From Ideonella benzenivorans (GTDB lineage Bacteria; Pseudomonadota; Gammaproteobacteria; Burkholderiales; Burkholderiaceae_C): DNA of 64,000 nucleotides. The position numbers were made by a program, and so were the translations under genes. Positions 1-64,000 of this stretch are shown piece by piece (position 1 is the first letter of the stretch; the number at the start of each line of letters is the position of its first letter). The notes beneath the pieces were generated by a model. That model saw only the letters and a program-made list of their open reading frames with translations. It had not been told where the DNA came from and did no database searches. The stretch is from NCBI RefSeq assembly GCF_020387415.1, contig NZ_JAGWCB010000010.1, forward strand, positions 1 to 64,000, written 5' to 3'.

Positions 1-127
1 GCACTTCGCCGTGCGCAAAGTTGATCAGGCTGATGATCCCGTACACCATCGTGTAGCCCAGCGCCACCAGAGCGTACATGCTCCCCAGCACCAAACCATT
101 GATGATCTGTTGAACGAAGATATCCAT
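1..127 (-). CDS. livH: Branched-chain amino acid ABC transporter permease, N-terminal fragment
   Basis: Only the first 42 codons lie in the window; the rest runs off the left edge. The visible protein begins MDIFVQQIINGLVLGSMYAL and continues into the start of the second membrane helix (GYTMVYGIISLINFAHGE). This is the characteristic opening of LivH, one of two inner-membrane permease subunits of the high-affinity leucine/isoleucine/valine importer. The ATG at 127 is the natural start. The gene follows rarA on the same strand, with a terminator-like hairpin between them, so it is probably transcribed separately. The family assignment is strong despite the truncation; substrate range cannot be judged. 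Confidence 0.85.
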   Translation of the reverse strand, partial: MDIFVQQIINGLVLGSMYALVALGYTMVYGIISLINFAHGEV

Positions 128-153
128 CTGCAGACTGCTCCTGCAACGTGTTC

Positions 154-172
154 AAAAAAGGGGCAGACCCCC
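154..172 (-). terminator. Rho-independent terminator after rarA
   Basis: Read on the minus strand, a GGGG/CCCC stem with a 5-nt loop is followed directly by six T residues. It sits between the end of rarA and the start of livH, which is where a terminator for rarA is expected. The stem is short, so strength is uncertain. Confidence 0.55.
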
Positions 173-236
173 GAAGCTGGCATGCCCGTCTGGAACGGGG
201 CATGCAAGTCGGGTGCCATGCCAGGGGAAACCGAGG

Positions 237-1640
237 TCAGTGGCCGGCCTCGGGCGGTGCCGATGGCGTGCCATCCGCCTGCCGGGCTTCCTCGTTGAGG
301 CGCCGCAGCTCGGCGAGCTTGTCGCCGATGCGCAGCTCCAGCCCCCGCGGCACCGGCTGGTAGAACGGCGGTGGCGCCAGGCCATCGGGCCAGTAGGACT
401 CGCCCGCAGCGAAGGCTCCGGGCTCGTCGTGCGCGTAGCGGTATGCGCGCCCATAGCCCAGATTCTTCATCAGCTTCGTGGGTGCATTGCGCAGGTGGAT
501 CGGGATCGGCCGGGTGCCGTCCTGGGCCACAAAGGCGCGGACCGCCTTCCAGGCGGTGTAGACGGCGTTGGACTTGGGTGCCACCGCCAGATAGACCACC
601 GCCTGGGCCAGGGTCAGCTCCCCTTCCGGGCTGCCCAGGCGCTCGTAGGTCTCGGCCGCGTCCAGTGCGATGCGCAGCGCCCGCGGGTCGGCATTGCCGA
701 TGTCCTCGCTGGCCATGCGCACCAGACGGCGGATGATGTAGCGTGGGTCCACGCCGCCGTCCAGCATGCGGGCCAGCCAGTACATGGCCGCATCCGGGTC
801 CGAGCCGCGCACCGACTTGTGCAGCGCGGAGATGGTGTCGTAGAACTGGTCGCCGCCCTTGTCATAACGGCGCAGCTGCTCACCCAGCGAGCGCTCGAGA
901 CTGGCTTCGTCCAGCGTGGTCACCGGCCCGGCCTGGGCCACCAGGTTCTCGTAGGCGTTGAGCAGCCGGCGGGCATCGCCATCGGCATAGCCGATCAGGC
1001 GCTCGGCCGCGGCCTCGGTCAACGGCGGGGCCTGCAGGGCCTCCTCGGCCCGGGCCAGCAGTTGCCGCTGCTCGGCCGGCTCCAGCGCCCGCAGCACATG
1101 CACGGTGGCTCGGGACAGCAGGGCCGAGTTGACCTCGAAGGACGGGTTCTCGGTGGTGGCGCCGATGAAGGTGAACAGGCCCGATTCGACATGGGGCAGG
1201 AAGGCGTCCTGCTGGGCCTTGTTGAAGCGGTGCACCTCGTCGACGAAGACGATGGTGCGCTGGCCGGCGGTGCGGGCACGCTCGGCCTCGACCACCGCTT
1301 CGCGGATGTCCTTGACCCCGGCCAGCACGGCCGAGAGCACGACGAAATGCGCCTTCACCGCCTGGGCCATCAGCCGCGCCAGCGTGGTCTTGCCCACGCC
1401 CGGCGGGCCCCAGAGGATCATCGAATGCAGCCGGCCCTGCTCAAAAGCCACCCGCAGCGGCTTGCCCGGGCCCAGCAGATGGGTCTGGCCGATCACCTCG
1501 TCGAGGTGGTGCGGCCGCAGGCGCTCGGCCAGCGGTGCGGCGGCATCGGGTGGGGCCAGCGCGGCCGCGTCGGGGGCGGCCAGTGGCTCGGCAGGCAGGT
1601 CAGAAGGACCGAACAGCGCGTCCTGGCGGCTCGTCGTCAT
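237..1640 (-). CDS. rarA: Replication-associated recombination protein A (RarA/MgsA), AAA+ ATPase
   Basis: RarA is a clamp-loader-like AAA+ ATPase that acts at stalled replication forks and has tetramer-forming C-terminal domains. The 467-aa product has the Walker A motif GPPGVGKTT near residue 82, a Walker B-type segment [13 protein letters not shown], a sensor segment [13 protein letters not shown], and the C-terminal MgsA region ([20 protein letters not shown]) typical of the family. The length is normal, with a proline/alanine-rich N-terminal stretch of about 30 residues before the conserved [16 protein letters not shown]. In many betaproteobacteria rarA lies beside lolA and ftsK, as here, although cheW intervenes in this window. 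No anomaly is visible. Confidence 0.95.
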
Positions 1641-1781
1641 CGTTCAATTGTCGCAGCCCTGCGCCACACCCGCCCGAAAAAGCCGGGGAGCGCGCCGCTT
1701 TTCAGCGCCTAGCGGGTCGGACGCTCACGCACACTGAGGGGTATCGCAGTGACAGACCGTCCGCAGCAGGAGTCTTTTTCG

Positions 1782-2321
1782 ATGAGCGCCACCGTCCAGA
1801 CCGAATCTTCCAGCATGGCCACCCCGGCAGGGAACGCGCCAATGACGGGTGCCCCGCGTGAGTACCTGTCGTTCAAGCTGGGCGCCGAGGAATACGGCAT
1901 TGACATCCTGAAGGTGCAGGAAATCCGCGGCTATGAGAACCCCACCCGCATCGCCAATGCCCCCCATTTCATCAAGGGCGTGGTGAACCTGCGCGGCGTG
2001 ATCGTGCCGATCATTGACATGCGCCTGCGCTTCGGCCTGCCCGACGCGCAGTACAACAGCTTCACCGTGGTCATCATCCTGAACGTCGCGCACCGCACGG
2101 TCGGCATGGTGGTCGACTCGGTCAGCGACGTGCTGGAACTGCCGGCCGAAACCATCAAGCCGGCACCGGAGTTCCATGGCGCGATCGACGCGGCCTACAT
2201 CACCGGCCTGGGCACGATCAAGAATGGCGACGTCGAGCGCATGCTGATCCTGATGGACATCGAACAGATGATGACCGCGCCCGACATGGGCCTGATGGAC
2301 AGCGACGCGCTCATGCACTGA
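1782..2321 (+). CDS. cheW: Chemotaxis scaffold protein CheW
   Basis: CheW couples methyl-accepting receptors to the CheA kinase. The 179-aa product has an N-terminal Ser/Thr/Ala-rich leader of about 25 residues, then one CheW domain: [21 protein letters not shown], the [13 protein letters not shown] strand pair, and a C-terminal [10 protein letters not shown] chose the ATG at 1782 because AGGAG lies 9 nt upstream; a GTG at 1749 in the same frame would add 11 residues. No cheA, receptor or flagellar gene is adjacent, so it is an orphan copy here. It converges on lolA, with only about 10 bp between the stop codons. Confidence 0.92.
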
Positions 2322-2331
2322 GCGCGCGGGT

Positions 2332-2973
2332 TCAGGGCGCCGAGATCTCGGCGCCCGCCGGCACGCTGAAATGGAAAGTGTCCACCGGCAGGCTGGGCAG
2401 GATCTGCAGTTCGGAGAACTGCAGCACCGAGCGCTGGCCAAAACTGTCGGCGATCTCCATCACCGCCAGCGTCCGCCCCTTGAAACCGACCCGCAGCGAC
2501 TGGATCGTGCCTTCCTTCTGGCGCGGCGTCGCCAGCACCCAGCTCAGGCCCTCGCTGTCGGGCTGATCCTTGAGGTCGAAATCCCGCTCGATGGCCTGCC
2601 CGGCCAGGATGGCCGCCGGCGTGTTGCCCAGCGCGTCGCCCAGCTTGCGCACCGTGACCTGGTTCAGGTCCGGGTCATGGAACCAGACCTTCTCGCCATC
2701 GCTGACGATGGTCTGGGCATAGGGCTTCTGGTAGACGAAGCGGAAGCGGTTCGGGCGCGAGAACTCGAAGCGACCGGAAGACACCTTGGTGCGGTTGCTG
2801 TTGGGCGCATGCACCGTCTGGGTGAAGCTGGCCCGGCCGGCCTTGGCCGAATGGACGAACGCGCGCAGCGCATCGGCGGCGCCGGCCGCCAGGGCGACCT
2901 CGCTCACGCCCAGACCCAGACACAGACCGAGGCCCAACAGGGCCCGGCGGGAAACAGAGTGATGTGAATTCAT
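2332..2973 (-). CDS. lolA: Outer-membrane lipoprotein carrier protein LolA
   Basis: LolA is the periplasmic chaperone that takes lipoproteins from LolCDE and delivers them to LolB. The 213-aa product has a signal peptide (RRALLGLGLCLGLGVSEVALA). The mature protein has the family's beta-barrel pattern, including ASFTQTVHAP, a SGRFEFSRPNRFRFVYQKPY strand pair, and DGEKVWFHDPDLNQVTVRKL. The ATG at 2973 gives the expected signal peptide, while in-frame codons further upstream run into ftsK. It sits 49 bp downstream of ftsK on the same strand; the ftsK-lolA-rarA neighbourhood is common in proteobacteria. A second, divergent LolA-family protein occurs at 55553 inside the polyene cluster; this copy is the housekeeping one. 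Confidence 0.93.
   Translation of the reverse strand: MNSHHSVSRRALLGLGLCLGLGVSEVALAAGAADALRAFVHSAKAGRASFTQTVHAPNSNRTKVSSGRFEFSRPNRFRFVYQKPYAQTIVSDGEKVWFHDPDLNQVTVRKLGDALGNTPAAILAGQAIERDFDLKDQPDSEGLSWVLATPRQKEGTIQSLRVGFKGRTLAVMEIADSFGQRSVLQFSELQILPSLPVDTFHFSVPAGAEISAP
2335..2356. repeat. Perfect 22-bp palindrome at the cheW/lolA convergent junction
   Basis: GGGCGCCGAGA is followed immediately by its exact reverse complement, giving an 11-bp stem with no spacer. It lies 14 nt past the cheW stop and inside the last seven codons of lolA. A hairpin between convergent genes suggests bidirectional termination or mRNA 3'-end protection, but neither strand has a T tract after it. Confidence 0.6.
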
Positions 2974-3022
2974 GGGGAGATGCCCGTCCAGGCGGGCCGA
3001 AACGGCAGCACGGCCGACCGCC

Positions 3023-5329
3023 TCACTCCTCGCGCGGGGGCAGGAGGATCTCGCGGTTGCCATTGCCAGCCATGGATGATACGAGCCCGGATTGCTCCAT
3101 TTGTTCCAGCAGACGGGCCGCCCGGTTGTAGCCGATGCGCAGATGGCGCTGCACCAGCGAGATGGAGGCCTTGCGGTGCTGCAGCACCACCGCCACCGCC
3201 TGGTCGTACATCGGGTCGGATTCGGCATCCGCTGCGCCACCGCTGCCACCGCCAGCCGCCTCGCCGTCCAGCGTGCCCCCTTCGAGAATGCCCTCGATGT
3301 AGTTGGGCTCGCCCTGGGCCTTCAGCGACTCCACCACCCGGTGCACCTCGTCATCCGAGACGAAGGCCCCGTGCACCCGCACCGGCAGGCCGGTGCCCGG
3401 CGCCAGGTAGAGCATGTCGCCCATGCCCAGCAGGGCCTCGGCCCCCATCTGGTCGAGGATGGTGCGGCTGTCGATCTTGCTGCTGACCTGGAAACTCATG
3501 CGGGTCGGAATGTTGGCCTTGATCAGGCCAGTGATCACGTCCACCGAGGGGCGCTGGGTGGCCAGCACCAGGTGGATGCCGGCCGCACGCGCCTTCTGCG
3601 CCAGGCGGGCGATCAGTTCTTCGATCTTCTTGCCCACCACCATCATCAGGTCGGCCAGTTCGTCGATGATGATGACGATGTAGGGCAGACGCTCCAACGG
3701 TTCCGGCTCTTCCGGGGTCAGGCTGAAGGGGTTGGGAATCAGTTCGCCGCGCGCCTTGGCCTCGTCGATCTTCTTGTTGAAGCCCGCCAGGTTGCGCACG
3801 CCCATCTTGCTCATGAGCTTGTAGCGGCGCTCCATCTCGCCCACGCACCAGTTGAGCGCGTTGCCGGCCTGCTTCATGTCGGTCACCACCGGGCACAGCA
3901 GGTGCGGGATGCCCTCGTAGACGCTCATTTCGAGCATCTTCGGATCGACCAGGATCATGCGCACGTCGCGCGCCTCGGCCTTGTAGAGCAGGCTGAGGAT
4001 CATGCCGTTGATGCCCACCGACTTGCCCGAGCCGGTGGTCCCGGCCACCAGGCAGTGCGGCATCTTGGCCAGGTCGGCCACCACCGGCGCGCCGATGATG
4101 TCCTTGCCCAGCGCCAGTGTCAGCATCGAGGCGGCGTCGTTGTAGACCTGCGAGCCCAGGATCTCGGCCAGGCGGATGGTCTGGCGCTTGGCATTGGGCA
4201 GCTCCAGCGCCATCAGGTTCTTGCCGGGGATCGTCTCCACCACCCGGATCGAGACCAGCGACAGCGAACGCGCCAGGTCCTTGGCCAGGTTGACGATCTG
4301 CGAGCCCTTCACGCCAGTGGCCGGCTCGATCTCGTAGCGGGTGATCACCGGCCCGGGCTGGGCCGCCACCACACGCACCTCGACGCCGAAGTCCGACAGC
4401 TTCTTCTCGATCAGCCGGCTGGTCATCTCCAGCGACTCAGGCGTCACGGTCTCCACCCGGCCGGGTGCCTTGTCCAGCAGGTCGATCTGCGGCAGCTTGG
4501 TGTTCACCAGCTCATGGAACAGCGGCTTCTGGCGTTCACGGTTCACCCGCTCGGACTTGGGCACCTCCAGCACCGGCGGCTCGATCACCAGCGGGGCCTG
4601 GATCTGTTGCTCGACCTCGCGCTCCGCGGCCACCTCCACCTCGGCCTCGCGCTCGCGCTGGGCGCGCTCGCCCAGGCGGATGTCCTCGGCCTGCTCGCGC
4701 AGCTGGTGGTGGTGTTCCCGCACGCCGTCGATCCAGCCGCCCAGGGTGTCGGCCAGTCGCAGCCAGGAGAAACCCAGCGCCATCGGCAGGCCCAGCACCA
4801 GCATCGCGATCCACAGCACGCCGGAGCCGCCAAAGCCCAGCCAGGTCATGGACCAGGGCCCCAGGGTGTAGCCCAGCGCACCGCCGGCATGCCCCGGCAG
4901 GCGGGTTTCCCAGCCGTAGACCCGGGTCCACTCCAGTGCGCAGCTGGCCATCATCAACAACAGCAGGCCCACGCTGCGGGTCACCCAGCGGTAGGCAGGT
5001 CGCTCGACGCGGCCTTCGCGCAGCAGCGTGGCCAGGCCGGCCAGCCAGGCCCGGGCGCCGGCCACCAGCAGCCACCAGGCGGAAAAGCCGAACAGCATCA
5101 GGCCGACATCCGCGAGCCAAGCGCCGGGCGCCCCGAGCCAGTTGTGCAACGGCGCCCCGCTGCCGGAGGTGGTGAACGCCGGGTCGCCCGCACTGCGGCT
5201 GGCCAGCGCCAGCGCGGCCAGCAGCCACAGCGCGCCGCCCAACAGCAGCCGCAGACGCAACAGGAAGCGGCCCGTCGCCGGGGGCGGACTGCCCTCCGGC
5301 GGGCTGCCCAGGGGTACGGCACGCCGCAT
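3023..5329 (-). CDS. ftsK: DNA translocase FtsK
   Basis: FtsK pumps chromosomal DNA through the closing septum and activates XerCD recombination at dif. The 768-aa product has four or so N-terminal membrane helices (residues about 25-200), a rather short charged linker, the alpha/beta motor domain with Walker [13 protein letters not shown] (around residue 430) and Walker [13 protein letters not shown], and a C-terminal winged-helix gamma domain ([17 protein letters not shown]) that reads KOPS sequences. The ATG at 5329 has AGGTG about 8 nt upstream; two in-frame TTG codons just before it are less likely starts. The linker is shorter than in E. coli FtsK, as is usual for betaproteobacteria. 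Confidence 0.96.
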
Positions 5330-5387
5330 CAACAACTCACCTCGCCGCGCACGAGGCGCACCGTCTCTCGATCAGACATTCAACTCC

Positions 5388-7156
<1,769 letters not shown>

Positions 7157-7177
7157 GCCGCACCGGCGCACTTTCGC

Positions 7178-7183
7178 TATAAT
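7178..7183 (+). promoter_or_regulatory. Candidate -10 element (TATAAT) for rpmB-rpmG
   Basis: A perfect TATAAT lies just after the trxB stop and about 180 nt before the rpmB start. No convincing -35 box stands at 16-18 bp upstream, so this is a likely rather than a proven promoter. It implies a leader RNA of about 170 nt. Confidence 0.5.
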
Positions 7184-7301
7184 CGCTGGTTTTCTTGCGA
7201 AGACCACGGACAGGAAGCGCGCTTCATCTCACGGGAGACGCGGCCTGCAGCCAGGGCACTCGGACAAGAATGGGTTACCGCCACCCTTTTGGCGAGGTGA
7301 G

Positions 7302-7344
7302 GCCAGGTGGCTGACAGGGTCCGCGGACCAGTCAAGTGCCTGGC
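7302..7344 (+). promoter_or_regulatory. rpmB leader: Structured leader hairpin upstream of rpmB
   Basis: GCCAGG (7302-7307) pairs with CCTGGC (7339-7344), TGAC (7312-7315) with GTCA (7331-7334), and GGTCC (7318-7322) with GGACC (7325-7329). This makes an interrupted 15-bp hairpin ending 20 nt before the rpmB start. The AGGAG ribosome-binding site at 7352-7356 follows and can itself sit in the loop of a small GACA/TGTC stem. Ribosomal protein operons are often autoregulated through such leaders; that role here is inference. Confidence 0.45.
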
Positions 7345-7364
7345 TGTATGACAGGAGTGTCCTC

Positions 7365-7598
7365 ATGGCACGCGTCTGCGAAGTCACGGGCAAGAAGCCC
7401 ATGGTCGGGAACAACGTTTCCCACGCCAACAACAAAACCAAGCGTCGGTTCCTGCCGAACCTGCAATACCGTCGTTTCTGGGTTGAGAGCGAAAACCGCT
7501 GGGTGCGCCTGCGCATCAGCAACGCCGCCCTGCGTCTGATCGACAAGAAGGGCATCGACGCCGTTCTGGCCGATCTGCGTGCCCGCGGTCAAGCCTAA
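7365..7598 (+). CDS. rpmB: 50S ribosomal protein L28
   Basis: L28 is a small basic protein of the large ribosomal subunit. The 77-aa product starts [20 protein letters not shown] and ends with [10 protein letters not shown], typical of bacterial L28. The first cysteine remains, but there is no second zinc-binding CxxC, so this is the zinc-independent type. An AGGAG sits 8 nt before the ATG. It is followed 23 bp later by rpmG, the usual pairing for cotranscription. Confidence 0.97.
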
Positions 7599-7621
7599 TC
7601 CACAGACAGAGGAGCGACACC

Positions 7622-7792
7622 ATGGCAAGCAAAGGCGGACGCGAGAAGATCAAGCTGGAATCCACTGCGGGGACCGGCCACTTCTACACCACGAACAAGA
7701 ACAAGAAGACCACGCCCGAAAAGCTGGAATTCATGAAGTTCGACCCGAAAGCACGCAAGCACGTGCTGTACAAGGAAGTGAAGCTGAAGTAA
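7622..7792 (+). CDS. rpmG: 50S ribosomal protein L33
   Basis: This 56-aa gene encodes L33. The product starts [20 protein letters not shown] and continues with [21 protein letters not shown] and a lysine-rich end. It has none of the CxxC pairs of zinc-containing L33, so it is the C-minus form. A GAGG-type ribosome-binding site precedes the ATG, and a strong rho-independent terminator follows about 20 nt after the stop, closing the rpmB-rpmG operon. Confidence 0.97.
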
Positions 7793-7812
7793 TTCAGCCC
7801 CCTTCCCCTCAG

Positions 7813-7843
7813 AACCCGCCCTGCGTTGCACGGCGGGTTTTTT
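7813..7843 (+). terminator. Rho-independent terminator of rpmB-rpmG
   Basis: AACCCGCC pairs exactly with GGCGGGTT across an 11-nt loop, and the stem runs into a TTTTTT tract. It lies 20 nt after the rpmG stop. Confidence 0.9.
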
Positions 7844-7908
7844 CATGTCTGTGTGCGGCGCCCCTCTTCTCTGCTGCCGGGGCGGCGGGAACAGCGAACG
7901 ACAGGCAT

Positions 7909-7934
7909 GAAAAAGCCCGCACAAGGCGGGCTTT
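7909..7934 (-). terminator. Rho-independent terminator of the desaturase gene
   Basis: AAAGCCCGC and GCGGGCTTT form a 9-bp stem. On the minus strand the stem is followed by TTTTT, and it lies 22 nt beyond the stop of the desaturase at 7956. The symmetry may allow some plus-strand function too. Confidence 0.85.
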
Positions 7935-7955
7935 GCGGACGACATCGGAGAGACG

Positions 7956-9176
7956 TCAGGCGCGGGCGGAGCGCAGCTGCAGCGAAATCTCGCGCAGGGC
8001 CGCGACGCCACTGCCTTCGGCACGGTGGCACCAGTCCTGCAGATCCGCCACCAGCTGCTCGGCCGACACATTGGTGCGGGTCCACAGCTGACGCAGTTCC
8101 TCACGCATCGTGACCAGCTTCTGCAGCACCGGCGAGGTGGCCACGGCGCTGTCCACTTGCGGGCGCAGATCCGAGGGGATCTTGTCCGCATCACGGTGCA
8201 GCCAGCGTTGCGCGACACGCAGGTTGGTCCAGGCCGAATTGCCGCTGCCCTGGGCCTTCACCCGGGCCACTTCACCGGCACAGACGCGACGCATTTCCTT
8301 CGCGTAGTTGGCCATCACCTCGTAGCGGTTGGCGATGATGGCTTCCAACGTCTTGGCATCGGCCTCAGGCTTCAGCGGGCCCAGCTGCAGCTGCGGCGCG
8401 GTCTTGCGCACCTTGGCCCAGCCCAGCATCTCCATCGCGCGGATGTAGCCCCAGCCGATGTCGAATTCAAATGGCTTGACCGAGAACTTGGCCGAGGTCG
8501 GGTAGGTGTGGTGGTTGTTGTGCAACTCCTCGCCGCCGATGATGATGCCCCAGGGCGAGATGTTGGTCGAAGCGTCGGGCGCCTCGAAATTGCGGTAGCC
8601 CCAGTAGTGGCCCACGCCGTTGACCACACCAGCCGCCCAGAACGGGATCCACGCCATCTGGATGGCCCAGATGGTGATGCCGATCGCACCGAACAGGGTG
8701 ATGTTGATCAGGAACATGATCAGAATGCCCAGCGCGCTGTGCTTGGTGTAGACGTTGCGCTCCATCCAGTCATCGGGCGTGCCGTGGCCGTACTTGGTCA
8801 GCGTCTCATCCACCTTGGCTTCGGCGCGGTAGAGCTCGGCGCCCTGGCGCATCACCGTGCCCAGGCCGCGGGTGATCGGGCTGTGCGGGTCTTCCACCGT
8901 TTCGCACTTGGCGTGGTGCTTGCGGTGGATGGCCACCCATTCCTTGGTGACCATGCCCGTGGTCATCCACAGCCAGAAACGGAAGAAGTGGGAAGGAATG
9001 GGCCCCAGCTCCAGCGCACGGTGCGCCTGCGAGCGGTGCAGGAAGATGGTGACGCCGGCGATCGTGATGTGCGTCATCACCGCCGCGTACAACACGACCT
9101 GCCACCACGTGGCATGCGTGAGGCCGTTCGCAGCCCAATCCAGAACTGCAGAAAACACCATGTTCAGTTGATCCAT
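7956..9176 (-). CDS. Membrane acyl-CoA (delta-9-type) fatty acid desaturase
   Basis: This integral-membrane di-iron oxygenase should introduce a cis double bond into saturated acyl chains. The 406-aa product shows all three histidine clusters of the acyl-CoA desaturase family: HRSQAHR (about residues 47-53), HRKHHA (about 83-88) and HNNHHTYP (about 219-226), between hydrophobic pairs of helices. An unusually long soluble C-terminal part of about 150 residues, rich in helices and basic residues, follows the catalytic core. It is monocistronic, with a TATAAT on the minus strand about 42 nt upstream and a terminator downstream. Substrate chain and electron donor cannot be read from sequence. Confidence 0.9.
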   Translation of the reverse strand: MDQLNMVFSAVLDWAANGLTHATWWQVVLYAAVMTHITIAGVTIFLHRSQAHRALELGPIPSHFFRFWLWMTTGMVTKEWVAIHRKHHAKCETVEDPHSPITRGLGTVMRQGAELYRAEAKVDETLTKYGHGTPDDWMERNVYTKHSALGILIMFLINITLFGAIGITIWAIQMAWIPFWAAGVVNGVGHYWGYRNFEAPDASTNISPWGIIIGGEELHNNHHTYPTSAKFSVKPFEFDIGWGYIRAMEMLGWAKVRKTAPQLQLGPLKPEADAKTLEAIIANRYEVMANYAKEMRRVCAGEVARVKAQGSGNSAWTNLRVAQRWLHRDADKIPSDLRPQVDSAVATSPVLQKLVTMREELRQLWTRTNVSAEQLVADLQDWCHRAEGSGVAALREISLQLRSARA

Positions 9177-9217
9177 TGCCTACCTTGATGCGCCCGCCAT
9201 GTGCGGGACAACTCCCC

Positions 9218-9223
9218 ATTATA
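9218..9223 (-). promoter_or_regulatory. Candidate -10 element for the desaturase gene
   Basis: TATAAT on the minus strand, ending about 42 nt upstream of the desaturase ATG at 9176. No clear -35 box was found at the standard spacing. Confidence 0.4.
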
Positions 9224-9365
9224 GTGGATGAGACTTCGCGCATCCGTGGTATTGGACCGTGCCAGTCAGCCTATTTCGAGGCAACTTGGCGGCCAAACAC
9301 GTTTGTTCAAAGCCATTTCGACGACTTTTGCCGACATTCCCCATCTGTGGACGCGGCCTCGGGAT

Positions 9366-10625
9366 TCAAGCCCGGCGCTGCCAGGCCACAGCGAAGAAAC
9401 CATCGGTGGCATGGCGGTGCGGCCACAGGCGCAGCATGCCGTCACGGTCCAGCGCCGCGGCGTCGGCGACCTGGGCGACTCCCAACAGCTCGGCGGCCGG
9501 CAGCAGTTCGAAGTCGGGATGGGCGGCCGCAAAGGCCAGCGCCACCTCCTCGTTCTCGCGCCGCAACAGGCTGCAGGTGGCATAGACCAGGCGCCCGCCC
9601 GGCTTCACCAGCCGGGCCGCGCTGTCCAGGATGGCCGCTTGCTTGGCCGTCAGTTCCTCAATCGCCTTGGGCGACTGCCGCCATTTGAGGTCCGGGTTGC
9701 GCCGCAGCGTCCCCAGTCCCGAACAAGGGGCGTCCACCAGCACCCGGTCGATCTTGCCGGCCAGGCGCTTGATGCGCTCGTCACGCTCGTGCGCGATCTG
9801 GGCCGGATAGACGTTGGACAGGCCGCTGCGCGCCAGACGGGGCTTGAGCCCGTCGAGCCGGTAGCCGGAGACATCGAAGGCATACAGCCGGCCGGTGTTG
9901 CGCATGGCCGCGCCCAGCGCCAGCGTCTTGCCACCGGCGCCCGCACAGAAGTCGACCACCATCTCGCCCCGCTTGGCCCCCAGCATCAGGGCCAGCAACT
10001 GGCTGCCTTCGTCCTGGACCTCCACATCGCCGCGCAGGAAGAGCGGCAGCTTCTGCAGGGCCGGCTTGCCCTCCACCCGCAGGCCCCAGGGGGAATACGG
10101 CGTGGGCTCGGCCTCGATGCCGGCTTCCTTCAGCTCGGCCAGCACGGTCTCCCGCTTGGCCTTGAGCAGATTGACGCGCAGATCCAGCGGTGCCGGTTCT
10201 TCCATGGCCGCCACCAGGGCCGGGAATTCCTCGCCCAGTTCGGTCTTCAGCGCGCCTGCCAGCCAGTCGGGCAGATTGAACCGCACCTTCTCGGGCAGAC
10301 TGGCCGGGTCCACCTCGCGGACCTGCGTCAGCCACTGCTGCTCGTTGGAGCCCAGGGCCCCACGCAGAAAGGTCTCGCTGCCCTGCCAGGCCAGGATGGC
10401 CAGCCGGCGCTCCAGGGCGCCCGTGCCACTCTGGGCCAGATGGGCCCACAGCAGGCGACGGCGGAGCACCGCGTAGGCAGTCTCGGCCAGGCTGTGGCGT
10501 TCGCGCGGCCCCAGGTTGCGGTGCTTGCGGAAAAAGGCCGACACGATGGTGTCGGCCGGTTGGTCTAGTTTGAGCACCTGGCGCACGAGATCAGTGGCCA
10601 GGTCCAACAGGGCATTCGGGTGCAT
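9366..10625 (-). CDS. RsmB/NOP-family RNA (cytosine-5)-methyltransferase
   Basis: Members of this family methylate cytosine C5 in rRNA (C967 of 16S rRNA for RsmB). The 419-aa product has an N-terminal all-helical region, a SAM-binding Rossmann domain with DFCAGAGGKTLALGA (motif I), and the two catalytic cysteines in DAPCSGLGTLRRNPDLKW and YATCSLLRRENEEV. The ATG at 10625 starts the conserved part; further in-frame codons upstream would overlap purN and look uncoded. Because the N-terminal domain is not a clear NusB-like RsmB domain, the exact rRNA target is left open. It is downstream of purN on the same strand with a 49-bp gap, so the two are probably cotranscribed. Confidence 0.9.
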   Translation of the reverse strand: MHPNALLDLATDLVRQVLKLDQPADTIVSAFFRKHRNLGPRERHSLAETAYAVLRRRLLWAHLAQSGTGALERRLAILAWQGSETFLRGALGSNEQQWLTQVREVDPASLPEKVRFNLPDWLAGALKTELGEEFPALVAAMEEPAPLDLRVNLLKAKRETVLAELKEAGIEAEPTPYSPWGLRVEGKPALQKLPLFLRGDVEVQDEGSQLLALMLGAKRGEMVVDFCAGAGGKTLALGAAMRNTGRLYAFDVSGYRLDGLKPRLARSGLSNVYPAQIAHERDERIKRLAGKIDRVLVDAPCSGLGTLRRNPDLKWRQSPKAIEELTAKQAAILDSAARLVKPGGRLVYATCSLLRRENEEVALAFAAAHPDFELLPAAELLGVAQVADAAALDRDGMLRLWPHRHATDGFFAVAWQRRA

Positions 10626-10674
10626 GGGCTGGATTATCCCAGCCCGGCCCGAAAGGGGGCTGTGCGGGCGGCGC

Positions 10675-11301
10675 TCAGAGTGCCCACTGCGCCACGCCGC
10701 CGCGGTGGCGCACCCGCCCATCCGCCAGCTCCAGCTGGCCTTCGACGAACCAGCGCACAGCCTGCGGGTAGATCACATGCTCCTGCACCAGCACGCGGGC
10801 CGCGAGGCTGTCCTCGTCATCGTCGGGCAGCACCGGCACGGCCGCCTGCGCCACGATGGGGCCGTGGTCCAGCTCGGCCGTGACGAAATGCACCGTGGCC
10901 CCCGCCAGCTTGCAGCCCTGCTCGATCGCCCTGCGGTGGGTGTGCAGGCCGGGGAAGGCCGGCAACAGCGAGGGGTGGACGTTCAGCAGCCGACCCTCGT
11001 AATGCTGCACGAAGCCCGCACTCAGGATGCGCATGAAGCCGGCCAGCACCAGCAGGTCGGGGGCGAACCCATCGATCACCCGGATCAGCTCGGCGTCGTA
11101 ATGCGCCCGGTCCGGATGGCCCCGGTGGTCCACCACCGCGGTGGCGAGGCCCCGCTCGGCGGCCCAGGCCAGGCCCGCGGCCTCGGCCTTGTTGCTCACC
11201 ACGGCCGCCACCTCGGCGGGCCAGCCTTCGGCGGCACAGGCCTCGACGATGGCCTGCATGTTGCTGCCCCGGCCGGAGAGGAGGATGACGATTCGCTTCA
11301 T
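10675..11301 (-). CDS. purN: Phosphoribosylglycinamide formyltransferase
   Basis: PurN transfers formyl from 10-formyltetrahydrofolate to GAR in step three of purine synthesis. The 208-aa product begins MKRIVILLSGRGSNMQAIVE, the phosphate-binding N-terminus of PurN, and has LAGFMRILS, the active-site segment NVHPSLLPAFPGLHTHRRA with the catalytic Asn and His, and VTAELDHGPIV with the catalytic Asp. Length is standard. ATG at 11301 is the conserved start. It is divergent from the EamA transporter gene with only about 60 bp between the starts. Confidence 0.96.
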   Translation of the reverse strand: MKRIVILLSGRGSNMQAIVEACAAEGWPAEVAAVVSNKAEAAGLAWAAERGLATAVVDHRGHPDRAHYDAELIRVIDGFAPDLLVLAGFMRILSAGFVQHYEGRLLNVHPSLLPAFPGLHTHRRAIEQGCKLAGATVHFVTAELDHGPIVAQAAVPVLPDDDEDSLAARVLVQEHVIYPQAVRWFVEGQLELADGRVRHRGGVAQWAL

Positions 11302-11363
11302 GAGGGGCGTGAGTGTAAGGCTCTGCCAGAATGGTCCGATCCCCGCATTACCCCACGCCACGC

Positions 11364-12263
11364 ATGAATCCCCAGCTGCAAGCCTCCCTGCTGATGATGG
11401 GATCGTCTTTTCTGTTTGCCCTGATGGGTGTGTGTGTGAAGCTGGCCTCGGCCCGCTACGGTTCGGGCGAGATCGTCTTCTACCGCGGCCTGGTTGGCGC
11501 GCTGTTCATCACCGGCCTGGTCGTCTGGCGCGGTGGCAGCCTGCGCACCCGCTATCCCACCATGCACCTGAGCCGCAGCATCGTGGGCGTGGGTGCCATG
11601 GCGCTCTGGTTCTATGCGATCGGCCAGTTGCCTTTGGCCACGGCCATCACGCTGAACTACATGTCCTCGATCTGGATGGCCCTGTTCCTGATCGGCGGTG
11701 CCGTGCTGGTCGGTTCGTCCGACCGGGTGGACATGCGCCTGGTGCTGACCGTGCTCACCGGCTTCGTCGGCGTCGCGCTGGTGCTGCGCCCGTCCCTCAC
11801 CCCCGAGCAATGGCCGGGCGCACTGGCCGGGCTGTGCTCGGGCATGATGTCCGCCATGGCCTATCTGCAAGTCACCGCCCTGGGGCGGGTGGGCGAGCCC
11901 GAGTACCGCGTGGTGTTTTACTTCTCACTGGGCACTGCGGTAGTGGGCGCGGCCATCGCCCTGACCAGCGGCTTCCACACCCACACGCTGGTCGGTCTGG
12001 GTGTTCTGGTGGCCACCGGCGTGCTGGCCACCGCGGCGCAGATCCTGATGACCCGGGCCTATGCGATCGGCCGGGCCCTGTCCAACGCCAGCCTGCAGTA
12101 CCTGGGCATCGCCTGGTCCTTTCTGTTCGGGGTGACGATCTTCGGCGACCCGGTCACGCTGGTCGCGCTGGCCGGCATGGGCTTGATCGTCGCCGCCGGC
12201 CTGACCGCCACGCTGCTGCGGACCAAGGCCGTGCCCGATGCCGCCAACCCCTCCGAGTCCTGA
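11364..12263 (+). CDS. EamA/DMT-family transporter (drug/metabolite type)
   Basis: The 299-aa protein is a ten-helix membrane protein built from two EamA repeats: the first starts MMGSSFLFALMGVCVKLAS, and the second near residue 150 includes GLCSGMMSAMAYLQVTALGR, ending with YLGIAWSFLFGVTIFGDPVT. Members export or exchange amino acids, nucleosides or other metabolites; the substrate cannot be assigned. The ATG at 11364 opens directly into helix one. A rhodanese gene follows after 40 bp, so the two may be cotranscribed. Confidence 0.88.
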   Translation: MNPQLQASLLMMGSSFLFALMGVCVKLASARYGSGEIVFYRGLVGALFITGLVVWRGGSLRTRYPTMHLSRSIVGVGAMALWFYAIGQLPLATAITLNYMSSIWMALFLIGGAVLVGSSDRVDMRLVLTVLTGFVGVALVLRPSLTPEQWPGALAGLCSGMMSAMAYLQVTALGRVGEPEYRVVFYFSLGTAVVGAAIALTSGFHTHTLVGLGVLVATGVLATAAQILMTRAYAIGRALSNASLQYLGIAWSFLFGVTIFGDPVTLVALAGMGLIVAAGLTATLLRTKAVPDAANPSES

Positions 12264-12303
12264 GGGACGAACCCCTTTCCTTCCTGTTGCGCCAAGGTCC
12301 GCC

Positions 12304-13158
12304 ATGTCCACTGCCCCGCTGATCGCCGCTTCCGAACTTCTGGCCTCGCTGGCTTCACCGCCCGGGCCGCTGCTGCTGGACTGCAGCTTCGACCTGGCCG
12401 ACACCGCCGCGGGCGAGCAGGCCTACCAGGCCGGGCACCTGCCCGGCGCCCGCTACCTGCACCTGGACCGCGACCTCTCGGGCCCCAAGTCGCCCGCAGG
12501 CGCCCGGGAAGGCGGCCGCCACCCGCTGCCCAGCCGCGCCCTGCTGGCCGAGCGTGCCGGCCAATGGGGAGTGCGTCCCGGCCAGGCCGTGGTCTGCTAT
12601 GACCGGCAGGGTGGCCCGTTTGCGGCGCGGGCCTGGTGGCTGCTGCGCTGGCTGGGCCACGACGCTGTGCGTGTGCTCGACGGCGGCGTGACCGCCTGGC
12701 AGGCGGCCGGCGGCGCGCTGGAGACCACTGCGCCCACCGTCCCGCCGGCACCGCCCTACCCCACGCTGCCGCCCGCGATGGGCACCGTGGACGCCGCCAC
12801 GCTGCAGGCGAACCTGGACCACGTGGAGCTGCTGGATGCCCGTGCCCCGGAACGGTTTCGCGGCGAGGTGGAGCCGCTGGACGCTCGAGCCGGCCACATC
12901 CCGGGGGCGCGCAACCGCTTCTTCCAACTCAACCTGGACCCAACCGGCCGCTTCAAGACGGCCGACCAGCTGCGTGCCGAGTTCCTGGCGCTGGGCCTGC
13001 ACCCCGAGCGGGTGGTGAACCAGTGCGGCTCGGGCGTGACCGCCTGCCACAACCTGCTGGCGATGGCGCAGGCCGGCCTGACCGGCGCCCGGCTCTATCC
13101 CGGCTCCTGGAGCGAATGGTCGGCCGACCCGTCACGGCCCATCGCCCAGGGCAACTGA
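12304..13158 (+). CDS. Two-domain sulfurtransferase (rhodanese/3-mercaptopyruvate type)
   Basis: Tandem-rhodanese enzymes move sulfane sulfur from thiosulfate or mercaptopyruvate to an acceptor such as cyanide or a thiol. The 284-aa product has an inactive N-terminal rhodanese domain (YQAGHLPGARYLHLDRDLSG, about residues 40-60) and a C-terminal catalytic domain (HIPGARNRFF, then NQCGSGVTACHN) whose CGSGVTA loop carries the persulfide cysteine near residue 241. A loop of the CGSGVTA kind points towards mercaptopyruvate sulfurtransferase rather than thiosulfate sulfurtransferase, but substrate preference is not certain. It is not near the sox locus. Confidence 0.88.
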   Translation: MSTAPLIAASELLASLASPPGPLLLDCSFDLADTAAGEQAYQAGHLPGARYLHLDRDLSGPKSPAGAREGGRHPLPSRALLAERAGQWGVRPGQAVVCYDRQGGPFAARAWWLLRWLGHDAVRVLDGGVTAWQAAGGALETTAPTVPPAPPYPTLPPAMGTVDAATLQANLDHVELLDARAPERFRGEVEPLDARAGHIPGARNRFFQLNLDPTGRFKTADQLRAEFLALGLHPERVVNQCGSGVTACHNLLAMAQAGLTGARLYPGSWSEWSADPSRPIAQGN

Positions 13159-13280
13159 TTCCGGGCTCGGCAAACCGCAGACGCTTGACTCATGTCAAGC
13201 TGCAGAGCGCGCGACGCGCAACACTGACGCCATCGGGGGTGTTGAGGCCCCCACTCTCCCATCGAAGGAAAGGATCCACC

Positions 13281-13715
13281 ATGTACAAGCACATCCTCGT
13301 GCCGACCGACGGTTCGGACATCAGCGCCAAGGCTGTGGAAACGGCTGTGTCGCTGGCCAAGCTCTTCGGGGCCCAACTCAGCACCATCAGCGTCAAGGAA
13401 CCGTTCCCGTACAGCGCGATCAGCGAAATGCAGCCGGTCCCGCCGCAGGAGTTCTACGACGCGCAGGAACGCATTGCCGCCGCCCGCGTGAAGGCGGTGG
13501 TGGATGCTGGCAAGGCGGCGGGCCTGACCTGCAATGCCTACACCGTCGAAGCGGTCCACCCCTGGGAGGCCATTGTGGACCTGACCAAGGACAAGGGTGT
13601 CGACCTGATCGTGATGGCCTCGCACGGTCGCCGTGGCGTCAGCGCCCTGCTGCTGGGCAGCGAAACCCAGAAGGTGCTGACCCACTCGCCCACCCCGGTG
13701 CTGGTCGTCCGCTGA
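13281..13715 (+). CDS. Universal stress protein (UspA family)
   Basis: Single-domain Usp of 144 aa. It starts MYKHILVPTDGSDISAKAVE and ends VLTHSPTPVLVVR. The nucleotide-binding region SHGRRGVSALLLGSETQKV has a shorter G-x2-G...GS spacing than UspFG-type ATP binders, a form common in betaproteobacteria. GGAAAGGA lies 5-10 nt upstream of the ATG. It stands alone between a rhodanese gene and a convergent hydrolase gene. The stress that induces it cannot be told from sequence. Confidence 0.92.
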   Translation: MYKHILVPTDGSDISAKAVETAVSLAKLFGAQLSTISVKEPFPYSAISEMQPVPPQEFYDAQERIAAARVKAVVDAGKAAGLTCNAYTVEAVHPWEAIVDLTKDKGVDLIVMASHGRRGVSALLLGSETQKVLTHSPTPVLVVR

Positions 13716-13733
13716 GGACGGCAGCACCGCTTG

Positions 13734-13750
13734 CCCCGGTCCCTCCGGGG
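13734..13750. terminator. Hairpin between convergent usp and hydrolase genes
   Basis: CCCCGG and CCGGGG form a 6-bp GC stem with a 5-nt loop, 18 nt past the usp stop and 7 nt past the hydrolase stop on the other strand. Neither strand has a T tract, so it may only be a barrier or 3'-end stabiliser. Confidence 0.4.
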
Positions 13751-13757
13751 TGAGGGG

Positions 13758-14663
13758 TCAGACCACGCCGTGGTCTTTGAACCAGGCGAGGCAGCGGCCC
13801 CAGCCATCCTCGGCATCGGCCCGGCGGTAGCTGGGTCGGTAGTCCGCATGAAAGGCGTGCGGCGCGTCGGGATAGACCACGAAGCGGGAAGCCCGTGCGG
13901 CGGCGTTGCCCTGGGCCAGCGCCTTTTTCATGGTCTCCACCGTGTCGAGGGGAATGCCGGTGTCCTGGCCACCATAAAGGCCCAGCACCGGCGCCTTCAG
14001 GTCGCCGACCAAGTCCAGTGGATGACGCGGCTGCAGCAGGTTGACCCCGCCGGTCAGCCGACCGTACCAAGCCACCGCGGCGCGCACCGCCGGGCTGTGC
14101 TCGGCAAACAGCCAAGTGATACGGCCCCCCCAGCAGAAGCCCGTGATGCCCAGCCGGGCGGTGTCCTGCCCCTGGGCCTTCGCCCAGGCCACGGTGGCAT
14201 CCAGGTCCCCCATCACCTGGGCATCGGGCACCTTGTAGACGAGCTCGGACATCAGCGCCGCGATGTCGGTGTAGGCGGCCGGGTTGCCCTGGCGCTTGAA
14301 CAGATCAGGGGCAATGGCGCAATAGCCCAGGTGCGCGAAACGCCGGGCCACATCGGCAATGTGCTCGTGCACGCCGAAGATCTCGCTGATCACCAGCACC
14401 ACCGGATGGGCGCCCCCGCCTTGCGGCATCGCCCGGTAGGCCGGCATCTGGAAATCCCCCACGGGGATCTGCACCAGCCCCGCCGTCAGGCCCTGCGCGG
14501 GCGTGTGGACCACGGTCTGGGCGGCCACCGGCAAGGTCGCCGCGGCAAACCCCAGCCCCACCCCGGCCTGGACCACCGCGCGTCGGCGAGGCGCTCCCTC
14601 CTGCCCTGCTGCCTGCTGCAGCAAGGCCTGGGCATCGTCGAACAAAGGTGTGGGATCGGACAT
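13758..14663 (-). CDS. Dienelactone hydrolase-family protein with Tat-like leader
   Basis: An alpha/beta hydrolase of 301 aa. The catalytic nucleophile is cysteine in GFCWGGR (about residue 174), with the acid in YGGQDTGIP and the histidine in PDAPHAFHADYRPSY, matching the dienelactone hydrolase family. A segment near residues 25-48 (RRRAVVQAGVGLGFAAA, then LPVAA) looks like a twin-arginine leader placed behind an N-terminal stretch of about 25 residues, so the enzyme is probably exported. The ATG at 14663 was chosen over an upstream codon that would add 23 low-complexity residues. No other ring-cleavage genes are nearby; the substrate is unknown. Confidence 0.85.
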   Translation of the reverse strand: MSDPTPLFDDAQALLQQAAGQEGAPRRRAVVQAGVGLGFAAATLPVAAQTVVHTPAQGLTAGLVQIPVGDFQMPAYRAMPQGGGAHPVVLVISEIFGVHEHIADVARRFAHLGYCAIAPDLFKRQGNPAAYTDIAALMSELVYKVPDAQVMGDLDATVAWAKAQGQDTARLGITGFCWGGRITWLFAEHSPAVRAAVAWYGRLTGGVNLLQPRHPLDLVGDLKAPVLGLYGGQDTGIPLDTVETMKKALAQGNAAARASRFVVYPDAPHAFHADYRPSYRRADAEDGWGRCLAWFKDHGVV

Positions 14664-14776
14664 GGTGTGCTCTCCTGGCGACAGAGGGGGCGAAGGACTG
14701 CTGCCGATTCTAGAAGTCGGGGCCTCGCCCACGGGAACCGCGGGGGCATGTCACGGGCACGGGGCACAATCCAGCC

Positions 14777-16285
14777 ATGCCCATCGCCTTGCCCTCCCCC
14801 ACCGGCCTGCTGGCCGGGATCGACATGGGGTCGAACAGTTTTCGCCTGGAGATCGGCCACCTGCGCGATGGCCGCTATCGGCGCCACGCCTACCTGAAGG
14901 AAACCGTCCGTCTGGGCGCCGGGCTGGACAGTGAAGGCATGCTCACCGCCGACGCGGCCGAACGTGGCCTGACCTGTCTGCGTCAGTTCGGCCGCAACCT
15001 GGGCGGTTTTCATCCGCTGCAGGTGCGCGCCGTGGCCACCCAGACACTGCGCGAAGCCCGCAACCGGGATGCCTTTCTGCACCAGGCCCAGGCCGCGCTG
15101 GGCTTCCCGATTGAGGTGATCTCCGGCCGCGAGGAAGCCCGCCTGATCTATGCCGGCGTGGCCCACCTGCAGCCCTCCTCCCAGCCGCGGCTGGTGGTGG
15201 ACATCGGCGGCCGCTCCACCGAACTGATCCTCGGCCTGAAGCGCCAGCCGCTGGAGGCCGAGTCCTTCCGCGTCGGCAGTGTCAGCCTGTCGATGCGCTA
15301 CTTCCCCGACGGCCGCTTCACCGCCGAAGGCTTTCGCGCCGCGCAGATCGCGGCCGGGGCGGAGTTCGAGGAGGCCCTGGCGCCGTTCGAGCCGTCCCGC
15401 TGGGACCATGCGCTCGGCTCCTCGGGCACGGCCGGTGCGGTGTCGGACGTGCTGCAGGCCTGCGGCGAGACCGATGGCAGCATCACCCCTGATGGCCTGC
15501 GCTGGTTGATGAAGCAGTGCATCGAGGCCGGCTCGGCCGACCGCCTGGACCTGCCCGGCCTGAAGCCCGACCGGCGGCCGGTGCTGGCCGGCGGCCTGGC
15601 CATCCTCTACACCCTGGCCACGCATTTCGACATCGCAGCCCTGCGCCCGGCCAAGGGTGCCCTGCGCCAGGGCGTGATCGTGGACCTGCATGACCGGCTG
15701 CTGGCCCGCCAGCGCCAGCATGGCGGCGACCTGCGCGAGGACAGCGTCAAGGTGCTGCAGCAGCGCTTTGGCGCCGACCCGGAACAGGCCCAGCGGGTGG
15801 CCCAGCTGGCCACCACCCTGTTCCGGATGGTGGTCCCGCAGGACAGCGGCGAAGACGAGCTGACCGAACTGCGCTGGGCCGCGCTGCTGCACGAGATCGG
15901 CCAGATGGTGTCCCACCACGACCACCACCGCCACAGCGCCTACCTGCTGGGCCATGTGGATGCGGCCGGCTTCTCGCAGAGCCAGCAGCGTCGGCTGGCC
16001 GATCTGGTGCTGGGTCAGCGCGGGGGCCTGCGCAAGCTGGAGGCCCAGGTCAGCAGCGAGCTGATGCTGTGGCAGTTGCTGTGCCTGCGTCTGGCCGTCA
16101 TCGGCTGCCATGCCCGCACCGATGTGCCGGCCGCGGCGCTGAAGCTCCAACGCCAGGGCCGCATCGCCCGGCTGGTGCTGAAGAAGGACTGGGCCGAAGC
16201 CCACCCCCGCACCGTGCATCTGCTGGAAGAGGAAGAAAGCGCCTGGGGCCGCTCCGAGCTGCCGCTGACGCTGCACATCGCCTGA
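14777..16285 (+). CDS. ppx: Exopolyphosphatase / guanosine pentaphosphate phosphatase (Ppx/GppA)
   Basis: Ppx/GppA enzymes hydrolyse polyphosphate chains or pppGpp. The 502-aa product has the ASKHA-fold phosphate-1 motif GIDMGSNSFRLEIGHL (about residue 13), the GREEARLIY segment, and the phosphate-2 loop VVDIGGRSTELILG, followed by a long C-terminal HD-like helical domain (LLHEIGQMVSHHDHHRHSAY). The C-terminal domain suits the full-length Ppx class. It converges on the ArsC-like gene with only 6 bp between stops. Which of the two activities dominates is not decidable here. Confidence 0.93.
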   Translation: MPIALPSPTGLLAGIDMGSNSFRLEIGHLRDGRYRRHAYLKETVRLGAGLDSEGMLTADAAERGLTCLRQFGRNLGGFHPLQVRAVATQTLREARNRDAFLHQAQAALGFPIEVISGREEARLIYAGVAHLQPSSQPRLVVDIGGRSTELILGLKRQPLEAESFRVGSVSLSMRYFPDGRFTAEGFRAAQIAAGAEFEEALAPFEPSRWDHALGSSGTAGAVSDVLQACGETDGSITPDGLRWLMKQCIEAGSADRLDLPGLKPDRRPVLAGGLAILYTLATHFDIAALRPAKGALRQGVIVDLHDRLLARQRQHGGDLREDSVKVLQQRFGADPEQAQRVAQLATTLFRMVVPQDSGEDELTELRWAALLHEIGQMVSHHDHHRHSAYLLGHVDAAGFSQSQQRRLADLVLGQRGGLRKLEAQVSSELMLWQLLCLRLAVIGCHARTDVPAAALKLQRQGRIARLVLKKDWAEAHPRTVHLLEEEESAWGRSELPLTLHIA

Positions 16286-16291
16286 GGCCGC

Positions 16292-16654
16292 TCAGCCCAG
16301 CCGGGCGTCCCAATCGCTGGCAGAGAAACCGACCGTCACCGCCCCGTCCGGCCACTCCACCACCGGACGTTTGATCACGCTGGCCTGCTCACGCATCAGC
16401 GCCATCGCGCTGGCGGCATCGGTCACGGCGGCCTGTGCGGCCGGATCCAGCTTGCGCCAGGTCGTGCCCTGCCGGTTCACCAGCGGCGTCCAGCCCACGG
16501 CCGCCACCCAGGCCGACAGATGGTCGGCCGGCACGCCCTGCTTCTTGAAGTCATGGAACTGCACGGCCACGCCCTGCTCGGCCAGCCAGGTGCGGGCCTT
16601 CTTGACGGTGTCGCAGTTGGGAATGCCGTAGAGGGTGACGGTGCGCTGGGTCAT
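16292..16654 (-). CDS. ArsC-family reductase (YffB/Spx-like)
   Basis: The 120-aa protein has a thioredoxin-like ArsC fold. The active-site cysteine lies in YGIPNCDTVKKARTWL (Cys13), with the C-terminal KRPVVEW segment carrying the conserved Arg. It lacks additional cysteines for an arsenate-reductase relay, as in YffB, which uses glutathione. It lies 23 bp downstream of the OPT transporter on the same strand and may be cotranscribed with it. The physiological substrate of the family is not established. Confidence 0.88.
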   Translation of the reverse strand: MTQRTVTLYGIPNCDTVKKARTWLAEQGVAVQFHDFKKQGVPADHLSAWVAAVGWTPLVNRQGTTWRKLDPAAQAAVTDAASAMALMREQASVIKRPVVEWPDGAVTVGFSASDWDARLG

Positions 16655-16677
16655 GGCCGGACAAAAGGGCAAGGGAA

Positions 16678-18495
16678 TCAGCCCGCCAGTGTAGCCAGCA
16701 GGCCGATCACCCCCAGGCCCAGGGCAGCCAAGGCGTCGCCGGCGATCAGCCCACCGCCGATCAGCGAGGTGCTGCTCATGTCGGCCGGCAGTTCTTCTTC
16801 GCCCGGTGCCGGCTTCTTCTGCGGCAGCGCATTGATCAGGCTGGAGATCACGCCACCCAACCCGAACCAGACCGAGGTGCTGAGGTTCAGGAAGCCGCCG
16901 AAGGACCAGGCGTAGGGCGACGGCAGCACCACCGCGTCGAGCAGGAAGTCCGTCGACTGGCCCAGCTTGCCGCCAGCCACGAAACGCTGGTAGCCCGCCC
17001 GGGACTTGATGATCTTGCGCAGCAGCTCCACCCCGAAGCCCAGGCCGACACCGATCCAGATGGCCGTGCGCTGGTAGGGCTTGTCCTCGGTCAGGCTGCG
17101 CAGCACGCCCACCAGCTTGTAGGTCATCGCCGCGCTCCAGTTGGCCGGCTGCTCGCTGCCCTTCATGATCGTCTGGTCCAGCTGCAGCACCGGGTAGGCG
17201 GCCATGAACAGGCGGGCAAAACCCACCGCCAGCACCGCCCCGACGAGGATGCCCAGCACCTGGTAGCGGAACTGCAGCGCCCGGTTGGTGCCCAGGCGCC
17301 AGCCGGTGGAGCGATCCTGCTGCATGTCGCCGGCCACCGCGACGGCCGTGAGCAGCACGGCCCCCGCCATCAGGCCGATCACCGGGTCCTTCAGGCCGAC
17401 CGAGGCCATGATGACCACCGCCACCACGAAGGCCGAGGAGATCGGCGTCGAGTCGCTGATGCCCAGCGCGATGCCGTTGACCAGGCCGAATACGAAGACC
17501 AGCGCGATCGCGATCAGCAGGTACTTGAAGGGCTGGCCCAGCACGAAGTGACCGCACAGCGCCACGCCGATGCCCCAGAACGCCACCCAGGCCAGCACCC
17601 GACCCATGCGGATGCGCTGCCAGTCCTGCTGCGGTGCCGCCTCGCGGGCGGGCGCGCGGCCCTGCAGGCGCTGCACGGCCTCACGCAGGATCAGGCTGAT
17701 GTCGATCAGCGCCGCGCCCATGATGGTGCCCAGCGCGATCAGGAACATGATCTTGCGCGGCGGATCGCCCTCGTGCAGCCAACCGATCGACAGGAAGTAC
17801 GGCGACAGGGCCAGACCGGTCAGGCCGGCTACCACGGCCGGAATGCCGATGCGCGCGCCCACGACCAGCCCGGCCCCCAGTGTGGAGGTGGACAGTTCCA
17901 GGGCGGCCACCGCCGCGATCTTGGCCGCGCCAATGCCGCCGGCCAGCCCGAGGGCGATGCCGCCGCCCAGGCGACCGACCGATTGACGCAGCAGCCGCGG
18001 ATCGGTCAGCGCGCGCAGGATGTTGGCCACCGCCAGGCCCGACGGGAAGGTCAGTTGCAGGCGGTCGACCACGATGGGGGTGTAGAGCATGCCCACCCCC
18101 GCGCCGAACATACCGATGCACAGCATGTAGAGCATCAGCTGCCACACCGGCGGCTGCGGCAGGCCCATCCAGACCATGGCCTGGATCAGCACGCACATCG
18201 CGCTCATGCTGGCCACCGAGGCGGCCGCCGTCTGGATGAAGTTGGCGCCATGCTTGCCCTCGGCCCCATAGCCGAAGGTGACCACCGAGCCCAACAGGCC
18301 GGCCAGCACCTGGCCGCCGACGAAGAAGCCGACGGCGAAGTTCATGTAGGCGGCGGTGACCCCGCCCAGGGGCCCCAGCACCAGGATGCCCAGGGCACCC
18401 AGCAGCGCGTGGTATTTCCAGGTGCCCTGGCGTGGCAGCCAGGCCCAGCGTTGTCCGTCCGGGGTTCCGGCGGCGGGAGAAGACAGGGTCGTCAT
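16678..18495 (-). CDS. OPT-family oligopeptide/metal-chelate transporter
   Basis: The 605-aa protein has about 14-16 hydrophobic helices and the OPT superfamily pattern: an opening GGVTAAYMNFAVGFFVGGQV, TFPSGLAVANILRALTD, and SDSTPISSAFVVAVVIMASVGL. Bacterial OPT proteins import oligopeptides or metal chelates by proton symport; the substrate is unknown. The ATG at 18495 gives a short cytoplasmic N-terminus before helix one, whereas upstream in-frame codons overlap the tRNA gene. The next gene, the ArsC-like reductase, follows 23 bp after it. Confidence 0.88.
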   Translation of the reverse strand: MTTLSSPAAGTPDGQRWAWLPRQGTWKYHALLGALGILVLGPLGGVTAAYMNFAVGFFVGGQVLAGLLGSVVTFGYGAEGKHGANFIQTAAASVASMSAMCVLIQAMVWMGLPQPPVWQLMLYMLCIGMFGAGVGMLYTPIVVDRLQLTFPSGLAVANILRALTDPRLLRQSVGRLGGGIALGLAGGIGAAKIAAVAALELSTSTLGAGLVVGARIGIPAVVAGLTGLALSPYFLSIGWLHEGDPPRKIMFLIALGTIMGAALIDISLILREAVQRLQGRAPAREAAPQQDWQRIRMGRVLAWVAFWGIGVALCGHFVLGQPFKYLLIAIALVFVFGLVNGIALGISDSTPISSAFVVAVVIMASVGLKDPVIGLMAGAVLLTAVAVAGDMQQDRSTGWRLGTNRALQFRYQVLGILVGAVLAVGFARLFMAAYPVLQLDQTIMKGSEQPANWSAAMTYKLVGVLRSLTEDKPYQRTAIWIGVGLGFGVELLRKIIKSRAGYQRFVAGGKLGQSTDFLLDAVVLPSPYAWSFGGFLNLSTSVWFGLGGVISSLINALPQKKPAPGEEELPADMSSTSLIGGGLIAGDALAALGLGVIGLLATLAG

Positions 18496-18699
18496 CGGGT
18501 CAATGCAGCAAAACGGCGGGTGGCCGACAGCCCGGCGGACCCGGCACTGGAACCAGGGTGTGTTCCACGGGCCGCCAGGGGCAAAAGCCCTGGAGTGTCG
18601 GACGAAGCCGACTGGCGCGCCAGGGTACCAACCTGGGGACAGCCAGAACCATGCCAGCCCCCTGCACCCCAACCACCAAGCCCCCCGAAGCCCAAATGC

Positions 18700-18733
18700 A
18701 AAAAAGGACCGGCCTCACGGCAGGTCCTTTTTC
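18700..18733 (-). terminator. Rho-independent terminator of tRNA-Lys(CTT)
   Basis: AAAAAGGACC pairs perfectly with GGTCCTTTTT across a 12-nt loop. On the minus strand it follows the tRNA 3' end by 8 nt and leads into a T tract. Confidence 0.88.
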
Positions 18734-18741
18734 AGGAAAGT

Positions 18742-18817
18742 TGGTGGGCCCTGAGTGACTCGAACACTCGACCAACGGATTAAGAGTCCGCTGCTCTACC
18801 AACTGAGCTAAGAGCCC
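18742..18817 (-). tRNA. tRNA-Lys (anticodon CTT), copy 1
   Basis: A 76-nt cloverleaf read on the minus strand: acceptor GGGCTCT pairs with AGGGCCC, D-arm AGCTCAGTTGGTAGAGC, anticodon loop CTCTTAA (anticodon CTT), T-arm GAGTG-TTCGAGT-CACTC, and an encoded 3' CCA. It is identical over all 76 nt to the copy at 35017-35092. Confidence 0.97.
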
Positions 18818-18891
18818 TTCATGTCGATGGGTGCCATCGACTGAAGCTCACATTCTAGCACCGAAGTTTTGGCTTCTGCAAGCACCGCCGG

Positions 18892-20607
18892 TCAAGACGC
18901 CGCAACCCCATCGTCGCGCCGGAGCCGGTCCATGGTCCGCTCGAACAGCACCGTGGCCAGGGCCTCGCGGGGCTGGATGGCCGAGCTCACCCCGGCTTCC
19001 TGCAGCAGCGCGGCTTCGGCATCGTTGTGGGCCCGCGCCAGCACCGGCAGATCCGGCTGCAGCGCATGGGCGGTGCGGATCATCGCGCAGGTGTCGGTGG
19101 TGTCCGGGGCCGTGACCACCAGCAGCCGCGCCTGGTGCAGATGGGCCTGGATCAAGGTCTCCGGCTCGGCCGCATCGCCAGCCACCGCCGACAGACCGCT
19201 GGCTCGCAAGGCCTCGACCCGCTCGCGTCGCTGCTCGACCACCACACAGGGCACATCATGGGCCACCAGCGCCTGCACCAGCTGGCGCCCCACCGCACCG
19301 TAGCCCACCACCACCACCTGGCGCGCCAGGTAGCGCTCGGCCGTGCTGGCCGGCAACTCAGCCAACGGGTCGGGCCGGGCATCCAACGCCCTCGCCCAGC
19401 GTGAACGGGCCCGCACGGCCCGCCGCAGCGGCTCCACCATCGAAAACAGCACCGGGTTGAGCGCGATCGACAGCAAAGCCCCGGCCACGACCAGGCTCTC
19501 CGCCTCGGGGGGCACCACCTGCAGCGCGGCGCCCAGGCCGACCAGGATGAACGAGAACTCGCCGATCTGCGCCAGGCTGGCCGCCACGGTCAGCGAGGTC
19601 TTCAGCGGATAGCGCAGCAGCAGCACCAGCGCCATCGCGGCCATCGACTTGCCCACCATGATCACGGCCGCCACCGCCAGCACCTGCAGCGGCCGCTCCA
19701 GCAGCACCCTGGGGTCGAACAGCATGCCGACGGAAACGAAGAACAGCACCGCAAAGGCATCGCGAAACGGCAGCGACTCCTCGGCCGCCCGGTGGCTGAA
19801 CTCCGACTCCCGCAGCACCAGCCCGGCAAAGAAGGCCCCCAGCGCAACCGAAACCCCGAAAAAGGCCGACGCCCCGTAGGCGATGCCCACCGCCGCGGCG
19901 ATCACCGCCAGCGTGAACAGCTCGCGCGAGCCCGTGCGGGAGATCTGCCAGAGCAGCCGCGGCAAGACCTTGCGGCCCACCAGCAGCATCAGGGCCACGA
20001 AGGCCCCCACGGCCAGCAGGGTGCGCAGCACTGTCCACCCCAGGGACGGCCCGCTGTCCTCGCCGGCCGGCGCCCCCACCGTGGCCAGGCCCACCAGCGG
20101 GGGCAGCAGCACCAGCACCAGCACCATCGCCAGGTCTTCCACCACCAGCCAGCCCACCGCGATGCGCCCCTCGTGCGAATCGAGCGCGCCGCGGGCTTCC
20201 AGCGCCCGCAGCAACACCACTGTGCTGGCCACGGACAGCGCCAACCCGAAGATCACCGCCCCGGCCACCGGCCACCCCCAGGCCCAGGCCAGACCGGCAC
20301 CCATCGCAGTGGCCACCCCCATCTGCACCACCGCGCCCGGCACCGCCACCTTGCGCACGGCCAGCAGGTCGGCCACGGAGAAATGCAGACCGACGCCGAA
20401 CATCAGCAGCATCACGCCGATCTCGGCCAGTTGCGAGGCCAGGCCCATGTCGGCCACATAGCCCGGCGTGTGCGGCCCCAGCGCCATGCCGGCCACCAGG
20501 TAGCCCACCAAGGCGGGCAGGCGCAGACGCAGCGCGACGAAGCCCAGCAGCAGGGCCAGGCCCAGCGCGGCGGCCAGGGTGACGATAAGAGGCATGTGAG
20601 GGTGCAT
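18892..20607 (-). CDS. CPA2-family cation:proton antiporter with TrkA-N domain (YbaL/Kef-like)
   Basis: The 571-aa product has about 12 membrane helices in residues 1-390 (LVGYLVAGMALGPHTPGYV, then the ALSVASTVVLLRALE segment typical of CPA2 transporters) and a cytosolic Rossmann domain starting QVVVVGYGAVGRQLVQALV near residue 420, which binds nucleotides and gates transport. This is the layout of YbaL and KefB/C. Helix motif VASLAQIGEFSFILVGLG is also diagnostic. Ion identity (K+ or Na+) is unresolved. A start at 20607 gives a short N-terminus; an ATG 12 nt further in is the alternative. Confidence 0.9.
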   Translation of the reverse strand: MHPHMPLIVTLAAALGLALLLGFVALRLRLPALVGYLVAGMALGPHTPGYVADMGLASQLAEIGVMLLMFGVGLHFSVADLLAVRKVAVPGAVVQMGVATAMGAGLAWAWGWPVAGAVIFGLALSVASTVVLLRALEARGALDSHEGRIAVGWLVVEDLAMVLVLVLLPPLVGLATVGAPAGEDSGPSLGWTVLRTLLAVGAFVALMLLVGRKVLPRLLWQISRTGSRELFTLAVIAAAVGIAYGASAFFGVSVALGAFFAGLVLRESEFSHRAAEESLPFRDAFAVLFFVSVGMLFDPRVLLERPLQVLAVAAVIMVGKSMAAMALVLLLRYPLKTSLTVAASLAQIGEFSFILVGLGAALQVVPPEAESLVVAGALLSIALNPVLFSMVEPLRRAVRARSRWARALDARPDPLAELPASTAERYLARQVVVVGYGAVGRQLVQALVAHDVPCVVVEQRRERVEALRASGLSAVAGDAAEPETLIQAHLHQARLLVVTAPDTTDTCAMIRTAHALQPDLPVLARAHNDAEAALLQEAGVSSAIQPREALATVLFERTMDRLRRDDGVAAS

Positions 20608-21034
20608 GGGCAAAGGCGAATGAAGAGAGAGAAGACACGGGACACCGTTCGCGCAGACACCCGCACGCACACGGTGGGAAACACAAGGGGCCGGTGAGTT
20701 CCATCCCACCGACGCCGCAGGCCACGGTCGGGATTTACACCGAGACACGATCCGCCGGCCACCGTCCAGGCCACGACACCGCCGGCATCACGTCGCGAAA
20801 TGGCGCGCCGCCCCAGGGCGGCCCCGAATGGACAAGCCGCCGCTGGCACACACCCACCCCGTTTGTATCAGGCCCGGCTGTTCCGGCTTGCGACGCCGCG
20901 CGCCCAGCGCGCCGGGTTAACCCCCGAAAAACCGTCCCCGAGCCGGAGGGAGCGGGTGGCATGGAACTGGCGCCAGGGCCGGGGCACCTGCCCCAGCGCA
21001 GGGGACAACCCACCCATTCGAACGGAGACACACC
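20608..21034. other. Intergenic region between the divergent antiporter and porin genes
   Basis: This 427-bp stretch has no convincing gene. It should hold the promoters of both flanking divergent genes. A GGGTTAACCC palindrome at 20914-20923 and a run of GC-rich inverted repeats just before it are the only features seen; GGAG at 21024-21027 is the porin ribosome-binding site. No -10/-35 pair is clear. Confidence 0.5.
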
Positions 21035-22234
21035 ATGCACACCACCCCCCTGGCCCGTGGGGCCATCCTCACGCTGCTGGCCAGCGCCGGCCTGTCGGCC
21101 CACGCTGTCGGCTTCACCCAAGGCGATGTGACGCTGGACATCAACGGCACGGTCAACGGCTTCTACCTGAACCGCGAGGACAAGGTCACCGACAAGGCCA
21201 CCGGCACCGAGACCAGCTCCACCAACAGCATGGTGTCCAACGGCCTGCTGCCGGGCTGGCTGAACTTCGTGGCCACGGCCAAGGCGGCGGACCAGGACAT
21301 CAAGGTGCACTTCGGCTTCGCGCCGGGCATCGTCAACAACTCCACCGTCGTCGGCCTGCCCGATGGCGCCGCCGGCAACACGCCCGGCGCCTACTCGCAG
21401 ATCGACACCCGCAACGTCTACTTCCAGTTCGGCAACGAGGGCTGGGGCCACCTGAAGCTGGGCCGCGACATCGGCCTGTTCGCCCAGGACGTCGTGCTGT
21501 CGGACATGACGCTGCTGGGCGTGGGCGGCACCTCGAATGCGGCGATGCCGTTCAACACCACCTTCGGCATGATCGGCCACGGCTACATGTACACCGGCTT
21601 CCAGCCGCAGATCAGCTACAACACCCCCAAGCTCAACGGCCTGCAAGGGGCGATCGGCATCTTCCAGCCCAGCAAGTACGCCGGTGACGAGACCAAGTCA
21701 CCCAGCCTGCAGGCCAGCGCCAGCTACAGCTGGGAGGGGGCCGCCCCGGGCAAGATCTGGACCGGCCTGGTGCACCAAAGCACCAGCTGCTCGGGCGGCA
21801 GCTGCACCACCGAACCCTTCACCGCGCAGGGCTACGAGCTGGGCGTGAAGGCCGGCCTGAACGGCTTCGAAGGCGTGCTCTACGGCTTCAAGGCCAAGGG
21901 GCTGGGCCTGTCGACCATCGGCGCCCAGTTCCTGGGCGGCAGCGATGGCGCCGGCCAGCGCACCGACTCCAAGGGCTACCTGGCCCAGCTGACCTACAAG
22001 CTGGGTGACACCAAGCTGGGCGTCAACTACGGCCAGAGCACCGACGAGAACGGCGCCACCGCGGCCGTCTTCGGCGGGCCGAAGAACGTGCGCAAGGCGT
22101 TCACGCTGGGCGTCTATCACACGCTGAACAAGTACATCACCCTGGTGGGCGAGTTCAACCACGAGAAGCAGACCAACGATGCCACCGACTCCAAGGTGCG
22201 CACCCTGTCGGTGGGCGGCATCGTGTTCTTCTGA
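21035..22234 (+). CDS. General outer-membrane porin (Gram-negative, 16-strand type)
   Basis: The 399-aa protein has a signal peptide ending in GLSAHA and a mature sequence of alternating beta strands. It includes GFAPGIVNNSTVV, the QIDTRNVYFQFGNEGWGHLKLGRD region typical of porins, and a C-terminal phenylalanine (GGIVFF) for BAM recognition. Trimeric channels of this kind admit small hydrophilic solutes. A loop contains CSGGSC, a possible disulfide. It ends 11 bp from the convergent thioredoxin gene of the sox locus. Ion selectivity cannot be inferred. Confidence 0.87.
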   Translation: MHTTPLARGAILTLLASAGLSAHAVGFTQGDVTLDINGTVNGFYLNREDKVTDKATGTETSSTNSMVSNGLLPGWLNFVATAKAADQDIKVHFGFAPGIVNNSTVVGLPDGAAGNTPGAYSQIDTRNVYFQFGNEGWGHLKLGRDIGLFAQDVVLSDMTLLGVGGTSNAAMPFNTTFGMIGHGYMYTGFQPQISYNTPKLNGLQGAIGIFQPSKYAGDETKSPSLQASASYSWEGAAPGKIWTGLVHQSTSCSGGSCTTEPFTAQGYELGVKAGLNGFEGVLYGFKAKGLGLSTIGAQFLGGSDGAGQRTDSKGYLAQLTYKLGDTKLGVNYGQSTDENGATAAVFGGPKNVRKAFTLGVYHTLNKYITLVGEFNHEKQTNDATDSKVRTLSVGGIVFF

Positions 22235-22245
22235 ACCCGCCCGGT

Positions 22246-22788
22246 TCAGAGAAAGCGCGCCAGCGCCTCGACGTCCTCGGGAAAGAGCTGCCCGGTTTCC
22301 GCGGCAGTCACCCGGCCATCGCGCCCACGGGCGATCGTCACCGGCAAGCCCTTGGGCTTGGGCAGCGCACGGGCCACCTCCCCGGCCAGCAGGCCACAAG
22401 GGAAGGTGTAGCCCTTGCGGGCCCGGTCGGCGATGGCATCGGCCGCCTGCGCGTCGATGGACAGGCCCAGCACCAGCAACCCGTGCGGACGCTGGGCCTG
22501 CCAGAGCTTCTCCATCCAGGGTGTCTGCTGAGCGCAGAACGGGCACCAGCTGGCCCAGTAGTACAGCACCAGCACCTGCCCCTCGGCCTGCGCCGCGCGG
22601 AACACACCGCCTTCGAGCAGCGGCACATCCATGAGCCGCAGCGGCGCCCCCACGGTGGCCCAGGGGGCCGCGGGTGATGGCGCGCCCCGGGCCCAGCCCG
22701 GCGTGGCAGCGGCCACCGTCAGGGCCTCTTGCAGCCAACGGCGGCGGCCCGCGTCCAGCCCGCTCGCGGGCCTCGTCGTGTCATCCAT
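22246..22788 (-). CDS. TlpA-type thioredoxin-like protein with WCPFC active site
   Basis: This 180-aa exported thiol:disulfide protein has a signal segment (RRRWLQEALTVAAATPGWA) and a redoxin domain with the active site WASWCPFCAQQTPWM (about residues 80-83) and a cis-proline region KGLPVT. The twin arginines suggest Tat export. It follows soxR by 37 bp on the same strand. In sox loci of Paracoccus and others, periplasmic thioredoxins (SoxW/SoxS) keep the SoxY cysteine reduced; that role fits this gene by position and domain, but is not shown directly. Confidence 0.85.
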   Translation of the reverse strand: MDDTTRPASGLDAGRRRWLQEALTVAAATPGWARGAPSPAAPWATVGAPLRLMDVPLLEGGVFRAAQAEGQVLVLYYWASWCPFCAQQTPWMEKLWQAQRPHGLLVLGLSIDAQAADAIADRARKGYTFPCGLLAGEVARALPKPKGLPVTIARGRDGRVTAAETGQLFPEDVEALARFL

Positions 22789-22825
22789 GTCCGGCCTTTC
22801 GGAAGGAAGCGCCGGGCGCCGGCGT

Positions 22826-23197
22826 TCAGACCCGGCGGCCCCCGAGCAACTGCTCTTCGGTGGGCAGCTCGCCCACATCATCGAGCTCGATCGCGATCTG
22901 GGTGCAGACGGCCCGGCACAACTGGGCCACCCGCTCGCTCTGCAGTCGGTAGAACACCTGCGTGCCCTCGCGGCGGCGCCCCAGCACCCCCGCGCGGTAC
23001 AGCGTGGAGAGGTGCTGTGACATGTTGGGCTGGGTGGTGTTGATCTCGCCGAGCAGTTCGGAGACGTTGCGCTCGCCGTTGCACACGGCACTGATGATCT
23101 TCAGACGCACCGGGGTGGACAGCAGGCCGAACAGCTCCGCCGCGCTCTCGAACACCCGGTCCTGATCATTCGTCTCGGCCACATTGACCTCTGCCAT
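22826..23197 (-). CDS. soxR: ArsR-family transcriptional regulator of the sox locus
   Basis: SoxR of chemotrophic sulfur oxidisers is an ArsR-type repressor that senses sulfane sulfur through two cysteines. The 123-aa product has a winged HTH (ELLGEINTTQPNMSQHLSTLYRAGVLGRRREG) and two conserved-looking cysteines, in ISAVCNGERN and LCRAVCTQ, that could form a per/polysulfide bridge. The ATG at 23197 is chosen for the GGAGG 5 nt upstream; another ATG 12 nt earlier is possible. It is divergent from a YeeE/YedE transporter gene. The predicted operator is the palindrome at 34852, far from this gene. Confidence 0.85.
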   Translation of the reverse strand: MAEVNVAETNDQDRVFESAAELFGLLSTPVRLKIISAVCNGERNVSELLGEINTTQPNMSQHLSTLYRAGVLGRRREGTQVFYRLQSERVAQLCRAVCTQIAIELDDVGELPTEEQLLGGRRV

Positions 23198-23352
23198 GGA
23201 ATCCTCCATCACTCTATCAGCAGATGCGCACACACCAAGAGGCGGGCCCAGTCCACCACGGTAAGGGCCCTGCCGCCTCGGGCATTCCACCGTGGCCGGC
23301 CGGGCCGGCCCCCTGCACAATCGGCCTCACCTCAGGAAAGCCCGTGCCCCCC

Positions 23353-24468
23353 ATGACGGATGTCGACATCGCCCGCCTGGCCACCCAGGTGCTCTGGGCC
23401 GCCTTCGGGTTGGCCCTCGTCTTCGGCTTCATCGCGCACCGCAGTCGCTTCTGCACCATGGGCGCGATCGCCGATGTCTCCAGCATGGGCGACTGGGAAC
23501 GGGCCCGCATGTGGGCCCTGGCCGCGGCCGTGGCCACGCTGGGCTTCAACGGCATGGTGGCCCTGGGCTGGATCGAGGCCCGCCAGTCGATCTACGCGGG
23601 CACGCGCCTGCTCTGGCTGTCCTCCCTGGTGGGGGGCGGCCTGTTCGGCGTCGGCATGGTGCTGGCCTCGGGCTGCGGCAGCCGCAACCTGGTGCGGCTG
23701 GGCGGCGGCAACCTCAAGTCGCTGGTGGTGCTGCTGGTGATGGCCGTCACCTCGTTCGCCACGCTCAAGGGCCTCACCGCCGTGCTGCGCGTGGCAACCG
23801 TGGAGCGGCTGTTCGTGGACCTGCCCGCTGGCCAGGACCTGCCCTCGCTGCTGGCCCAGGCCGGCGGCGCCAGCGTGCCCCGGACGGCCGCGGTGCTGGG
23901 GCCGCTGGTGGCGCTGCTGCTGGGCGGCTGGGCACTGTGGCGCCCCGAGGGTCGCCGGCCTGCGGCCCTGCTGGGCGGCCTGGGCATCGGCGCGGTGATC
24001 ACGGCGGTGTGGTGGGTGTCCGGCGTGCTGGGCTATGTGCCCGAGGACCCGCAGACGCTGGAGCCGACCTTCCTGGCCACCAACAGCCACCGCATGGAGG
24101 CGCTGAGCATGGCCTCGCCGCTGGCCTATGCGCTGGACTGGCTGCTGTTCTTCAGCGACCAGTCCAAGACCCTGACGCTGGGGATCGTCTGCGTGGCCGG
24201 CGTGCCGCTGGGCGCGGCCGCCTCGGCCCTGCTCGAACGCAGCTTCCGCTGGGAGGGCTTCGGCGGCCCGCAGGACCTGGCCCTGCACCTGGTGGGCGGC
24301 AGCCTGATGGGGGTGGGCGGCGTGGTGGCGATGGGCTGCACCATCGGCCAAGGCGTGTCGGGGCTGTCCACCCTGTCGCTGGGCAGCGGGCTGGCCGTGG
24401 CCGGCATCGTGGCCGGGGGCCTGCTGGGTCTGCGCTACCAGCGTTGGCGCATCGAGCGCATGGGCTGA
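23353..24468 (+). CDS. YeeE/YedE (SoxT/TsuA-type) thiosulfate or sulfur-compound importer, copy 1
   Basis: The 371-aa polytopic membrane protein has the three cysteine motifs of this family: RSRFCTMG (near residue 33), ASGCGSRNLVR and AMGCTIGQGVSGLS. In TsuA these cysteines relay thiosulfate through the channel. In Paracoccus a SoxT protein brings sulfur substrate to the cytoplasm for SoxR sensing. The ATG at 23353 follows CAGGAAAG upstream. It is divergent from soxR, the arrangement of soxRT-type loci. A second family member lies at 25977, so two importers flank the regulatory part of the locus. Confidence 0.85.
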   Translation: MTDVDIARLATQVLWAAFGLALVFGFIAHRSRFCTMGAIADVSSMGDWERARMWALAAAVATLGFNGMVALGWIEARQSIYAGTRLLWLSSLVGGGLFGVGMVLASGCGSRNLVRLGGGNLKSLVVLLVMAVTSFATLKGLTAVLRVATVERLFVDLPAGQDLPSLLAQAGGASVPRTAAVLGPLVALLLGGWALWRPEGRRPAALLGGLGIGAVITAVWWVSGVLGYVPEDPQTLEPTFLATNSHRMEALSMASPLAYALDWLLFFSDQSKTLTLGIVCVAGVPLGAAASALLERSFRWEGFGGPQDLALHLVGGSLMGVGGVVAMGCTIGQGVSGLSTLSLGSGLAVAGIVAGGLLGLRYQRWRIERMG

Positions 24469-24498
24469 GGCCGCCATCCGCATCGTTTGTCCGCAGCC

Positions 24499-25020
24499 TC
24501 AGTGGCCCACCGGGGCCGGTGCGGCGGCCCGCTGCGCCAGTTCCGTTACATCGGCCTCGCTCATCTCGCCGGGGATGCACTGGCGCAGCCGGCCATCGGC
24601 GTTGAGCACGCAGGTCATCGGCACCACCCGGCGCGGCGTGAAGCGCCCCCGCAAGCCCACCTCGTCGCGCACGATCGGGAACCGCCAGCCCCGCGTGGCG
24701 GCCAGCTGCCGCGCCCCCTCGGCATCGCCGCCCTCCACCACGCCCAGCACCTGCAGGCGCCGCGGGTCCACCGTCGCATGGAGCTGCGCGACCCGGTCGT
24801 TGTGGCGCTTGCAGTAGCCGCAGTCGGTCGACCAGAACACCACCACGGCCGGCACGCCGGCCCAGCGCGTGGACGGCAGGACCTGCCCGTTCAAGGTGGT
24901 GAGGGCGGGCCAGGCGATGGAGGCAGCACCTTCCTGGGCCACGGCGGGCCAGGTCGACCAGGTCAGCGCGGTGCACAGCCACCAGGCGCCGAGCGGACGA
25001 AGGCGGCCTGCCCCGCTCAT
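24499..25020 (-). CDS. Periplasmic thioredoxin-like (redoxin) protein with CGYC motif
   Basis: The 173-aa product has a signal peptide (GAWWLCTALTWSTWPAVA) and a redoxin domain with FWSTDCGYCKRHNDR (active-site pair about residues 68-71) and VVPMTCVLNADG near the end. It overlaps the SoxH-type gene by 4 bp (ATGA), so it is translated with the sox operon. It may serve as the SoxW/SoxS reductant for the SoxYZ carrier thiol. Its extra cysteines outside the motif are noteworthy. Confidence 0.83.
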   Translation of the reverse strand: MSGAGRLRPLGAWWLCTALTWSTWPAVAQEGAASIAWPALTTLNGQVLPSTRWAGVPAVVVFWSTDCGYCKRHNDRVAQLHATVDPRRLQVLGVVEGGDAEGARQLAATRGWRFPIVRDEVGLRGRFTPRRVVPMTCVLNADGRLRQCIPGEMSEADVTELAQRAAAPAPVGH

Positions 25021-25973
25021 CGCCCGGCCTGCTCCATCAGCAGGTAGGTGTTGTAGGCGTTGATGCGGTTGGCCACACCGAACAGCGGCAGGTGCTCGAA
25101 GGCGGACCAGTCGGTGCGGGCGTAGGCGTCCTCGAAGGGCTCGAGGTTGGCCGCCGCCTCCGCCATGCTCTTGCGCAGGTACTGCAGGTAGTCGCGCGTC
25201 AGGGTCAGGTCGGCCAGGGGCTCGCGCGAGAGCGCCCCGTGGCCGGGCACGATGACCGCCGGCTTCAGATCGATCAGGCCGCTGAGCGCAGTGATCCAGG
25301 CCTGGCTGTCGGCCGTGCCCACATAGGGCACCCGGCCGCGGAACACCAGATCACCCGCGAACAGCACCCGGCTGCTTTCGACGAACACCGACAGGTCCTC
25401 GGGCGTGTGAGCCGGGCCGACATGGCGCAACTGCAGGCGCTCGCCGCCCACGGTCAGCGTGGTGTCGGCGTCCAGCCAGCGGTCGGCCGGCACCAGATGC
25501 GTCCTCGCGTCCACCCAGGGCGCCAGTTCCTGCCGACTGGCCTCGAGCCGGCGCTGGGCCGTCTCGGAGTTCAGGTACTCGCGCCCCTCCTGCCGGGCGA
25601 TGATGGTCGCGCCCTGCGCCTTGAACACCTGCAGGCCATAGATGTGGTCGGCGTGGTAGTGCGTGACGATGACGAAGCGCACCGGCTGATCGGTGACGCG
25701 GCGGATGGCGGTCAGCAGTGCCCGCGCCAGGTCGGGGGAGCCCAGGGCATCGACCACCGCCACGCCGTCGCGGGTAACGATGAACCCCGCGTTGGAGATG
25801 AAGTTGCGGTTGGCCGGCGAGCCCAGCGCCGCCTGGCCCTGCACGAACCAGACGTTGTCGGCCACCTGCTGCAGCGGCAGCGGCGCGACCGCCTCCGGCG
25901 GGGTGGCCTGGGCGGTGGCCGCCGTGGCCATCAGCCCGCCCACCGCCAGCCCGCACAGCAGACGCGCCCACAT
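25017..25973 (-). CDS. soxH: SoxH-type exported metallo-beta-lactamase-fold hydrolase
   Basis: The 318-aa MBL-fold protein has a signal peptide (GLAVGGLMATAATAQA), the zinc site THYHADHIYGLQVF (about residues 104-108), the segment HTPEDLSVF that completes the metal site, and GDLVFRGRVPYVG. SoxH is a frequent but functionally unproven member of sox operons. It is related to proteins linked to quinoprotein relay systems. It sits between a YeeE/YedE importer (3 bp upstream) and a thioredoxin (4-bp overlap), so all are probably one transcript. Confidence 0.82.
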   Translation of the reverse strand: MWARLLCGLAVGGLMATAATAQATPPEAVAPLPLQQVADNVWFVQGQAALGSPANRNFISNAGFIVTRDGVAVVDALGSPDLARALLTAIRRVTDQPVRFVIVTHYHADHIYGLQVFKAQGATIIARQEGREYLNSETAQRRLEASRQELAPWVDARTHLVPADRWLDADTTLTVGGERLQLRHVGPAHTPEDLSVFVESSRVLFAGDLVFRGRVPYVGTADSQAWITALSGLIDLKPAVIVPGHGALSREPLADLTLTRDYLQYLRKSMAEAAANLEPFEDAYARTDWSAFEHLPLFGVANRINAYNTYLLMEQAGR

Positions 25974-25976
25974 CCC

Positions 25977-27101
25977 TCAGCCCCGGGAGGCCGCCGCGGC
26001 GGCCAAAGGCTTGCTCGGCAGCGTCTGGCCCCCCGGCTCTGTCACCGTGTCGCCGGGATGGTGGTCCAGCAGCCGATCGGTGATGGCGGCGGCGCCCCAC
26101 ATCGCACCCAAGGTGACCCACGCGGTGGCGGTGAACACGGCCGCCCCCGACAGCCCCGCCCCCACCGAGCAGCCGCCCGCCAACATGCCCCCGAAGCCCA
26201 TCAGCACCGCGCCGACGATGTAACGCCGCATGCCCGGCCCGCCCTCGAAGCCCTCCAGCTTGAGCTCACGGGCCAGCGCAGCCGACAGGAAGGAGCCCAG
26301 GAACACGCCCGGCAGCAGCCCGGCGTCGAAGGACAGGGGCTTGTCGGTGACGAAGAGCACCCGGCTCAGGATTTCGGCCGAGGGGCCTGTGAAACTCAGG
26401 GACTGGATGGGGTGGGCGTCGAAGGCCAGGCGCGAAACCGCGTAGGTGAACCACCAGCCCGCCATCACGCTCAGCCCCACGCCCACCGCGCCGGCCCAGC
26501 CCCAGAACGACACCTGCTGCCGCCGGGCCCAGACGATGGCTGCCGCGAGCCAGAAGCCGGCGAAGAGCATGGCGCCGCCGTGGCCGATGCCGGTGCGGGC
26601 GATCAGGTCGCGGGCGCCACCGCCGTCGATGGTCCACCAGCCGGAAATCCACTCGCGCAACGGCGACAGGGCCCCGGTCAGCGCGGACTGGGCGGTGACC
26701 GCGAAGATCAGCCCGGAGACGACCGAGCGCAGATTGCCCTGAGCCGCCAGCACCAGCAGCCGGCTGGCGCAGCCGCGGGCCAGGATCATGCCGATGCCGA
26801 ACAGCGCACCGCCCACCGCCGCGCCGGACAGGCTGCCGCGGGCGGCGATCTGGCGGGCGTTGCCAGCATCGAACCAGCCCAGGCTGGCCAGCAGCTGGGT
26901 GCCGCCCACCGCGGTGGCGAAGGCGAACAGCCAGACGGTCAATCGCCCGCCCAGCAGGTTGCGGGCGAACTCGATGACGGCCGAACGCAGGCAGAAACGC
27001 GAGCGCTGCGCCATGAAGCCAAACACCACGCCGATGAGCAGCGCGCCTGCGGCCAGGACGCGGTCCTCACCCCATTGCTCCAGCAGCGTTTCCAGGCCCA
27101 T
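25977..27101 (-). CDS. YeeE/YedE (SoxT-type) sulfur-compound transporter, copy 2
   Basis: The 374-aa polytopic protein has the cysteine motifs RSRFCLRSA (about residue 36), ARGCASRLLVL and AGGCSVGAGLSGAAV of the YeeE/YedE family. It belongs to the main sox transcript, 8 bp after the DsrE gene and 3 bp before the SoxH-type gene. The C-terminal tail after the last helix is long, low-complexity and Ala/Pro-rich. The ATG at 27101 gives a natural short N-terminus. It differs clearly from the copy at 23353, so the two probably move different substrates or in different directions. Confidence 0.85.
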   Translation of the reverse strand: MGLETLLEQWGEDRVLAAGALLIGVVFGFMAQRSRFCLRSAVIEFARNLLGGRLTVWLFAFATAVGGTQLLASLGWFDAGNARQIAARGSLSGAAVGGALFGIGMILARGCASRLLVLAAQGNLRSVVSGLIFAVTAQSALTGALSPLREWISGWWTIDGGGARDLIARTGIGHGGAMLFAGFWLAAAIVWARRQQVSFWGWAGAVGVGLSVMAGWWFTYAVSRLAFDAHPIQSLSFTGPSAEILSRVLFVTDKPLSFDAGLLPGVFLGSFLSAALARELKLEGFEGGPGMRRYIVGAVLMGFGGMLAGGCSVGAGLSGAAVFTATAWVTLGAMWGAAAITDRLLDHHPGDTVTEPGGQTLPSKPLAAAAASRG

Positions 27102-27109
27102 GTGCCACC

Positions 27110-27523
27110 TCAGGGTTTGATGTAGGCGTAGCCCTGCTGCTGCAGCTTGGCCAGACGCACCACGCCAGAAGGCGTGAAATCGGCCTCCTGGATGAACTGA
27201 TCCTTCTTGAGGCCACGGTTCTTCAGGGTGATCTCGCAGATCTCGAAGCGCACGCCGCGCGCACGCAGGGCCGACACCAGGGGCGCGAACTCGGTGCCGT
27301 CGGGCGCCTGGGCGCCCTCCATCAGCATGTCCACCCCTTCCGCATGGGTGACCACGATGATCTTGGCCTCGGGGTCGGCATCCATGTGGTTGCGCAGGTT
27401 GCGCAGACCCTTGAGGCCCTGGGCCACCGCGCTGTCGATGTGGTAGACGACCAGATCCTGGGCCCAGCCGGCGCAGGCGAAGAAGGACATCGCCAGGGCG
27501 AGCAGAAAGGACTTGAAGCGCAT
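27110..27523 (-). CDS. Periplasmic DsrE-family protein in the sox operon
   Basis: This 137-aa protein has a signal peptide (SFLLALAMSFFACAGWA) and a DsrE/DsrF-type fold opening DLVVYHIDS and continuing KIIVVTHAEG. A single conserved-position cysteine is in FEICEITLKNRGL. DsrE-type proteins relay sulfur as persulfides. In-operon position just after the GlcG-like gene suggests a sulfur-transfer job in the periplasm, but no specific role is known for the exported version. Confidence 0.78.
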   Translation of the reverse strand: MRFKSFLLALAMSFFACAGWAQDLVVYHIDSAVAQGLKGLRNLRNHMDADPEAKIIVVTHAEGVDMLMEGAQAPDGTEFAPLVSALRARGVRFEICEITLKNRGLKKDQFIQEADFTPSGVVRLAKLQQQGYAYIKP

Positions 27524-27547
27524 CGTCGTCTCCTTGTGGGGTTGGAA

Positions 27548-28075
27548 TCAGAACTCGATGTCGTCGGCAATGGCCTGCAGGCCCTTGGCCGCACAGGCCT
27601 CGTCGGCGTCGCCCCCGGGAGCCCCGGAGACGCCGATGGCACCCAGCAGGCTGCCACCGGCCTCGATGGGCAGCCCGCCGCCGGCGGCCATGAAACGCGG
27701 GTCGCCCCGCAGACCGCTCATCGGCTTGCCGGCCTGGGTTTCGGCGGCAAAGCCCGCGCTGCTCATCTTGATGCTGACCGCCGTCCAGGCTTTGCGGGTG
27801 GCCACGTCCGGCGTGTGGGCACCGGCCAGCCGGTCGCGCAGCAGGGCTTGCGGCAGGCCGGCCCGGTCCACCACCACGGCACTGACCTGGTAGCCCAGGC
27901 CGCGGCAATGGGTCAGGGCGGCCTGCACCGCCCGCAGCGCGGTCTCGGGTGTGAGCTGACGCACGGTGAAGGTGGCGGCCGGGGTGTCGGCGGCCTGCAC
28001 GGCCACCGTGCCACCGAGGCCCAGCAGGCCGGCCAGCGCCAGCGCCGCGCCGTGTTGCCAGGAGGTGCTTGCCAT
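27548..28075 (-). CDS. GlcG/HbpS-like haem-binding protein in the sox operon
   Basis: The 175-aa product has a signal peptide (LALAGLLGLGGTVAVQA) and a GlcG/HbpS domain: a first strand after the helix ALRAVQAAL, AVVVDRAGLPQALLRDR, the R-K-A-W-T-A segment TPDVATRKAWTAVSIKM, and the glycine-rich GGGLPIEAGGSLLGAIGVSG. This family binds haem in HbpS. It lies 8 bp before soxB in the transcript. A role as a haem reservoir or sensor for SoxX/SoxA/SoxD would be inference. Confidence 0.78.
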   Translation of the reverse strand: MASTSWQHGAALALAGLLGLGGTVAVQAADTPAATFTVRQLTPETALRAVQAALTHCRGLGYQVSAVVVDRAGLPQALLRDRLAGAHTPDVATRKAWTAVSIKMSSAGFAAETQAGKPMSGLRGDPRFMAAGGGLPIEAGGSLLGAIGVSGAPGGDADEACAAKGLQAIADDIEF

Positions 28076-28083
28076 GGTCGGTC

Positions 28084-29820
28084 TCACGCGGTCATGCCGG
28101 GGTTGCCCTGCATGCCGGCCAGCGACGGGGTGTTGATGCGCCGCGGCTTGACACGGCCGCCCTGCGATTTGAGCCAGGCCTCGACATGCTCCCAGACAGG
28201 CTTGACACCCGGCGCCGTCTTGGCGGATTCCGCCACCGGCGCCCAGCCGGCCACCTTGTAGGTCTTGTCGGCCTCGATCAGCTTGCCTCCCAGCCGCATG
28301 TCGTTGATGCGCCGGCCCATGGCCGCGCCCGGGTCCATCGCGTAGCGCAGGCCGCCCACCCGCACCATGTCGCCGCCCTGCTGGTAGTAGGGGTCGGGGT
28401 TGAAGAGGTTGTCGGCCACATCCTCCAGCACCGTCTTGATGGTGGCGCCGCTCATCTCGGTCAGGGTGGCGTAGGGGTAGGTGATGGCCAGCTGGTCCAT
28501 CATCAGCTCGCGGGTGATGGTGTCGCCCGGCAGCAGCGTGGTGCCCCAGCGGAAGCCCGGCGAGAAGGCGATCTCGGCCCCCTGGGTGTCCATCAGCGCG
28601 TCGCAGATGAGCTGGTCCCAACTGCCGTTGAAATTGCCGCGGCGGAACAGCAGGCCGTCGGTGACGGCGAGCTTCTCCGAGAGCTTGGCCTCGTAGGGCG
28701 CACGCACCCGGTCGATCAGGGCCTGCATCTCTGCATCAGGCGCGAGCTGGTTGGAGAAGACCGGCAGCAGGCGATAGCGGAAGTCCGCCATCTTGCCGTC
28801 CTTGACGTCGACATCCATCACCGCCAGGAACTTGCCGTTGCTGCCGGCATTGGTGACCAGGGTGATGCCGCCGGCATTCTTGACCGGGATGGCCACCGGC
28901 ACGCCGTCGTGGGTGTGGCCGCCGAAGATGGCATCGACACCGCGCACGCGGCTGGCCATCTTCAGGTCCACGTCCATGCCGTTGTGCGAGAGCACGACCA
29001 CCAGCTGGGCCCCCTTGCCGCGGGCCTCGTCCACCATCTTCTGCAGGTTCTCGTCCTGGATGCCGAAGCCCCAGTCCGCCACCATGTAGCGCGGGTTGGC
29101 GATGGGGGTGTAGGGGAAGGCCTGGCCGATGATGGCCACCGGCACGCCGTTGATGTTGCGCAGCGTGTAGGGCTTGAAGACCGGATCGCCGAAATCGTTG
29201 GTCTTGACGTTCTGGGCGACGAACTCGATCTTGTCCTTGAAGTCCTTCTGGACGATCTCCATCACCCGGTCCATGCCGTAGGTGAACTCCCAGTGGCCGG
29301 TCATCACGTCCACGCCCAACAGCTTGCAGGCGTCGACCATGTCCTGGGCATGGGTCCACAGCGAGGTGGCCGAGCCCTGCCAGGTGTCGCCACCATCGAG
29401 CAGCAGCGCACCGGGGCGGCTGGCCTTCATGCGCTTGACCAGCGTGGCCAGGTGCGCGAAACCACCCACCTGGCCGTAGCGCCGGGCGGCCTTCTCGAAG
29501 TCCAGGCAGGTGTAGGCATGGGCCAGCGGCCCGCCCGCAGGAATGCCCGCGGCCTTCAGCAGCTGCTCACCCACCAGGTGCGGCAACTGGCCCCGCATGC
29601 TCCCGATACCGAGGTTGACGCTGGGCTCACGGAAGTAGATCGGCTTGAGCTGGGCATGGCAGTCCGTCATGTGCAGCAGCGAGACGTTGCCGAAGCGCGG
29701 CAGCTCGTACAGCCCCTGCTCGGCGGTGGCGGCATCGGCATCGGCATAGCGGCCCAAGGCCATGCCAGCCACCGAGGCCGAGGCCATCACGTTCAGGAAT
29801 TCGCGGCGCGAAAGATTCAT
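28084..29820 (-). CDS. soxB: Thiosulfohydrolase SoxB
   Basis: SoxB is the periplasmic di-manganese enzyme that releases sulfate from the sulfonate group on SoxY. The 578-aa product has a twin-arginine leader (SRREFLNVMASASVAGMA) and the metallophosphoesterase-like metal site: HMTDCHAQL, DGGDTWQGS, GHWEFTYG, VVLSHNGMD and FGGHTHDGVP. Length and motifs are standard. It is 71 bp downstream of soxX in the operon. No residue of the metal site appears missing. Confidence 0.96.
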   Translation of the reverse strand: MNLSRREFLNVMASASVAGMALGRYADADAATAEQGLYELPRFGNVSLLHMTDCHAQLKPIYFREPSVNLGIGSMRGQLPHLVGEQLLKAAGIPAGGPLAHAYTCLDFEKAARRYGQVGGFAHLATLVKRMKASRPGALLLDGGDTWQGSATSLWTHAQDMVDACKLLGVDVMTGHWEFTYGMDRVMEIVQKDFKDKIEFVAQNVKTNDFGDPVFKPYTLRNINGVPVAIIGQAFPYTPIANPRYMVADWGFGIQDENLQKMVDEARGKGAQLVVVLSHNGMDVDLKMASRVRGVDAIFGGHTHDGVPVAIPVKNAGGITLVTNAGSNGKFLAVMDVDVKDGKMADFRYRLLPVFSNQLAPDAEMQALIDRVRAPYEAKLSEKLAVTDGLLFRRGNFNGSWDQLICDALMDTQGAEIAFSPGFRWGTTLLPGDTITRELMMDQLAITYPYATLTEMSGATIKTVLEDVADNLFNPDPYYQQGGDMVRVGGLRYAMDPGAAMGRRINDMRLGGKLIEADKTYKVAGWAPVAESAKTAPGVKPVWEHVEAWLKSQGGRVKPRRINTPSLAGMQGNPGMTA

Positions 29821-29891
29821 GATTCAGCAAGCACCGATGTGAAGGACCGGCCTCAGACCGCACGGCGCCGGGCCGTGCGGTCGAGCGACGG

Positions 29892-30545
29892 TCACTGGTT
29901 GACGGGGGACTGCGGGTCCAGCAGCAGCGCCATCACGTCGCGCAGCTGCTGCTCGTTGAGCAGCTTGCCGTGACCGAAGCGCGGCATGGTGGAGCAGGCC
30001 GAATACGCCTTGCTGTCCCACAGCTTGCCCCAGGTGTACTGGATGATCGGAGCCGAGGCCGGGTCGTTGAGGTTCTTGACCCCGCGGGTCTTGCCGTAGT
30101 TGTACAGGCTGGGCCCGATCGTGCCGTAGGAGATCTCCTGCTTGGTGATCTGGTGGCAGTTGTAGCACTGGGCGCCGTTGGTGGCCGGATCGGTGCTCTT
30201 GTCCGTCCAGGTCATGCCGCGGCCGTTCTGGGCCAGCTTCTCACCCACCTTCCAGTCGCCGATGTAGCGGCCACCCTCAGGCCAGCGGATCTGGGCGAAC
30301 TCCGCCGCCTCGATCTGCTTGACCGCGGCCTCGGGCGCGCCGGTCGGGCTGGAACAGGCCGCCTGCACGGCATCCTGGTCCAGACGGTCAAGCCCGGCGA
30401 TGCCCTTGGCCTGGAAGGAGGCGTGCATCATGGCCTGGGTCTGCTGATCCAGGTCGGCGGCCGTCGGTGCACTGGCGCAGCCGATCACCAGCAGGGACAC
30501 CGCGGCGACGGCCGAGGCCGAGAGGAGAACATGGTGGCATTGCAT
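29892..30545 (-). CDS. soxX: SoxX cytochrome c, with apparent lipoprotein signal
   Basis: SoxX is the monohaem partner of SoxA in the SoxXA complex, which attaches thiosulfate to SoxYZ. The 217-aa product has the haem-binding CYNCH (about residue 138) and a methionine ligand in STMPRFGHGKLL. The ATG at 30545 has AAGGA 8 nt upstream; an alternative ATG at 30554 would add three residues. Unusually, the N-terminus ends in the lipobox VIGC followed by Ala, predicting a lipid-anchored form sorted to the outer membrane. SoxX is long for the family, with an alpha-helical insert before the haem domain. Confidence 0.93.
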   Translation of the reverse strand: MQCHHVLLSASAVAAVSLLVIGCASAPTAADLDQQTQAMMHASFQAKGIAGLDRLDQDAVQAACSSPTGAPEAAVKQIEAAEFAQIRWPEGGRYIGDWKVGEKLAQNGRGMTWTDKSTDPATNGAQCYNCHQITKQEISYGTIGPSLYNYGKTRGVKNLNDPASAPIIQYTWGKLWDSKAYSACSTMPRFGHGKLLNEQQLRDVMALLLDPQSPVNQ

Positions 30546-30564
30546 GCGAGTCATCCTTGTCTGC

Positions 30565-31380
30565 TCAGCGCTTGAGGGCCGGGGCGATCGATTCGGCGCC
30601 CTTGGCGTTGACGCCCATGAACACCCCCAGAGCGATCGTCACGTCGGAGGCGAAACCGGGGTACGGGAAGCGCTGCTGGCGGAAGCAGTCGTTGAGCCGG
30701 CGCTGCATGCTCCACATCTCGCCGCTGGACACCCGGTAGGCGGGCCAGGCCGCAAAGCCGACGCCGTCACCCGGGTTGTGGGTCAGGTTGGGCAGGTCCT
30801 GCAGGCGGATGCGCTTGCCATCCTCGCCATGGCAGCTGGCGCAGGAGAAGTCCATCGGCCCGCCACGGTAGAAGAAGGCCCGCTTGCCCAGTTCGTAGTA
30901 GCGGCGCTCCTCGGCATGGCCCTGGGGCACCGCGATCTTCATGCCGCGCGACTCGGCGGAAATCCAGGCGGACAAGGCCTCCAGCGTGGCCTGCTCACCC
31001 TTGCCGAAAGGCGTGGCGGCGATCTCAGCGGCGTTGAAGCCCTGGATCTTGTCCATGCAGGTCAGCAGGCGCGATTCCAGATCCTGCACCCGGCCGGTGT
31101 CGGCGAACCAGCGCGGCAGCTGCACCCAGGCGCCCTTCACCACGCCCGGGCCCAGGCCCAGATCGCAGCGCTGCAGCGACACCTTCCTGGGCCCGCGCGG
31201 GGTCTTCCACAGGTCCTCGCCCTTGGCCTCGAACAGCTCGGCGGGGTTGCCGTCCTCGAGCATCTTGCGGTACTCGGCGATGCCGTCGGCGGCCGACTTC
31301 TGCTGCGCGGCGGCGGTGCCCAGCGTGCCGAGCGACACCAGGGCGGCCAGGCCGCCTGCGATCATTCTGGAGGTGTGCAT
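30565..31380 (-). CDS. soxA: SoxA c-type cytochrome (single-haem form)
   Basis: SoxA is the catalytic subunit of SoxXA. The 271-aa product has a cleavable signal peptide (GGLAALVSLGTLGTAAAQ), one CxxCH (SCASCHGEDG, around residue 180), and the essential cysteine ligand bearing the persulfide in LNDCFRQQRFPYP (around residue 232). The usual first haem site is absent; two cysteines at QRCDLGLG and LLTCMDKIQ occupy the expected disulfide positions. This is the monohaem SoxA subtype. It lies 52 bp from soxZ upstream and 19 bp before soxX. Confidence 0.94.
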   Translation of the reverse strand: MHTSRMIAGGLAALVSLGTLGTAAAQQKSAADGIAEYRKMLEDGNPAELFEAKGEDLWKTPRGPRKVSLQRCDLGLGPGVVKGAWVQLPRWFADTGRVQDLESRLLTCMDKIQGFNAAEIAATPFGKGEQATLEALSAWISAESRGMKIAVPQGHAEERRYYELGKRAFFYRGGPMDFSCASCHGEDGKRIRLQDLPNLTHNPGDGVGFAAWPAYRVSSGEMWSMQRRLNDCFRQQRFPYPGFASDVTIALGVFMGVNAKGAESIAPALKR

Positions 31381-31432
31381 GCTTCTCGCGGTGAAGGGGG
31401 GTGGAGGGGAGGATGCGACGCCGGGCCCGGGG

Positions 31433-31744
31433 TCAGGACACCGTGGCTTCGTCGGTCCGCGTGTCGCCGTGGTTGTCTTTCCAGCTCACGGCCATCTTGT
31501 CGCCCGCCTTCGCGCCCTTGACCGCGAACTGCAGGTAGGGGTTCTTCGAGATGGACGGGCCCCATTGGGCGGTCAGCACCGGCTTGCCATTGAGGGTGGC
31601 CGTGACCTCCTGGATGTACCAGGCGGGGATCACCTTGCCCGCCGAATCCTTGCGTTGTCCGGTTTCCATCTCGTGGCTCATCAGCACGCGCACGGTGGTC
31701 TTGTCGCCTTCGGCCTTGGCGCGGATGCGCATCGGGTCTGCCAT
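31433..31744 (-). CDS. soxZ: Thiosulfate-oxidation carrier subunit SoxZ
   Basis: SoxZ is the immunoglobulin-like half of the SoxYZ substrate carrier. The 103-aa product begins MADPMRIRAKAEGDKTTVRV and contains IPAWYIQEVTATLNGKPVL and a C-terminal KDNHGDTRTDEATVS, typical of SoxZ. The ATG at 31744 is chosen because earlier in-frame codons lie in the sox intergenic stretch. It is preceded by soxY after 52 bp. Confidence 0.95.
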   Translation of the reverse strand: MADPMRIRAKAEGDKTTVRVLMSHEMETGQRKDSAGKVIPAWYIQEVTATLNGKPVLTAQWGPSISKNPYLQFAVKGAKAGDKMAVSWKDNHGDTRTDEATVS

Positions 31745-31796
31745 GGTTCTCTCCTGTGTCTGTGAATGGGGAATGCGGGTCGGTTTGGGGGCGGGC

Positions 31797-32255
31797 TCAG
31801 CCGCCGCAGCCACCCAGCGTGACCTTGACTTCCTTCTGCGCGAACAGGACCTTGCCGTCGTTCATCAGGGCCACGGCCATGACGTTCGAGGACTGGCCCA
31901 TCTTCACGCGGGTGGCGAAGTTCGGCTCCACCGCGTCGCTGACGTCGAAGATCGCCGACAGCACGCTGGGGTTCTTCTCGACCATCACCATCAGGCGCTT
32001 GACGCCCGGCAGCGTGGAGGCCACGCCGATGGGCACCACGGCCCCGTTCTCGGCGATGTCCGGACCGGTGATGGTCACGTCCTTGCTCTCGGTCGGGGCG
32101 CTGCCGCCCAGGGCCTTGACCACCTCGGCCATGGTCTTCATGTCGAAGACCGCGGCGTTGTAGGCCGCCTGTGCCGCAGTGGGCAGCAGGCCGGCGGAAC
32201 CCAGCATCGCCACCACGGCGGCCGAGCGGGAGAGCATGTCGCGTCGGTTGATCAT
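31797..32255 (-). CDS. soxY: Thiosulfate-oxidation carrier subunit SoxY
   Basis: SoxY carries the sulfur intermediates on the cysteine of its C-terminal GGCGG arm, which is intact here as the last residues of the 152-aa product (VKVTLGGCGG). The leader MINRRDMLSRSAAVVAMLGS has a twin-arginine pair, consistent with Tat export together with SoxZ. It follows soxD by 70 bp on the same strand. No change at the swinging arm. Confidence 0.97.
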   Translation of the reverse strand: MINRRDMLSRSAAVVAMLGSAGLLPTAAQAAYNAAVFDMKTMAEVVKALGGSAPTESKDVTITGPDIAENGAVVPIGVASTLPGVKRLMVMVEKNPSVLSAIFDVSDAVEPNFATRVKMGQSSNVMAVALMNDGKVLFAQKEVKVTLGGCGG

Positions 32256-32325
32256 GTGAACTCCTCTGAGGGAATGAAGTTAATGAAGATTCTTCAGGGC
32301 AAGGAGCGTGAGAACCCCTGGGGGT

Positions 32326-33417
32326 TTACTTGGAGGCTCCGGCGGCCAGCCACTTGGCGATGAGCTGGAGATCGGCGTCCGGCAGCGTCTGCGGCGGCAT
32401 CGGGATGCTGCCCCACAGGCCCTGCCCGCCCGATCGGATCTTGCCGGCCAGGTACGTCTGGACGTCGGCACGGTCGCGGTACTTGGCGGCGACATCCTTG
32501 AAGGCCGGTCCGACGATCTTGCGGTCCACGCCGTGACAGGCCGCGCAGGCGTACTTCTGCAGCAGGGCCTGCACCTGGGCCGACTGGCCGTCGCCAGCGG
32601 CCGGCTGGGGTGCGGCGGCCGCTGCGGTGGCCGCGGCCACCACGTCGCTGCCGGCCGGCCGGCTGGTGTCCACCCCGCGCTGCGGGCCGACCAGGCGCTG
32701 TTGTTGGGCCAGGTTGCCGTTGTTGTTGCGGGCATGGTCCGGCAGGAAGGACGCCACCTTGGGCTCGGCCAGGCAGTCCTTCATGCAGGCCACGGCCTTC
32801 ACGTCGGGCTTGCCGCCGTTGCCCATGCCCTTGCCGGGCCACAGGCCGTGGTCGGTGGTCATGCCATTGCGGTTGGGCATGCGCGCCTGGGCCTGGGCGA
32901 TGGTGGTGTCCGACAGCACGAAGTCGTCCGGCACGATGCCCGACATGTTCAGCAGGTAGGCCACCACGCTGTAGACCTCGTCGGTGTTCAGGGACTTGGG
33001 CGCGTTCCAGGGCATGGCCCGGTTCACGTAGTCCCAGATGGTCGAGACGGTGGCCACCTTCATGAAGGTGGTGCGTCCCGGGAAGCTGCGGTCGTTCAGC
33101 CTCGCCACATGGCCGGTCTTCACATCCTCGGCGGTCACGCCACCGATCAGGGGCGAGAAGACCTCATTGCTCTCACCGAACACACCGTGGCAGGAGGCGC
33201 AATGGCTCTCCCACACATCCTGGCCCTGGCTGACCGAACCGGAGCCCTTGGGCAGGCCCTGGAAGTCCGGCCGCACATCGATGTTCCAGGCCGCCACTTC
33301 CTTGGACGTGGTGTCGCGCCCGATGCCGGGATAGGCCGTGGACTGTGCCGCGGCCGTGCCCATGCCGGCGCCCGCCAGCACGACGGTCCACAGCAGGCGC
33401 TCAAGAGAGCTGGACAT
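32326..33417 (-). CDS. soxD: SoxD dihaem cytochrome c subunit of sulfur dehydrogenase
   Basis: SoxD is the electron-accepting partner of SoxC. The 363-aa product has a signal peptide (WTVVLAGAGMGTAAAQ) and two c-type haem motifs, CASCHGVFGES (about residue 75) and CAACHGVDRK (about residue 296), linked by an Ala-rich region. The gene overlaps the end of soxC by 17 nt, so translation is coupled. With soxC this gives six extra electrons per thiosulfate, and no sulfur globules are expected. Confidence 0.94.
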   Translation of the reverse strand: MSSSLERLLWTVVLAGAGMGTAAAQSTAYPGIGRDTTSKEVAAWNIDVRPDFQGLPKGSGSVSQGQDVWESHCASCHGVFGESNEVFSPLIGGVTAEDVKTGHVARLNDRSFPGRTTFMKVATVSTIWDYVNRAMPWNAPKSLNTDEVYSVVAYLLNMSGIVPDDFVLSDTTIAQAQARMPNRNGMTTDHGLWPGKGMGNGGKPDVKAVACMKDCLAEPKVASFLPDHARNNNGNLAQQQRLVGPQRGVDTSRPAGSDVVAAATAAAAAPQPAAGDGQSAQVQALLQKYACAACHGVDRKIVGPAFKDVAAKYRDRADVQTYLAGKIRSGGQGLWGSIPMPPQTLPDADLQLIAKWLAAGASK

Positions 33418-34780
33418 TCTTCACCTCCCCGCTTTCCTGGACCAGCCAGGTCTGGATGGCGTTGTTGTGGTAGATCGAGCGGGTGCCGCGCACCGCACGC
33501 AGTTGCGCATAGCTGGGCTGCACGTAGCCGGTCTCGTCCATGGCGCGGCTCTGCACCAGGGCCGGCTTGCCGTCCCAGGCCCAGTCCAGCGTGAAGCGGG
33601 TCAGGCACTTGCTCATCACCGGATCCTGCAGGCGCGCGGTGCGCCAGTTGCGGCCACCATCCACGCTCACATCCACGCGCTTGACCTTGCCGCGGCCCGA
33701 CCAGGCCAGGCCGCTGATCTGGTAGTAGCCCTTGTCCAGCAGCACCTGGCCACCCGAGGGCGTGGTCACCACGCTCTTGCACTCCTGCGTGCTGGTGTAC
33801 TGCCGGTGCTGACCGCCGGGCAGCAGGTCGATGTAGTGGACCGCCTCGTCCTTGGTGGCATAGGGCTTGTCCCCCACCTCGATGCGCCGCAGGTACTTCA
33901 CCCAGCTCACTCCCTGCACACCCGGCACCACCAGACGCAGCGGGTAGCCTTGCTGGGGACGCAGCATCTCGCCGTTCTGGCCATAGGCCACCAGCACCTC
34001 GCCGCTTTCCACCAGCTCCATCGGGATGGTGCGGGTCATGCTGGAGCCGTCGGCCCCTTCGGCCAGCAGGTAGCGGCCGCGCTTGTAGTCGGCGCCCGCC
34101 ATGTCCAGCAGGACCTTCAGCGGCACGCCGGTGAACTCGCTGCAGCTGAGCATGCCGTGGGTGTACTGGGCGGTGGGCACCGCCACATTGCCCCACTCCA
34201 TGCCGGTGTTGGCGCCGCACTCGATGAAGTGGAAGCGGCTCACCGAAGGCAGACGCATGATCTCGTCCATGGTGAAGACCATCGGACGCTTGAGCATCTT
34301 CTCGTCCGAGCCGTTGAGCATCAGACGGTGCTTGGACGGGTCCATGTCCCACCAGCCCTGGTGATGGCGCTCGAAATGCAAGCCACTGGGCGTGACGATG
34401 CCGAACAGGCTTTGCAGCGGCGCGAAGGACACCGAAGCCTGGGTGGTCTGCGTCAGGCCCGGGCTGGGGCGGCGCTGCACATTGGACTCGTACTGCGAAG
34501 GCTTGCCGTAGCCGCCCTCCGCGGCCACCGGCGAGCCCAGGCCCTTGCTGTACGTTGGCAGGTTCAGGATGTTGGGGTCCCCCCCCTCGCTGGGCACCGG
34601 GTTGGACTGGGCCAGCACGGCGGGCGCGGCAGCACTGGCCATGGCCGCGGCAAACGCGCCGCGGATGAAGTCCCGGCGCCCATCCTTGGCTTCACGGCAC
34701 ACGGTCCGGATGCCGTCCTGATCAACGAAATTCTCGGGCGCCTTGCGCAGGCGCCCGGCGTGCTGGGGGTCAAGGCTCAC
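33401..34780 (-). CDS. soxC: SoxC molybdenum-cofactor subunit of sulfane dehydrogenase
   Basis: SoxC oxidises the sulfane sulfur on SoxY-cysteine. The 459-aa product has a twin-arginine leader (GRRDFIRGAFAAAMASAAA) and a sulfite-oxidase-type Moco domain with the molybdenum-ligand cysteine in FIECGANTGMEW, then YPLRLVVPGVQGVSWVKYL and a C-terminal dimerisation domain (VDVSVDGGRNWRTARL). The GTG at 34780 is chosen because AGGAG lies 5 nt upstream; upstream ATG codons lack a ribosome-binding site and overlap the operator. It is the first gene of the sox operon. Confidence 0.95.
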   Translation of the reverse strand: MSLDPQHAGRLRKAPENFVDQDGIRTVCREAKDGRRDFIRGAFAAAMASAAAPAVLAQSNPVPSEGGDPNILNLPTYSKGLGSPVAAEGGYGKPSQYESNVQRRPSPGLTQTTQASVSFAPLQSLFGIVTPSGLHFERHHQGWWDMDPSKHRLMLNGSDEKMLKRPMVFTMDEIMRLPSVSRFHFIECGANTGMEWGNVAVPTAQYTHGMLSCSEFTGVPLKVLLDMAGADYKRGRYLLAEGADGSSMTRTIPMELVESGEVLVAYGQNGEMLRPQQGYPLRLVVPGVQGVSWVKYLRRIEVGDKPYATKDEAVHYIDLLPGGQHRQYTSTQECKSVVTTPSGGQVLLDKGYYQISGLAWSGRGKVKRVDVSVDGGRNWRTARLQDPVMSKCLTRFTLDWAWDGKPALVQSRAMDETGYVQPSYAQLRAVRGTRSIYHNNAIQTWLVQESGEVKNVQLS

Positions 34781-34851
34781 GCTCGCTCCTCGGGTCTGAC
34801 CGGTGGACGCGCAGCTGTGGCGGCGGATGGAACCGATGGATTCACATCCTT

Positions 34852-34888
34852 TCATCACAATATGCGCTTAAGCGAATATTAGTGATGA
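34852..34888. promoter_or_regulatory. Candidate operator of the sox operon (near-palindrome)
   Basis: TCATCAC and GTGATGA flank an AATAT...ATATT pair, with CTTAAG at the centre. The arms are fully complementary except for one bulged base and one mismatch, giving a 37-bp near-palindrome 72 nt upstream of the soxC start. AT-rich 12-2-12 inverted repeats are typical ArsR-family operators, so this is a likely SoxR site. No copy is visible in the soxR-yeeE intergenic region. Confidence 0.65.
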
Positions 34889-34973
34889 CAGATCTCGTCA
34901 GGGATGGGTGGATTCCCCGCCCGGGTTTGACCCGATCGTGCCCGGGGTCTTGCCTTTTGGCGCGCCCAAAAGC

Positions 34974-35006
34974 AAAAGGCACCCAACGCCATGCGTGGGT
35001 GCCTTT
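34974..35006 (-). terminator. Rho-independent terminator of the tRNA-Lys pair
   Basis: AAAGGCACCCA pairs perfectly with TGGGTGCCTTT (11 bp, 10-nt loop). It lies 10 nt beyond the 3' end of the second tRNA-Lys on the minus strand, and the stem's A/T end supplies a short T tract. Confidence 0.82.
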
Positions 35007-35016
35007 GACAGGAAGT

Positions 35017-35092
35017 TGGTGGGCCCTGAGTGACTCGAACACTCGACCAACGGATTAAGAGTCCGCTGCTCTACCAACTGAGCTAAGAGCCC
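35017..35092 (-). tRNA. tRNA-Lys (anticodon CTT), copy 2
   Basis: A 76-nt minus-strand cloverleaf with encoded CCA, identical over its whole length to the gene at 18742-18817. Anticodon loop CTCTTAA gives CTT. It follows tRNA-Lys(TTT) by 34 bp and probably shares its transcript. Confidence 0.97.
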
Positions 35093-35126
35093 GCTGCGCA
35101 TCCCGTTGCCGGGACCACAGGAAAAC

Positions 35127-35202
35127 TGGTGGGTTGTGCAGGATTCGAACCTGCGACCAACGGATTAAAAGTCCGCTGCTCTACCGACTGAGCTAACAAC
35201 CC
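35127..35202 (-). tRNA. tRNA-Lys (anticodon TTT)
   Basis: A 76-nt minus-strand cloverleaf: acceptor GGGTTGT with ACAACCC, D-arm AGCTCAGTCGGTAGAGC, anticodon loop CTTTTAA (anticodon TTT), T-arm GCAGG-TTCGAAT-CCTGC, and encoded CCA. It is the first gene of a two-tRNA array that ends in a strong terminator. Confidence 0.97.
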
Positions 35203-35258
35203 CCGGCAGAGTCAGCGATTATGGCACGGTTTTGACACCATGCCAAGCGTTCTGTCGT

Positions 35259-36026
35259 TCAAAGCCCTTTCAAGGCACTGGCCACGGCTTCGGCCGCGGC
35301 CGCCATGCCGAAGCTGGCGGTCACCATCACCGAGGAGCCATAGCCGTGGCAGTTCAGGCTGCCATCGGTGTCGCAGGCGCCCCCGGCCGGAGGCGCCACG
35401 CTTTCGCGCGAGAACACACAGCGCAGCCCGACGCGGCCCTGGCGCGGTGCGCCATGCTCGCGCCGCAGACGGTTGCGCAGCGAAGCCAGCAACGGGTCGT
35501 GCGTCACCGCCGAGAGGTCGTCCACCTCCAGGCGCTGAGGTTGCCGCTTGCCACCCGCGGCCCCACAGCACACCACCGGCACCCCCGTGGCACGGCCCCA
35601 GGCTGCCAGCGTGGCCTTGGCGCGCACCTGGTCGCAGGCGTCGATCAACACATCCACCGGCTCGGGCAGCAACGCGGGCCACAGCTCGGGCTCGACGAAC
35701 TCCTCGACCTGCAGCACGCGGCAGGCGGGGTGGATGTCGGCCACCCGGGCGGCCAGGGCCTGCACCTTGGCCTGGCCCACCGTGGCCCCCACGGCCTGGA
35801 TCTGCCGGTTGATGTTGGACTCGGCGACCTGGTCCAGGTCGATCAGCACCAGTGTGGCCACGCCACTGCGGGCCAGGGCTTCGGCCGCCCAGGAGCCGAC
35901 CCCGCCCACGCCCACCACGGCCACGCGCAGGGCGCGCAGGCGGGCGTAGGCCGCGTCACCGTAGAGGCGGCGCAAGCCGCCGAAACGGCGTTCCAGATCG
36001 GCGTCCAGCGTCGCGTCGCCGTTCAC
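35259..36026 (-). CDS. tcdA: tRNA threonylcarbamoyladenosine dehydratase TcdA
   Basis: TcdA converts t6A at tRNA position 37 to the cyclic ct6A form using ATP. The 255-aa product is an E1-like ThiF fold protein with the nucleotide-binding motif VAVVGVGGVGSWAAEALARSG (about residues 35-55), DLDQVAESNINRQ, and a C-terminal FSRESVAPP segment. It starts at GTG 36026, overlapping the cpoB stop by 4 bp (GTGA), so it is translationally coupled to the Tol-Pal genes. Confidence 0.92.
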   Translation of the reverse strand: MNGDATLDADLERRFGGLRRLYGDAAYARLRALRVAVVGVGGVGSWAAEALARSGVATLVLIDLDQVAESNINRQIQAVGATVGQAKVQALAARVADIHPACRVLQVEEFVEPELWPALLPEPVDVLIDACDQVRAKATLAAWGRATGVPVVCCGAAGGKRQPQRLEVDDLSAVTHDPLLASLRNRLRREHGAPRQGRVGLRCVFSRESVAPPAGGACDTDGSLNCHGYGSSVMVTASFGMAAAAEAVASALKGL

Positions 36027-36793
36027 TTCAGCGCCACCAGCCGTTCCTTCGCGGCATGGGCCGCTTCGGACTTCGGATAGCGCTTGATCAGGTCTTCCAA
36101 GGTGCGCTTGGCGCCCTTGGTGTCCTTCAGTTCCGCCTGGCAGTTGGCGACCGCCAGCATGGCCTCGGCCGCACGGGGATGGTCCGGTGCCGCCGCCAGG
36201 AAGGCCTTGAAGGTGGCCAGCGAACCCTTGTAGTCACGCTGACCGTACTGGGCATTGCCCAGCCAGTAACGGGCCGAATCGGCGTAGCCGGTGTTCGGGT
36301 AGCGCTTGAGCAAGCCGGCCAGCGCGCTGGCGGCCCGGTCGAAGTCGCCCCCCCGCAGGCTGTTCATCGCATCGTCGTAGGCGGCCTTCTCGTCGGCTTC
36401 GACGGTGAAGTCCTTGCCATCGACGTTGACCTGCTGCGGCTCGAGCTTGCGCATGCGGTCATTCACGCCCGACTTCAGGTCGTGCATGGCGCGCTGCAGG
36501 TCGGCCAGATCGCGCAGCAGCTGTTCGTCCTGGCCGCGCAGCTTGGCCAGGTCTTCGCGCAGCTGCTCGGTCTGGTTGGACAGATCCAGCACGCTGCGCT
36601 GCAGCGACTGGATCTGGTCGGCCTGCTGCTTGATCTGCTGCTCGTTCTGGCTGACCTTGGCGCGCAGGTCCAGGATGGCCCGGCGCGCTTCGTCGTCATC
36701 GAACAGGCCCGCCCGCGCCGGAGACACGGCCAGCCACAGCCCGCAAGCGGCCAGAACGGCCGGCATCAGTGGTCGGAGCAAGCGGGTCGTCAT
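36023..36793 (-). CDS. cpoB: Cell division coordinator CpoB (YbgF)
   Basis: CpoB links Tol-Pal-driven outer-membrane constriction to peptidoglycan synthesis. The 256-aa product has a signal peptide (VLAACGLWLAVSPARA), a coiled-coil trimerisation region (residues about 30-110, many heptad Leu/Gln such as QIKQQADQIQSLQRSVLDL), and C-terminal tetratricopeptide repeats (YDDAMNSLRGGDFDRAASAL, YPNTGYADSARYWLGNAQYG). It sits 4 bp after pal, and its last bases overlap tcdA. Confidence 0.93.
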   Translation of the reverse strand: MTTRLLRPLMPAVLAACGLWLAVSPARAGLFDDDEARRAILDLRAKVSQNEQQIKQQADQIQSLQRSVLDLSNQTEQLREDLAKLRGQDEQLLRDLADLQRAMHDLKSGVNDRMRKLEPQQVNVDGKDFTVEADEKAAYDDAMNSLRGGDFDRAASALAGLLKRYPNTGYADSARYWLGNAQYGQRDYKGSLATFKAFLAAAPDHPRAAEAMLAVANCQAELKDTKGAKRTLEDLIKRYPKSEAAHAAKERLVALK

Positions 36794-36797
36794 GATC

Positions 36798-37343
36798 TCA
36801 ACGGTCCTTCAGTTCGGCGCGGCGGTTCTTGGACCAGGCGGCTTCGTTGTGGCCTTCGACGGCCGGACGTTCCTTGCCGTAGCTCACCGATTCCAGTTGG
36901 CTGTCGGCAGCGCCCAGGGCCACCAGGGCCTTTTGCACGGCTTCGGCACGCTTTTGGCCCAGGGCCAGGTTGTACTCGCGGCTGCCGCGTTCGTCGGTGT
37001 GGCCGTCGATGATGATCTGGGCCTTCTTGTTGTTGGCCAGGTACTTGGCGTTGGCTTCCAGGGCCGGACGGAACTCGTCCTTCACGACGAAGCTGTCGAA
37101 GTCAAAGTACACCACACGGCCCTTCTGGGCGGCGGCCAGCAGTTCGGCGTTCTTCTGCGCAGCCAGGTCCACCGTGGCGACCGAGCTTTGGGCCGGTTGG
37201 GTGCTTTCGGCGGCGGCCGGGGTGCGGGTCTCGACCGGGGTGTCGTGCAGCTTCACGTTGGAAGCGCAGCCAGTGGCCAGGGCGGCCACCGCGACGGCGG
37301 CACTCAGACCCAGGCGACGGGACAGGATGGATTGGGCAAACAT
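36798..37343 (-). CDS. pal: Peptidoglycan-associated lipoprotein Pal
   Basis: Pal is the outer-membrane lipoprotein that binds peptidoglycan and TolB. The 181-aa product has a lipobox (AALATGC) and, after a low-complexity linker, an OmpA-like domain with FDFDSFVVKDEFRP, the diaminopimelate-binding GHTDERGSREYNLALGQKRA and a C-terminal NRRAELKDR. It lies 87 bp after tolB and 4 bp before cpoB, the usual order. Confidence 0.96.
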   Translation of the reverse strand: MFAQSILSRRLGLSAAVAVAALATGCASNVKLHDTPVETRTPAAAESTQPAQSSVATVDLAAQKNAELLAAAQKGRVVYFDFDSFVVKDEFRPALEANAKYLANNKKAQIIIDGHTDERGSREYNLALGQKRAEAVQKALVALGAADSQLESVSYGKERPAVEGHNEAAWSKNRRAELKDR

Positions 37344-37430
37344 GGTGTTTCCTTCAAAGAACAGCAGATGAAAAGGCCGGCCTCATGCCGGCATGCCAGG
37401 CAGAGCGGTGCAACCTCGAGGCTGCATCGC

Positions 37431-38705
37431 TCAACGACCGTAGGGGCCCCAGTCGGGCTCTCGAATGTCCTGTCCGCTGGACAGCAGGCGCGTCTTCACC
37501 TTGCCGTCCACGGTGGATGTCATCAACACTTCCTGCCCCCCGGTGCGGGTGGCGTACATCACGAGCCGGCCGTTGGGCGAAAAACTGGGCCGCTCGTCGT
37601 AATCGGTGTCGCTGATCGACTGGCCAGATCCACTGGCCAGGTCCATCGTCATGACCTTGAACAGGCCCCCCTGGCGCTGCACATAGGCCAGGGTCTTGCC
37701 ATCCGGGCTGATCGCCGGGCTGACGTTGTAGTTGCCGGAGAAGGTCACGCGCGTGGCCGAGCCACCGTTGACCGGCTGCCGGTAGATCTGCGGCGAGCCG
37801 CCACGGTCGCTGACAAAGTACAGCGTCTGGCCATCGGGGGCGAACGTGGCCTCGGTGTCGATGGCCATGCTCTGGGTGACGCGCCGCGGGCTGCCGCCGT
37901 TCTTGCTGATCAGGTAGATCTGCGAGCCCCCCTGGCGTGACAGCGTCACGGCCAGGGTCTGCCCATCGGGCGACCAGGCCGGCGCACTGTTGGAGCCCCG
38001 GAAATTGGCCACGCGGTGGCGGGCCCCGGTCGCGGTGTTCTGAACCCAGACCACCGGCTTGTGGTCCTCGAAGGACACATAGGCCAGCTCCAGCCCGTTG
38101 GGGGACCAGCTCGGCGAGATGATCGGTTCGGGGCTGACCAGCGCCACCTGCCCCCCTTCGCCATCGGCGTCGGCCACGCGCAGGCTGTAGCGACCACCGC
38201 CCTTGGTGACGTAGACGATGCGGGTGGCGAACACGCCGCGCTCGCCGGTCAGCTTCTCGTAGATGGCATCGGCGATGCGGTGTGCGGCCAAGCGCAGGTC
38301 ACCCGTCGGGACGGGATAGCTCTGTCCCCCGAGATCAGCCCCCTTGACCACGTCCCACAGCTTGTAGCGAACGTCGTAGCGGCCATCGACCAGCTTGGTC
38401 ACCGAGCCGGCGGCAATGGCGTCCGAGCCTTGGGTGCGCAGGTCGGCGAAGGCCGGGGTACCGGTTTCGTCGAACATCTGGCTGGTGTCGACAAAGCGGA
38501 AGCGCCCACTGCGCTCCAGGTCAGCCCGGATGATTTGCGAGATCGGCTGCGGGCAACTGCTCTCGCCGCGGAACCGCAGCAAGGAAATCGGCAGCTGCGT
38601 CGCGCCGATACCGGCGATCTCGACCCGAAACTGTGCGCGAGCGGGCAGCAGGTTCAGCCCTCCCAGGGCGGCGAGGGTGCCCAATGCGTGTCGTCTATTC
38701 CACAT
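37431..38705 (-). CDS. tolB: Tol-Pal system periplasmic protein TolB
   Basis: TolB bridges TolA and Pal. The 424-aa product has a signal peptide (LGTLAALGGLNLLPARA), the N-terminal TolB domain, and a six-bladed beta-propeller with repeated WSPNG-, WSPDG-, FAPDG-, ISPDG- and FSPNG-type blades. The gene leads the pal-cpoB-tcdA operon. Its expected upstream neighbours tolQ, tolR and tolA are not in the window; instead a P-type ATPase lies upstream after 268 bp. Confidence 0.95.
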   Translation of the reverse strand: MWNRRHALGTLAALGGLNLLPARAQFRVEIAGIGATQLPISLLRFRGESSCPQPISQIIRADLERSGRFRFVDTSQMFDETGTPAFADLRTQGSDAIAAGSVTKLVDGRYDVRYKLWDVVKGADLGGQSYPVPTGDLRLAAHRIADAIYEKLTGERGVFATRIVYVTKGGGRYSLRVADADGEGGQVALVSPEPIISPSWSPNGLELAYVSFEDHKPVVWVQNTATGARHRVANFRGSNSAPAWSPDGQTLAVTLSRQGGSQIYLISKNGGSPRRVTQSMAIDTEATFAPDGQTLYFVSDRGGSPQIYRQPVNGGSATRVTFSGNYNVSPAISPDGKTLAYVQRQGGLFKVMTMDLASGSGQSISDTDYDERPSFSPNGRLVMYATRTGGQEVLMTSTVDGKVKTRLLSSGQDIREPDWGPYGR

Positions 38706-38839
38706 GTGTCGGTGGTTGATGCGCCAGCACGGTCAGAAGTTCCGCACATAAAAACCGTGCAGGCTGACCGATTGGCAAGTCAGAATTGTAGGACGGTTGC
38801 CACATTGAAGTATGGCCAATCCCAGGGCTGAAGCGTCCT

Positions 38840-38857
38840 GGGCTCGTTGGCGAGCCC
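38840..38857. repeat. Inverted repeat between the P-type ATPase and tolB genes
   Basis: GGGCTCG and CGAGCCC form a 7-bp stem with a 4-nt loop, in the 268-bp gap downstream of the ATPase and upstream of tolB. There is no T tract on either strand. It may mark the ATPase transcript end or belong to the tolB promoter region. Confidence 0.4.
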
Positions 38858-38973
38858 TCCATCGGCACCGCCCCCCGCGCCGCGCATGTTTCGGCATGTT
38901 TCACGTTGCGCTGCAGCAACGACCGACCCGGCCTCGCCCGCCCTTGCCCCACGCAAGCGCCCCAATACTGATG

Positions 38974-41508
38974 TCAGCGGCAGGGTCTTGGCCCGAACGG
39001 CGGCCGCTTGACCCGCCCGAACCACAACCCGGCCACCGCCAACCAGCCGCCGGCCAGCAGCAAGGCCGGCCACTGTGGCACCGCAAAGCCGAAGGCGGCG
39101 CGCAAGGCCGGCACGCTCCAGGACAGCGCGAGCAGCAGACTGGCTGCCAGCGCCAGCCAACCCAGCCCGTCGCCGACATGCCGGAGCCAGCCGCCGCGGG
39201 ACCACTGCCGGTTGGCCAGGATCAGCAGCACGCTGCCCAGCACCAGCACGGCAAAGCTCATGGCCCGCCCACCGGCCTCGGACTCACCCAACGCCCGGCC
39301 GCCCGCATAGACCGCCAGGCAGCAGGCCAACAGCCCCGCGCCCTGCCACAGCCCTCGGGCCAGCACCTGGCGGTCGAACAGGCGCGCCTGCGGCCGGCGC
39401 GGCGGCAGGCGCATCAGGTTCGGCTCGGCCGGCTGGGCCTCGAAGACCAGCGAACAGGCCGGGTCGATCACCAGCTGCAGGCACAGCACATGCACCGGCA
39501 GCAGCAGCATCGGCCAGCCCAGCAGCACCGGCAGGAAGGTCAGCCCGATGATGGGCACATGGGCCGCCAGCACGAAGACGATGGCCTTGCGCAGGTTGGC
39601 AAACACCCGGCGCCCGTGGCGCACGGCGGTCACCAGCCCGGCCAGGCTGTCCTGCATCAGCACCAGGGCGGCGGCCTCTCGGGCCACGTCGGTGCCACGG
39701 GCCCCCATGGCCACGCCGATGTGGGCCGCGCGCAGGGCCGGCGCGTCGTTCACCCCGTCACCGGTCATGGCCACCACCTCGCCCTGGGCCTGCAGGGCCC
39801 GCACCAGGCGCAGCTTCTGCTCCGGCTGCACACGGCAGAACACGCTGGTCTGCGCCACCTGGGCCCGCCAGCCGGCATCGTCCAGGCCCTCCAGGGTGCC
39901 ACCGGCCACCACGCCGCCCGCCACATCCAGCCCCGCCTGCCGTGCCACCGACAACGCCGTGGCGGGATGGTCGCCCGTCATCATGACGACCCGGATGCCC
40001 GCCTCGCGGCATTCGGCGATCGCCGCGGGCACCTCGGGCCGCAAGGGATCTTCCAGGGCCACCAGCCCCAGGAACTCGAAGTCGAAGTCGTGCTGGATCG
40101 GCGGCAGGCGGTCGGCGGCAAAGACCGCCCGCGCCACGCCCAGCACCCGCCAGCCCTGGTCGGCCAGCGCGGCCACCTGGCCGACGATGCGCGACTGATG
40201 GGCCGCATCCAGATGGCACAGGTCGATCACCGCTTCCGGCGCCCCCTTGGCCGCAATCAGCCGCTCACGCCGGTCCGGCGACTGCCAGACCCGCGACATG
40301 GCCAGCAGCTCGGCCGACAGCGGATAGTCCTCGACCAGGGTCCAGTCGGCATGCAGGTGCTCGGTGTGGGCGAGTTCGCGCTCGCCAGCCTCGCGCAGGG
40401 CCTGCTCCATCGGGTCCACGGCCTGCCGGTGGCTGGCCAGGATCGCGTACTCCAGGGTCTCGTGCACCGACTCCGGCAGCGGCAAGTCTCGCTCGCTCAC
40501 CAGGTCGTGCTCGCCCGTGGGCGACCACAGCCGGCGCACCGCCATGCGGTTGAGGGTCAGCGTGCCGGTCTTGTCCACGCACAGCACCGTGGCGGCCCCC
40601 AGCAACTCCACCGCGGCCATCTGGCGCACCAGCACCCGCGCCCGGGCCAGCCGCCAGGCCCCCAGGCCGAGGAACAGGGTCAGCACCACCGGCAGCTCCT
40701 CCGGCAGGATGGCCATGGCCAGCGTCAGGCCGGCCAGCAGGCCCTGCAGCACATCGTGCTGCCGCCAGGCATAAAGCGCGGCCAGCAAGGCGGCCAGCGA
40801 CAAGCCCGTCACCGCCGCCACCCGCACGATGCGGGCCGTTTCCTGCTGCACCGGGCTGGCCGGCGCCTCGGTGGCCTGCAGCGAGGCGCCGATGCGGCCC
40901 AGCGCACTCCGCGGCCCGGTGGCCACCACCGCGCCCCGGGCCGTCCCGGCGGTCAGCAGCGTGCCGGCGAACAACCAGCCGCCGGCCTCGGCGCCCGGCG
41001 CCGGTGCGGGCGCCGCGGCATCCGCCGTCGCCGGCACGGACTTGAATACCGGAGCCGACTCACCGGTCAGCAGGGATTCATCCACGGACACCCCCGTGGC
41101 GGCCAGCAGGCACACATCGGCCGGCACCCGGTCCCCGGCCTCAAGCAGCACCACGTCGCCCCGCACCAGCTCGCGGCTGGGCACGCGACAGGCCTGGCCA
41201 TCACGCCAGACCTGCGCCTGCGGTGCCGACAAGGCGCGCAGCGCCGCCAGCGAGCGCTCGGCCCGGCGTTGCTGCACCAGGCTGATCGCCATCACGACGA
41301 TCACGAAGCCCATCAGCGTCCAGGCTTCCTGCGCATTGCCCAGCAGCGCATACAGTGCGCCACAGGCCAGCAGCAGGCCGAACATCGGCTCGGTCAGCAC
41401 CGACAGCACCAGCCGCCACAGCGGCCGGCGCGAGGTGTCTGCCAGCTCGTTCGGGCCCTCGTCGCGCAGCCGACGGGCCGCTTCGGCAGCCGTGAGCCCG
41501 GTGTCCAT
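38974..41508 (-). CDS. P-type (P2-like) cation-transporting ATPase
   Basis: The 844-aa enzyme has the complete P-type layout: actuator motif LLTGESAPV, phosphorylation site CVDKTGTLTLNR, nucleotide-binding KGAPEAVI, hinge MTGDGVNDAPALRAAHIGVAM, and about ten helices. It opens with GLTAAEAARRLRDEGPNEL, like Ca2+-ATPases, but helix M4 reads PEELPVVLT rather than PEGLPAVVT, and M6 reads VIDPACSLVFE. The ligand set therefore differs from SERCA-type pumps, and the ion is not assigned. It is 9 bp downstream of the CDF transporter, so they form an operon. Confidence 0.87.
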   Translation of the reverse strand: MDTGLTAAEAARRLRDEGPNELADTSRRPLWRLVLSVLTEPMFGLLLACGALYALLGNAQEAWTLMGFVIVVMAISLVQQRRAERSLAALRALSAPQAQVWRDGQACRVPSRELVRGDVVLLEAGDRVPADVCLLAATGVSVDESLLTGESAPVFKSVPATADAAAPAPAPGAEAGGWLFAGTLLTAGTARGAVVATGPRSALGRIGASLQATEAPASPVQQETARIVRVAAVTGLSLAALLAALYAWRQHDVLQGLLAGLTLAMAILPEELPVVLTLFLGLGAWRLARARVLVRQMAAVELLGAATVLCVDKTGTLTLNRMAVRRLWSPTGEHDLVSERDLPLPESVHETLEYAILASHRQAVDPMEQALREAGERELAHTEHLHADWTLVEDYPLSAELLAMSRVWQSPDRRERLIAAKGAPEAVIDLCHLDAAHQSRIVGQVAALADQGWRVLGVARAVFAADRLPPIQHDFDFEFLGLVALEDPLRPEVPAAIAECREAGIRVVMMTGDHPATALSVARQAGLDVAGGVVAGGTLEGLDDAGWRAQVAQTSVFCRVQPEQKLRLVRALQAQGEVVAMTGDGVNDAPALRAAHIGVAMGARGTDVAREAAALVLMQDSLAGLVTAVRHGRRVFANLRKAIVFVLAAHVPIIGLTFLPVLLGWPMLLLPVHVLCLQLVIDPACSLVFEAQPAEPNLMRLPPRRPQARLFDRQVLARGLWQGAGLLACCLAVYAGGRALGESEAGGRAMSFAVLVLGSVLLILANRQWSRGGWLRHVGDGLGWLALAASLLLALSWSVPALRAAFGFAVPQWPALLLAGGWLAVAGLWFGRVKRPPFGPRPCR

Positions 41509-41517
41509 CGCGTGGCC

Positions 41518-42480
41518 TCAGACTGGGACGGCCGGCTTCACTGGCGCATGGTCCAGGTCCGGCCGGTGCCAGGGATCCACATGGGTCATCAGGTTGAGCA
41601 CCCGATGGCGCTGCAGCACACGCTGCCGGGCCGCCACCGCGATGTCATGCCCCTGTTCCACCGTGATCGCGGCATCCACCTCGATGTGGGCATCGACCAC
41701 GATCATGTCGCCCATCTTGCGGGTGCGCACATCGTGCACCCCGGCCACGCCCGGGGTTTCGATCAGCGTCTGGCGGATGGCCTGGACCTCCTCGTCGTCG
41801 GCAGCCCGGTCCATCAGGTCGTGCAGCGCGTTCCAGCCGAACTCCACCCCCATCTTCGCGACCATCAGGCCGACGATCAGGGCCGCGATCGGGTCCAGGA
41901 TGGGATAGCCGGCCAGATTGCCCACCAGACCCAGCGCCACCACCAGCGAGGAGGCCGCGTCCGAGCGCGCGTGCCAGGCATTGGCCACCAGCAGGCTGGA
42001 CTTCACCTTCTTGGCCACCGCCAGCATGTAGCGAAACAGCGCTTCCTTGGCCACCAGCGTGCCCAGGGCCACCCACAAGGCCACCGCGTGCACCGGCGGC
42101 AGATCCGCCGGCGCGTGCAGCTTCTGGAAGGCCGACACCAGCATGCCCGCCCCGACCACCAGCAGCAGCACACCCAGCACCATGGAGGCCGCGTTCTCGA
42201 AGCGCTGGTGACCATAGGGGTGGTCATCGTCGGCGGCCTTGCGGGCCTGGTGCCCGGCCACCAGCACGACGGCGTCGGACACCAGATCGGCCAGCGAGTG
42301 CAGACCGTCGGCCACCAGGCCCTGCGAGCGGGCCACCAGACCCACCGCAATCTGCAGGGTCGACAGCACCAGATTGACCGCCACACTGACCCAGGTGCTG
42401 CGGTTGGCGGCCTTGGCCCGTTCCACCGCGGTGTACAGGCTGTGCTCGTCGGCGTCGTTGTCGTGGTTCTTGAATTGCAT
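41518..42480 (-). CDS. Cation diffusion facilitator (FieF-like) metal exporter
   Basis: The 320-aa product has six membrane helices with the CDF metal-site motifs DGLHSLADLVSD (helix 2) and HARSDAASS (helix 5), the HPYGHQRFE loop, and a cytoplasmic C-terminal domain (GVHDVRTRKMGDMIVVDAHI) that binds further metal. The HxxxD/HxxxD set is seen in Fe/Zn/Mn exporters; the exact ion is open. It begins with a charged HDNDADEH stretch that may contact metal. The P-type ATPase follows by 9 bp. Confidence 0.9.
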   Translation of the reverse strand: MQFKNHDNDADEHSLYTAVERAKAANRSTWVSVAVNLVLSTLQIAVGLVARSQGLVADGLHSLADLVSDAVVLVAGHQARKAADDDHPYGHQRFENAASMVLGVLLLVVGAGMLVSAFQKLHAPADLPPVHAVALWVALGTLVAKEALFRYMLAVAKKVKSSLLVANAWHARSDAASSLVVALGLVGNLAGYPILDPIAALIVGLMVAKMGVEFGWNALHDLMDRAADDEEVQAIRQTLIETPGVAGVHDVRTRKMGDMIVVDAHIEVDAAITVEQGHDIAVAARQRVLQRHRVLNLMTHVDPWHRPDLDHAPVKPAVPV

Positions 42481-42536
42481 CCCGTTAGCCTACCCGCCCA
42501 GGCTGATTCTTGTCTGAAGCCATCGCCACCGCCGCC

Positions 42537-44018
42537 TCACAGCAACACGATGTCGTACTGCTCCGGGTTCATCGTCGCCTCGGCCGACAGCGAGATCGGC
42601 TTGCCGACGAAGGCCGAGAGATCGGCCAGGTGCTGGCTTTCCTCGTCGAGCAGCATTTCCACCACCGCCGCACTGGCCACCACGCGGAATTCCTTGGGGT
42701 CGAATTGGCGTGCCTCGCGCAGGATCTCGCGCAGGATGTCGTAGCAGACGCTGCGCGCGGTCTTGACCTGGCCGCGCCCCTCGCAGGTGGGGCAGGGCTG
42801 GCACAGCACATGGGCCAGGCTCTCGCGGGTGCGCTTGCGGGTCATCTCGACCAGCCCCAGCTGGGTGAAGCCGCTCACCGTGGTCTTGGTGCGGTCGCGC
42901 GCGAGCTGCTTGCGCAGCTCGGCCAGCACAGCCTGCTGGTGCTCCTCGCGCGCCATGTCGATGAAGTCGATGATGATGATGCCGCCCAGGTTGCGCAGCC
43001 GCAGCTGGCGCGCGATGGCCTGCGCGGCCTCCAGGTTGGTCTTGAAGATCGTCTCGTCGAAGTTGCGGGCGCCCACATAGCCGCCGGTGTTGACGTCGAT
43101 CGTGGTCAGCGCCTCCGTCTGGTCGACGATCAGGTAGCCCCCGGATTTCAACTCGACCCGCCGGCCGAGCGCCCTGGCGATCTCTTCCTCGATGTTGAAG
43201 AGATCGAAGATCGGCCGTTCGCCACGGTAGTGCTCCAGCTTGCCCACCGAGGCCGGGGTGTAGGCTGCCCCAAAGGCCTTGAGCTGTTCGTACTGCTGGC
43301 GCGAATCGATGCGGATCGCGGCGGTCTGCTCGGTGGCCAGGTCGCGCAGCACCCGCTCGCTCAACGACAGGTCCTGGTGCAGCAAGGTGCCGGCCGGCTG
43401 GGACAACGCACGCTGTCGGATCTGGGCCCAGGTCTTGCGCAGATAGGCAATGTCCTCCGACAGCTCGGCGTCACTGGCTTCCTCGGCATTGGTGCGCAGG
43501 ATGAAGCCGCCCGGGCCCTCCTTGCTGCCCGGTTCGGGCTTGCCCACCAGGGCCACCATGCGCTGGCGCAGCTGTTCACGGTGCTCGACCGAGCCGATCT
43601 TCTGCGAGATGCCGATGTGGGTGTCCTGCGGCAGGAACACCAGCAGGCGGCCGGCGATGCTGACCTGGGTGGACAGGCGGGCGCCCTTGGTGCCGATCGG
43701 GTCCTTGACCACCTGCACCATCAGGGTCTGGCCCTCGAACACCAGCTTCTCGATCGGCGTGGGCGGGTGGCTGTCACGCACCCCGGGGGCGTGGGCGGTG
43801 TGCAGATCGGCCACGTGCAGGAAGGCCGCGCGCTCCAGACCGATGTCGATGAAGGCGCTCTGCATGCCCGGCAACACCCGGGCCACCTTGCCCAGGTAGA
43901 CGTTGCCCACCAAGCCACGTTCAAGCGTGCGCTCGATGTGCAGCTCCTGGATGGCACCGTTCTCGATCAGAGCGACACGGGTTTCCTGGGGAGCCCAGTT
44001 GATCAGGATGTCATGCAT
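42537..44018 (-). CDS. rng: Ribonuclease G
   Basis: RNase G matures the 5' end of 16S rRNA and turns over some mRNAs. The 493-aa product begins MHDILINWAPQETRVAL and has the S1 domain (GLVGNVYLGKVARVLPGMQS), the RNase E/G catalytic core with the magnesium-binding DVNTGGYVG region and IIIDFIDM, and the zinc-link CPTCEGRG. It has no C-terminal scaffold of RNase E, so it is RNase G. It follows maf by about 50 bp. Confidence 0.95.
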   Translation of the reverse strand: MHDILINWAPQETRVALIENGAIQELHIERTLERGLVGNVYLGKVARVLPGMQSAFIDIGLERAAFLHVADLHTAHAPGVRDSHPPTPIEKLVFEGQTLMVQVVKDPIGTKGARLSTQVSIAGRLLVFLPQDTHIGISQKIGSVEHREQLRQRMVALVGKPEPGSKEGPGGFILRTNAEEASDAELSEDIAYLRKTWAQIRQRALSQPAGTLLHQDLSLSERVLRDLATEQTAAIRIDSRQQYEQLKAFGAAYTPASVGKLEHYRGERPIFDLFNIEEEIARALGRRVELKSGGYLIVDQTEALTTIDVNTGGYVGARNFDETIFKTNLEAAQAIARQLRLRNLGGIIIIDFIDMAREEHQQAVLAELRKQLARDRTKTTVSGFTQLGLVEMTRKRTRESLAHVLCQPCPTCEGRGQVKTARSVCYDILREILREARQFDPKEFRVVASAAVVEMLLDEESQHLADLSAFVGKPISLSAEATMNPEQYDIVLL

Positions 44019-44067
44019 GTGCGGCCGCGGTATTGGCGTTGTGCCCAGCAGGCCGCGGGCACGACGG

Positions 44068-44685
44068 TCAGACGCGGACGCGAGCCTGCCGCAGCAACTG
44101 GGTTGTCTCGTAGAGGGGCAACCCCATGATACCGGAGTAGCTTCCGGCGATGCGCTCGATCCAGCCGGCCAGCGAGCTCTGGATGGCGTAGGCACCGGCC
44201 TTGCCGAAGGGCTCGCCGCTGTCGACGTAGCGGGCCACCACCTCGGCCGGCAGCGGCGCAAAGCGAACGGTCGAGACATTCACCGCCAGGTGATGCCGGC
44301 GGCCGTCCCACAGGGCCACCGCGGTCAGCACCTTGTGGCTGCGGCCGGACAGGCGGGTCAGCGTGTCGGTGGCTTCGGCCGCATCGGCGGGCTTGCCAAG
44401 GATGCGCCGCCCGAGCGCCACCGTGGTGTCAGAGCACAGGATGGGCGCCAACGGCAGCCCACGGGCCTTCCAGCGGGCGCGCGCCGCCTTCAGCTTGGCC
44501 CGGGTCACCCGTTCGACATAGTCGGCCGGTGCCTCGCCGGGGCGCTCCGCCTCCAGGGCCTCGGCGTCTTCGTCCGGGTCGGGCAGCAGCAGTTCGTGGC
44601 GCACGCCCAGCTGGTCCAGCAGCTGACGGCGACGCGGGCTTTGGGACGCCAGGTAGATGAAGTCGTGTTCCAACGCCGCCCTCAC
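44068..44685 (-). CDS. maf: Maf-family nucleoside triphosphate pyrophosphatase
   Basis: Maf proteins hydrolyse dTTP, UTP and modified nucleotides, keeping them out of nucleic acids. The 205-aa product has the opening [18 protein letters not shown], the [16 protein letters not shown] segment, and [17 protein letters not shown] with [11 protein letters not shown], matching the dTTPase/UTPase (YhdE-type) branch. It starts at GTG 44685, overlapping the rlmH stop by 4 bp. Confidence 0.93.
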
Positions 44686-45149
44686 TCGCGGTGGTAGGGA
44701 TGGCCGTTGCGCAGCGACCAGGCCCGGTAGAGCGCCTCGGCCAGCAGCACGCGCACGAAGGCGTGCGGCAGGGTCAGGTCCGACAGGCGCAGGCTCTCAT
44801 CAGCCGTGCCCTTGAGCTGGGCATCCAGCCCGTCGGGGCCGCCGATCAGGAACACCACATCGCGCCCATCCCCCAGCCAGAACTCGAAACGCTGCGCCAG
44901 CTGGGCGGTGGTCAGGCGGGTGCCATGCTCGTCCAGCAGCACGCGGCGCACGCCTTTGGGGCAGGCTGCCTCCAGGCGATGCGCCTCGGCCGCCATCAGC
45001 TGTTCGGTGCTCTTGCCGCCGCGCGGCTCGGCCTTGACCGCCTTCAGCGTCAGACGCATCTCGGGCGGGAAGCGCTTGGCGAAGTCGTCGTAGGCCGCGT
45101 CAGCCCAGGCCGGCTGGCGCTGGCCGACCGCGGCGATGATCAACTGCAT
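44682..45149 (-). CDS. rlmH: 23S rRNA (pseudouridine1915-N3)-methyltransferase
   Basis: RlmH methylates pseudouridine 1915 in helix 69 of 23S rRNA. The 155-aa SPOUT-fold product begins [15 protein letters not shown] and has [27 protein letters not shown] and the C-terminal [21 protein letters not shown]-type knot. Length is standard. It follows rsfS by about 20 bp and is coupled to maf. Confidence 0.95.
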
Positions 45150-45169
45150 GGCTCAGGCCGGACAGTGCG

Positions 45170-45898
45170 TCAGGCAGACCGCTTGGGGGCCGCCTTCTTG
45201 GCTGGAGCCGCCTTCTTCGTCGAGGACGCCTTCTTGGCGGGCTTGCCCACCACGATGGTCTGGACCGGCTTGGCCTCCACGGCCCGACGGGTGGTGCCGC
45301 TGCTGCGCGTCACCGCCTTCTTGGCCGGCGCCTTGGCCACTGCGCCCTTCGCGGCCGCCTTCTTGGCGGGCGCGGCCTTCTTGGCGGCGCTCGCGGTTCC
45401 GCTGCTGACCTTGCGCGCGGCGGTCGGCTTGGCGGCTACCGTCTTCGGCTCGGTGGCGGCCTTGGCCTTCTTCGCGGCCGGCTTCTTGGCGGGCTTGGCC
45501 GGTGCTTCGTCCTCGTCTTCGGGCTCGGAGGCCTTGACCAGACGGGTCTGGCCGTCGCTGAGCTTCAGCTTGACCGGCTTGCCGCCCCAGATTTCCTCGA
45601 GGCGGTAGTAGTCGCGGATGGCCGGCTGCATGATGTGGGCCACCGCCGCCCCGCAGTCGACGATGATCCACTCACCGTTGTCCTCGCCTTCGGTGCGCAG
45701 CACCGGCAGGCCGGCGGCCTTGACCGACTCGCGCACGCTGGAGGCCAGCGCCTTGGTCTGGCGGTTGCTGGTGCCCGAGGCCACGATCACGCGCTCGAAC
45801 AGCGGCGACAGATGCTCGGTGTTGAAGACCAGGATGTCCTGAGCCTTCACGTCCTCCAGGCCATCGACGATGGCGCGTTGCAGTTTTCGAATGTCCAT
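45170..45898 (-). CDS. rsfS: Ribosomal silencing factor RsfS with long Lys/Ala-rich C-terminal tail
   Basis: RsfS binds L14 and blocks subunit joining under nutrient stress. Residues 1-122 form the normal domain: VDGLEDVKAQDILVFNTEHL, FERVIVASGTSNRQTKALA, and WIIVDCGAAVAHIM. Residues from about 123 to 242 are an acidic EPEDEDE hinge followed by about 110 residues of Ala/Lys/Pro repeats (PAKKA, KKAAPAKKAA) like histone H1 tails. Usual RsfS proteins are 105-130 aa, so this tail nearly doubles the length. It is fused in frame, with no stop. It lies directly downstream of nadD, with no gap. Confidence 0.92.
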   Translation of the reverse strand: MDIRKLQRAIVDGLEDVKAQDILVFNTEHLSPLFERVIVASGTSNRQTKALASSVRESVKAAGLPVLRTEGEDNGEWIIVDCGAAVAHIMQPAIRDYYRLEEIWGGKPVKLKLSDGQTRLVKASEPEDEDEAPAKPAKKPAAKKAKAATEPKTVAAKPTAARKVSSGTASAAKKAAPAKKAAAKGAVAKAPAKKAVTRSSGTTRRAVEAKPVQTIVVGKPAKKASSTKKAAPAKKAAPKRSA

Positions 45899-46501
45899 TC
45901 AGTGGCCGGGCGCGGCCCGGTAGAGGCTGTGTTGATCAATATAGCGTGCCACCGCTTCCCCCACCAGGGGTGCAATCGGCAGGCCTCGCGCCACCCGGGC
46001 ACGGATGTCGGTGGCGTTGATGTCGTGCCGTGGCAGGGGCAGCACGACACAACGGTGGGGCACCCCGGCCAGGGCTGGCGGCACCTGGACGGTCTGCCCC
46101 TCGCGGGCCGCCACGGCCAGCGTCACCGCGGCCAGCAGTTCCCGCCAGCCATGCCAGGTGGCAAAGCGCGCGTACTGGTCTTGCCCGATGACCAGGAACC
46201 AATCGGTGCCCGGCTGCTCGGCGGTCAGTTCGCGCACGGTGTCCAGCGTGTAGCTGGGCCCCTGGCGGGAAAGTTCGCGATTGTCCACCACAAACCGCCC
46301 CTCTCCGGCGATCAGGGTCTGCACCATCGCCAGGCGGTGTTCGGGCGAAGCCAGTTCGCCCGCGGGCTTTTGCCAGGGCTGCCCCGCCGGCAACCAGCGC
46401 AATTCGTCCAGCGCCAGCGTCTCGCAAGCCTGCAGGGCCAGCGCGCGGTGCGCCTGGTGGGGTGGGTTGAAACTGCCGCCGAAGAGCCCGACGCGCCGCA
46501 T
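45899..46501 (-). CDS. nadD: Nicotinate-nucleotide adenylyltransferase
   Basis: NadD adenylates nicotinate mononucleotide in NAD synthesis. The 200-aa product has the opening MRRVGLFGGSFNPPHQAHRA (GGSFNP with the H-x-x-H), WLPAGQPWQ, and WFLVIGQDQYARFATW, and ends in a C-terminal ISATDIR-like segment (INATDIRARVARGLP). It abuts rsfS, the usual order in proteobacteria. Confidence 0.95.
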   Translation of the reverse strand: MRRVGLFGGSFNPPHQAHRALALQACETLALDELRWLPAGQPWQKPAGELASPEHRLAMVQTLIAGEGRFVVDNRELSRQGPSYTLDTVRELTAEQPGTDWFLVIGQDQYARFATWHGWRELLAAVTLAVAAREGQTVQVPPALAGVPHRCVVLPLPRHDINATDIRARVARGLPIAPLVGEAVARYIDQHSLYRAAPGH

Positions 46502-46512
46502 GTGCTGGTGGC

Positions 46513-47433
46513 TCAGGCGCCCTCCGCCGCCCAGTCGCGCGGGCGCAGGAAGTCGCTGTAGAGCTGGGCCTCTGGCGTGCCGGCCTCTGGGTGCCAGTCA
46601 TAGCGCCAGTTCGCCACCGGCGGCATCGACATCAGGATCGCCTCGGTGCGGCCACCGGATTGCAGGCCGAACAGCGTGCCGCGGTCGTGCACCAGGTTGA
46701 ACTCGACATAGCGCCCCCGCCGATAGGCCTGGAACTCACGCTCGCGCTCGCCATACGGCATGTCACGCCGGCGCTCCACAATGGGCAGGTAAGCCTGCAG
46801 GAAGGCATCGCCCACGGCCCGGGTCAGCGCGAAGCTGTGCTCGAAGCCTTCCTCGTTGAAGTCGTCGTAGAAGATGCCGCCCACGCCGCGCGGTTCGTTG
46901 CGGTGCTTCAGGAAGAAGTACTCGTCGCACCAAGTCTTGAAACGCGGGTACAGGTCGGCGCCGAAGGGGGCCAGCGCGTCACGGCAGGTGCGGTGGAAGT
47001 GCACCGCATCCTCCTCGAAACCGTAGTAAGGCGTCAGGTCCATGCCGCCGCCAAACCACACGACCGGGTCGCGGCCCGAGGGCAGCGCGGCAAAGACGCG
47101 CACATTCATGTGCACCGTCGGCACATAGGGGTTGCGCGGGTGGAACACCAGCGACACCCCCATGGCCTCGAAGGACGCCCCGGCCAGCTCCGGGCGATGC
47201 CCTGTGGCCGAGGGCGGCAGCGAACGGCCGTGGACGTGGCTGAAATTGCAGCCGCCCCGCTCCAGCAGGTCACCGCCCTCCAGCACCCGGGTCAGGCCGT
47301 CGCCTTCCAGCCGCTCGCCCGGTTCGCGTCGCCAGGCCACGGCCTGGAACGGCCGTCCATCGAGCCCGCCGATGGTGCTGACGATGTTGTCCTGCAGTTC
47401 AAAGAAATAGGCTCTGAGCGCCTCGCTGTCCAT
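46513..47433 (-). CDS. hemF: Oxygen-dependent coproporphyrinogen III oxidase
   Basis: HemF decarboxylates coproporphyrinogen III to protoporphyrinogen IX using O2. The 306-aa product has [48 protein letters not shown] and [20 protein letters not shown], the family signatures. An aerobic growth mode is implied. It follows a terminator after purD and is 11 bp before nadD. Confidence 0.96.
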
Positions 47434-47448
47434 GGGAACCTCTAAAGG

Positions 47449-47480
47449 AAAAAGCCCGGCGGCTGGACACCACCGGGCTT
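47449..47480 (-). terminator. Rho-independent terminator of purD
   Basis: AAGCCCGG and CCGGGCTT form an 8-bp stem with a 13-nt loop. On the minus strand it lies 10 nt past the purD stop and is followed by TTTTTCCTTT. Confidence 0.82.
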
Positions 47481-47490
47481 GGAGCCGGTC

Positions 47491-48780
47491 TCAGCGCTTG
47501 ATCGCGCGGTGACCGATGTCGGTGCGCCACTGGGCGCCGTCGAAATGAACCTGTCGCAACACCTCGTAGGCCCGCTGCTGCGCCGTGCGGGCGGAGTCGC
47601 CCAGCGCGGTGACGCACAGCACGCGGCCACCACTGGTCAGGACCTGACCGTCCTTCTGCACCGTGCCGGCGTGGAAGACCATGCTGTCGGCCGTGCCCAT
47701 CGGATCGGCCGGCAGGCCGGTGATGACATCGCCCTTGCGCGGGCTGGCCGGATAGCCGGCGGCGGCCATCACCACGCCCAGCGCGAAGCGGCGGTCCCAG
47801 TTCAGTTCCACCGTGTCGAGCGTGCCGTCGGTGGCGTGCAGCAGCACCTCCACCAGGTCGCTCTTCAGGCGCATCATGATCGGCTGGGTCTCCGGGTCGC
47901 CCATGCGGGTGTTGAACTCCAGCGTCTTGGGCCGCCCCTCGGCGTCGATCATCAGCCCGGCATACAGGAAGCCGGTGAACGGGATCCCATCCTTGGCCAT
48001 GCCGTTGATCGTCGGCAGGATGATCTCGTGCATCGCGCGGGCATGCACATTGGGCGTGACGACCGGCGCGGGCGAGTAGGCGCCCATGCCGCCGGTGTTG
48101 GGGCCGGTGTCGCCATCGCCGATGCGCTTGTGGTCCTGGCTGGTGGCCAGCGGCAGCACGTTCTTGCCATCGCACAGCACGATGAAGCTGGCCTCCTCGC
48201 CCTGCAGGAATTCCTCGATCACCACGCGGGCGCCGCCGGCGTTGTGCACCACGCCCAGGGTGTTGTCCTCCAGCATGAAGCGCACGGCTTCATGGGCTTC
48301 GTCGAGCGTCATCGCCACGACCACGCCCTTGCCGGCGGCCAGGCCATCGGCCTTGATCACGATGGGGGCGCCCAGCCGGTCGATGTAGGCATGGGCCGCG
48401 GCCGGGTCGGAGAAGGTCTCGTAGGCGGCCGTCGGGATGGCGTGCCGCTTCATGAAGTCCTTGGCGAAGGCCTTGGACGATTCCAGCTGGGCGGCCGCCT
48501 GCGTCGGGCCGAAGATGCGCAGGCCGCGGGCGCGGAAGATGTCCACCACGCCTTGCGACAGCGGGGCCTCGGGGCCCACCACCGTCAGCCCGACCTTCTC
48601 GGCCATGGCGAAATCCGCCAGGGCCGTCGGGTCGGTGATGGCAACATTGGTCAGGCGCTTGTCCAGCGCCGTGCCGCCATTGCCCGGCGCCACGAAGACG
48701 CGCTGCACACGCTCGCTCTGGGCCAGCTTCCAGGCCAGGGCATGCTCACGGCCGCCATTGCCGATGACAAGGATGTTCAT
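47491..48780 (-). CDS. purD: Phosphoribosylamine-glycine ligase
   Basis: PurD makes GAR from phosphoribosylamine and glycine, step two of purine synthesis. The 429-aa ATP-grasp protein has the opening NILVIGNGGREHALAWKLA, VVGPEAPLSQGVVD, ATP-binding IVIKADGLAAGKGVVVA, and the metal-binding NTRMGDPETQ. It follows yebC by 3 bp and ends at a terminator, so yebC-purD is a two-gene unit. Confidence 0.96.
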   Translation of the reverse strand: MNILVIGNGGREHALAWKLAQSERVQRVFVAPGNGGTALDKRLTNVAITDPTALADFAMAEKVGLTVVGPEAPLSQGVVDIFRARGLRIFGPTQAAAQLESSKAFAKDFMKRHAIPTAAYETFSDPAAAHAYIDRLGAPIVIKADGLAAGKGVVVAMTLDEAHEAVRFMLEDNTLGVVHNAGGARVVIEEFLQGEEASFIVLCDGKNVLPLATSQDHKRIGDGDTGPNTGGMGAYSPAPVVTPNVHARAMHEIILPTINGMAKDGIPFTGFLYAGLMIDAEGRPKTLEFNTRMGDPETQPIMMRLKSDLVEVLLHATDGTLDTVELNWDRRFALGVVMAAAGYPASPRKGDVITGLPADPMGTADSMVFHAGTVQKDGQVLTSGGRVLCVTALGDSARTAQQRAYEVLRQVHFDGAQWRTDIGHRAIKR

Positions 48781-48783
48781 GGA

Positions 48784-49506
48784 TCAGCCCAGCTCGGCGT
48801 TGTGATAGACCTCTTGCACGTCGTCGAGGTCCTCGATCGCGTCCAGCAGCTTCTGCATGCGCTCGGCATCCTCGCCGCTCAGTTCGATGGTGTTCTCGGC
48901 ACGCATCGTCACCTCGGCCACCTCGGCGTTCAGGCCGGCGGCCTCCAGCGCGTTCTTCACGGCCTCGAAGTCGCCCGGCGCGGTCAGCACCTCGATGGCG
49001 CCCTCGTCGTCGGTGATCACGTCCTCGGCGCCGGCTTCCAGCGCCACCTCCATGACCTTGTCCTCCGAGGTGCCGGGGGCGAAGATCAGCTGGCCGCAGT
49101 GCTTGAACTGGAAGGCCACCGAGCCCTCGGTGCCCAGGTTGCCGCCGTTCTTGCTGAAGGCGTGGCGCACCTCGGCCACGGTGCGCACCCGGTTGTCGGT
49201 CATGCAGTCGACGATGATGGCCGCGCCGCCGATGCCGTAGCCTTCGTAGCGGATTTCCTCATAGGTCACGCCATCGAGGTTGCCGGTGGCCTTGTCGATA
49301 TTGCGCTTGACCGTGTCGGCCGGCATGTTGGCCGCCTTGGCCTTGTCCACTGCCAGACGCAGGCGGGGGTTGGCGTTGATGTCACCGCCACCCTGGCGTG
49401 CCGCCACCATGATTTCGCGGATCACCCGCGTCCAGACCTTGCCCCGCTTTTCGTCCTGACGGCCCTTGCGGTGTTGGATATTGGCCCATTTCGAGTGCCC
49501 AGCCAT
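48784..49506 (-). CDS. YebC/PmpR-family protein
   Basis: YebC-family proteins were described as transcriptional regulators; recent studies on family members also support a translation-factor role at polyproline stretches. The 240-aa product begins [20 protein letters not shown] and has [38 protein letters not shown], and an acidic C-terminal region, the standard three-domain layout. It is divergent from the HerA-like ATPase gene across about 130 bp. Confidence 0.94.
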
Positions 49507-49637
49507 GGCAGATTTCTCCTGCTCCGGTACGGTCGCCGGAGTCTTGGGGTTTCTTGGATAGACTGCGATTTTACGTTGGGGCGCTGCGCCCGCCTGCCGG
49601 GCTGGCCCTTCCCCATCGCGTTTTCCCGGAGGATTTC

Positions 49638-51236
<1,599 letters not shown>

Positions 51237-51239
51237 GGA

Positions 51240-51956
51240 ATGCAGCGCCTCCAGCGTGACAGGGTCGGGATCACGGATGGCCCGGCATCCCCTCCCACCG
51301 GCTCACTGCCCCAGCATCTGTGGTCGAGGGCACGACCGCTGTTCTGGTTCAAGACCGTGGGCATCTCCAGCTTCACGGCGCTGTTCTTCGTGGCCTACCT
51401 CCACCTGCTCAAGCACCCCAGCGGGCCGGTCACGACGATGCCGCAGATCTGGCTGGACGGACGAATCCCCTTTTCGCCGCTCGCGCTGCCGGTGTACCTG
51501 TCGCTCTGGGTGTATCTCTCGATCCCCCCCACCCTGATGACCCGACGCAGCGAGATTGTCGGTTTCGGCTGGCGCATCGCCCTCGTCTGCCTGATTGGGC
51601 TGCTGGTGTTCTGGTTCTGGCCCAATGCCGTCCCCCCGGCTCACGTCGACTGGGCCCGCTATCCCGGCATGGGTTTTCTCAAAGGCGTGGATGCCGCCGG
51701 CAATGCCTGCCCCTCGCTGCATGTGGCCACGGCCGTGTTTGCCGCCTTCTGGATCCATCACCAGCTGCCCACCTTGGGGCTGGGGCGGCGGACCCGCTGG
51801 GGCAACGGCCTGTGGTGCCTGGCCATCTGCTATTCCACCGTGGCCACCCGTCAACATGTGGTGGTGGACGTGCTGGCCGGCGGCCTGCTGGGGCTGGGCG
51901 TGGCTTGGCTGACCCATCCCGTCACCAGCCCCCACCGAACGCACCGGCATGCCTGA
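51240..51956 (+). CDS. PAP2-superfamily membrane phosphatase-like protein
   Basis: The 238-aa protein has about six membrane helices and two parts of the PAP2 active site: ACPSLHVATA (motif 2, His) and STVATRQHVVVDVLAG (motif 3, His and Asp). The classical first motif KxxxxxxRP is not evident, as in the PAP2-C/inositol phosphorylceramide synthase-like branch. It may act on lipid phosphates. It starts 3 bp after the preceding stop with a weak ribosome-binding site and ends 78 bp before the acyl carrier protein, so it may or may not belong to the polyene cluster. Confidence 0.75.
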   Translation: MQRLQRDRVGITDGPASPPTGSLPQHLWSRARPLFWFKTVGISSFTALFFVAYLHLLKHPSGPVTTMPQIWLDGRIPFSPLALPVYLSLWVYLSIPPTLMTRRSEIVGFGWRIALVCLIGLLVFWFWPNAVPPAHVDWARYPGMGFLKGVDAAGNACPSLHVATAVFAAFWIHHQLPTLGLGRRTRWGNGLWCLAICYSTVATRQHVVVDVLAGGLLGLGVAWLTHPVTSPHRTHRHA

Positions 51957-51981
51957 GCTGCGTTGCCTGGAGGCGCTCGGC

Positions 51982-52008
51982 TACAATCTGACATAAAGCC
52001 TTGTCAGA
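51982..52008 (+). promoter_or_regulatory. Candidate promoter -10 and inverted repeat ahead of the polyene cluster
   Basis: TACAAT (51982-51987) is a good -10 element, with a weak -35 (TGCGTT) 17 bp upstream. It runs into a perfect inverted repeat, TCTGACA-N8-TGTCAGA (51987-52008), 27 nt before the acyl carrier protein start. An operator overlapping a transcription start is suggested; a leader hairpin is the alternative. Confidence 0.45.
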
Positions 52009-52034
52009 ACTGATAATTTCCGTCCCCGAGTACC

Positions 52035-52325
52035 ATGACCCTGCCCGACGAGCAAGCCGACACGATTCAGCCGGCGCTGGAAACCGAACTTGCACAGATG
52101 CTCGTGACCGAGCTGGGCCTGGAAGTGAGCGCCCAGGACATCGACCCCACCCAGCCGCTGTACGGTGACGGCCTGGGGCTGGACTCCATCGACATCCTGG
52201 AGGTGGCCCTGCTGATCGGCAAGAAGTACGGCGTTCAGATGAAGGCCGACAACGCCGACAACTTCCGCATCTTTGGCTCTCTTCGCAGTCTGGCCCAGTA
52301 CGTCGGACAGCATCGCCCTCAATGA
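52035..52325 (+). CDS. Acyl carrier protein of the aryl-polyene-type cluster
   Basis: The 96-aa four-helix carrier has the phosphopantetheine site GLGLDSIDILEV with the modified Ser51, and the family helix order (ELAQMLVTELG, ILEVALLIGKKYG). It should carry the starter or growing polyene chain. It corresponds to ApeE/ApeF of the E. coli aryl polyene cluster by position and size. It overlaps the next gene by ATGA. Confidence 0.9.
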   Translation: MTLPDEQADTIQPALETELAQMLVTELGLEVSAQDIDPTQPLYGDGLGLDSIDILEVALLIGKKYGVQMKADNADNFRIFGSLRSLAQYVGQHRPQ

Positions 52326-52978
52326 TTCCCCTGCCGCCCTTGGCCAAGCGGCTGGCCGCCGCGGCCTTGGCGGCGCTGTACCTGGTGCTGAGCTTTCTGG
52401 CCGGTGCCTCGGATCACCCTCCCTTGCTCGCCGTGGTGGTCAGCCTGGCCCCCATGGCCTTCATGGCGCTGGTCTTCGCCTGGCACCAGTCCGGCTGGAG
52501 GCGCAGTGTGCTGCTGACGCTGTGGGGGCTGCTGGTGGTCGGCGTGGGGCTCCAGCTCAGCGCCCTGAGCCGCCATGTGGCCACCGTGTTCTTCCTGCAG
52601 CACGTCGGGGCCATGGGGTTCCTGGGCCTGATGTTTGGCCACACGCTGGGACAGGGCCATGACCGGGCCCTGTGCTCTCGCATCGCTGCATTCATCACCC
52701 CGGAGCCCCTGGACGCCCGCTACCTGCGCTACACCTGGCAGGTGACCTGTGCCTGGACGACGTTCTTCGCGCTCATGTTCGGCCTGTCGACGGCGTTGTT
52801 CCTGAGTGGCCGCCTCTGGTGGTGGTCCCTGCTGGCCAATGTCCTCACGCCGGCACTGGTGGGGAGCCTGTTCGTCGCCGAGTACCTGGTGCGCCTGCGG
52901 GTGCTGCCTGATCGCCCCCACATGGATGTGCGCCAGACCATCCAGGCCTACCAGCGCTTCCGCCAGGCCCAACGCTGA
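52322..52978 (+). CDS. COG4648-family membrane protein (ApeG-like)
   Basis: The 218-aa product has about six hydrophobic helices, starting at LAAAALAALYLVLSFLAG, and a C-terminal helix ending in RQTIQAYQRFRQAQR. In the E. coli aryl polyene cluster a COG4648 protein of unknown role sits right between the acyl carrier proteins and the aryl ligase, as here. No catalytic motif is obvious. Translation is coupled to the carrier protein gene. Confidence 0.78.
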   Translation: MIPLPPLAKRLAAAALAALYLVLSFLAGASDHPPLLAVVVSLAPMAFMALVFAWHQSGWRRSVLLTLWGLLVVGVGLQLSALSRHVATVFFLQHVGAMGFLGLMFGHTLGQGHDRALCSRIAAFITPEPLDARYLRYTWQVTCAWTTFFALMFGLSTALFLSGRLWWWSLLANVLTPALVGSLFVAEYLVRLRVLPDRPHMDVRQTIQAYQRFRQAQR

Positions 52979-52991
52979 ATTGCGCCCCGTC

Positions 52992-54350
52992 ATGCCCGCC
53001 CATCTGCCCCTGCTTGCGGCTCAGCCCGCGGACGCGATCGTCGCTTGGCGACGCTCGGCCCCCGTGACCCGCCAAGACTTCCTGAACCAGGTCCGGCAAC
53101 TGGCCGCCCGATTGCCGGAGGTGCCCGAGGTCGTCAACCTCTGCCAGGACCGCTACGGGTTCAGCGTGAGCTTTCTGGCCTGCGTGGCACGCGGCATTCG
53201 GAGTCTGTTGCCGCACTCGCTGGCCCCGGAGTCCCTGGCCGGTGTGTGGAGCCAGGCCCCCCAGGCCCCTGCGCTGTGGGACACCCCGCCTGCCGACCTG
53301 AGCCACTGCCCCGCCTCGGTCATCGCCATCCACGCACTGTTGGACCTGCCGGCGCTGCCCCTGCCGGATGAGGAGGTCATGGTCCCGGCCGAGCAGGTGG
53401 TCGCACGGGTCTTCACCTCAGGCTCCACGGGCCACCCCCAGTCCCATGACAAGCAGTGGGGGCACCTGGCGGCCAGCGTGCAGGCCGCCTCCAGCCGGTT
53501 GTGGCAGCAGGCCGGTGGCCCTTGCAGCGTGATCGGCACGGTCAGTTTCCGGCACATGTACGGGCTGGAGTCCACGGTGCTGCTGCCCCTGCGGGGCGCG
53601 GGCGTGCTGACGGACGAACTGCCCTTCTTTCCGGCGGACATTGCCGCCGCGTTGACGCGCGCGCCGGGCCGCCGCCTGCTCGTCACCACGCCCTTTCACC
53701 TGCGCAAGCTGCTCGAAGCCGAACAGCCCGCCCCCCAGGTCGATCTGCTGCTGTCGGCGACGGCCCCATTGGGCCGTGCGCTGGCCGAACGGGCCGAGGC
53801 CCAGTTGCACGCGCCGCTGCTGGAGATCTACGGGGCCACCGAGATGGGCCAGGTGGCCACGCGCCGCACCACCCAGGGCCCGCGCTGGCAACTGCTGGCA
53901 GGCTGTGAACTGCGCCAGGACGAACGGGGCGGCCTCACCATGCATGGCACCTCCCAGGCACGCCCCCAGCCGGTCCACGATGTCATCGAGATCACCGGCC
54001 CGGACAGCTTCGAGCTGATCGATCGCCCGGGCAACCTGGTGAACATCGTGGGCAAGCGCACCTCGCTCACCTACCTCAACCAGCTGCTGAACAGCCTGCC
54101 CGGCGTGCAGGATGGGGTGTTCTGCCTGCCGCCCGGCCGGGAGTCGAACGACGATGCCCGGCTCGCGGCGTTCGTGGTGGCACCTGAACTGCAGGCTGCC
54201 GACGTGCTGAACGCCCTGCGAGCGCACCTGGATCCCGTGTTTCTGCCTCGCCCGCTCGTCCTGCTGGATCATCTGCCCCACGACGTGAACGGCAAGATCA
54301 CGTCGGCCGTGGTCCAGACCCTGGTGGCGCAGCACCTGGGAGGCGCCTGA
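52992..54350 (+). CDS. AMP-dependent aryl/acyl ligase (ApeH-like)
   Basis: The 452-aa product is an ANL-superfamily adenylating enzyme. It has the phosphate loop FTSGSTGHPQSHDKQW, the A5-like YGATEMGQV (adenine and Glu), and the C-terminal catalytic-lysine motif PHDVNGKIT. By analogy with ApeH it would activate an aryl acid and load it on the acyl carrier protein. The ATG at 52992 opens the conserved part; longer in-frame starts overlap the previous gene. It is the shortest form of the family. Confidence 0.85.
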   Translation: MPAHLPLLAAQPADAIVAWRRSAPVTRQDFLNQVRQLAARLPEVPEVVNLCQDRYGFSVSFLACVARGIRSLLPHSLAPESLAGVWSQAPQAPALWDTPPADLSHCPASVIAIHALLDLPALPLPDEEVMVPAEQVVARVFTSGSTGHPQSHDKQWGHLAASVQAASSRLWQQAGGPCSVIGTVSFRHMYGLESTVLLPLRGAGVLTDELPFFPADIAAALTRAPGRRLLVTTPFHLRKLLEAEQPAPQVDLLLSATAPLGRALAERAEAQLHAPLLEIYGATEMGQVATRRTTQGPRWQLLAGCELRQDERGGLTMHGTSQARPQPVHDVIEITGPDSFELIDRPGNLVNIVGKRTSLTYLNQLLNSLPGVQDGVFCLPPGRESNDDARLAAFVVAPELQAADVLNALRAHLDPVFLPRPLVLLDHLPHDVNGKITSAVVQTLVAQHLGGA

Positions 54351-54353
54351 GAC

Positions 54354-54659
54354 ATGACCCGGACCGCCCTCAGCATTCCGGCCGATCACCCGGCCTTCGC
54401 GGGCCATTTCCCGACCCACCCCATCGTCCCGGGCGTGGTGCTCCTGGCCCTGGCCCAGCAGGCCCTGGAAGCCCAGTTCGGCGAGGTCTTCGCCGGCCTG
54501 GCTTCGGCCAAGTTCCTGCGCCCGCTGGGTCCGGGCGAAGCGGTCTGGCTCACGTCCACCGCCACCGACACCGGTGTGAGCTTCTCGCTGCATCGGGAAG
54601 ACGGCGAAACGCTGGTGGCCAGTGGCCGCTTCCTGCGCACGCCGCGTGCGGGGGGCTGA
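54354..54659 (+). CDS. Hotdog-fold 3-hydroxyacyl-ACP dehydratase (ApeI-like)
   Basis: The 101-aa FabZ-like protein has the catalytic-type motif AFAGHFPTHPIVPGVVLLALAQ with His18. It is too short for a full dehydratase, in keeping with E. coli ApeI, which works as a heteromer with ApeP. The second hotdog partner here is at 61547. It follows the ligase by 3 bp. Confidence 0.85.
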   Translation: MTRTALSIPADHPAFAGHFPTHPIVPGVVLLALAQQALEAQFGEVFAGLASAKFLRPLGPGEAVWLTSTATDTGVSFSLHREDGETLVASGRFLRTPRAGG

Positions 54660-54663
54660 GCCG

Positions 54664-55590
54664 ATGACGCCCTCCCGTTCAACCCCGCGGCCCGAGTGGA
54701 TGAGCCAGAAGGAACGCGGCAGTCTCACGCTGCTGCGCATCATGACCTGGCTCTCGCTCAGGCTCGGCCGCCGACTGACCCGACCCGTCGTGGCCCTCAT
54801 CGCCCTGTACTTCCTGCTCACGGCCACGGCGGCCCGGCGGGCGTCGGCCAGCTACCTCGCCCGCTGCCTGGGTCGCCCGGCCACCTGGCGAGACCTCTAT
54901 CGCCACATGCATGCCTTCGCCTCCACGGTCCATGACCGGGTCTACCTGCTCAACGATCGCTTCGAGCTGTTCGACATCCGCCCCACGGGGCATGCGGCGC
55001 TGGGTCAGCTCAACGGCGAAGGCCAGGGCCTGCTGCTGTTGGGGGCGCATCTGGGCAGTTTCGAGGCCCTGCGAGCGCTGGCGCGTCACCACAGCCAGTT
55101 TCAGCTGAGCGTGGCCATGTACCTGGAGAACGCACGCCAGATCCACGACACACTGGCGGCGATCAACCCGGCAGCAGCCCCCGACATCATTGCCCTGGGC
55201 CAGCTTGAAGCCATCCTCACCCTGCATCAGCGGCTCCAGGAGGGCCGCATGGTCGGCGTCCTGGCGGACCGGGCCTCCGGCTCGGACCAATACCTTGAGA
55301 TGTCTTTTCTGGGTGGGCTGGCCCCTTTCCCCTGCGGCCCGTTCCGTCTCGCCGTCATGCTGCAGCAGCCGATCTTCTTCATGACCGGCCTGTACCGAGG
55401 GGGTCGCCGCTACGACCTGCACTTCGAGCCTCTGCACCTTGACCCCGCCCTGGGCCGGGACCGCGAGGCCCAGATCCATGCCCTGATGGCGCAGTACGTC
55501 GCCCGGCTGGAGCGGTATTGCCGTGAGGCGCCCTACAACTGGTTCAACTTCTATGATTTCTGGCAATCGCCCGCTTCTCCCCAAGCCTGA
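54664..55590 (+). CDS. LpxL/HtrB-like acyltransferase
   Basis: The 308-aa product is a LPLAT-superfamily acyltransferase of the lipid A type. The catalytic H-x4-E lies in LLLGAHLGSFEALRAL, followed by GVLADR. It has an N-terminal hydrophobic helix anchoring it to the inner membrane. In aryl polyene clusters an acyltransferase attaches the polyene to a lipid; this one is standalone, not fused to a glycosyltransferase as in E. coli ApeJ. Its stop overlaps the next gene by 38 nt. Confidence 0.85.
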   Translation: MTPSRSTPRPEWMSQKERGSLTLLRIMTWLSLRLGRRLTRPVVALIALYFLLTATAARRASASYLARCLGRPATWRDLYRHMHAFASTVHDRVYLLNDRFELFDIRPTGHAALGQLNGEGQGLLLLGAHLGSFEALRALARHHSQFQLSVAMYLENARQIHDTLAAINPAAAPDIIALGQLEAILTLHQRLQEGRMVGVLADRASGSDQYLEMSFLGGLAPFPCGPFRLAVMLQQPIFFMTGLYRGGRRYDLHFEPLHLDPALGRDREAQIHALMAQYVARLERYCREAPYNWFNFYDFWQSPASPQA

Positions 55591-56179
55591 GCTCAAGGCC
55601 TGGGTCCGTCGTCACGCCGGCATCCTGGCCCTGGGCCTGGGCTGCCTCGCCCCCGCCTGGGCCCAGCCCTGGACCCCGTCGACACTGATGCAGGCCCTGG
55701 CCACCCACAAGTCGGCCAAGGCCACTTTCGTCGAACGCAAGTACCTCGCCGTGCTGGACCAGCCCGTGGAATCGCGCGGTGAGCTGTCGTTCACCGCCCC
55801 CGACCGGCTGGAGAAGCGCACGCTCTCGCCCCGCCCGGAATCCCTGGTGCTACAGGGCGACACGCTCACGGTGGACGACGCCAACAAGCGCCGCATGACC
55901 CTGAGCCTGAACAGCAGCCCCGAGGCCGCGGCCTTCGTGGAAAGCATTCGCGGCACCTTGGCAGGCGACCTGGCGGCACTGCAGAAGTACTACAGCCTCG
56001 AACTCAACGGCAGCGAGGCACGCTGGAAGCTGCTGCTGGTGCCACAGCAGGCGCGCATGGCCAAGCTGGTCAGCCGCATCCGCATGGAGGGCAGCGGGAC
56101 CTCGGTGCGTCTGATCGTGTTCGAACAGGCCGACGGCGACCGCTCGGAAATGCAGATCACGCCGGTGCCCAACCCATGA
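55553..56179 (+). CDS. LolA-family lipid carrier of the polyene cluster (ApeL-like)
   Basis: The 208-aa protein has a signal peptide (GILALGLGCLAPAWA) and LolA-like strands (SAKATFVERKYLAVLDQPVESRGEL in part, LVLQGDTLTVDD). A homologue (ApeL) sits in the E. coli cluster directly ahead of the MMPL exporter, as here. It probably ferries the hydrophobic polyene lipid across the periplasm. It is well diverged from the housekeeping lolA at 2332. Confidence 0.82.
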   Translation: MISGNRPLLPKPELKAWVRRHAGILALGLGCLAPAWAQPWTPSTLMQALATHKSAKATFVERKYLAVLDQPVESRGELSFTAPDRLEKRTLSPRPESLVLQGDTLTVDDANKRRMTLSLNSSPEAAAFVESIRGTLAGDLAALQKYYSLELNGSEARWKLLLVPQQARMAKLVSRIRMEGSGTSVRLIVFEQADGDRSEMQITPVPNP

Positions 56180-58527
56180 TGCGCCGCTGGCTGTCCTGGC
56201 CGGTCGGGCTCTGGGTCCTGTTGCTGGCCCTGGGCGCAGGCGTCATCGCGCAGACCCGCTTCGTGGCCGACCTCTCGGCCTTCATGCCGCGGCTGCCCAC
56301 CGAGCGGCAGCAGCTCTTGCTCGACCAGCTGCAGGATGGCATCGTGGCCCGGCTCATCATGGTCGGCATCGAGGGCGGCGACGCCAGCAGCCGCGCCCGC
56401 CTCTCCCGCACGCTGGGGCAGCAGCTGCGGCAGGACCCCGCCTTCCAAGGTGTGCAGAACGGCGACGCCGAACTGCAGGACCGCGACCGCAGCTTCTTCT
56501 TCGAGCACCGCTACCTGCTGAGCCCCGCGGTGACCCCCGAGCGTTTCACCGTGGAGGGTTTGCGCCAGGCCATCGACGAATCCCTGCAGGGCCTGGCGGG
56601 CAACGGTGGCCTGCTGTTGAAAAGCCTGCTGCCCCGGGATCCCTCCGGCGAGACCCTGGCCCTGCTGGCCCAGTTCAACGGCGAGTCGCAGCCGGCCAGC
56701 CTGGAAGGGGCCTGGGCGTCGCGGGACGGGCAACGGGCCATCCTGCTGCTGCAGACGCGCGCCGCCGGATCCGACATCGACGCGCAGGCGGCCGCCCAGC
56801 AGCGCATCCGCACCCTGTTCGCCCAATTGCCGGACCGGCCGGCGGACGCCCGGCTGGTGATGAGCGGCACCGGCGTGTTCTCCGTGGCCTCCCGCGCCAC
56901 CATCCAGTCGGAGGTGAGCCGGCTGGCCACAGTGAGCCTGGTGCTGGTCGTGGGCCTGCTGCTGACGGTGTACCGCTCGCCGCGGCTGCTGTTGCTGGGC
57001 CTGCTGCCGGTGCTCAGCGGCGCCGTGGCCGGGGTGGCGGCGGTCAGCCTGGGCTTCGGTCAGGTGCATGGCCTGACCCTGGGCTTCGGCACCACCCTGA
57101 TCGGCGAGGCGGTGGACTACTCCATCTACCTCTTCGTGCAGCGGGCCGACCGGCAGGCCCCGGCCCACTTCTGGCGCACCATCCGCCTGGGGGTCCTCAC
57201 CTCCATCGTCGGCTTCGCGGCCATGCTCCTGTCCGGCTTCCCCGGTCTGGCCCAGCTGGGTCTGTATTCCATTGCCGGCCTGCTGGCCGCGGTGCTGGTG
57301 ACCCGGTTCGTGCTGCCCCGGCTGATGCCGGCGGTGCTGCCCCTGCGTGACCTGGCCCCGATGGGACAGGTTCTGCTGGGCGCGCTGCGGAAGCTGCCCC
57401 GGCTGCGGCCCGGGGTCGTCGTGCTGCTGGTGCTGGCCAGCGGCCTGCTGGCCTGGCGCCATGATCACATCTGGAACCGGCAACTCTCCGCGCTCAGCCC
57501 GGTGTCGCAGGCCGATCAGGCCCTGGACGCCAGCCTGCGCGCCGATCTGGGCGCTCCCGACCTGCGCTACATCGCCAGCATCTCCGCGCCCGACGAGGAA
57601 ACCGCTCTGCAACGGGCCGAACAGGCCGCGCAGGTGCTGCGCCACCTGCAGGACGCGCAGTGGCTGGGCGGCGTCAGCTCACCCACGCTGGCCCTGCCCA
57701 GCCAGGCCACCCAACAGGCGCGCCGGGCCGCCCTGCCACCGGCCGACACCCTGCGCAGCCGGCTGACCGAGGCGCTGCAGGGCTCACCGCTCAAGGCCGA
57801 GCGGCTCCAGGGCTTCGTGGAGGACGTGGCGCGGTCCCGCCAGGCGCCCCTGATTCACCGGGCCGACCTGCAGGACAGTTCGGCCGGCATGCTGGTGGAC
57901 TCGCTGCTGGTGCACCGCGGGCATGACGTGCTCGCCCTCCTGCCCCTGCACGCAGCGCCCGGCCAGGCCGATGGCGAGCTGGACGTGGCGCGCATCGCGC
58001 AGGCCCTGCAGGCAGCCCAGGTGTCCAACATCACCGTGATCGACCTGCTGGCCGAGACCACCAGCGTTTTCGACCACTACCTGCACGAGGCCCTGCGCAT
58101 GTCGGGCCTGGGCATGCTGGCGGTGCTGGTGCTGCTGGTCCTGCATCTGCGGAACGGTCCCCGTGTGCTGCGTGTGGCCCTGCCGCTGGCCTGCGCCGTC
58201 CTGACCGTGGCCTGCGGTCTGGTGTGGAGCGGCCACCCGCTCACCATCCTGCACCTGGTGGGCCTGCTGCTGGTGGTGGCCGTGGGGTCGAACTACGCCC
58301 TGTTCTTCGACAGCGGCCTGGGCCAGGGCAGCCCGCAGGAGCAAGGCCGCACCTTGGTGTCGCTCGCGGTGGCCAACCTCACCACCGTCTGCAGCTTCGC
58401 CACCCTGGGACTGTCCAAGGTGCCCCTGTTGGCGGCCATGGGCAGCACGGTGGCCCCGGGTGCCCTGCTGGCCCTGCTGTTCTCCGCCATCCTCTGCAGC
58501 CCGCGGGGGGCACGCCATGCCCGGTGA
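56176..58527 (+). CDS. MMPL-family lipid exporter (ApeM-like)
   Basis: The 783-aa RND-superfamily protein has about 12 helices in two blocks (first around residues 240-410, second from about 640) and large periplasmic loops. The helical region includes LGFGTTLIGEAVDYSIYLFV, the proton-relay Asp-containing segment, and VVAVGSNYALFFDSG in the second half. It is translated with the LolA-like gene (ATGATG overlap). It should move the polyene lipid out of the inner membrane. Confidence 0.88.
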   Translation: MMRRWLSWPVGLWVLLLALGAGVIAQTRFVADLSAFMPRLPTERQQLLLDQLQDGIVARLIMVGIEGGDASSRARLSRTLGQQLRQDPAFQGVQNGDAELQDRDRSFFFEHRYLLSPAVTPERFTVEGLRQAIDESLQGLAGNGGLLLKSLLPRDPSGETLALLAQFNGESQPASLEGAWASRDGQRAILLLQTRAAGSDIDAQAAAQQRIRTLFAQLPDRPADARLVMSGTGVFSVASRATIQSEVSRLATVSLVLVVGLLLTVYRSPRLLLLGLLPVLSGAVAGVAAVSLGFGQVHGLTLGFGTTLIGEAVDYSIYLFVQRADRQAPAHFWRTIRLGVLTSIVGFAAMLLSGFPGLAQLGLYSIAGLLAAVLVTRFVLPRLMPAVLPLRDLAPMGQVLLGALRKLPRLRPGVVVLLVLASGLLAWRHDHIWNRQLSALSPVSQADQALDASLRADLGAPDLRYIASISAPDEETALQRAEQAAQVLRHLQDAQWLGGVSSPTLALPSQATQQARRAALPPADTLRSRLTEALQGSPLKAERLQGFVEDVARSRQAPLIHRADLQDSSAGMLVDSLLVHRGHDVLALLPLHAAPGQADGELDVARIAQALQAAQVSNITVIDLLAETTSVFDHYLHEALRMSGLGMLAVLVLLVLHLRNGPRVLRVALPLACAVLTVACGLVWSGHPLTILHLVGLLLVVAVGSNYALFFDSGLGQGSPQEQGRTLVSLAVANLTTVCSFATLGLSKVPLLAAMGSTVAPGALLALLFSAILCSPRGARHAR

Positions 58528-59347
58528 CGCCAACGGCAACAGTCAGCCCGCCTGGCGCCCTGCGCCCCTGCTCGTGGCCAGCGGCCTGCTGCACCTGGCC
58601 CTGCTGGGGACGGTCTGCCTGCGCCCCGTGCTCTGGCCGTGGGGTCTCGGCCTGCTGCTGCTCAATCACCTGCTGATCAGCCTGTGCGGCCTGCTGCCGC
58701 GCTGCCGCTGGCTGGGGCCGACCCTGGTGCGCCTGCCGGAGGCCGCGCGGCAGCGCGGCGAAGTGGCCCTGACCTTCGACGATGGCCCGGACCCGGAGGT
58801 CACGCCCCAGGTCCTGGCCCTGCTGGCTGCACACGGCGTTCACGCCACGTTCTTCTGCATCGGGCAGCGGGCCGCAGCTCACCCTGAACTCTGCCAAGCA
58901 TTGGTCGATGCCGGCCACGAAGTCGGCAACCATGGGCACCGGCACCCGTGGCACGCGTCCTTCATGGGGCCTGGCGGCTGGCGCGACGAAATCTCGCAAG
59001 GGCAGGCGACCCTTCACCGCCTGACCGCGCAAACCCCGCGTTTCTACCGAGCCGTGGCGGGACTGCGCAACCCCTTTCTGGCCCCCGTCCTGCACCGGCT
59101 GGGCCTGCAACTGGCGGCCTGGACCCGGCGCGCCTACGACACCCGCTGCGGCGACCCTGACGTGGTCCTGCGGCGCCTGACGCACCGGCTCGCGGCCGGC
59201 GACATCCTCCTGCTGCACGATGGCCATGGCGCCCGCACGCCCCAGGGCGAGCCGGTGGTATTGGCCGTGCTGCCCCGCCTGCTGGCGCGGCTGGCCTCGC
59301 AGGGTTTGAGGCCCGTTACACTCTCGCAGGCATGCACGCCCCCTTGA
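58517..59347 (+). CDS. Polysaccharide deacetylase-like (NodB-homology) protein with membrane anchor
   Basis: The 276-aa product has two hydrophobic segments at the N-terminus and a NodB domain with motif 1 TFDDGPDPEVTPQVLALL (Asp pair), motif 2 HGHRHPWH (zinc histidines), and a C-terminal segment LLLHDGHGA. The family removes acetyl groups from sugars. It replaces the DUF3261 gene (ApeN) that stands here in E. coli. It overlaps the exporter by 11 nt. The substrate in this cluster is unknown. Confidence 0.82.
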   Translation: MPGDANGNSQPAWRPAPLLVASGLLHLALLGTVCLRPVLWPWGLGLLLLNHLLISLCGLLPRCRWLGPTLVRLPEAARQRGEVALTFDDGPDPEVTPQVLALLAAHGVHATFFCIGQRAAAHPELCQALVDAGHEVGNHGHRHPWHASFMGPGGWRDEISQGQATLHRLTAQTPRFYRAVAGLRNPFLAPVLHRLGLQLAAWTRRAYDTRCGDPDVVLRRLTHRLAAGDILLLHDGHGARTPQGEPVVLAVLPRLLARLASQGLRPVTLSQACTPP

Positions 59348-59565
59348 CGTTCACTCGCCTGCGTGCGGCCAAGCCCCTCGGAGGCATTCGCCTCACCCGG
59401 ATGCGCCATGCCTCGGCGAGGCTGCGTTGGCGGGTCAGCCAGTGGGTGGACCGGGGCCTGTCCTGTGCCCAAGGACACCGTCTCAGCAGAATGTGATGCG
59501 GCGGGTTGCGCAACCCCACCGACCGGCTCTCTTCCCCGTTCTCGACTCACGCTTGCAGGTTCTCC

Positions 59566-60759
59566 GTGCCGGCCATTGAACTCACCTCCTACACCTTGAC
59601 CAGTGCCCTGGGCGCTGGCCTGGATGCCACCTGGGCCGCCCTGCAATCCAAGCGCAGCGGCCTGGCCCGACGCGCCTGGGAAACCGTGGACCTGGACACC
59701 TGCATCGGTGAGGTGGAGGGCCTGGACGACCTGCCGGTGCCCGCCCCATGGCAGGCCTTCGACTGCCGCAACAACCGCCTGGCCTTGCTGGCCCTGCGAC
59801 AGGATGGCTTCGAAGCGGCCGTGCACGCAGCCATCGCACGCCATGGCGCCCACCGGGTGGGGGTGTTCCTGGGCACCAGCACCTCCGGCATCCTGAGTTC
59901 GGAGCTGGCCTATCGCGAGCGCGACGCCGAAGGCCATCTGCCAGCCTGGCTGGACTACCGCCACACCCACAACACCTACTCCGTGGCCGATTTCGTGCGG
60001 CACCACTTCGGTCTGAAGGGCCCCGCCGTCGTGGTCTCCACCGCCTGCTCCTCCAGTGCCAAGGTGTTTGCCAATGCACAGCGGATGATGCGCGCTGGTC
60101 TCATCGACGCCGCTGTGGTCGGCGGGGTCGATTCCTTGTGCCTGACCACGCTGTACGGCTTCACCTCGCTGCAACTGGTGGCCCAGGCCCCCTGCCGGCC
60201 CTGGGATGCCGCACGCAACGGCCTCTCGATCGGCGAGGCGGCCGGCTTCGCCCTGCTGGAATGGTCAGAGACCCCGACGCCCGGGGCCATCCTGCTGTCC
60301 GGCGTGGGCGAATCCAGCGACGGACACCACATGTCCGCCCCGCATCCCGAGGGCCTGGGGGCCCGGCTGGCCATGCAGGGCGCCCTCGACGCCGCGGGTC
60401 TGCGCCCCGAGGATGTGGACTACATCGCGCTGCACGGCACCTCCACCTCGGCCAATGACGCCGCGGAGGACAAGGCGGTGGTCGGCCTGTTCGGGGCCGG
60501 CACCGTGCCCTGCAGCTCCCTCAAGGGACACACCGGCCACACGCTGGGCGCCGCCGGCATCGTCAATGCCGTGGTGGGGGCTCTGGCCCTGACGCACGGC
60601 CTGGCCCCCGCCGGCGTCGGCACCCAACAGCTTGACCCGACCCTGTCCTCGCGCTACCTGCTGGACAACCTGCGCCTCCCCTTGCGGCATGTGCTGGGCA
60701 ACTCCTTCGGCTTCGGCGGCAGCAACTGCAGCGTCCTGCTGTCCAGGGAGGTCGCATGA
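59566..60759 (+). CDS. Beta-ketoacyl-ACP synthase (ApeO-like)
   Basis: The 397-aa FabF-type ketosynthase has the catalytic Cys161 in VSTACSSSAKVF, His290 in ALHGTSTSANDAAE and His322 in LKGHTGHTLGAAG. It should extend the aryl starter with malonyl units. I place the start at GTG 59566, where PAIELTSYTLTSALG opens the thiolase fold; an ATG at 59506 in the same frame would add 20 uncharacteristic residues. A 218-bp gap precedes it. Its partner follows immediately. Confidence 0.88.
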   Translation: MPAIELTSYTLTSALGAGLDATWAALQSKRSGLARRAWETVDLDTCIGEVEGLDDLPVPAPWQAFDCRNNRLALLALRQDGFEAAVHAAIARHGAHRVGVFLGTSTSGILSSELAYRERDAEGHLPAWLDYRHTHNTYSVADFVRHHFGLKGPAVVVSTACSSSAKVFANAQRMMRAGLIDAAVVGGVDSLCLTTLYGFTSLQLVAQAPCRPWDAARNGLSIGEAAGFALLEWSETPTPGAILLSGVGESSDGHHMSAPHPEGLGARLAMQGALDAAGLRPEDVDYIALHGTSTSANDAAEDKAVVGLFGAGTVPCSSLKGHTGHTLGAAGIVNAVVGALALTHGLAPAGVGTQQLDPTLSSRYLLDNLRLPLRHVLGNSFGFGGSNCSVLLSREVA

Positions 60760-61550
60760 GCGAGCCACTCGCCACGGTCCATCTGCAAAGCATCGGTCTG
60801 TACGGCCCCGGCATGAGCGGCTGGGCCGAGGCCCTGCCGGTGCTGCGCGGCGAACAGCCGCTGACGCTGACCCCGACCGAGCTGCCCGCCCCCACCTCGC
60901 TGCCGCCGGCAGAGCGACGGCGCGTCGGCGTGGCGCTGAAGCTGGCCATGGCCACCGGCCTGGATGCCGTGCAGGCCGCCGGTGCCGACGCCCACACGCT
61001 GGCCACGGTCTTCTCCTCCACCGGGGGCGACTGCGACAACTGCCACCACCTGCTGGACACGCTGGCCTCCGCCGACCGCGCCGTGTCGCCCACCCGCTTC
61101 CACAACTCGGTGCACAACATGCCCGCCGGCTATTGGGGCATCGCCAGCCACTGCCTGGCTCCCTCCACCAGCCTGTGCGCCTACGACGCCACCTTTGCCG
61201 CCGGCCTGCTGGAGGCCTTCACGCAGGTGCAGACCAGCGCGCAGCCGTGTCTGCTCGTGGCCTTTGACACGGCCTATCCCGAGCCGCTGCGCCAGGTCCG
61301 CCCCATCCCCTACGCCTTCGGGGTCGCGCTGCTGTTGAGCCCCGAGCCGACCACCGGCCCGCGCCTGCAGCTGGAACTCACCCAGGCCCCGCCGGACACC
61401 CTGGCCGATCCGGCGCTGGAGACGCTGCGCACCGCGGTGCCCGCCGCACGCGCACTGCCCTTGCTGCAGGGCCTGGCCCGGCAGACCGCCGGCCACTGGG
61501 TGCTGGACTATCTTGAAGACCTGCAGCTGCGGGTGAGCGTGCAGGCATGA
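60756..61550 (+). CDS. Short KS-like partner (chain-length-factor type, ApeC-like)
   Basis: The 264-aa protein matches the N-terminal half of a ketosynthase and resembles PF13723-type proteins. The position of the catalytic cysteine reads LAPSTSLCAYDATF, so the TACSSS motif is gone, and there is no C-terminal His pair. In E. coli, ApeC pairs with the ketosynthase ApeO as a chain-length-determining subunit; the overlap with the ketosynthase gene (ATGA) fits a complex. Shorter than a complete KS fold. Confidence 0.82.
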   Translation: MSEPLATVHLQSIGLYGPGMSGWAEALPVLRGEQPLTLTPTELPAPTSLPPAERRRVGVALKLAMATGLDAVQAAGADAHTLATVFSSTGGDCDNCHHLLDTLASADRAVSPTRFHNSVHNMPAGYWGIASHCLAPSTSLCAYDATFAAGLLEAFTQVQTSAQPCLLVAFDTAYPEPLRQVRPIPYAFGVALLLSPEPTTGPRLQLELTQAPPDTLADPALETLRTAVPAARALPLLQGLARQTAGHWVLDYLEDLQLRVSVQA

Positions 61551-61984
61551 GCCACGACCACGCCTGGATCGCGGCCCACATCCCGCACCAGGGACGCATG
61601 TGCCTGCTCGACGCCGTCTCTGAATGGGACGACGAGCACATCGTCTGCACCGCCAGCAGCCATCGGGCCCCCGACCACCCTTTGCGGACCACGCGCGGCC
61701 TGGAGATCACGGCCGGCATCGAATACGCGGCCCAGGCCATGGCGGTGCACGGCGCCCTCACCACCCCCGAGGCCGCCGCCGCCCGGCAGGGCTATCTGAC
61801 CAGCGTGCGCGACGTGCAGTGGCAACAGCCCCGGCTCGACACCGTGGACTCGCCGCTGCAAGTCCACGCCGAACGCCTCTCGGCCAACGGCATGACGGTG
61901 CTGTACCGCTTCTGGCTGGCCGCCGATGGGCACAATCTGCTCAGCGGCCGCGCCACCGTGGTGCTGGACGCCGAGAAGCTCTGA
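61547..61984 (+). CDS. Hotdog-fold dehydratase (ApeP-like)
   Basis: The 145-aa hotdog protein has IPHQGRMCLLDAV, matching the FabA/FabZ histidine region, and TAGIEYAAQAMAVHGAL, with the likely acidic residue. It is the expected second dehydratase subunit alongside the protein at 54354. It overlaps the preceding gene by ATGA and lies 8 bp before the ketoreductase. The final half is divergent from FabZ. Confidence 0.85.
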   Translation: MSHDHAWIAAHIPHQGRMCLLDAVSEWDDEHIVCTASSHRAPDHPLRTTRGLEITAGIEYAAQAMAVHGALTTPEAAAARQGYLTSVRDVQWQQPRLDTVDSPLQVHAERLSANGMTVLYRFWLAADGHNLLSGRATVVLDAEKL

Positions 61985-61992
61985 CTTTCCCG

Positions 61993-62733
61993 ATGAACAC
62001 TCCCGAGAAACCCCGGCGCAAGGCCCTGGTGACCGGTGGCAGCGGCGCCATCGGCGCGGCCATCTGCCGCCGCCTGGCCGCGGACGGCCTGCATGTGCTG
62101 GTGCACGCCAACCGGCAGGCGGCTGCCGCCCAGGCCCTGTGTGAGCAGTTGCGCGACAGCGGCGCCACGGCCGACTGGGTGCAGTTCGATGTCACCGATG
62201 GCGAGGCCTGCCAGCGGGCCCTGGAGGCGGTGCTGGCCGACGGCCCGGTGCAGGTGCTGGTGAACAACGCCGGCATCCACGACGACGCGGCCTTTCCGGG
62301 CATGTCCGCCCTGCAATGGCACCGCGTGATCGACGTGTCCCTGCATGGCTTCTTCAACGTCACGCAGCCACTGTCCATGCCCATGGTCCGCAGCCGCTGG
62401 GGCCGCATCATCTCGGTGTCTTCGGTCGCCGCGCTGACCGGCAACCGGGGCCAGACCAACTATGCGGCCGCCAAGGCCGGCCTGCATGCCGCCAGCAAAT
62501 CCCTGGCCCAGGAACTCGCCAGCCGCCACATCACCGTCAACGTGGTGGCCCCCGGCATCATCGAATCCGAGATGTCGGCCGGCGTGTTCGACCCGGAGAC
62601 CATCGCCCGCCTGGTGCCGATGAAACGCGCGGGCAGCCCGGACGATGTGGCCCATCTGGTGGGCTTCCTCGCCAGCGAACAGGCCCGTTACATCACGGGA
62701 CAGGTGATCTCCGTCAACGGGGGCATGGTCTGA
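61993..62733 (+). CDS. 3-oxoacyl-ACP reductase, SDR family (ApeQ/FabG-like)
   Basis: The 246-aa short-chain dehydrogenase has the NADP(H)-binding TGGSGAIGAAICR, NNAG in LVNNAGIHDD, and the catalytic Ser and Tyr-Lys in SVSSVAALTGNRGQTNYAAAKAG. It would reduce the beta-keto group at each cycle. Start ATG 61993 gives 246 aa, the standard length. It lies 4 bp before the chorismatase gene, so they are one transcript. Confidence 0.9.
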   Translation: MNTPEKPRRKALVTGGSGAIGAAICRRLAADGLHVLVHANRQAAAAQALCEQLRDSGATADWVQFDVTDGEACQRALEAVLADGPVQVLVNNAGIHDDAAFPGMSALQWHRVIDVSLHGFFNVTQPLSMPMVRSRWGRIISVSSVAALTGNRGQTNYAAAKAGLHAASKSLAQELASRHITVNVVAPGIIESEMSAGVFDPETIARLVPMKRAGSPDDVAHLVGFLASEQARYITGQVISVNGGMV

Positions 62734-62737
62734 TCCC

Positions 62738-63766
62738 ATGAGCGCGATCGCGACGCCGACCGCCCTGACCTCTGGCCTGGCCTTCCTCCTCGCCCCGACG
62801 CCCGCCGAAGCAGAACGCCGGGCCCAGGTCGTGGGCCTGACGCCCTTGGGTGGGCTCAGCCCATCCGTGCCCGCCGATGCGGGGAGCGCGCCCTGGCTGC
62901 CGCTGAACATGCCCTTGCTGGGCAGCAGCGAACTCGCCAGCCAGCTCTGGTGCCTGCCGGGACCGGTCTCGGCCTGGCAGCACAGCACCGACACCGGGGT
63001 GCACCTGCACGCCCGCGTCGCCCGCGATGCCCAGTTCCTGCTGGCCGAATCCCGCGTGGACGGACCGCTGGCCACCCAGGCCCGCCACCTCTACACCGCC
63101 GTGCTCGGCGCGCTGCGTGGCAGTGGCCACCCCCACCCCATCCGCTTCTGGAACTATCTGGCCGACATCCACGGCACCGAGGACGGTGAAGAGCGCTACC
63201 GGCGCTTCAACCAGGGCCGCCGCGAGGCCATGCAGGCCCTGGGCTGCGCCATCACCGAAGGGGCTCCCGCCGCCTGTGCGCTGGGCAACCGAGAAGGGCG
63301 ACTGCGCGTGGCGGTGCTCAGCGGGGCCCAGGCGCCCCGTGCGATCGAGAACCCGCGCCAGGTCAGCGCCTACCACTACCCCGCGCAGTATGGGCGGACC
63401 CCGCCCGTGTTCTCGCGCGCCGCGCTGCTGCCCTTGCCCTTCGGCCGCGACCTGCTGCTGATCAGCGGCACCGCCAGCATCGTGGGCCACCAGAGCCTGC
63501 ACGAAGGCGATGTACAGGCCCAGACCGAGGAGGCCTTGCGCAACATCGAGGCCCTGCTGGCGCAGGCCTGCGCGGGGCGCCCGGCGTTGTCCTTGTCTGA
63601 ACTCAGCGGCCGGGTCTATGTCCGCCACCCGGCCGATGTGCCCCGGGTGCTGGACCGTCTGGTCGCGCGCGGCATGACGGGCTTCAGCGTGCTGCAGGCC
63701 GAGGTGTGCCGCCGTGAACTGCTGGTGGAAATCGAGGCGGAGGGCTGGGTGACCCATGCCGGCTGA
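62738..63766 (+). CDS. Chorismatase (XanB2/Hyg5/FkbO family), hydroxybenzoate-forming
   Basis: The 342-aa product has the chorismatase signature IRFWNYLADIHG and ERYRRFNQGRREA (residues about 134-165), SGTASIVGHQSLHEGDVQAQ (about 244) with the RidA-like core, and the C-terminal EVCRRELLVEIEAEG. These enzymes split chorismate to 3-hydroxybenzoate, 4-hydroxybenzoate or related products. In Xanthomonas the enzyme XanB2 supplies the hydroxybenzoate starter for xanthomonadin. It lies inside the polyene operon, so it probably provides the aryl head group. Which product it makes is not readable. Confidence 0.85.
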   Translation: MSAIATPTALTSGLAFLLAPTPAEAERRAQVVGLTPLGGLSPSVPADAGSAPWLPLNMPLLGSSELASQLWCLPGPVSAWQHSTDTGVHLHARVARDAQFLLAESRVDGPLATQARHLYTAVLGALRGSGHPHPIRFWNYLADIHGTEDGEERYRRFNQGRREAMQALGCAITEGAPAACALGNREGRLRVAVLSGAQAPRAIENPRQVSAYHYPAQYGRTPPVFSRAALLPLPFGRDLLLISGTASIVGHQSLHEGDVQAQTEEALRNIEALLAQACAGRPALSLSELSGRVYVRHPADVPRVLDRLVARGMTGFSVLQAEVCRRELLVEIEAEGWVTHAG

Positions 63767-64000
63767 GACGCGGGGCCTGCGCCGGGCCGGGCAGGTGCTG
63801 CTGTTCTACCTGCTGCTGCTGTGGCTGGGCGGCATGCTGCTGGCCGGCAACTTGTTCTGCCTGCCGCTGGCGCTCGTGCCCGCACGCGTTCGGCAGCCCC
63901 TCATGCAGCGACTGATCAGTGCCCTGTTCCGGCTCTTCCTGGCCGGCTGCACCCGCTGCGGCCTGATGCGGCTGGACCTGACGGCCCTCGACGAGCTCAA
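63756..64000 (+). CDS. Second LPLAT-type acyltransferase, N-terminal fragment
   Basis: The first 81 residues are seen before the window ends. The sequence begins MPAETRGLRRAGQVLLFYLL, has a strongly hydrophobic first 40 residues with CLPLALVP, then RLISALFRLFLAG, typical of the opening of 1-acylglycerol-phosphate acyltransferase-like LPLATs. The catalytic HX4D is beyond the edge. It overlaps the chorismatase gene by 11 nt, so it continues the same operon. Family is provisional until the rest is seen. Confidence 0.6.
   Translation, partial: MPAETRGLRRAGQVLLFYLLLLWLGGMLLAGNLFCLPLALVPARVRQPLMQRLISALFRLFLAGCTRCGLMRLDLTALDEL

Follow-up and report, generated by a model that had tools for sequence, protein, structure and literature searches.

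The 64,000-nucleotide stretch of Ideonella benzenivorans DNA analyzed here (the window) ends within what we read as a complete, streamlined aryl polyene lipid cluster of the arcuflavin/xanthomonadin type, whose product would keep a free ring hydroxyl; we put the probability of this reading at roughly 0.8. The pigment is predicted to be yellow and membrane-bound, with a chorismate-derived ring. Azoarcus, Xanthomonas and Lysobacter already provide examples of this design, and the twist is the loss of methyltransferases relative to Ideonella oryzae.

Extent and gene content of the cluster

The preliminary description, which proposed a cluster of aryl-polyene/xanthomonadin type that has its own chorismatase, stopped at 64000 because the window ends there. 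Contig numbering is the same as window numbering, and on the contig the cluster consists of 17 co-directional genes (51240–65803, plus strand) between herA and glnS. The features are as follows.

51240..51956, plus strand: PAP2-family membrane phosphatase, probably accessory (PF01569, 34.9 bits)
51988..52017, plus strand: sigma-70-like promoter match just upstream of the ACP gene
52035..52325, plus strand: acyl carrier protein (ACP), ArcV/ApeE-like (PF00550, 38.0 bits; NCBIfam PRK09184, 123 bits, cut-off 70)
52322..52978, plus strand: membrane protein in the ArcU/ApeG position, assigned from its location and its polyene-locus homologues
52992..54350, plus strand: AMP-forming aryl ligase, ArcT-like (PF00501, 57.9 bits)
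54354..54659, plus strand: small hotdog dehydratase, ApeI/ArcS-like (PF07977, FabA-like, 24.6 bits, cut-off 23)
54664..55590, plus strand: LpxL/HtrB-like lipid acyltransferase, ArcR-like (PF03279, 30.5 bits)
55553..56179, plus strand: LolA-like periplasmic lipid carrier, ArcQ-like, start set at the first ATG (PF19574, LolA_3, 73.5 bits)
56176..58527, plus strand: MMPL/RND-type lipid exporter, ArcP-like (PF03176, 59 bits)
58517..59347, plus strand: NodB-like polysaccharide deacetylase, ArcN-like (PF01522, 101.5 bits)
59506..60759, plus strand: ketosynthase (KS), ApeO/ArcK type, start codon (59506) uncertain (NCBIfam PRK09185, 521 bits, cut-off 407)
60756..61550, plus strand: chain-length factor (CLF), ApeC/ArcJ type (PF13723, 109 bits)
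61547..61984, plus strand: second hotdog dehydratase, ApeP/ArcI type (profile match to 6qsr_B)
61993..62733, plus strand: ketoreductase, ApeQ/ArcH type (NCBIfam FabG model, 362.9 bits, cut-off 273)
62738..63766, plus strand: chorismatase, ArcB/XanB2-like (PF21168, 92.8 bits, cut-off 27)
63756..64526, plus strand, crossing the window edge at 64000: PlsC-like acyltransferase, ArcD-like (PF01553, 47.2 bits)
64546–65301, plus strand, outside the window: family 2 glycosyltransferase (PF00535, 71.7 bits)
65302–65347, outside the window: 46-base deletion scar between the glycosyltransferase and thioesterase genes
65348–65803, plus strand, outside the window, before glnS: 4HBT thioesterase (PF13279, 71.8 bits)

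The chorismatase is thus encoded among polyene genes that supply a KS with a CLF-like partner, a ketoreductase, two dehydratases, an ACP and an AMP ligase, together with a LolA-like carrier, an exporter, acyltransferases and a glycosyltransferase. Family-level matches to the components confirmed the cluster type. The components listed in the preliminary description were real and had such support, except that its COG4648 label for the membrane protein drew no Pfam or NCBIfam match at E 0.01; the list had passed over the deacetylase, both acyltransferases, the PAP2 phosphatase, the glycosyltransferase and the thioesterase. Its expectation that the cluster continued past 64000 was correct, but only the acyltransferase, glycosyltransferase and thioesterase genes lie between there and glnS, and the second KS, methyltransferase and halogenase that it had expected there are absent from that interval.

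Several assignments were refined by further comparisons. The membrane protein has homologues of 35–36% identity in two polyene loci (L045 and L050). Among 80 named chorismatase loci, a set with many truncated members, it was matched in 5, the deacetylase in 37 and the PAP2 phosphatase in 14. The aryl ligase scored 91 bits against the 4-coumarate–CoA ligase model (cut-off 335), the LolA-like protein 59 bits against the flexirubin LolA2 model (cut-off 125), and the small dehydratase 17.3 bits against the ApeI-like model (cut-off 28.5), all below threshold; the small dehydratase found FabZ structures and, weakly, 6qsr_A. The second dehydratase sequence alone matched no Pfam or NCBIfam model, but a 19-sequence profile found PDB entry 6qsr_B (FabA/FabZ dehydratase) at E 2.3e-11. 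The best PDB sequence matches of the KS were 7f28_B and 6qsp_A, from ApeO–ApeC structures, and the CLF, which matches the N-terminal ketoacyl-synthase model only, had 6qsp_B and 7f28_A as its sole PDB matches at E<=0.01. We take residue 51, in a DSID motif, to be the phosphopantetheine serine of the ACP. The promoter match was the only one of its kind in the 14.9 kb scanned (shuffled sequences averaged 0.3), and the DNA around it (51970–52093) is 74% identical in I. oryzae.

Between herA and glnS there is no second KS (ApeR) and just one recognized ACP, whereas conventional aryl polyene (APE) clusters have two ACPs with distinct roles (PMC8358021). Because ApeO–ApeC alone makes a fully elongated polyene in vitro (PMC8358021), a second KS is not required; the lone ACP counts against our reading. 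Other KS matches in the genome lie at C9:256138, on C18 (48% identical to the second KS, KS2, of I. oryzae), on C20 and, as a short match, on C14.

Ketosynthase phylogeny and distribution

The possibility, raised with the preliminary description, that the KS belongs among unrelated fatty-acid genes was addressed with a tree. The KS grouped with other polyene-locus KSs in a clade of 28 rows, which includes those of other chorismatase–polyene loci and is split from three FabF-like rows (100/100 support). Within it, five rows form a clade of their own (100/100): the window KS, that of I. oryzae, that of Uliginosibacterium and two from Rhodoferax; the 28-row clade also holds, on a long branch, the ApeO-like KS of another Ideonella genome. 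In the named scan, chorismatase relatives are encoded in at least 583 of the 595 pattern-matching stretches listed. Related clusters were reported in 2014 from Dechloromonas, Variovorax and Sideroxydans (PMC3949708).

Loss of the methyltransferases

The closest relative found was I. oryzae (NS12-5; loci L067 and L180), which has an orthologous cluster, likewise between herA and glnS, with proteins 66–89% identical (79% for the PAP2 phosphatase). Only the I. oryzae locus contains a second ACP (ACP2), KS2, a third dehydratase, a MipA-like protein and two SAM methyltransferases, and it adds a histidine kinase and a LytTR regulator before glnS. At the methyltransferase site, I. benzenivorans has a 46-bp gap that keeps the first ten codons of one methyltransferase. 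Because this remnant persists, we conclude that the methyltransferases were deleted in the I. benzenivorans lineage, and therefore the ring hydroxyl is predicted to be free; we infer, too, that either of the lost methyltransferases acted on the ring. The last codons of the PAP2 gene may similarly be a fusion to a remnant of the MipA-like gene.

Ring O-methylation is present in arcuflavin and usual in xanthomonadins; because it is not universal (PMC3949708), we did not treat it as defining, and the cluster contains no methyltransferase. The search for an enzyme acting in trans covered homologues of the I. oryzae pair and returned distant matches only (26–39% identity); an unrelated methyltransferase elsewhere in the genome could act in trans.

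The same differences could be steps in the degeneration of a non-functional pigment cluster. Six I. oryzae genes are absent, there is one clear scar, and the chorismatase evolves fastest of the 14 genes compared (65.5% identity, dN/dS 0.39), which does count against our reading. However, all 14 genes are intact, and their pairwise dN/dS values of 0.16–0.39 reveal purifying selection throughout. The catalytic motifs that we take to mark these enzymes are present, and the chorismatase structure prediction is confident (pLDDT 84, pTM 0.86). When both species were compared with four outgroup loci, the window protein was the more similar in all four cases for the CLF, second dehydratase and chorismatase, in three of four for the ketoreductase (one tie) and the second acyltransferase, and in none for the glycosyltransferase; these identities give no sign of a general speed-up of the window genes. 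We consider decay improbable, at about one chance in ten.

Class and predicted product of the chorismatase

The chorismatase is predicted to be a 3-hydroxybenzoate (3-HBA) synthase. It found the Hyg5 structure by sequence (E 3e-34), its fold matches Hyg5 and FkbO, and its catalytic Glu331, Cys324 and Gly244 agree with Hyg5. The CH-II (Hyg5-type) class was examined as Gly, Gly and Cys at Nat-hyg5 positions 164, 231 and 318 plus catalytic Glu325. Three of the four residues are kept; at the first, corresponding to Gly173 of Hyg5, stands Ala181. This position is Ala in 78 and Thr in 2 of 80 named relatives. The score against TIGR04444 was 168 bits (cut-off 325), and the matches to this model in the 200 family genomes were all below the cut-off too. 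The missing residue and the low score both weigh against our reading.

A bifunctional chorismatase needed for both ubiquinone and pigment, as in Xanthomonas, is about as improbable as decay. Azoarcus ArcB in E. coli gave extract compounds matching 3-HBA and 4-hydroxybenzoate (4-HBA), though 4-HBA also arose in vitro without enzyme (PMC3949708). The CH-III (XanB2-type) class of chorismatases is defined by its products, 3-HBA together with 4-HBA. Against such a role, UbiC was found in both I. benzenivorans and I. oryzae and in 4 of 13 named chorismatase genomes. UbiC is missing from 23 of 29 family genomes with a clear chorismatase and from 123 of the 171 others, so having a chorismatase is not tied to lacking UbiC.

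Relation to known systems

The mixture of APE and xanthomonadin features pointed out in the preliminary description is not new and already occurs in the two arc loci of Azoarcus sp. BH72 and in relatives reported in 2014 (PMC3949708). By annotation, the arcuflavin genes (arcA–L, arcM–X) are a near gene-for-gene match (PMC3949708), with counterparts in Table 1 of that paper for the chorismatase, two acyltransferases, glycosyltransferase, ketoreductase, two dehydratases, CLF and KS, and further for the deacetylase, exporter, LolA, AMP ligase, ACP and the ArcU position. The arc genes form two unlinked loci, whereas I. benzenivorans has one. Only the Azoarcus loci have a halogenase, methyltransferase, antiporter, arcF, the MipA-like arcC, arcL and two-component genes; the 4HBT thioesterase and PAP2 phosphatase distinguish the I. 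benzenivorans locus from the arc set. In Azoarcus, ArcB yielded 3-HBA in vitro, 3-HBA was a substrate of ArcT, and an insertion in arcK or in arcT left the mutants colorless (PMC3949708).

The xanthomonadin-like cluster of Lysobacter enzymogenes OH11 (Xanthomonadaceae) is alike by its published description (PMC3691225), with a single KS and CLF-like partner, an ACP, a ketoreductase, two dehydratases and a XanB2 homologue that supplies 3-HBA. According to that paper, whose text never uses the word "methyltransferase", about 90% of the pigment was lost when the XanB2 homologue was deleted, and supplying 3-HBA brought it back. The ape clusters of E. coli and A. baumannii likewise have a KS–CLF, dehydratase pair, ketoreductase, RND/Lol-like export and acyltransferases, but, unlike the I. 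benzenivorans locus, they have ApeR, a second ACP and, in E. coli, the methyltransferase ApeB; their starter is proposed to be 4-HBA, and the I. benzenivorans cluster has a chorismatase.

Arcuflavin unites a polyene and a dialkylresorcinol, from unlinked loci, in one pigment (PMC3949708). A similar ester, made with dar genes from another part of the genome, is doubtful and slightly less probable than the readings weighed above: a second KASIII-type gene exists at C16:82230-82499, but its fit to the general KASIII model PRK07515 (628 bits, cut-off 304) and its place after an exonuclease gene argue weakly against the ester. Least probable is an APE-like product with a 4-HBA head from UbiC and a chorismatase serving mainly another pathway, since, although a UbiC-like gene is present in the genome (50–51 bits, cut-off 23.6) and a 4-HBA start is predicted for the E. 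coli APE (PMC8253772), within the operon the chorismatase gene runs into the acyltransferase gene that follows it, a PlsC-like acyltransferase or glycosyltransferase lies near 20 of 28 chorismatase loci of family relatives, and Azoarcus incorporates 3-HBA as its starter, having taken up fluorinated 3-HBA but not fluorinated 4-HBA (PMC3949708).

Proposed pathway and implications

In the streamlined pathway that we favor, the chorismatase would convert chorismate to 3-HBA, with or without some 4-HBA, so that the hydroxybenzoate head foreseen in the preliminary description is probably right. The AMP ligase is predicted to load 3-HBA onto the ACP. The single KS–CLF pair, one ketoreductase and the two-subunit hotdog dehydratase would then use malonyl units to build a conjugated aryl polyene acid. 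Attachment of this acid to a lipid, at a guess through a sugar-containing anchor, may fall to the thioesterase and two acyltransferases together with the glycosyltransferase and deacetylase, and the MMPL and LolA-like proteins would take the polyene lipid to the outer membrane. With the methyltransferase pair deleted, the ring hydroxyl would stay free.

Another genome of the genus has instead a two-KS aryl-polyene-type cluster adjoining an aromatic ammonia-lyase. We tentatively suggest, at somewhat less than even odds, that the deletion, with its ten-codon remnant in a frame overlapping the thioesterase start, left a free-phenol (3-hydroxyphenyl) polyene lipid made with one KS and one ACP, that the I. 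oryzae pigment is methylated, and that the congener's is fed by the ammonia-lyase. If this is true, a single antioxidant pigment of the outer membrane occurs in the genus in three natural forms. Two close species with and without the methyltransferase pair, and a congener with another starter route, all of which we take to be environmental organisms, would form a natural comparison, and the I. benzenivorans genes are candidates for a minimal set that makes a polyene lipid from chorismate.

Extent and gene content of the cluster

The genome of Ideonella benzenivorans (4.49 Mb, 99% complete) includes contig C9 of 792,480 bases; because the window is the first 64,000 bases of this contig, contig and window numbering are the same. 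Families expected of an aryl-polyene-type cluster with a chorismatase, as claimed in the preliminary description, were found over 51240–65803. This interval holds 17 co-directional genes, several overlapping by a few bases, and glnS comes next. Scanning of 14.9 kb gave a single sigma-70-like match, immediately upstream of the gene for the acyl carrier protein (ACP).

Gene order of the cluster (51240 to 65803) and coordinates of its last three genes
First part: PAP2, ACP, membrane protein, AMP ligase, dehydratase 1, acyltransferase 1, LolA-like, MMPL
Second part: deacetylase, ketosynthase (KS), chain-length factor (CLF), dehydratase 2, ketoreductase, chorismatase, acyltransferase 2, glycosyltransferase, thioesterase
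63756–64526, same direction as the cluster: acyltransferase 2
64546–65301, same direction as the cluster: glycosyltransferase
65348–65803, same direction as the cluster: thioesterase, with glnS after it

A second KS, a methyltransferase or a halogenase had been anticipated just past 64000; the family scan found only an acyltransferase, the glycosyltransferase, and the thioesterase before glnS. The gene content described is confirmed, and its interpretation is supported in part: the reading of the cluster as a chorismatase-fed polyene type stands, the further genes do not, and the design proved to be already known.

Distribution of the arrangement

A clear chorismatase was present in 29 of 200 same-family genomes; a 30th (G017) had a match of only 19.8 bits and no cluster gene. 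Among the 28 chorismatase loci fetched from relatives, 20 contained acyltransferase 2, the glycosyltransferase, or both, whereas 8 contained neither of the two; 15 of the 28, counted by hand, contained at least two of the KS, CLF, dehydratase 2, and ketoreductase genes. In the loci of the best 80 of at least 583 named relatives, the glycosyltransferase was present in 73 and acyltransferase 2 in 69. A looser polyene criterion gave 46 of these best 80, many of which are truncated, and 30 of the 47 loci whose flanks were nearly full; a few genomes occur in both the named and the family sets. From these counts we conclude that the arrangement is widespread, as an excerpt of PMC3949708 already reports. 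Among the matches listed, from which records of I. benzenivorans itself may be missing, the closest chorismatase was that of Ideonella oryzae NS12-5 (66% in the best segment); the other 79 of the best 80 were 39–53% identical.

Chorismatase class and relation to UbiC

The predicted chorismatase model (pLDDT 84) had Hyg5/FkbO chains as all of its top seven structure matches (E 4e-25 to 3e-23). The CH-II class, which forms 3-hydroxybenzoate, is marked in Nat-hyg5 by Gly164, Gly231, and Cys318, with Glu325 as the catalytic residue, according to an excerpt of PMC7170507. The window chorismatase keeps the second Gly (244), Cys324, and Glu331, and has Ala181 at the first position. The second Gly, the Cys, and the Glu were found in 80/80 of the best 80 of at least 583 named relatives, with Ala (78/80) or Thr (2/80) at the first position. 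Gly occupied the first position in three family chorismatases (L038–L040), whose fetched 20 kb lacked the window's cluster genes. On the basis of Ala or Thr versus Gly at this position, the polyene-linked chorismatases form a recognizable group, which probably corresponds to the XanB2 class.

The chorismatase as a substitute for UbiC, another source of 4-hydroxybenzoate, was rejected for I. benzenivorans, which has its own UbiC. Presence of a chorismatase was not associated with UbiC loss in the 200 family genomes: UbiC was absent from 23 of the 29 genomes with a clear chorismatase and from 123 of the 171 others, among which the weak match in G017 was placed. Overall, 54 of the 200 had a UbiC match, 30 a chorismatase match, 6 both, and 122 neither; distant UbiC copies that escaped the model are the likely cause of the last number.

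Relationships of the ketosynthase, CLF, and dehydratase

The profile of dehydratase 2 matched 6qsr_B in the PDB; we take 6qsr to be the ApeI–ApeP complex. The PDB entries nearest to the KS and CLF were 7f28 and 6qsp, the latter being the ApeO–ApeC pair of X. doucetiae (excerpt of PMC8358021, a paper that also mentions 7F28).

Two genomes of the same genus had no chorismatase. One (G181) also had no KS above the PRK09185 cut-off. The other (G076) had an aryl-polyene-type cluster at G076:C11:329689-343371 (L157, L171) with two KSs above the PRK09185 and PRK09116 cut-offs, designated here ApeO-like and ApeR-like, a FlxJ-family methyltransferase (below cut-off), a fusion of the ligase and an ApeI-like dehydratase, and an adjoining aromatic ammonia-lyase. 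The 20 kb initially retrieved at this locus contained no match to the window CLF, and in the KS tree both of its KSs were long branches whose exact placement is unsure.

Elsewhere in the I. benzenivorans genome, KS matches occurred at G000:C20:48435-55821 within two large open frames of 2779 and 1645 residues. Counterparts of similar size were found in I. oryzae (G200:C23), and the frames are probably a modular polyketide locus.

Comparison with I. oryzae

The same cluster is present in I. oryzae, likewise flanked by herA and glnS; HerA of I. benzenivorans is 92.6% identical to that of I. oryzae, and 81% and 76% identical to those of two genomes of its genus. The I. oryzae cluster differs in having ACP2, whose identity was supported by a family match, and KS2 upstream of PAP2, a third dehydratase and a MipA-like protein downstream of PAP2, and two SAM methyltransferases between the glycosyltransferase and thioesterase genes, all absent from the window cluster. 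In addition, genes for a histidine kinase and a LytTR response regulator separate the thioesterase gene from glnS in I. oryzae (L067:15241-17283), where I. benzenivorans has neither; arcW/arcX in Azoarcus are a two-component pair too (excerpt of PMC3949708).

Pairwise Nei-Gojobori dN/dS against I. oryzae, calculated with our own script, was 0.16–0.39 in all 14 genes tested (PAP2, the ACP, and the membrane protein lie outside this set), the chorismatase being highest. The KS, ACP, ketoreductase, acyltransferase, and deacetylase contain their respective motifs. According to excerpts of the two papers, a single KS–CLF suffices in vitro for a fully elongated polyene and ApeR increases throughput (PMC8358021), and ApeF, the second ACP of E. 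coli, is not an absolute requirement, while an apeR mutant still showed the aryl polyene lipid together with a build-up of late intermediates (PMC8253772). A separate small locus at G000:C18:336539-340083 (L169:3540-7084) encodes an ACP, a KS, an alpha/beta hydrolase, and a DUF535 protein; its KS was 48% identical to I. oryzae KS2. As a guess, malonyl might be carried by a housekeeping ACP or by the ACP adjoining this KS2-like gene.

Loss of the methyltransferase genes

The first I. oryzae methyltransferase is UbiE/COQ5-like (PF01209, 106 bits). It had matches of at least 43% identity in 29 loci of the best 80 of at least 583 named relatives, its own locus and one fragment counted, and in 5 of the 29 loci from the family; these two sets share some members. 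Two Rhodoferax relatives of the same KS clade had both methyltransferases. The best matches to either one in the window genome were distant methyltransferases (26–39%); that to the first (L176) is presumably UbiE.

The 46-bp spacer at 65302–65347 aligned with the glycosyltransferase-methyltransferase junction of I. oryzae, 32 of 38 aligned bases being identical, and retains ten starting codons of the methyltransferase (MSDTSAPIQA versus MSDSSVPIQA). The alignment score of 26 exceeded those of 2000 shuffles (maximum 19) and of 500 control slices taken from different loci of the genus (maximum 16); at all junctions the shuffles kept base composition and not dinucleotides. Provided that the assembly is correct at this place, the ten-codon remnant means that the methyltransferase genes were once present and have been lost.

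The HerA-PAP2 and thioesterase-glnS junctions contained no remnant scoring above shuffles. At the PAP2-ACP junction, one of three examined, the last PAP2 codons (51933–51961) matched the interior of the I. oryzae MipA-like gene at 24 of 29 bases, with a score of 19 that was reached in 0/1000 shuffles and 0/300 control slices. This match is suggestive only, of a possible second deletion scar.

The cluster is of a known kind; new here are its true end, its corrected placement in the literature, and the methyltransferase deletion, which makes a sharp prediction about the product.
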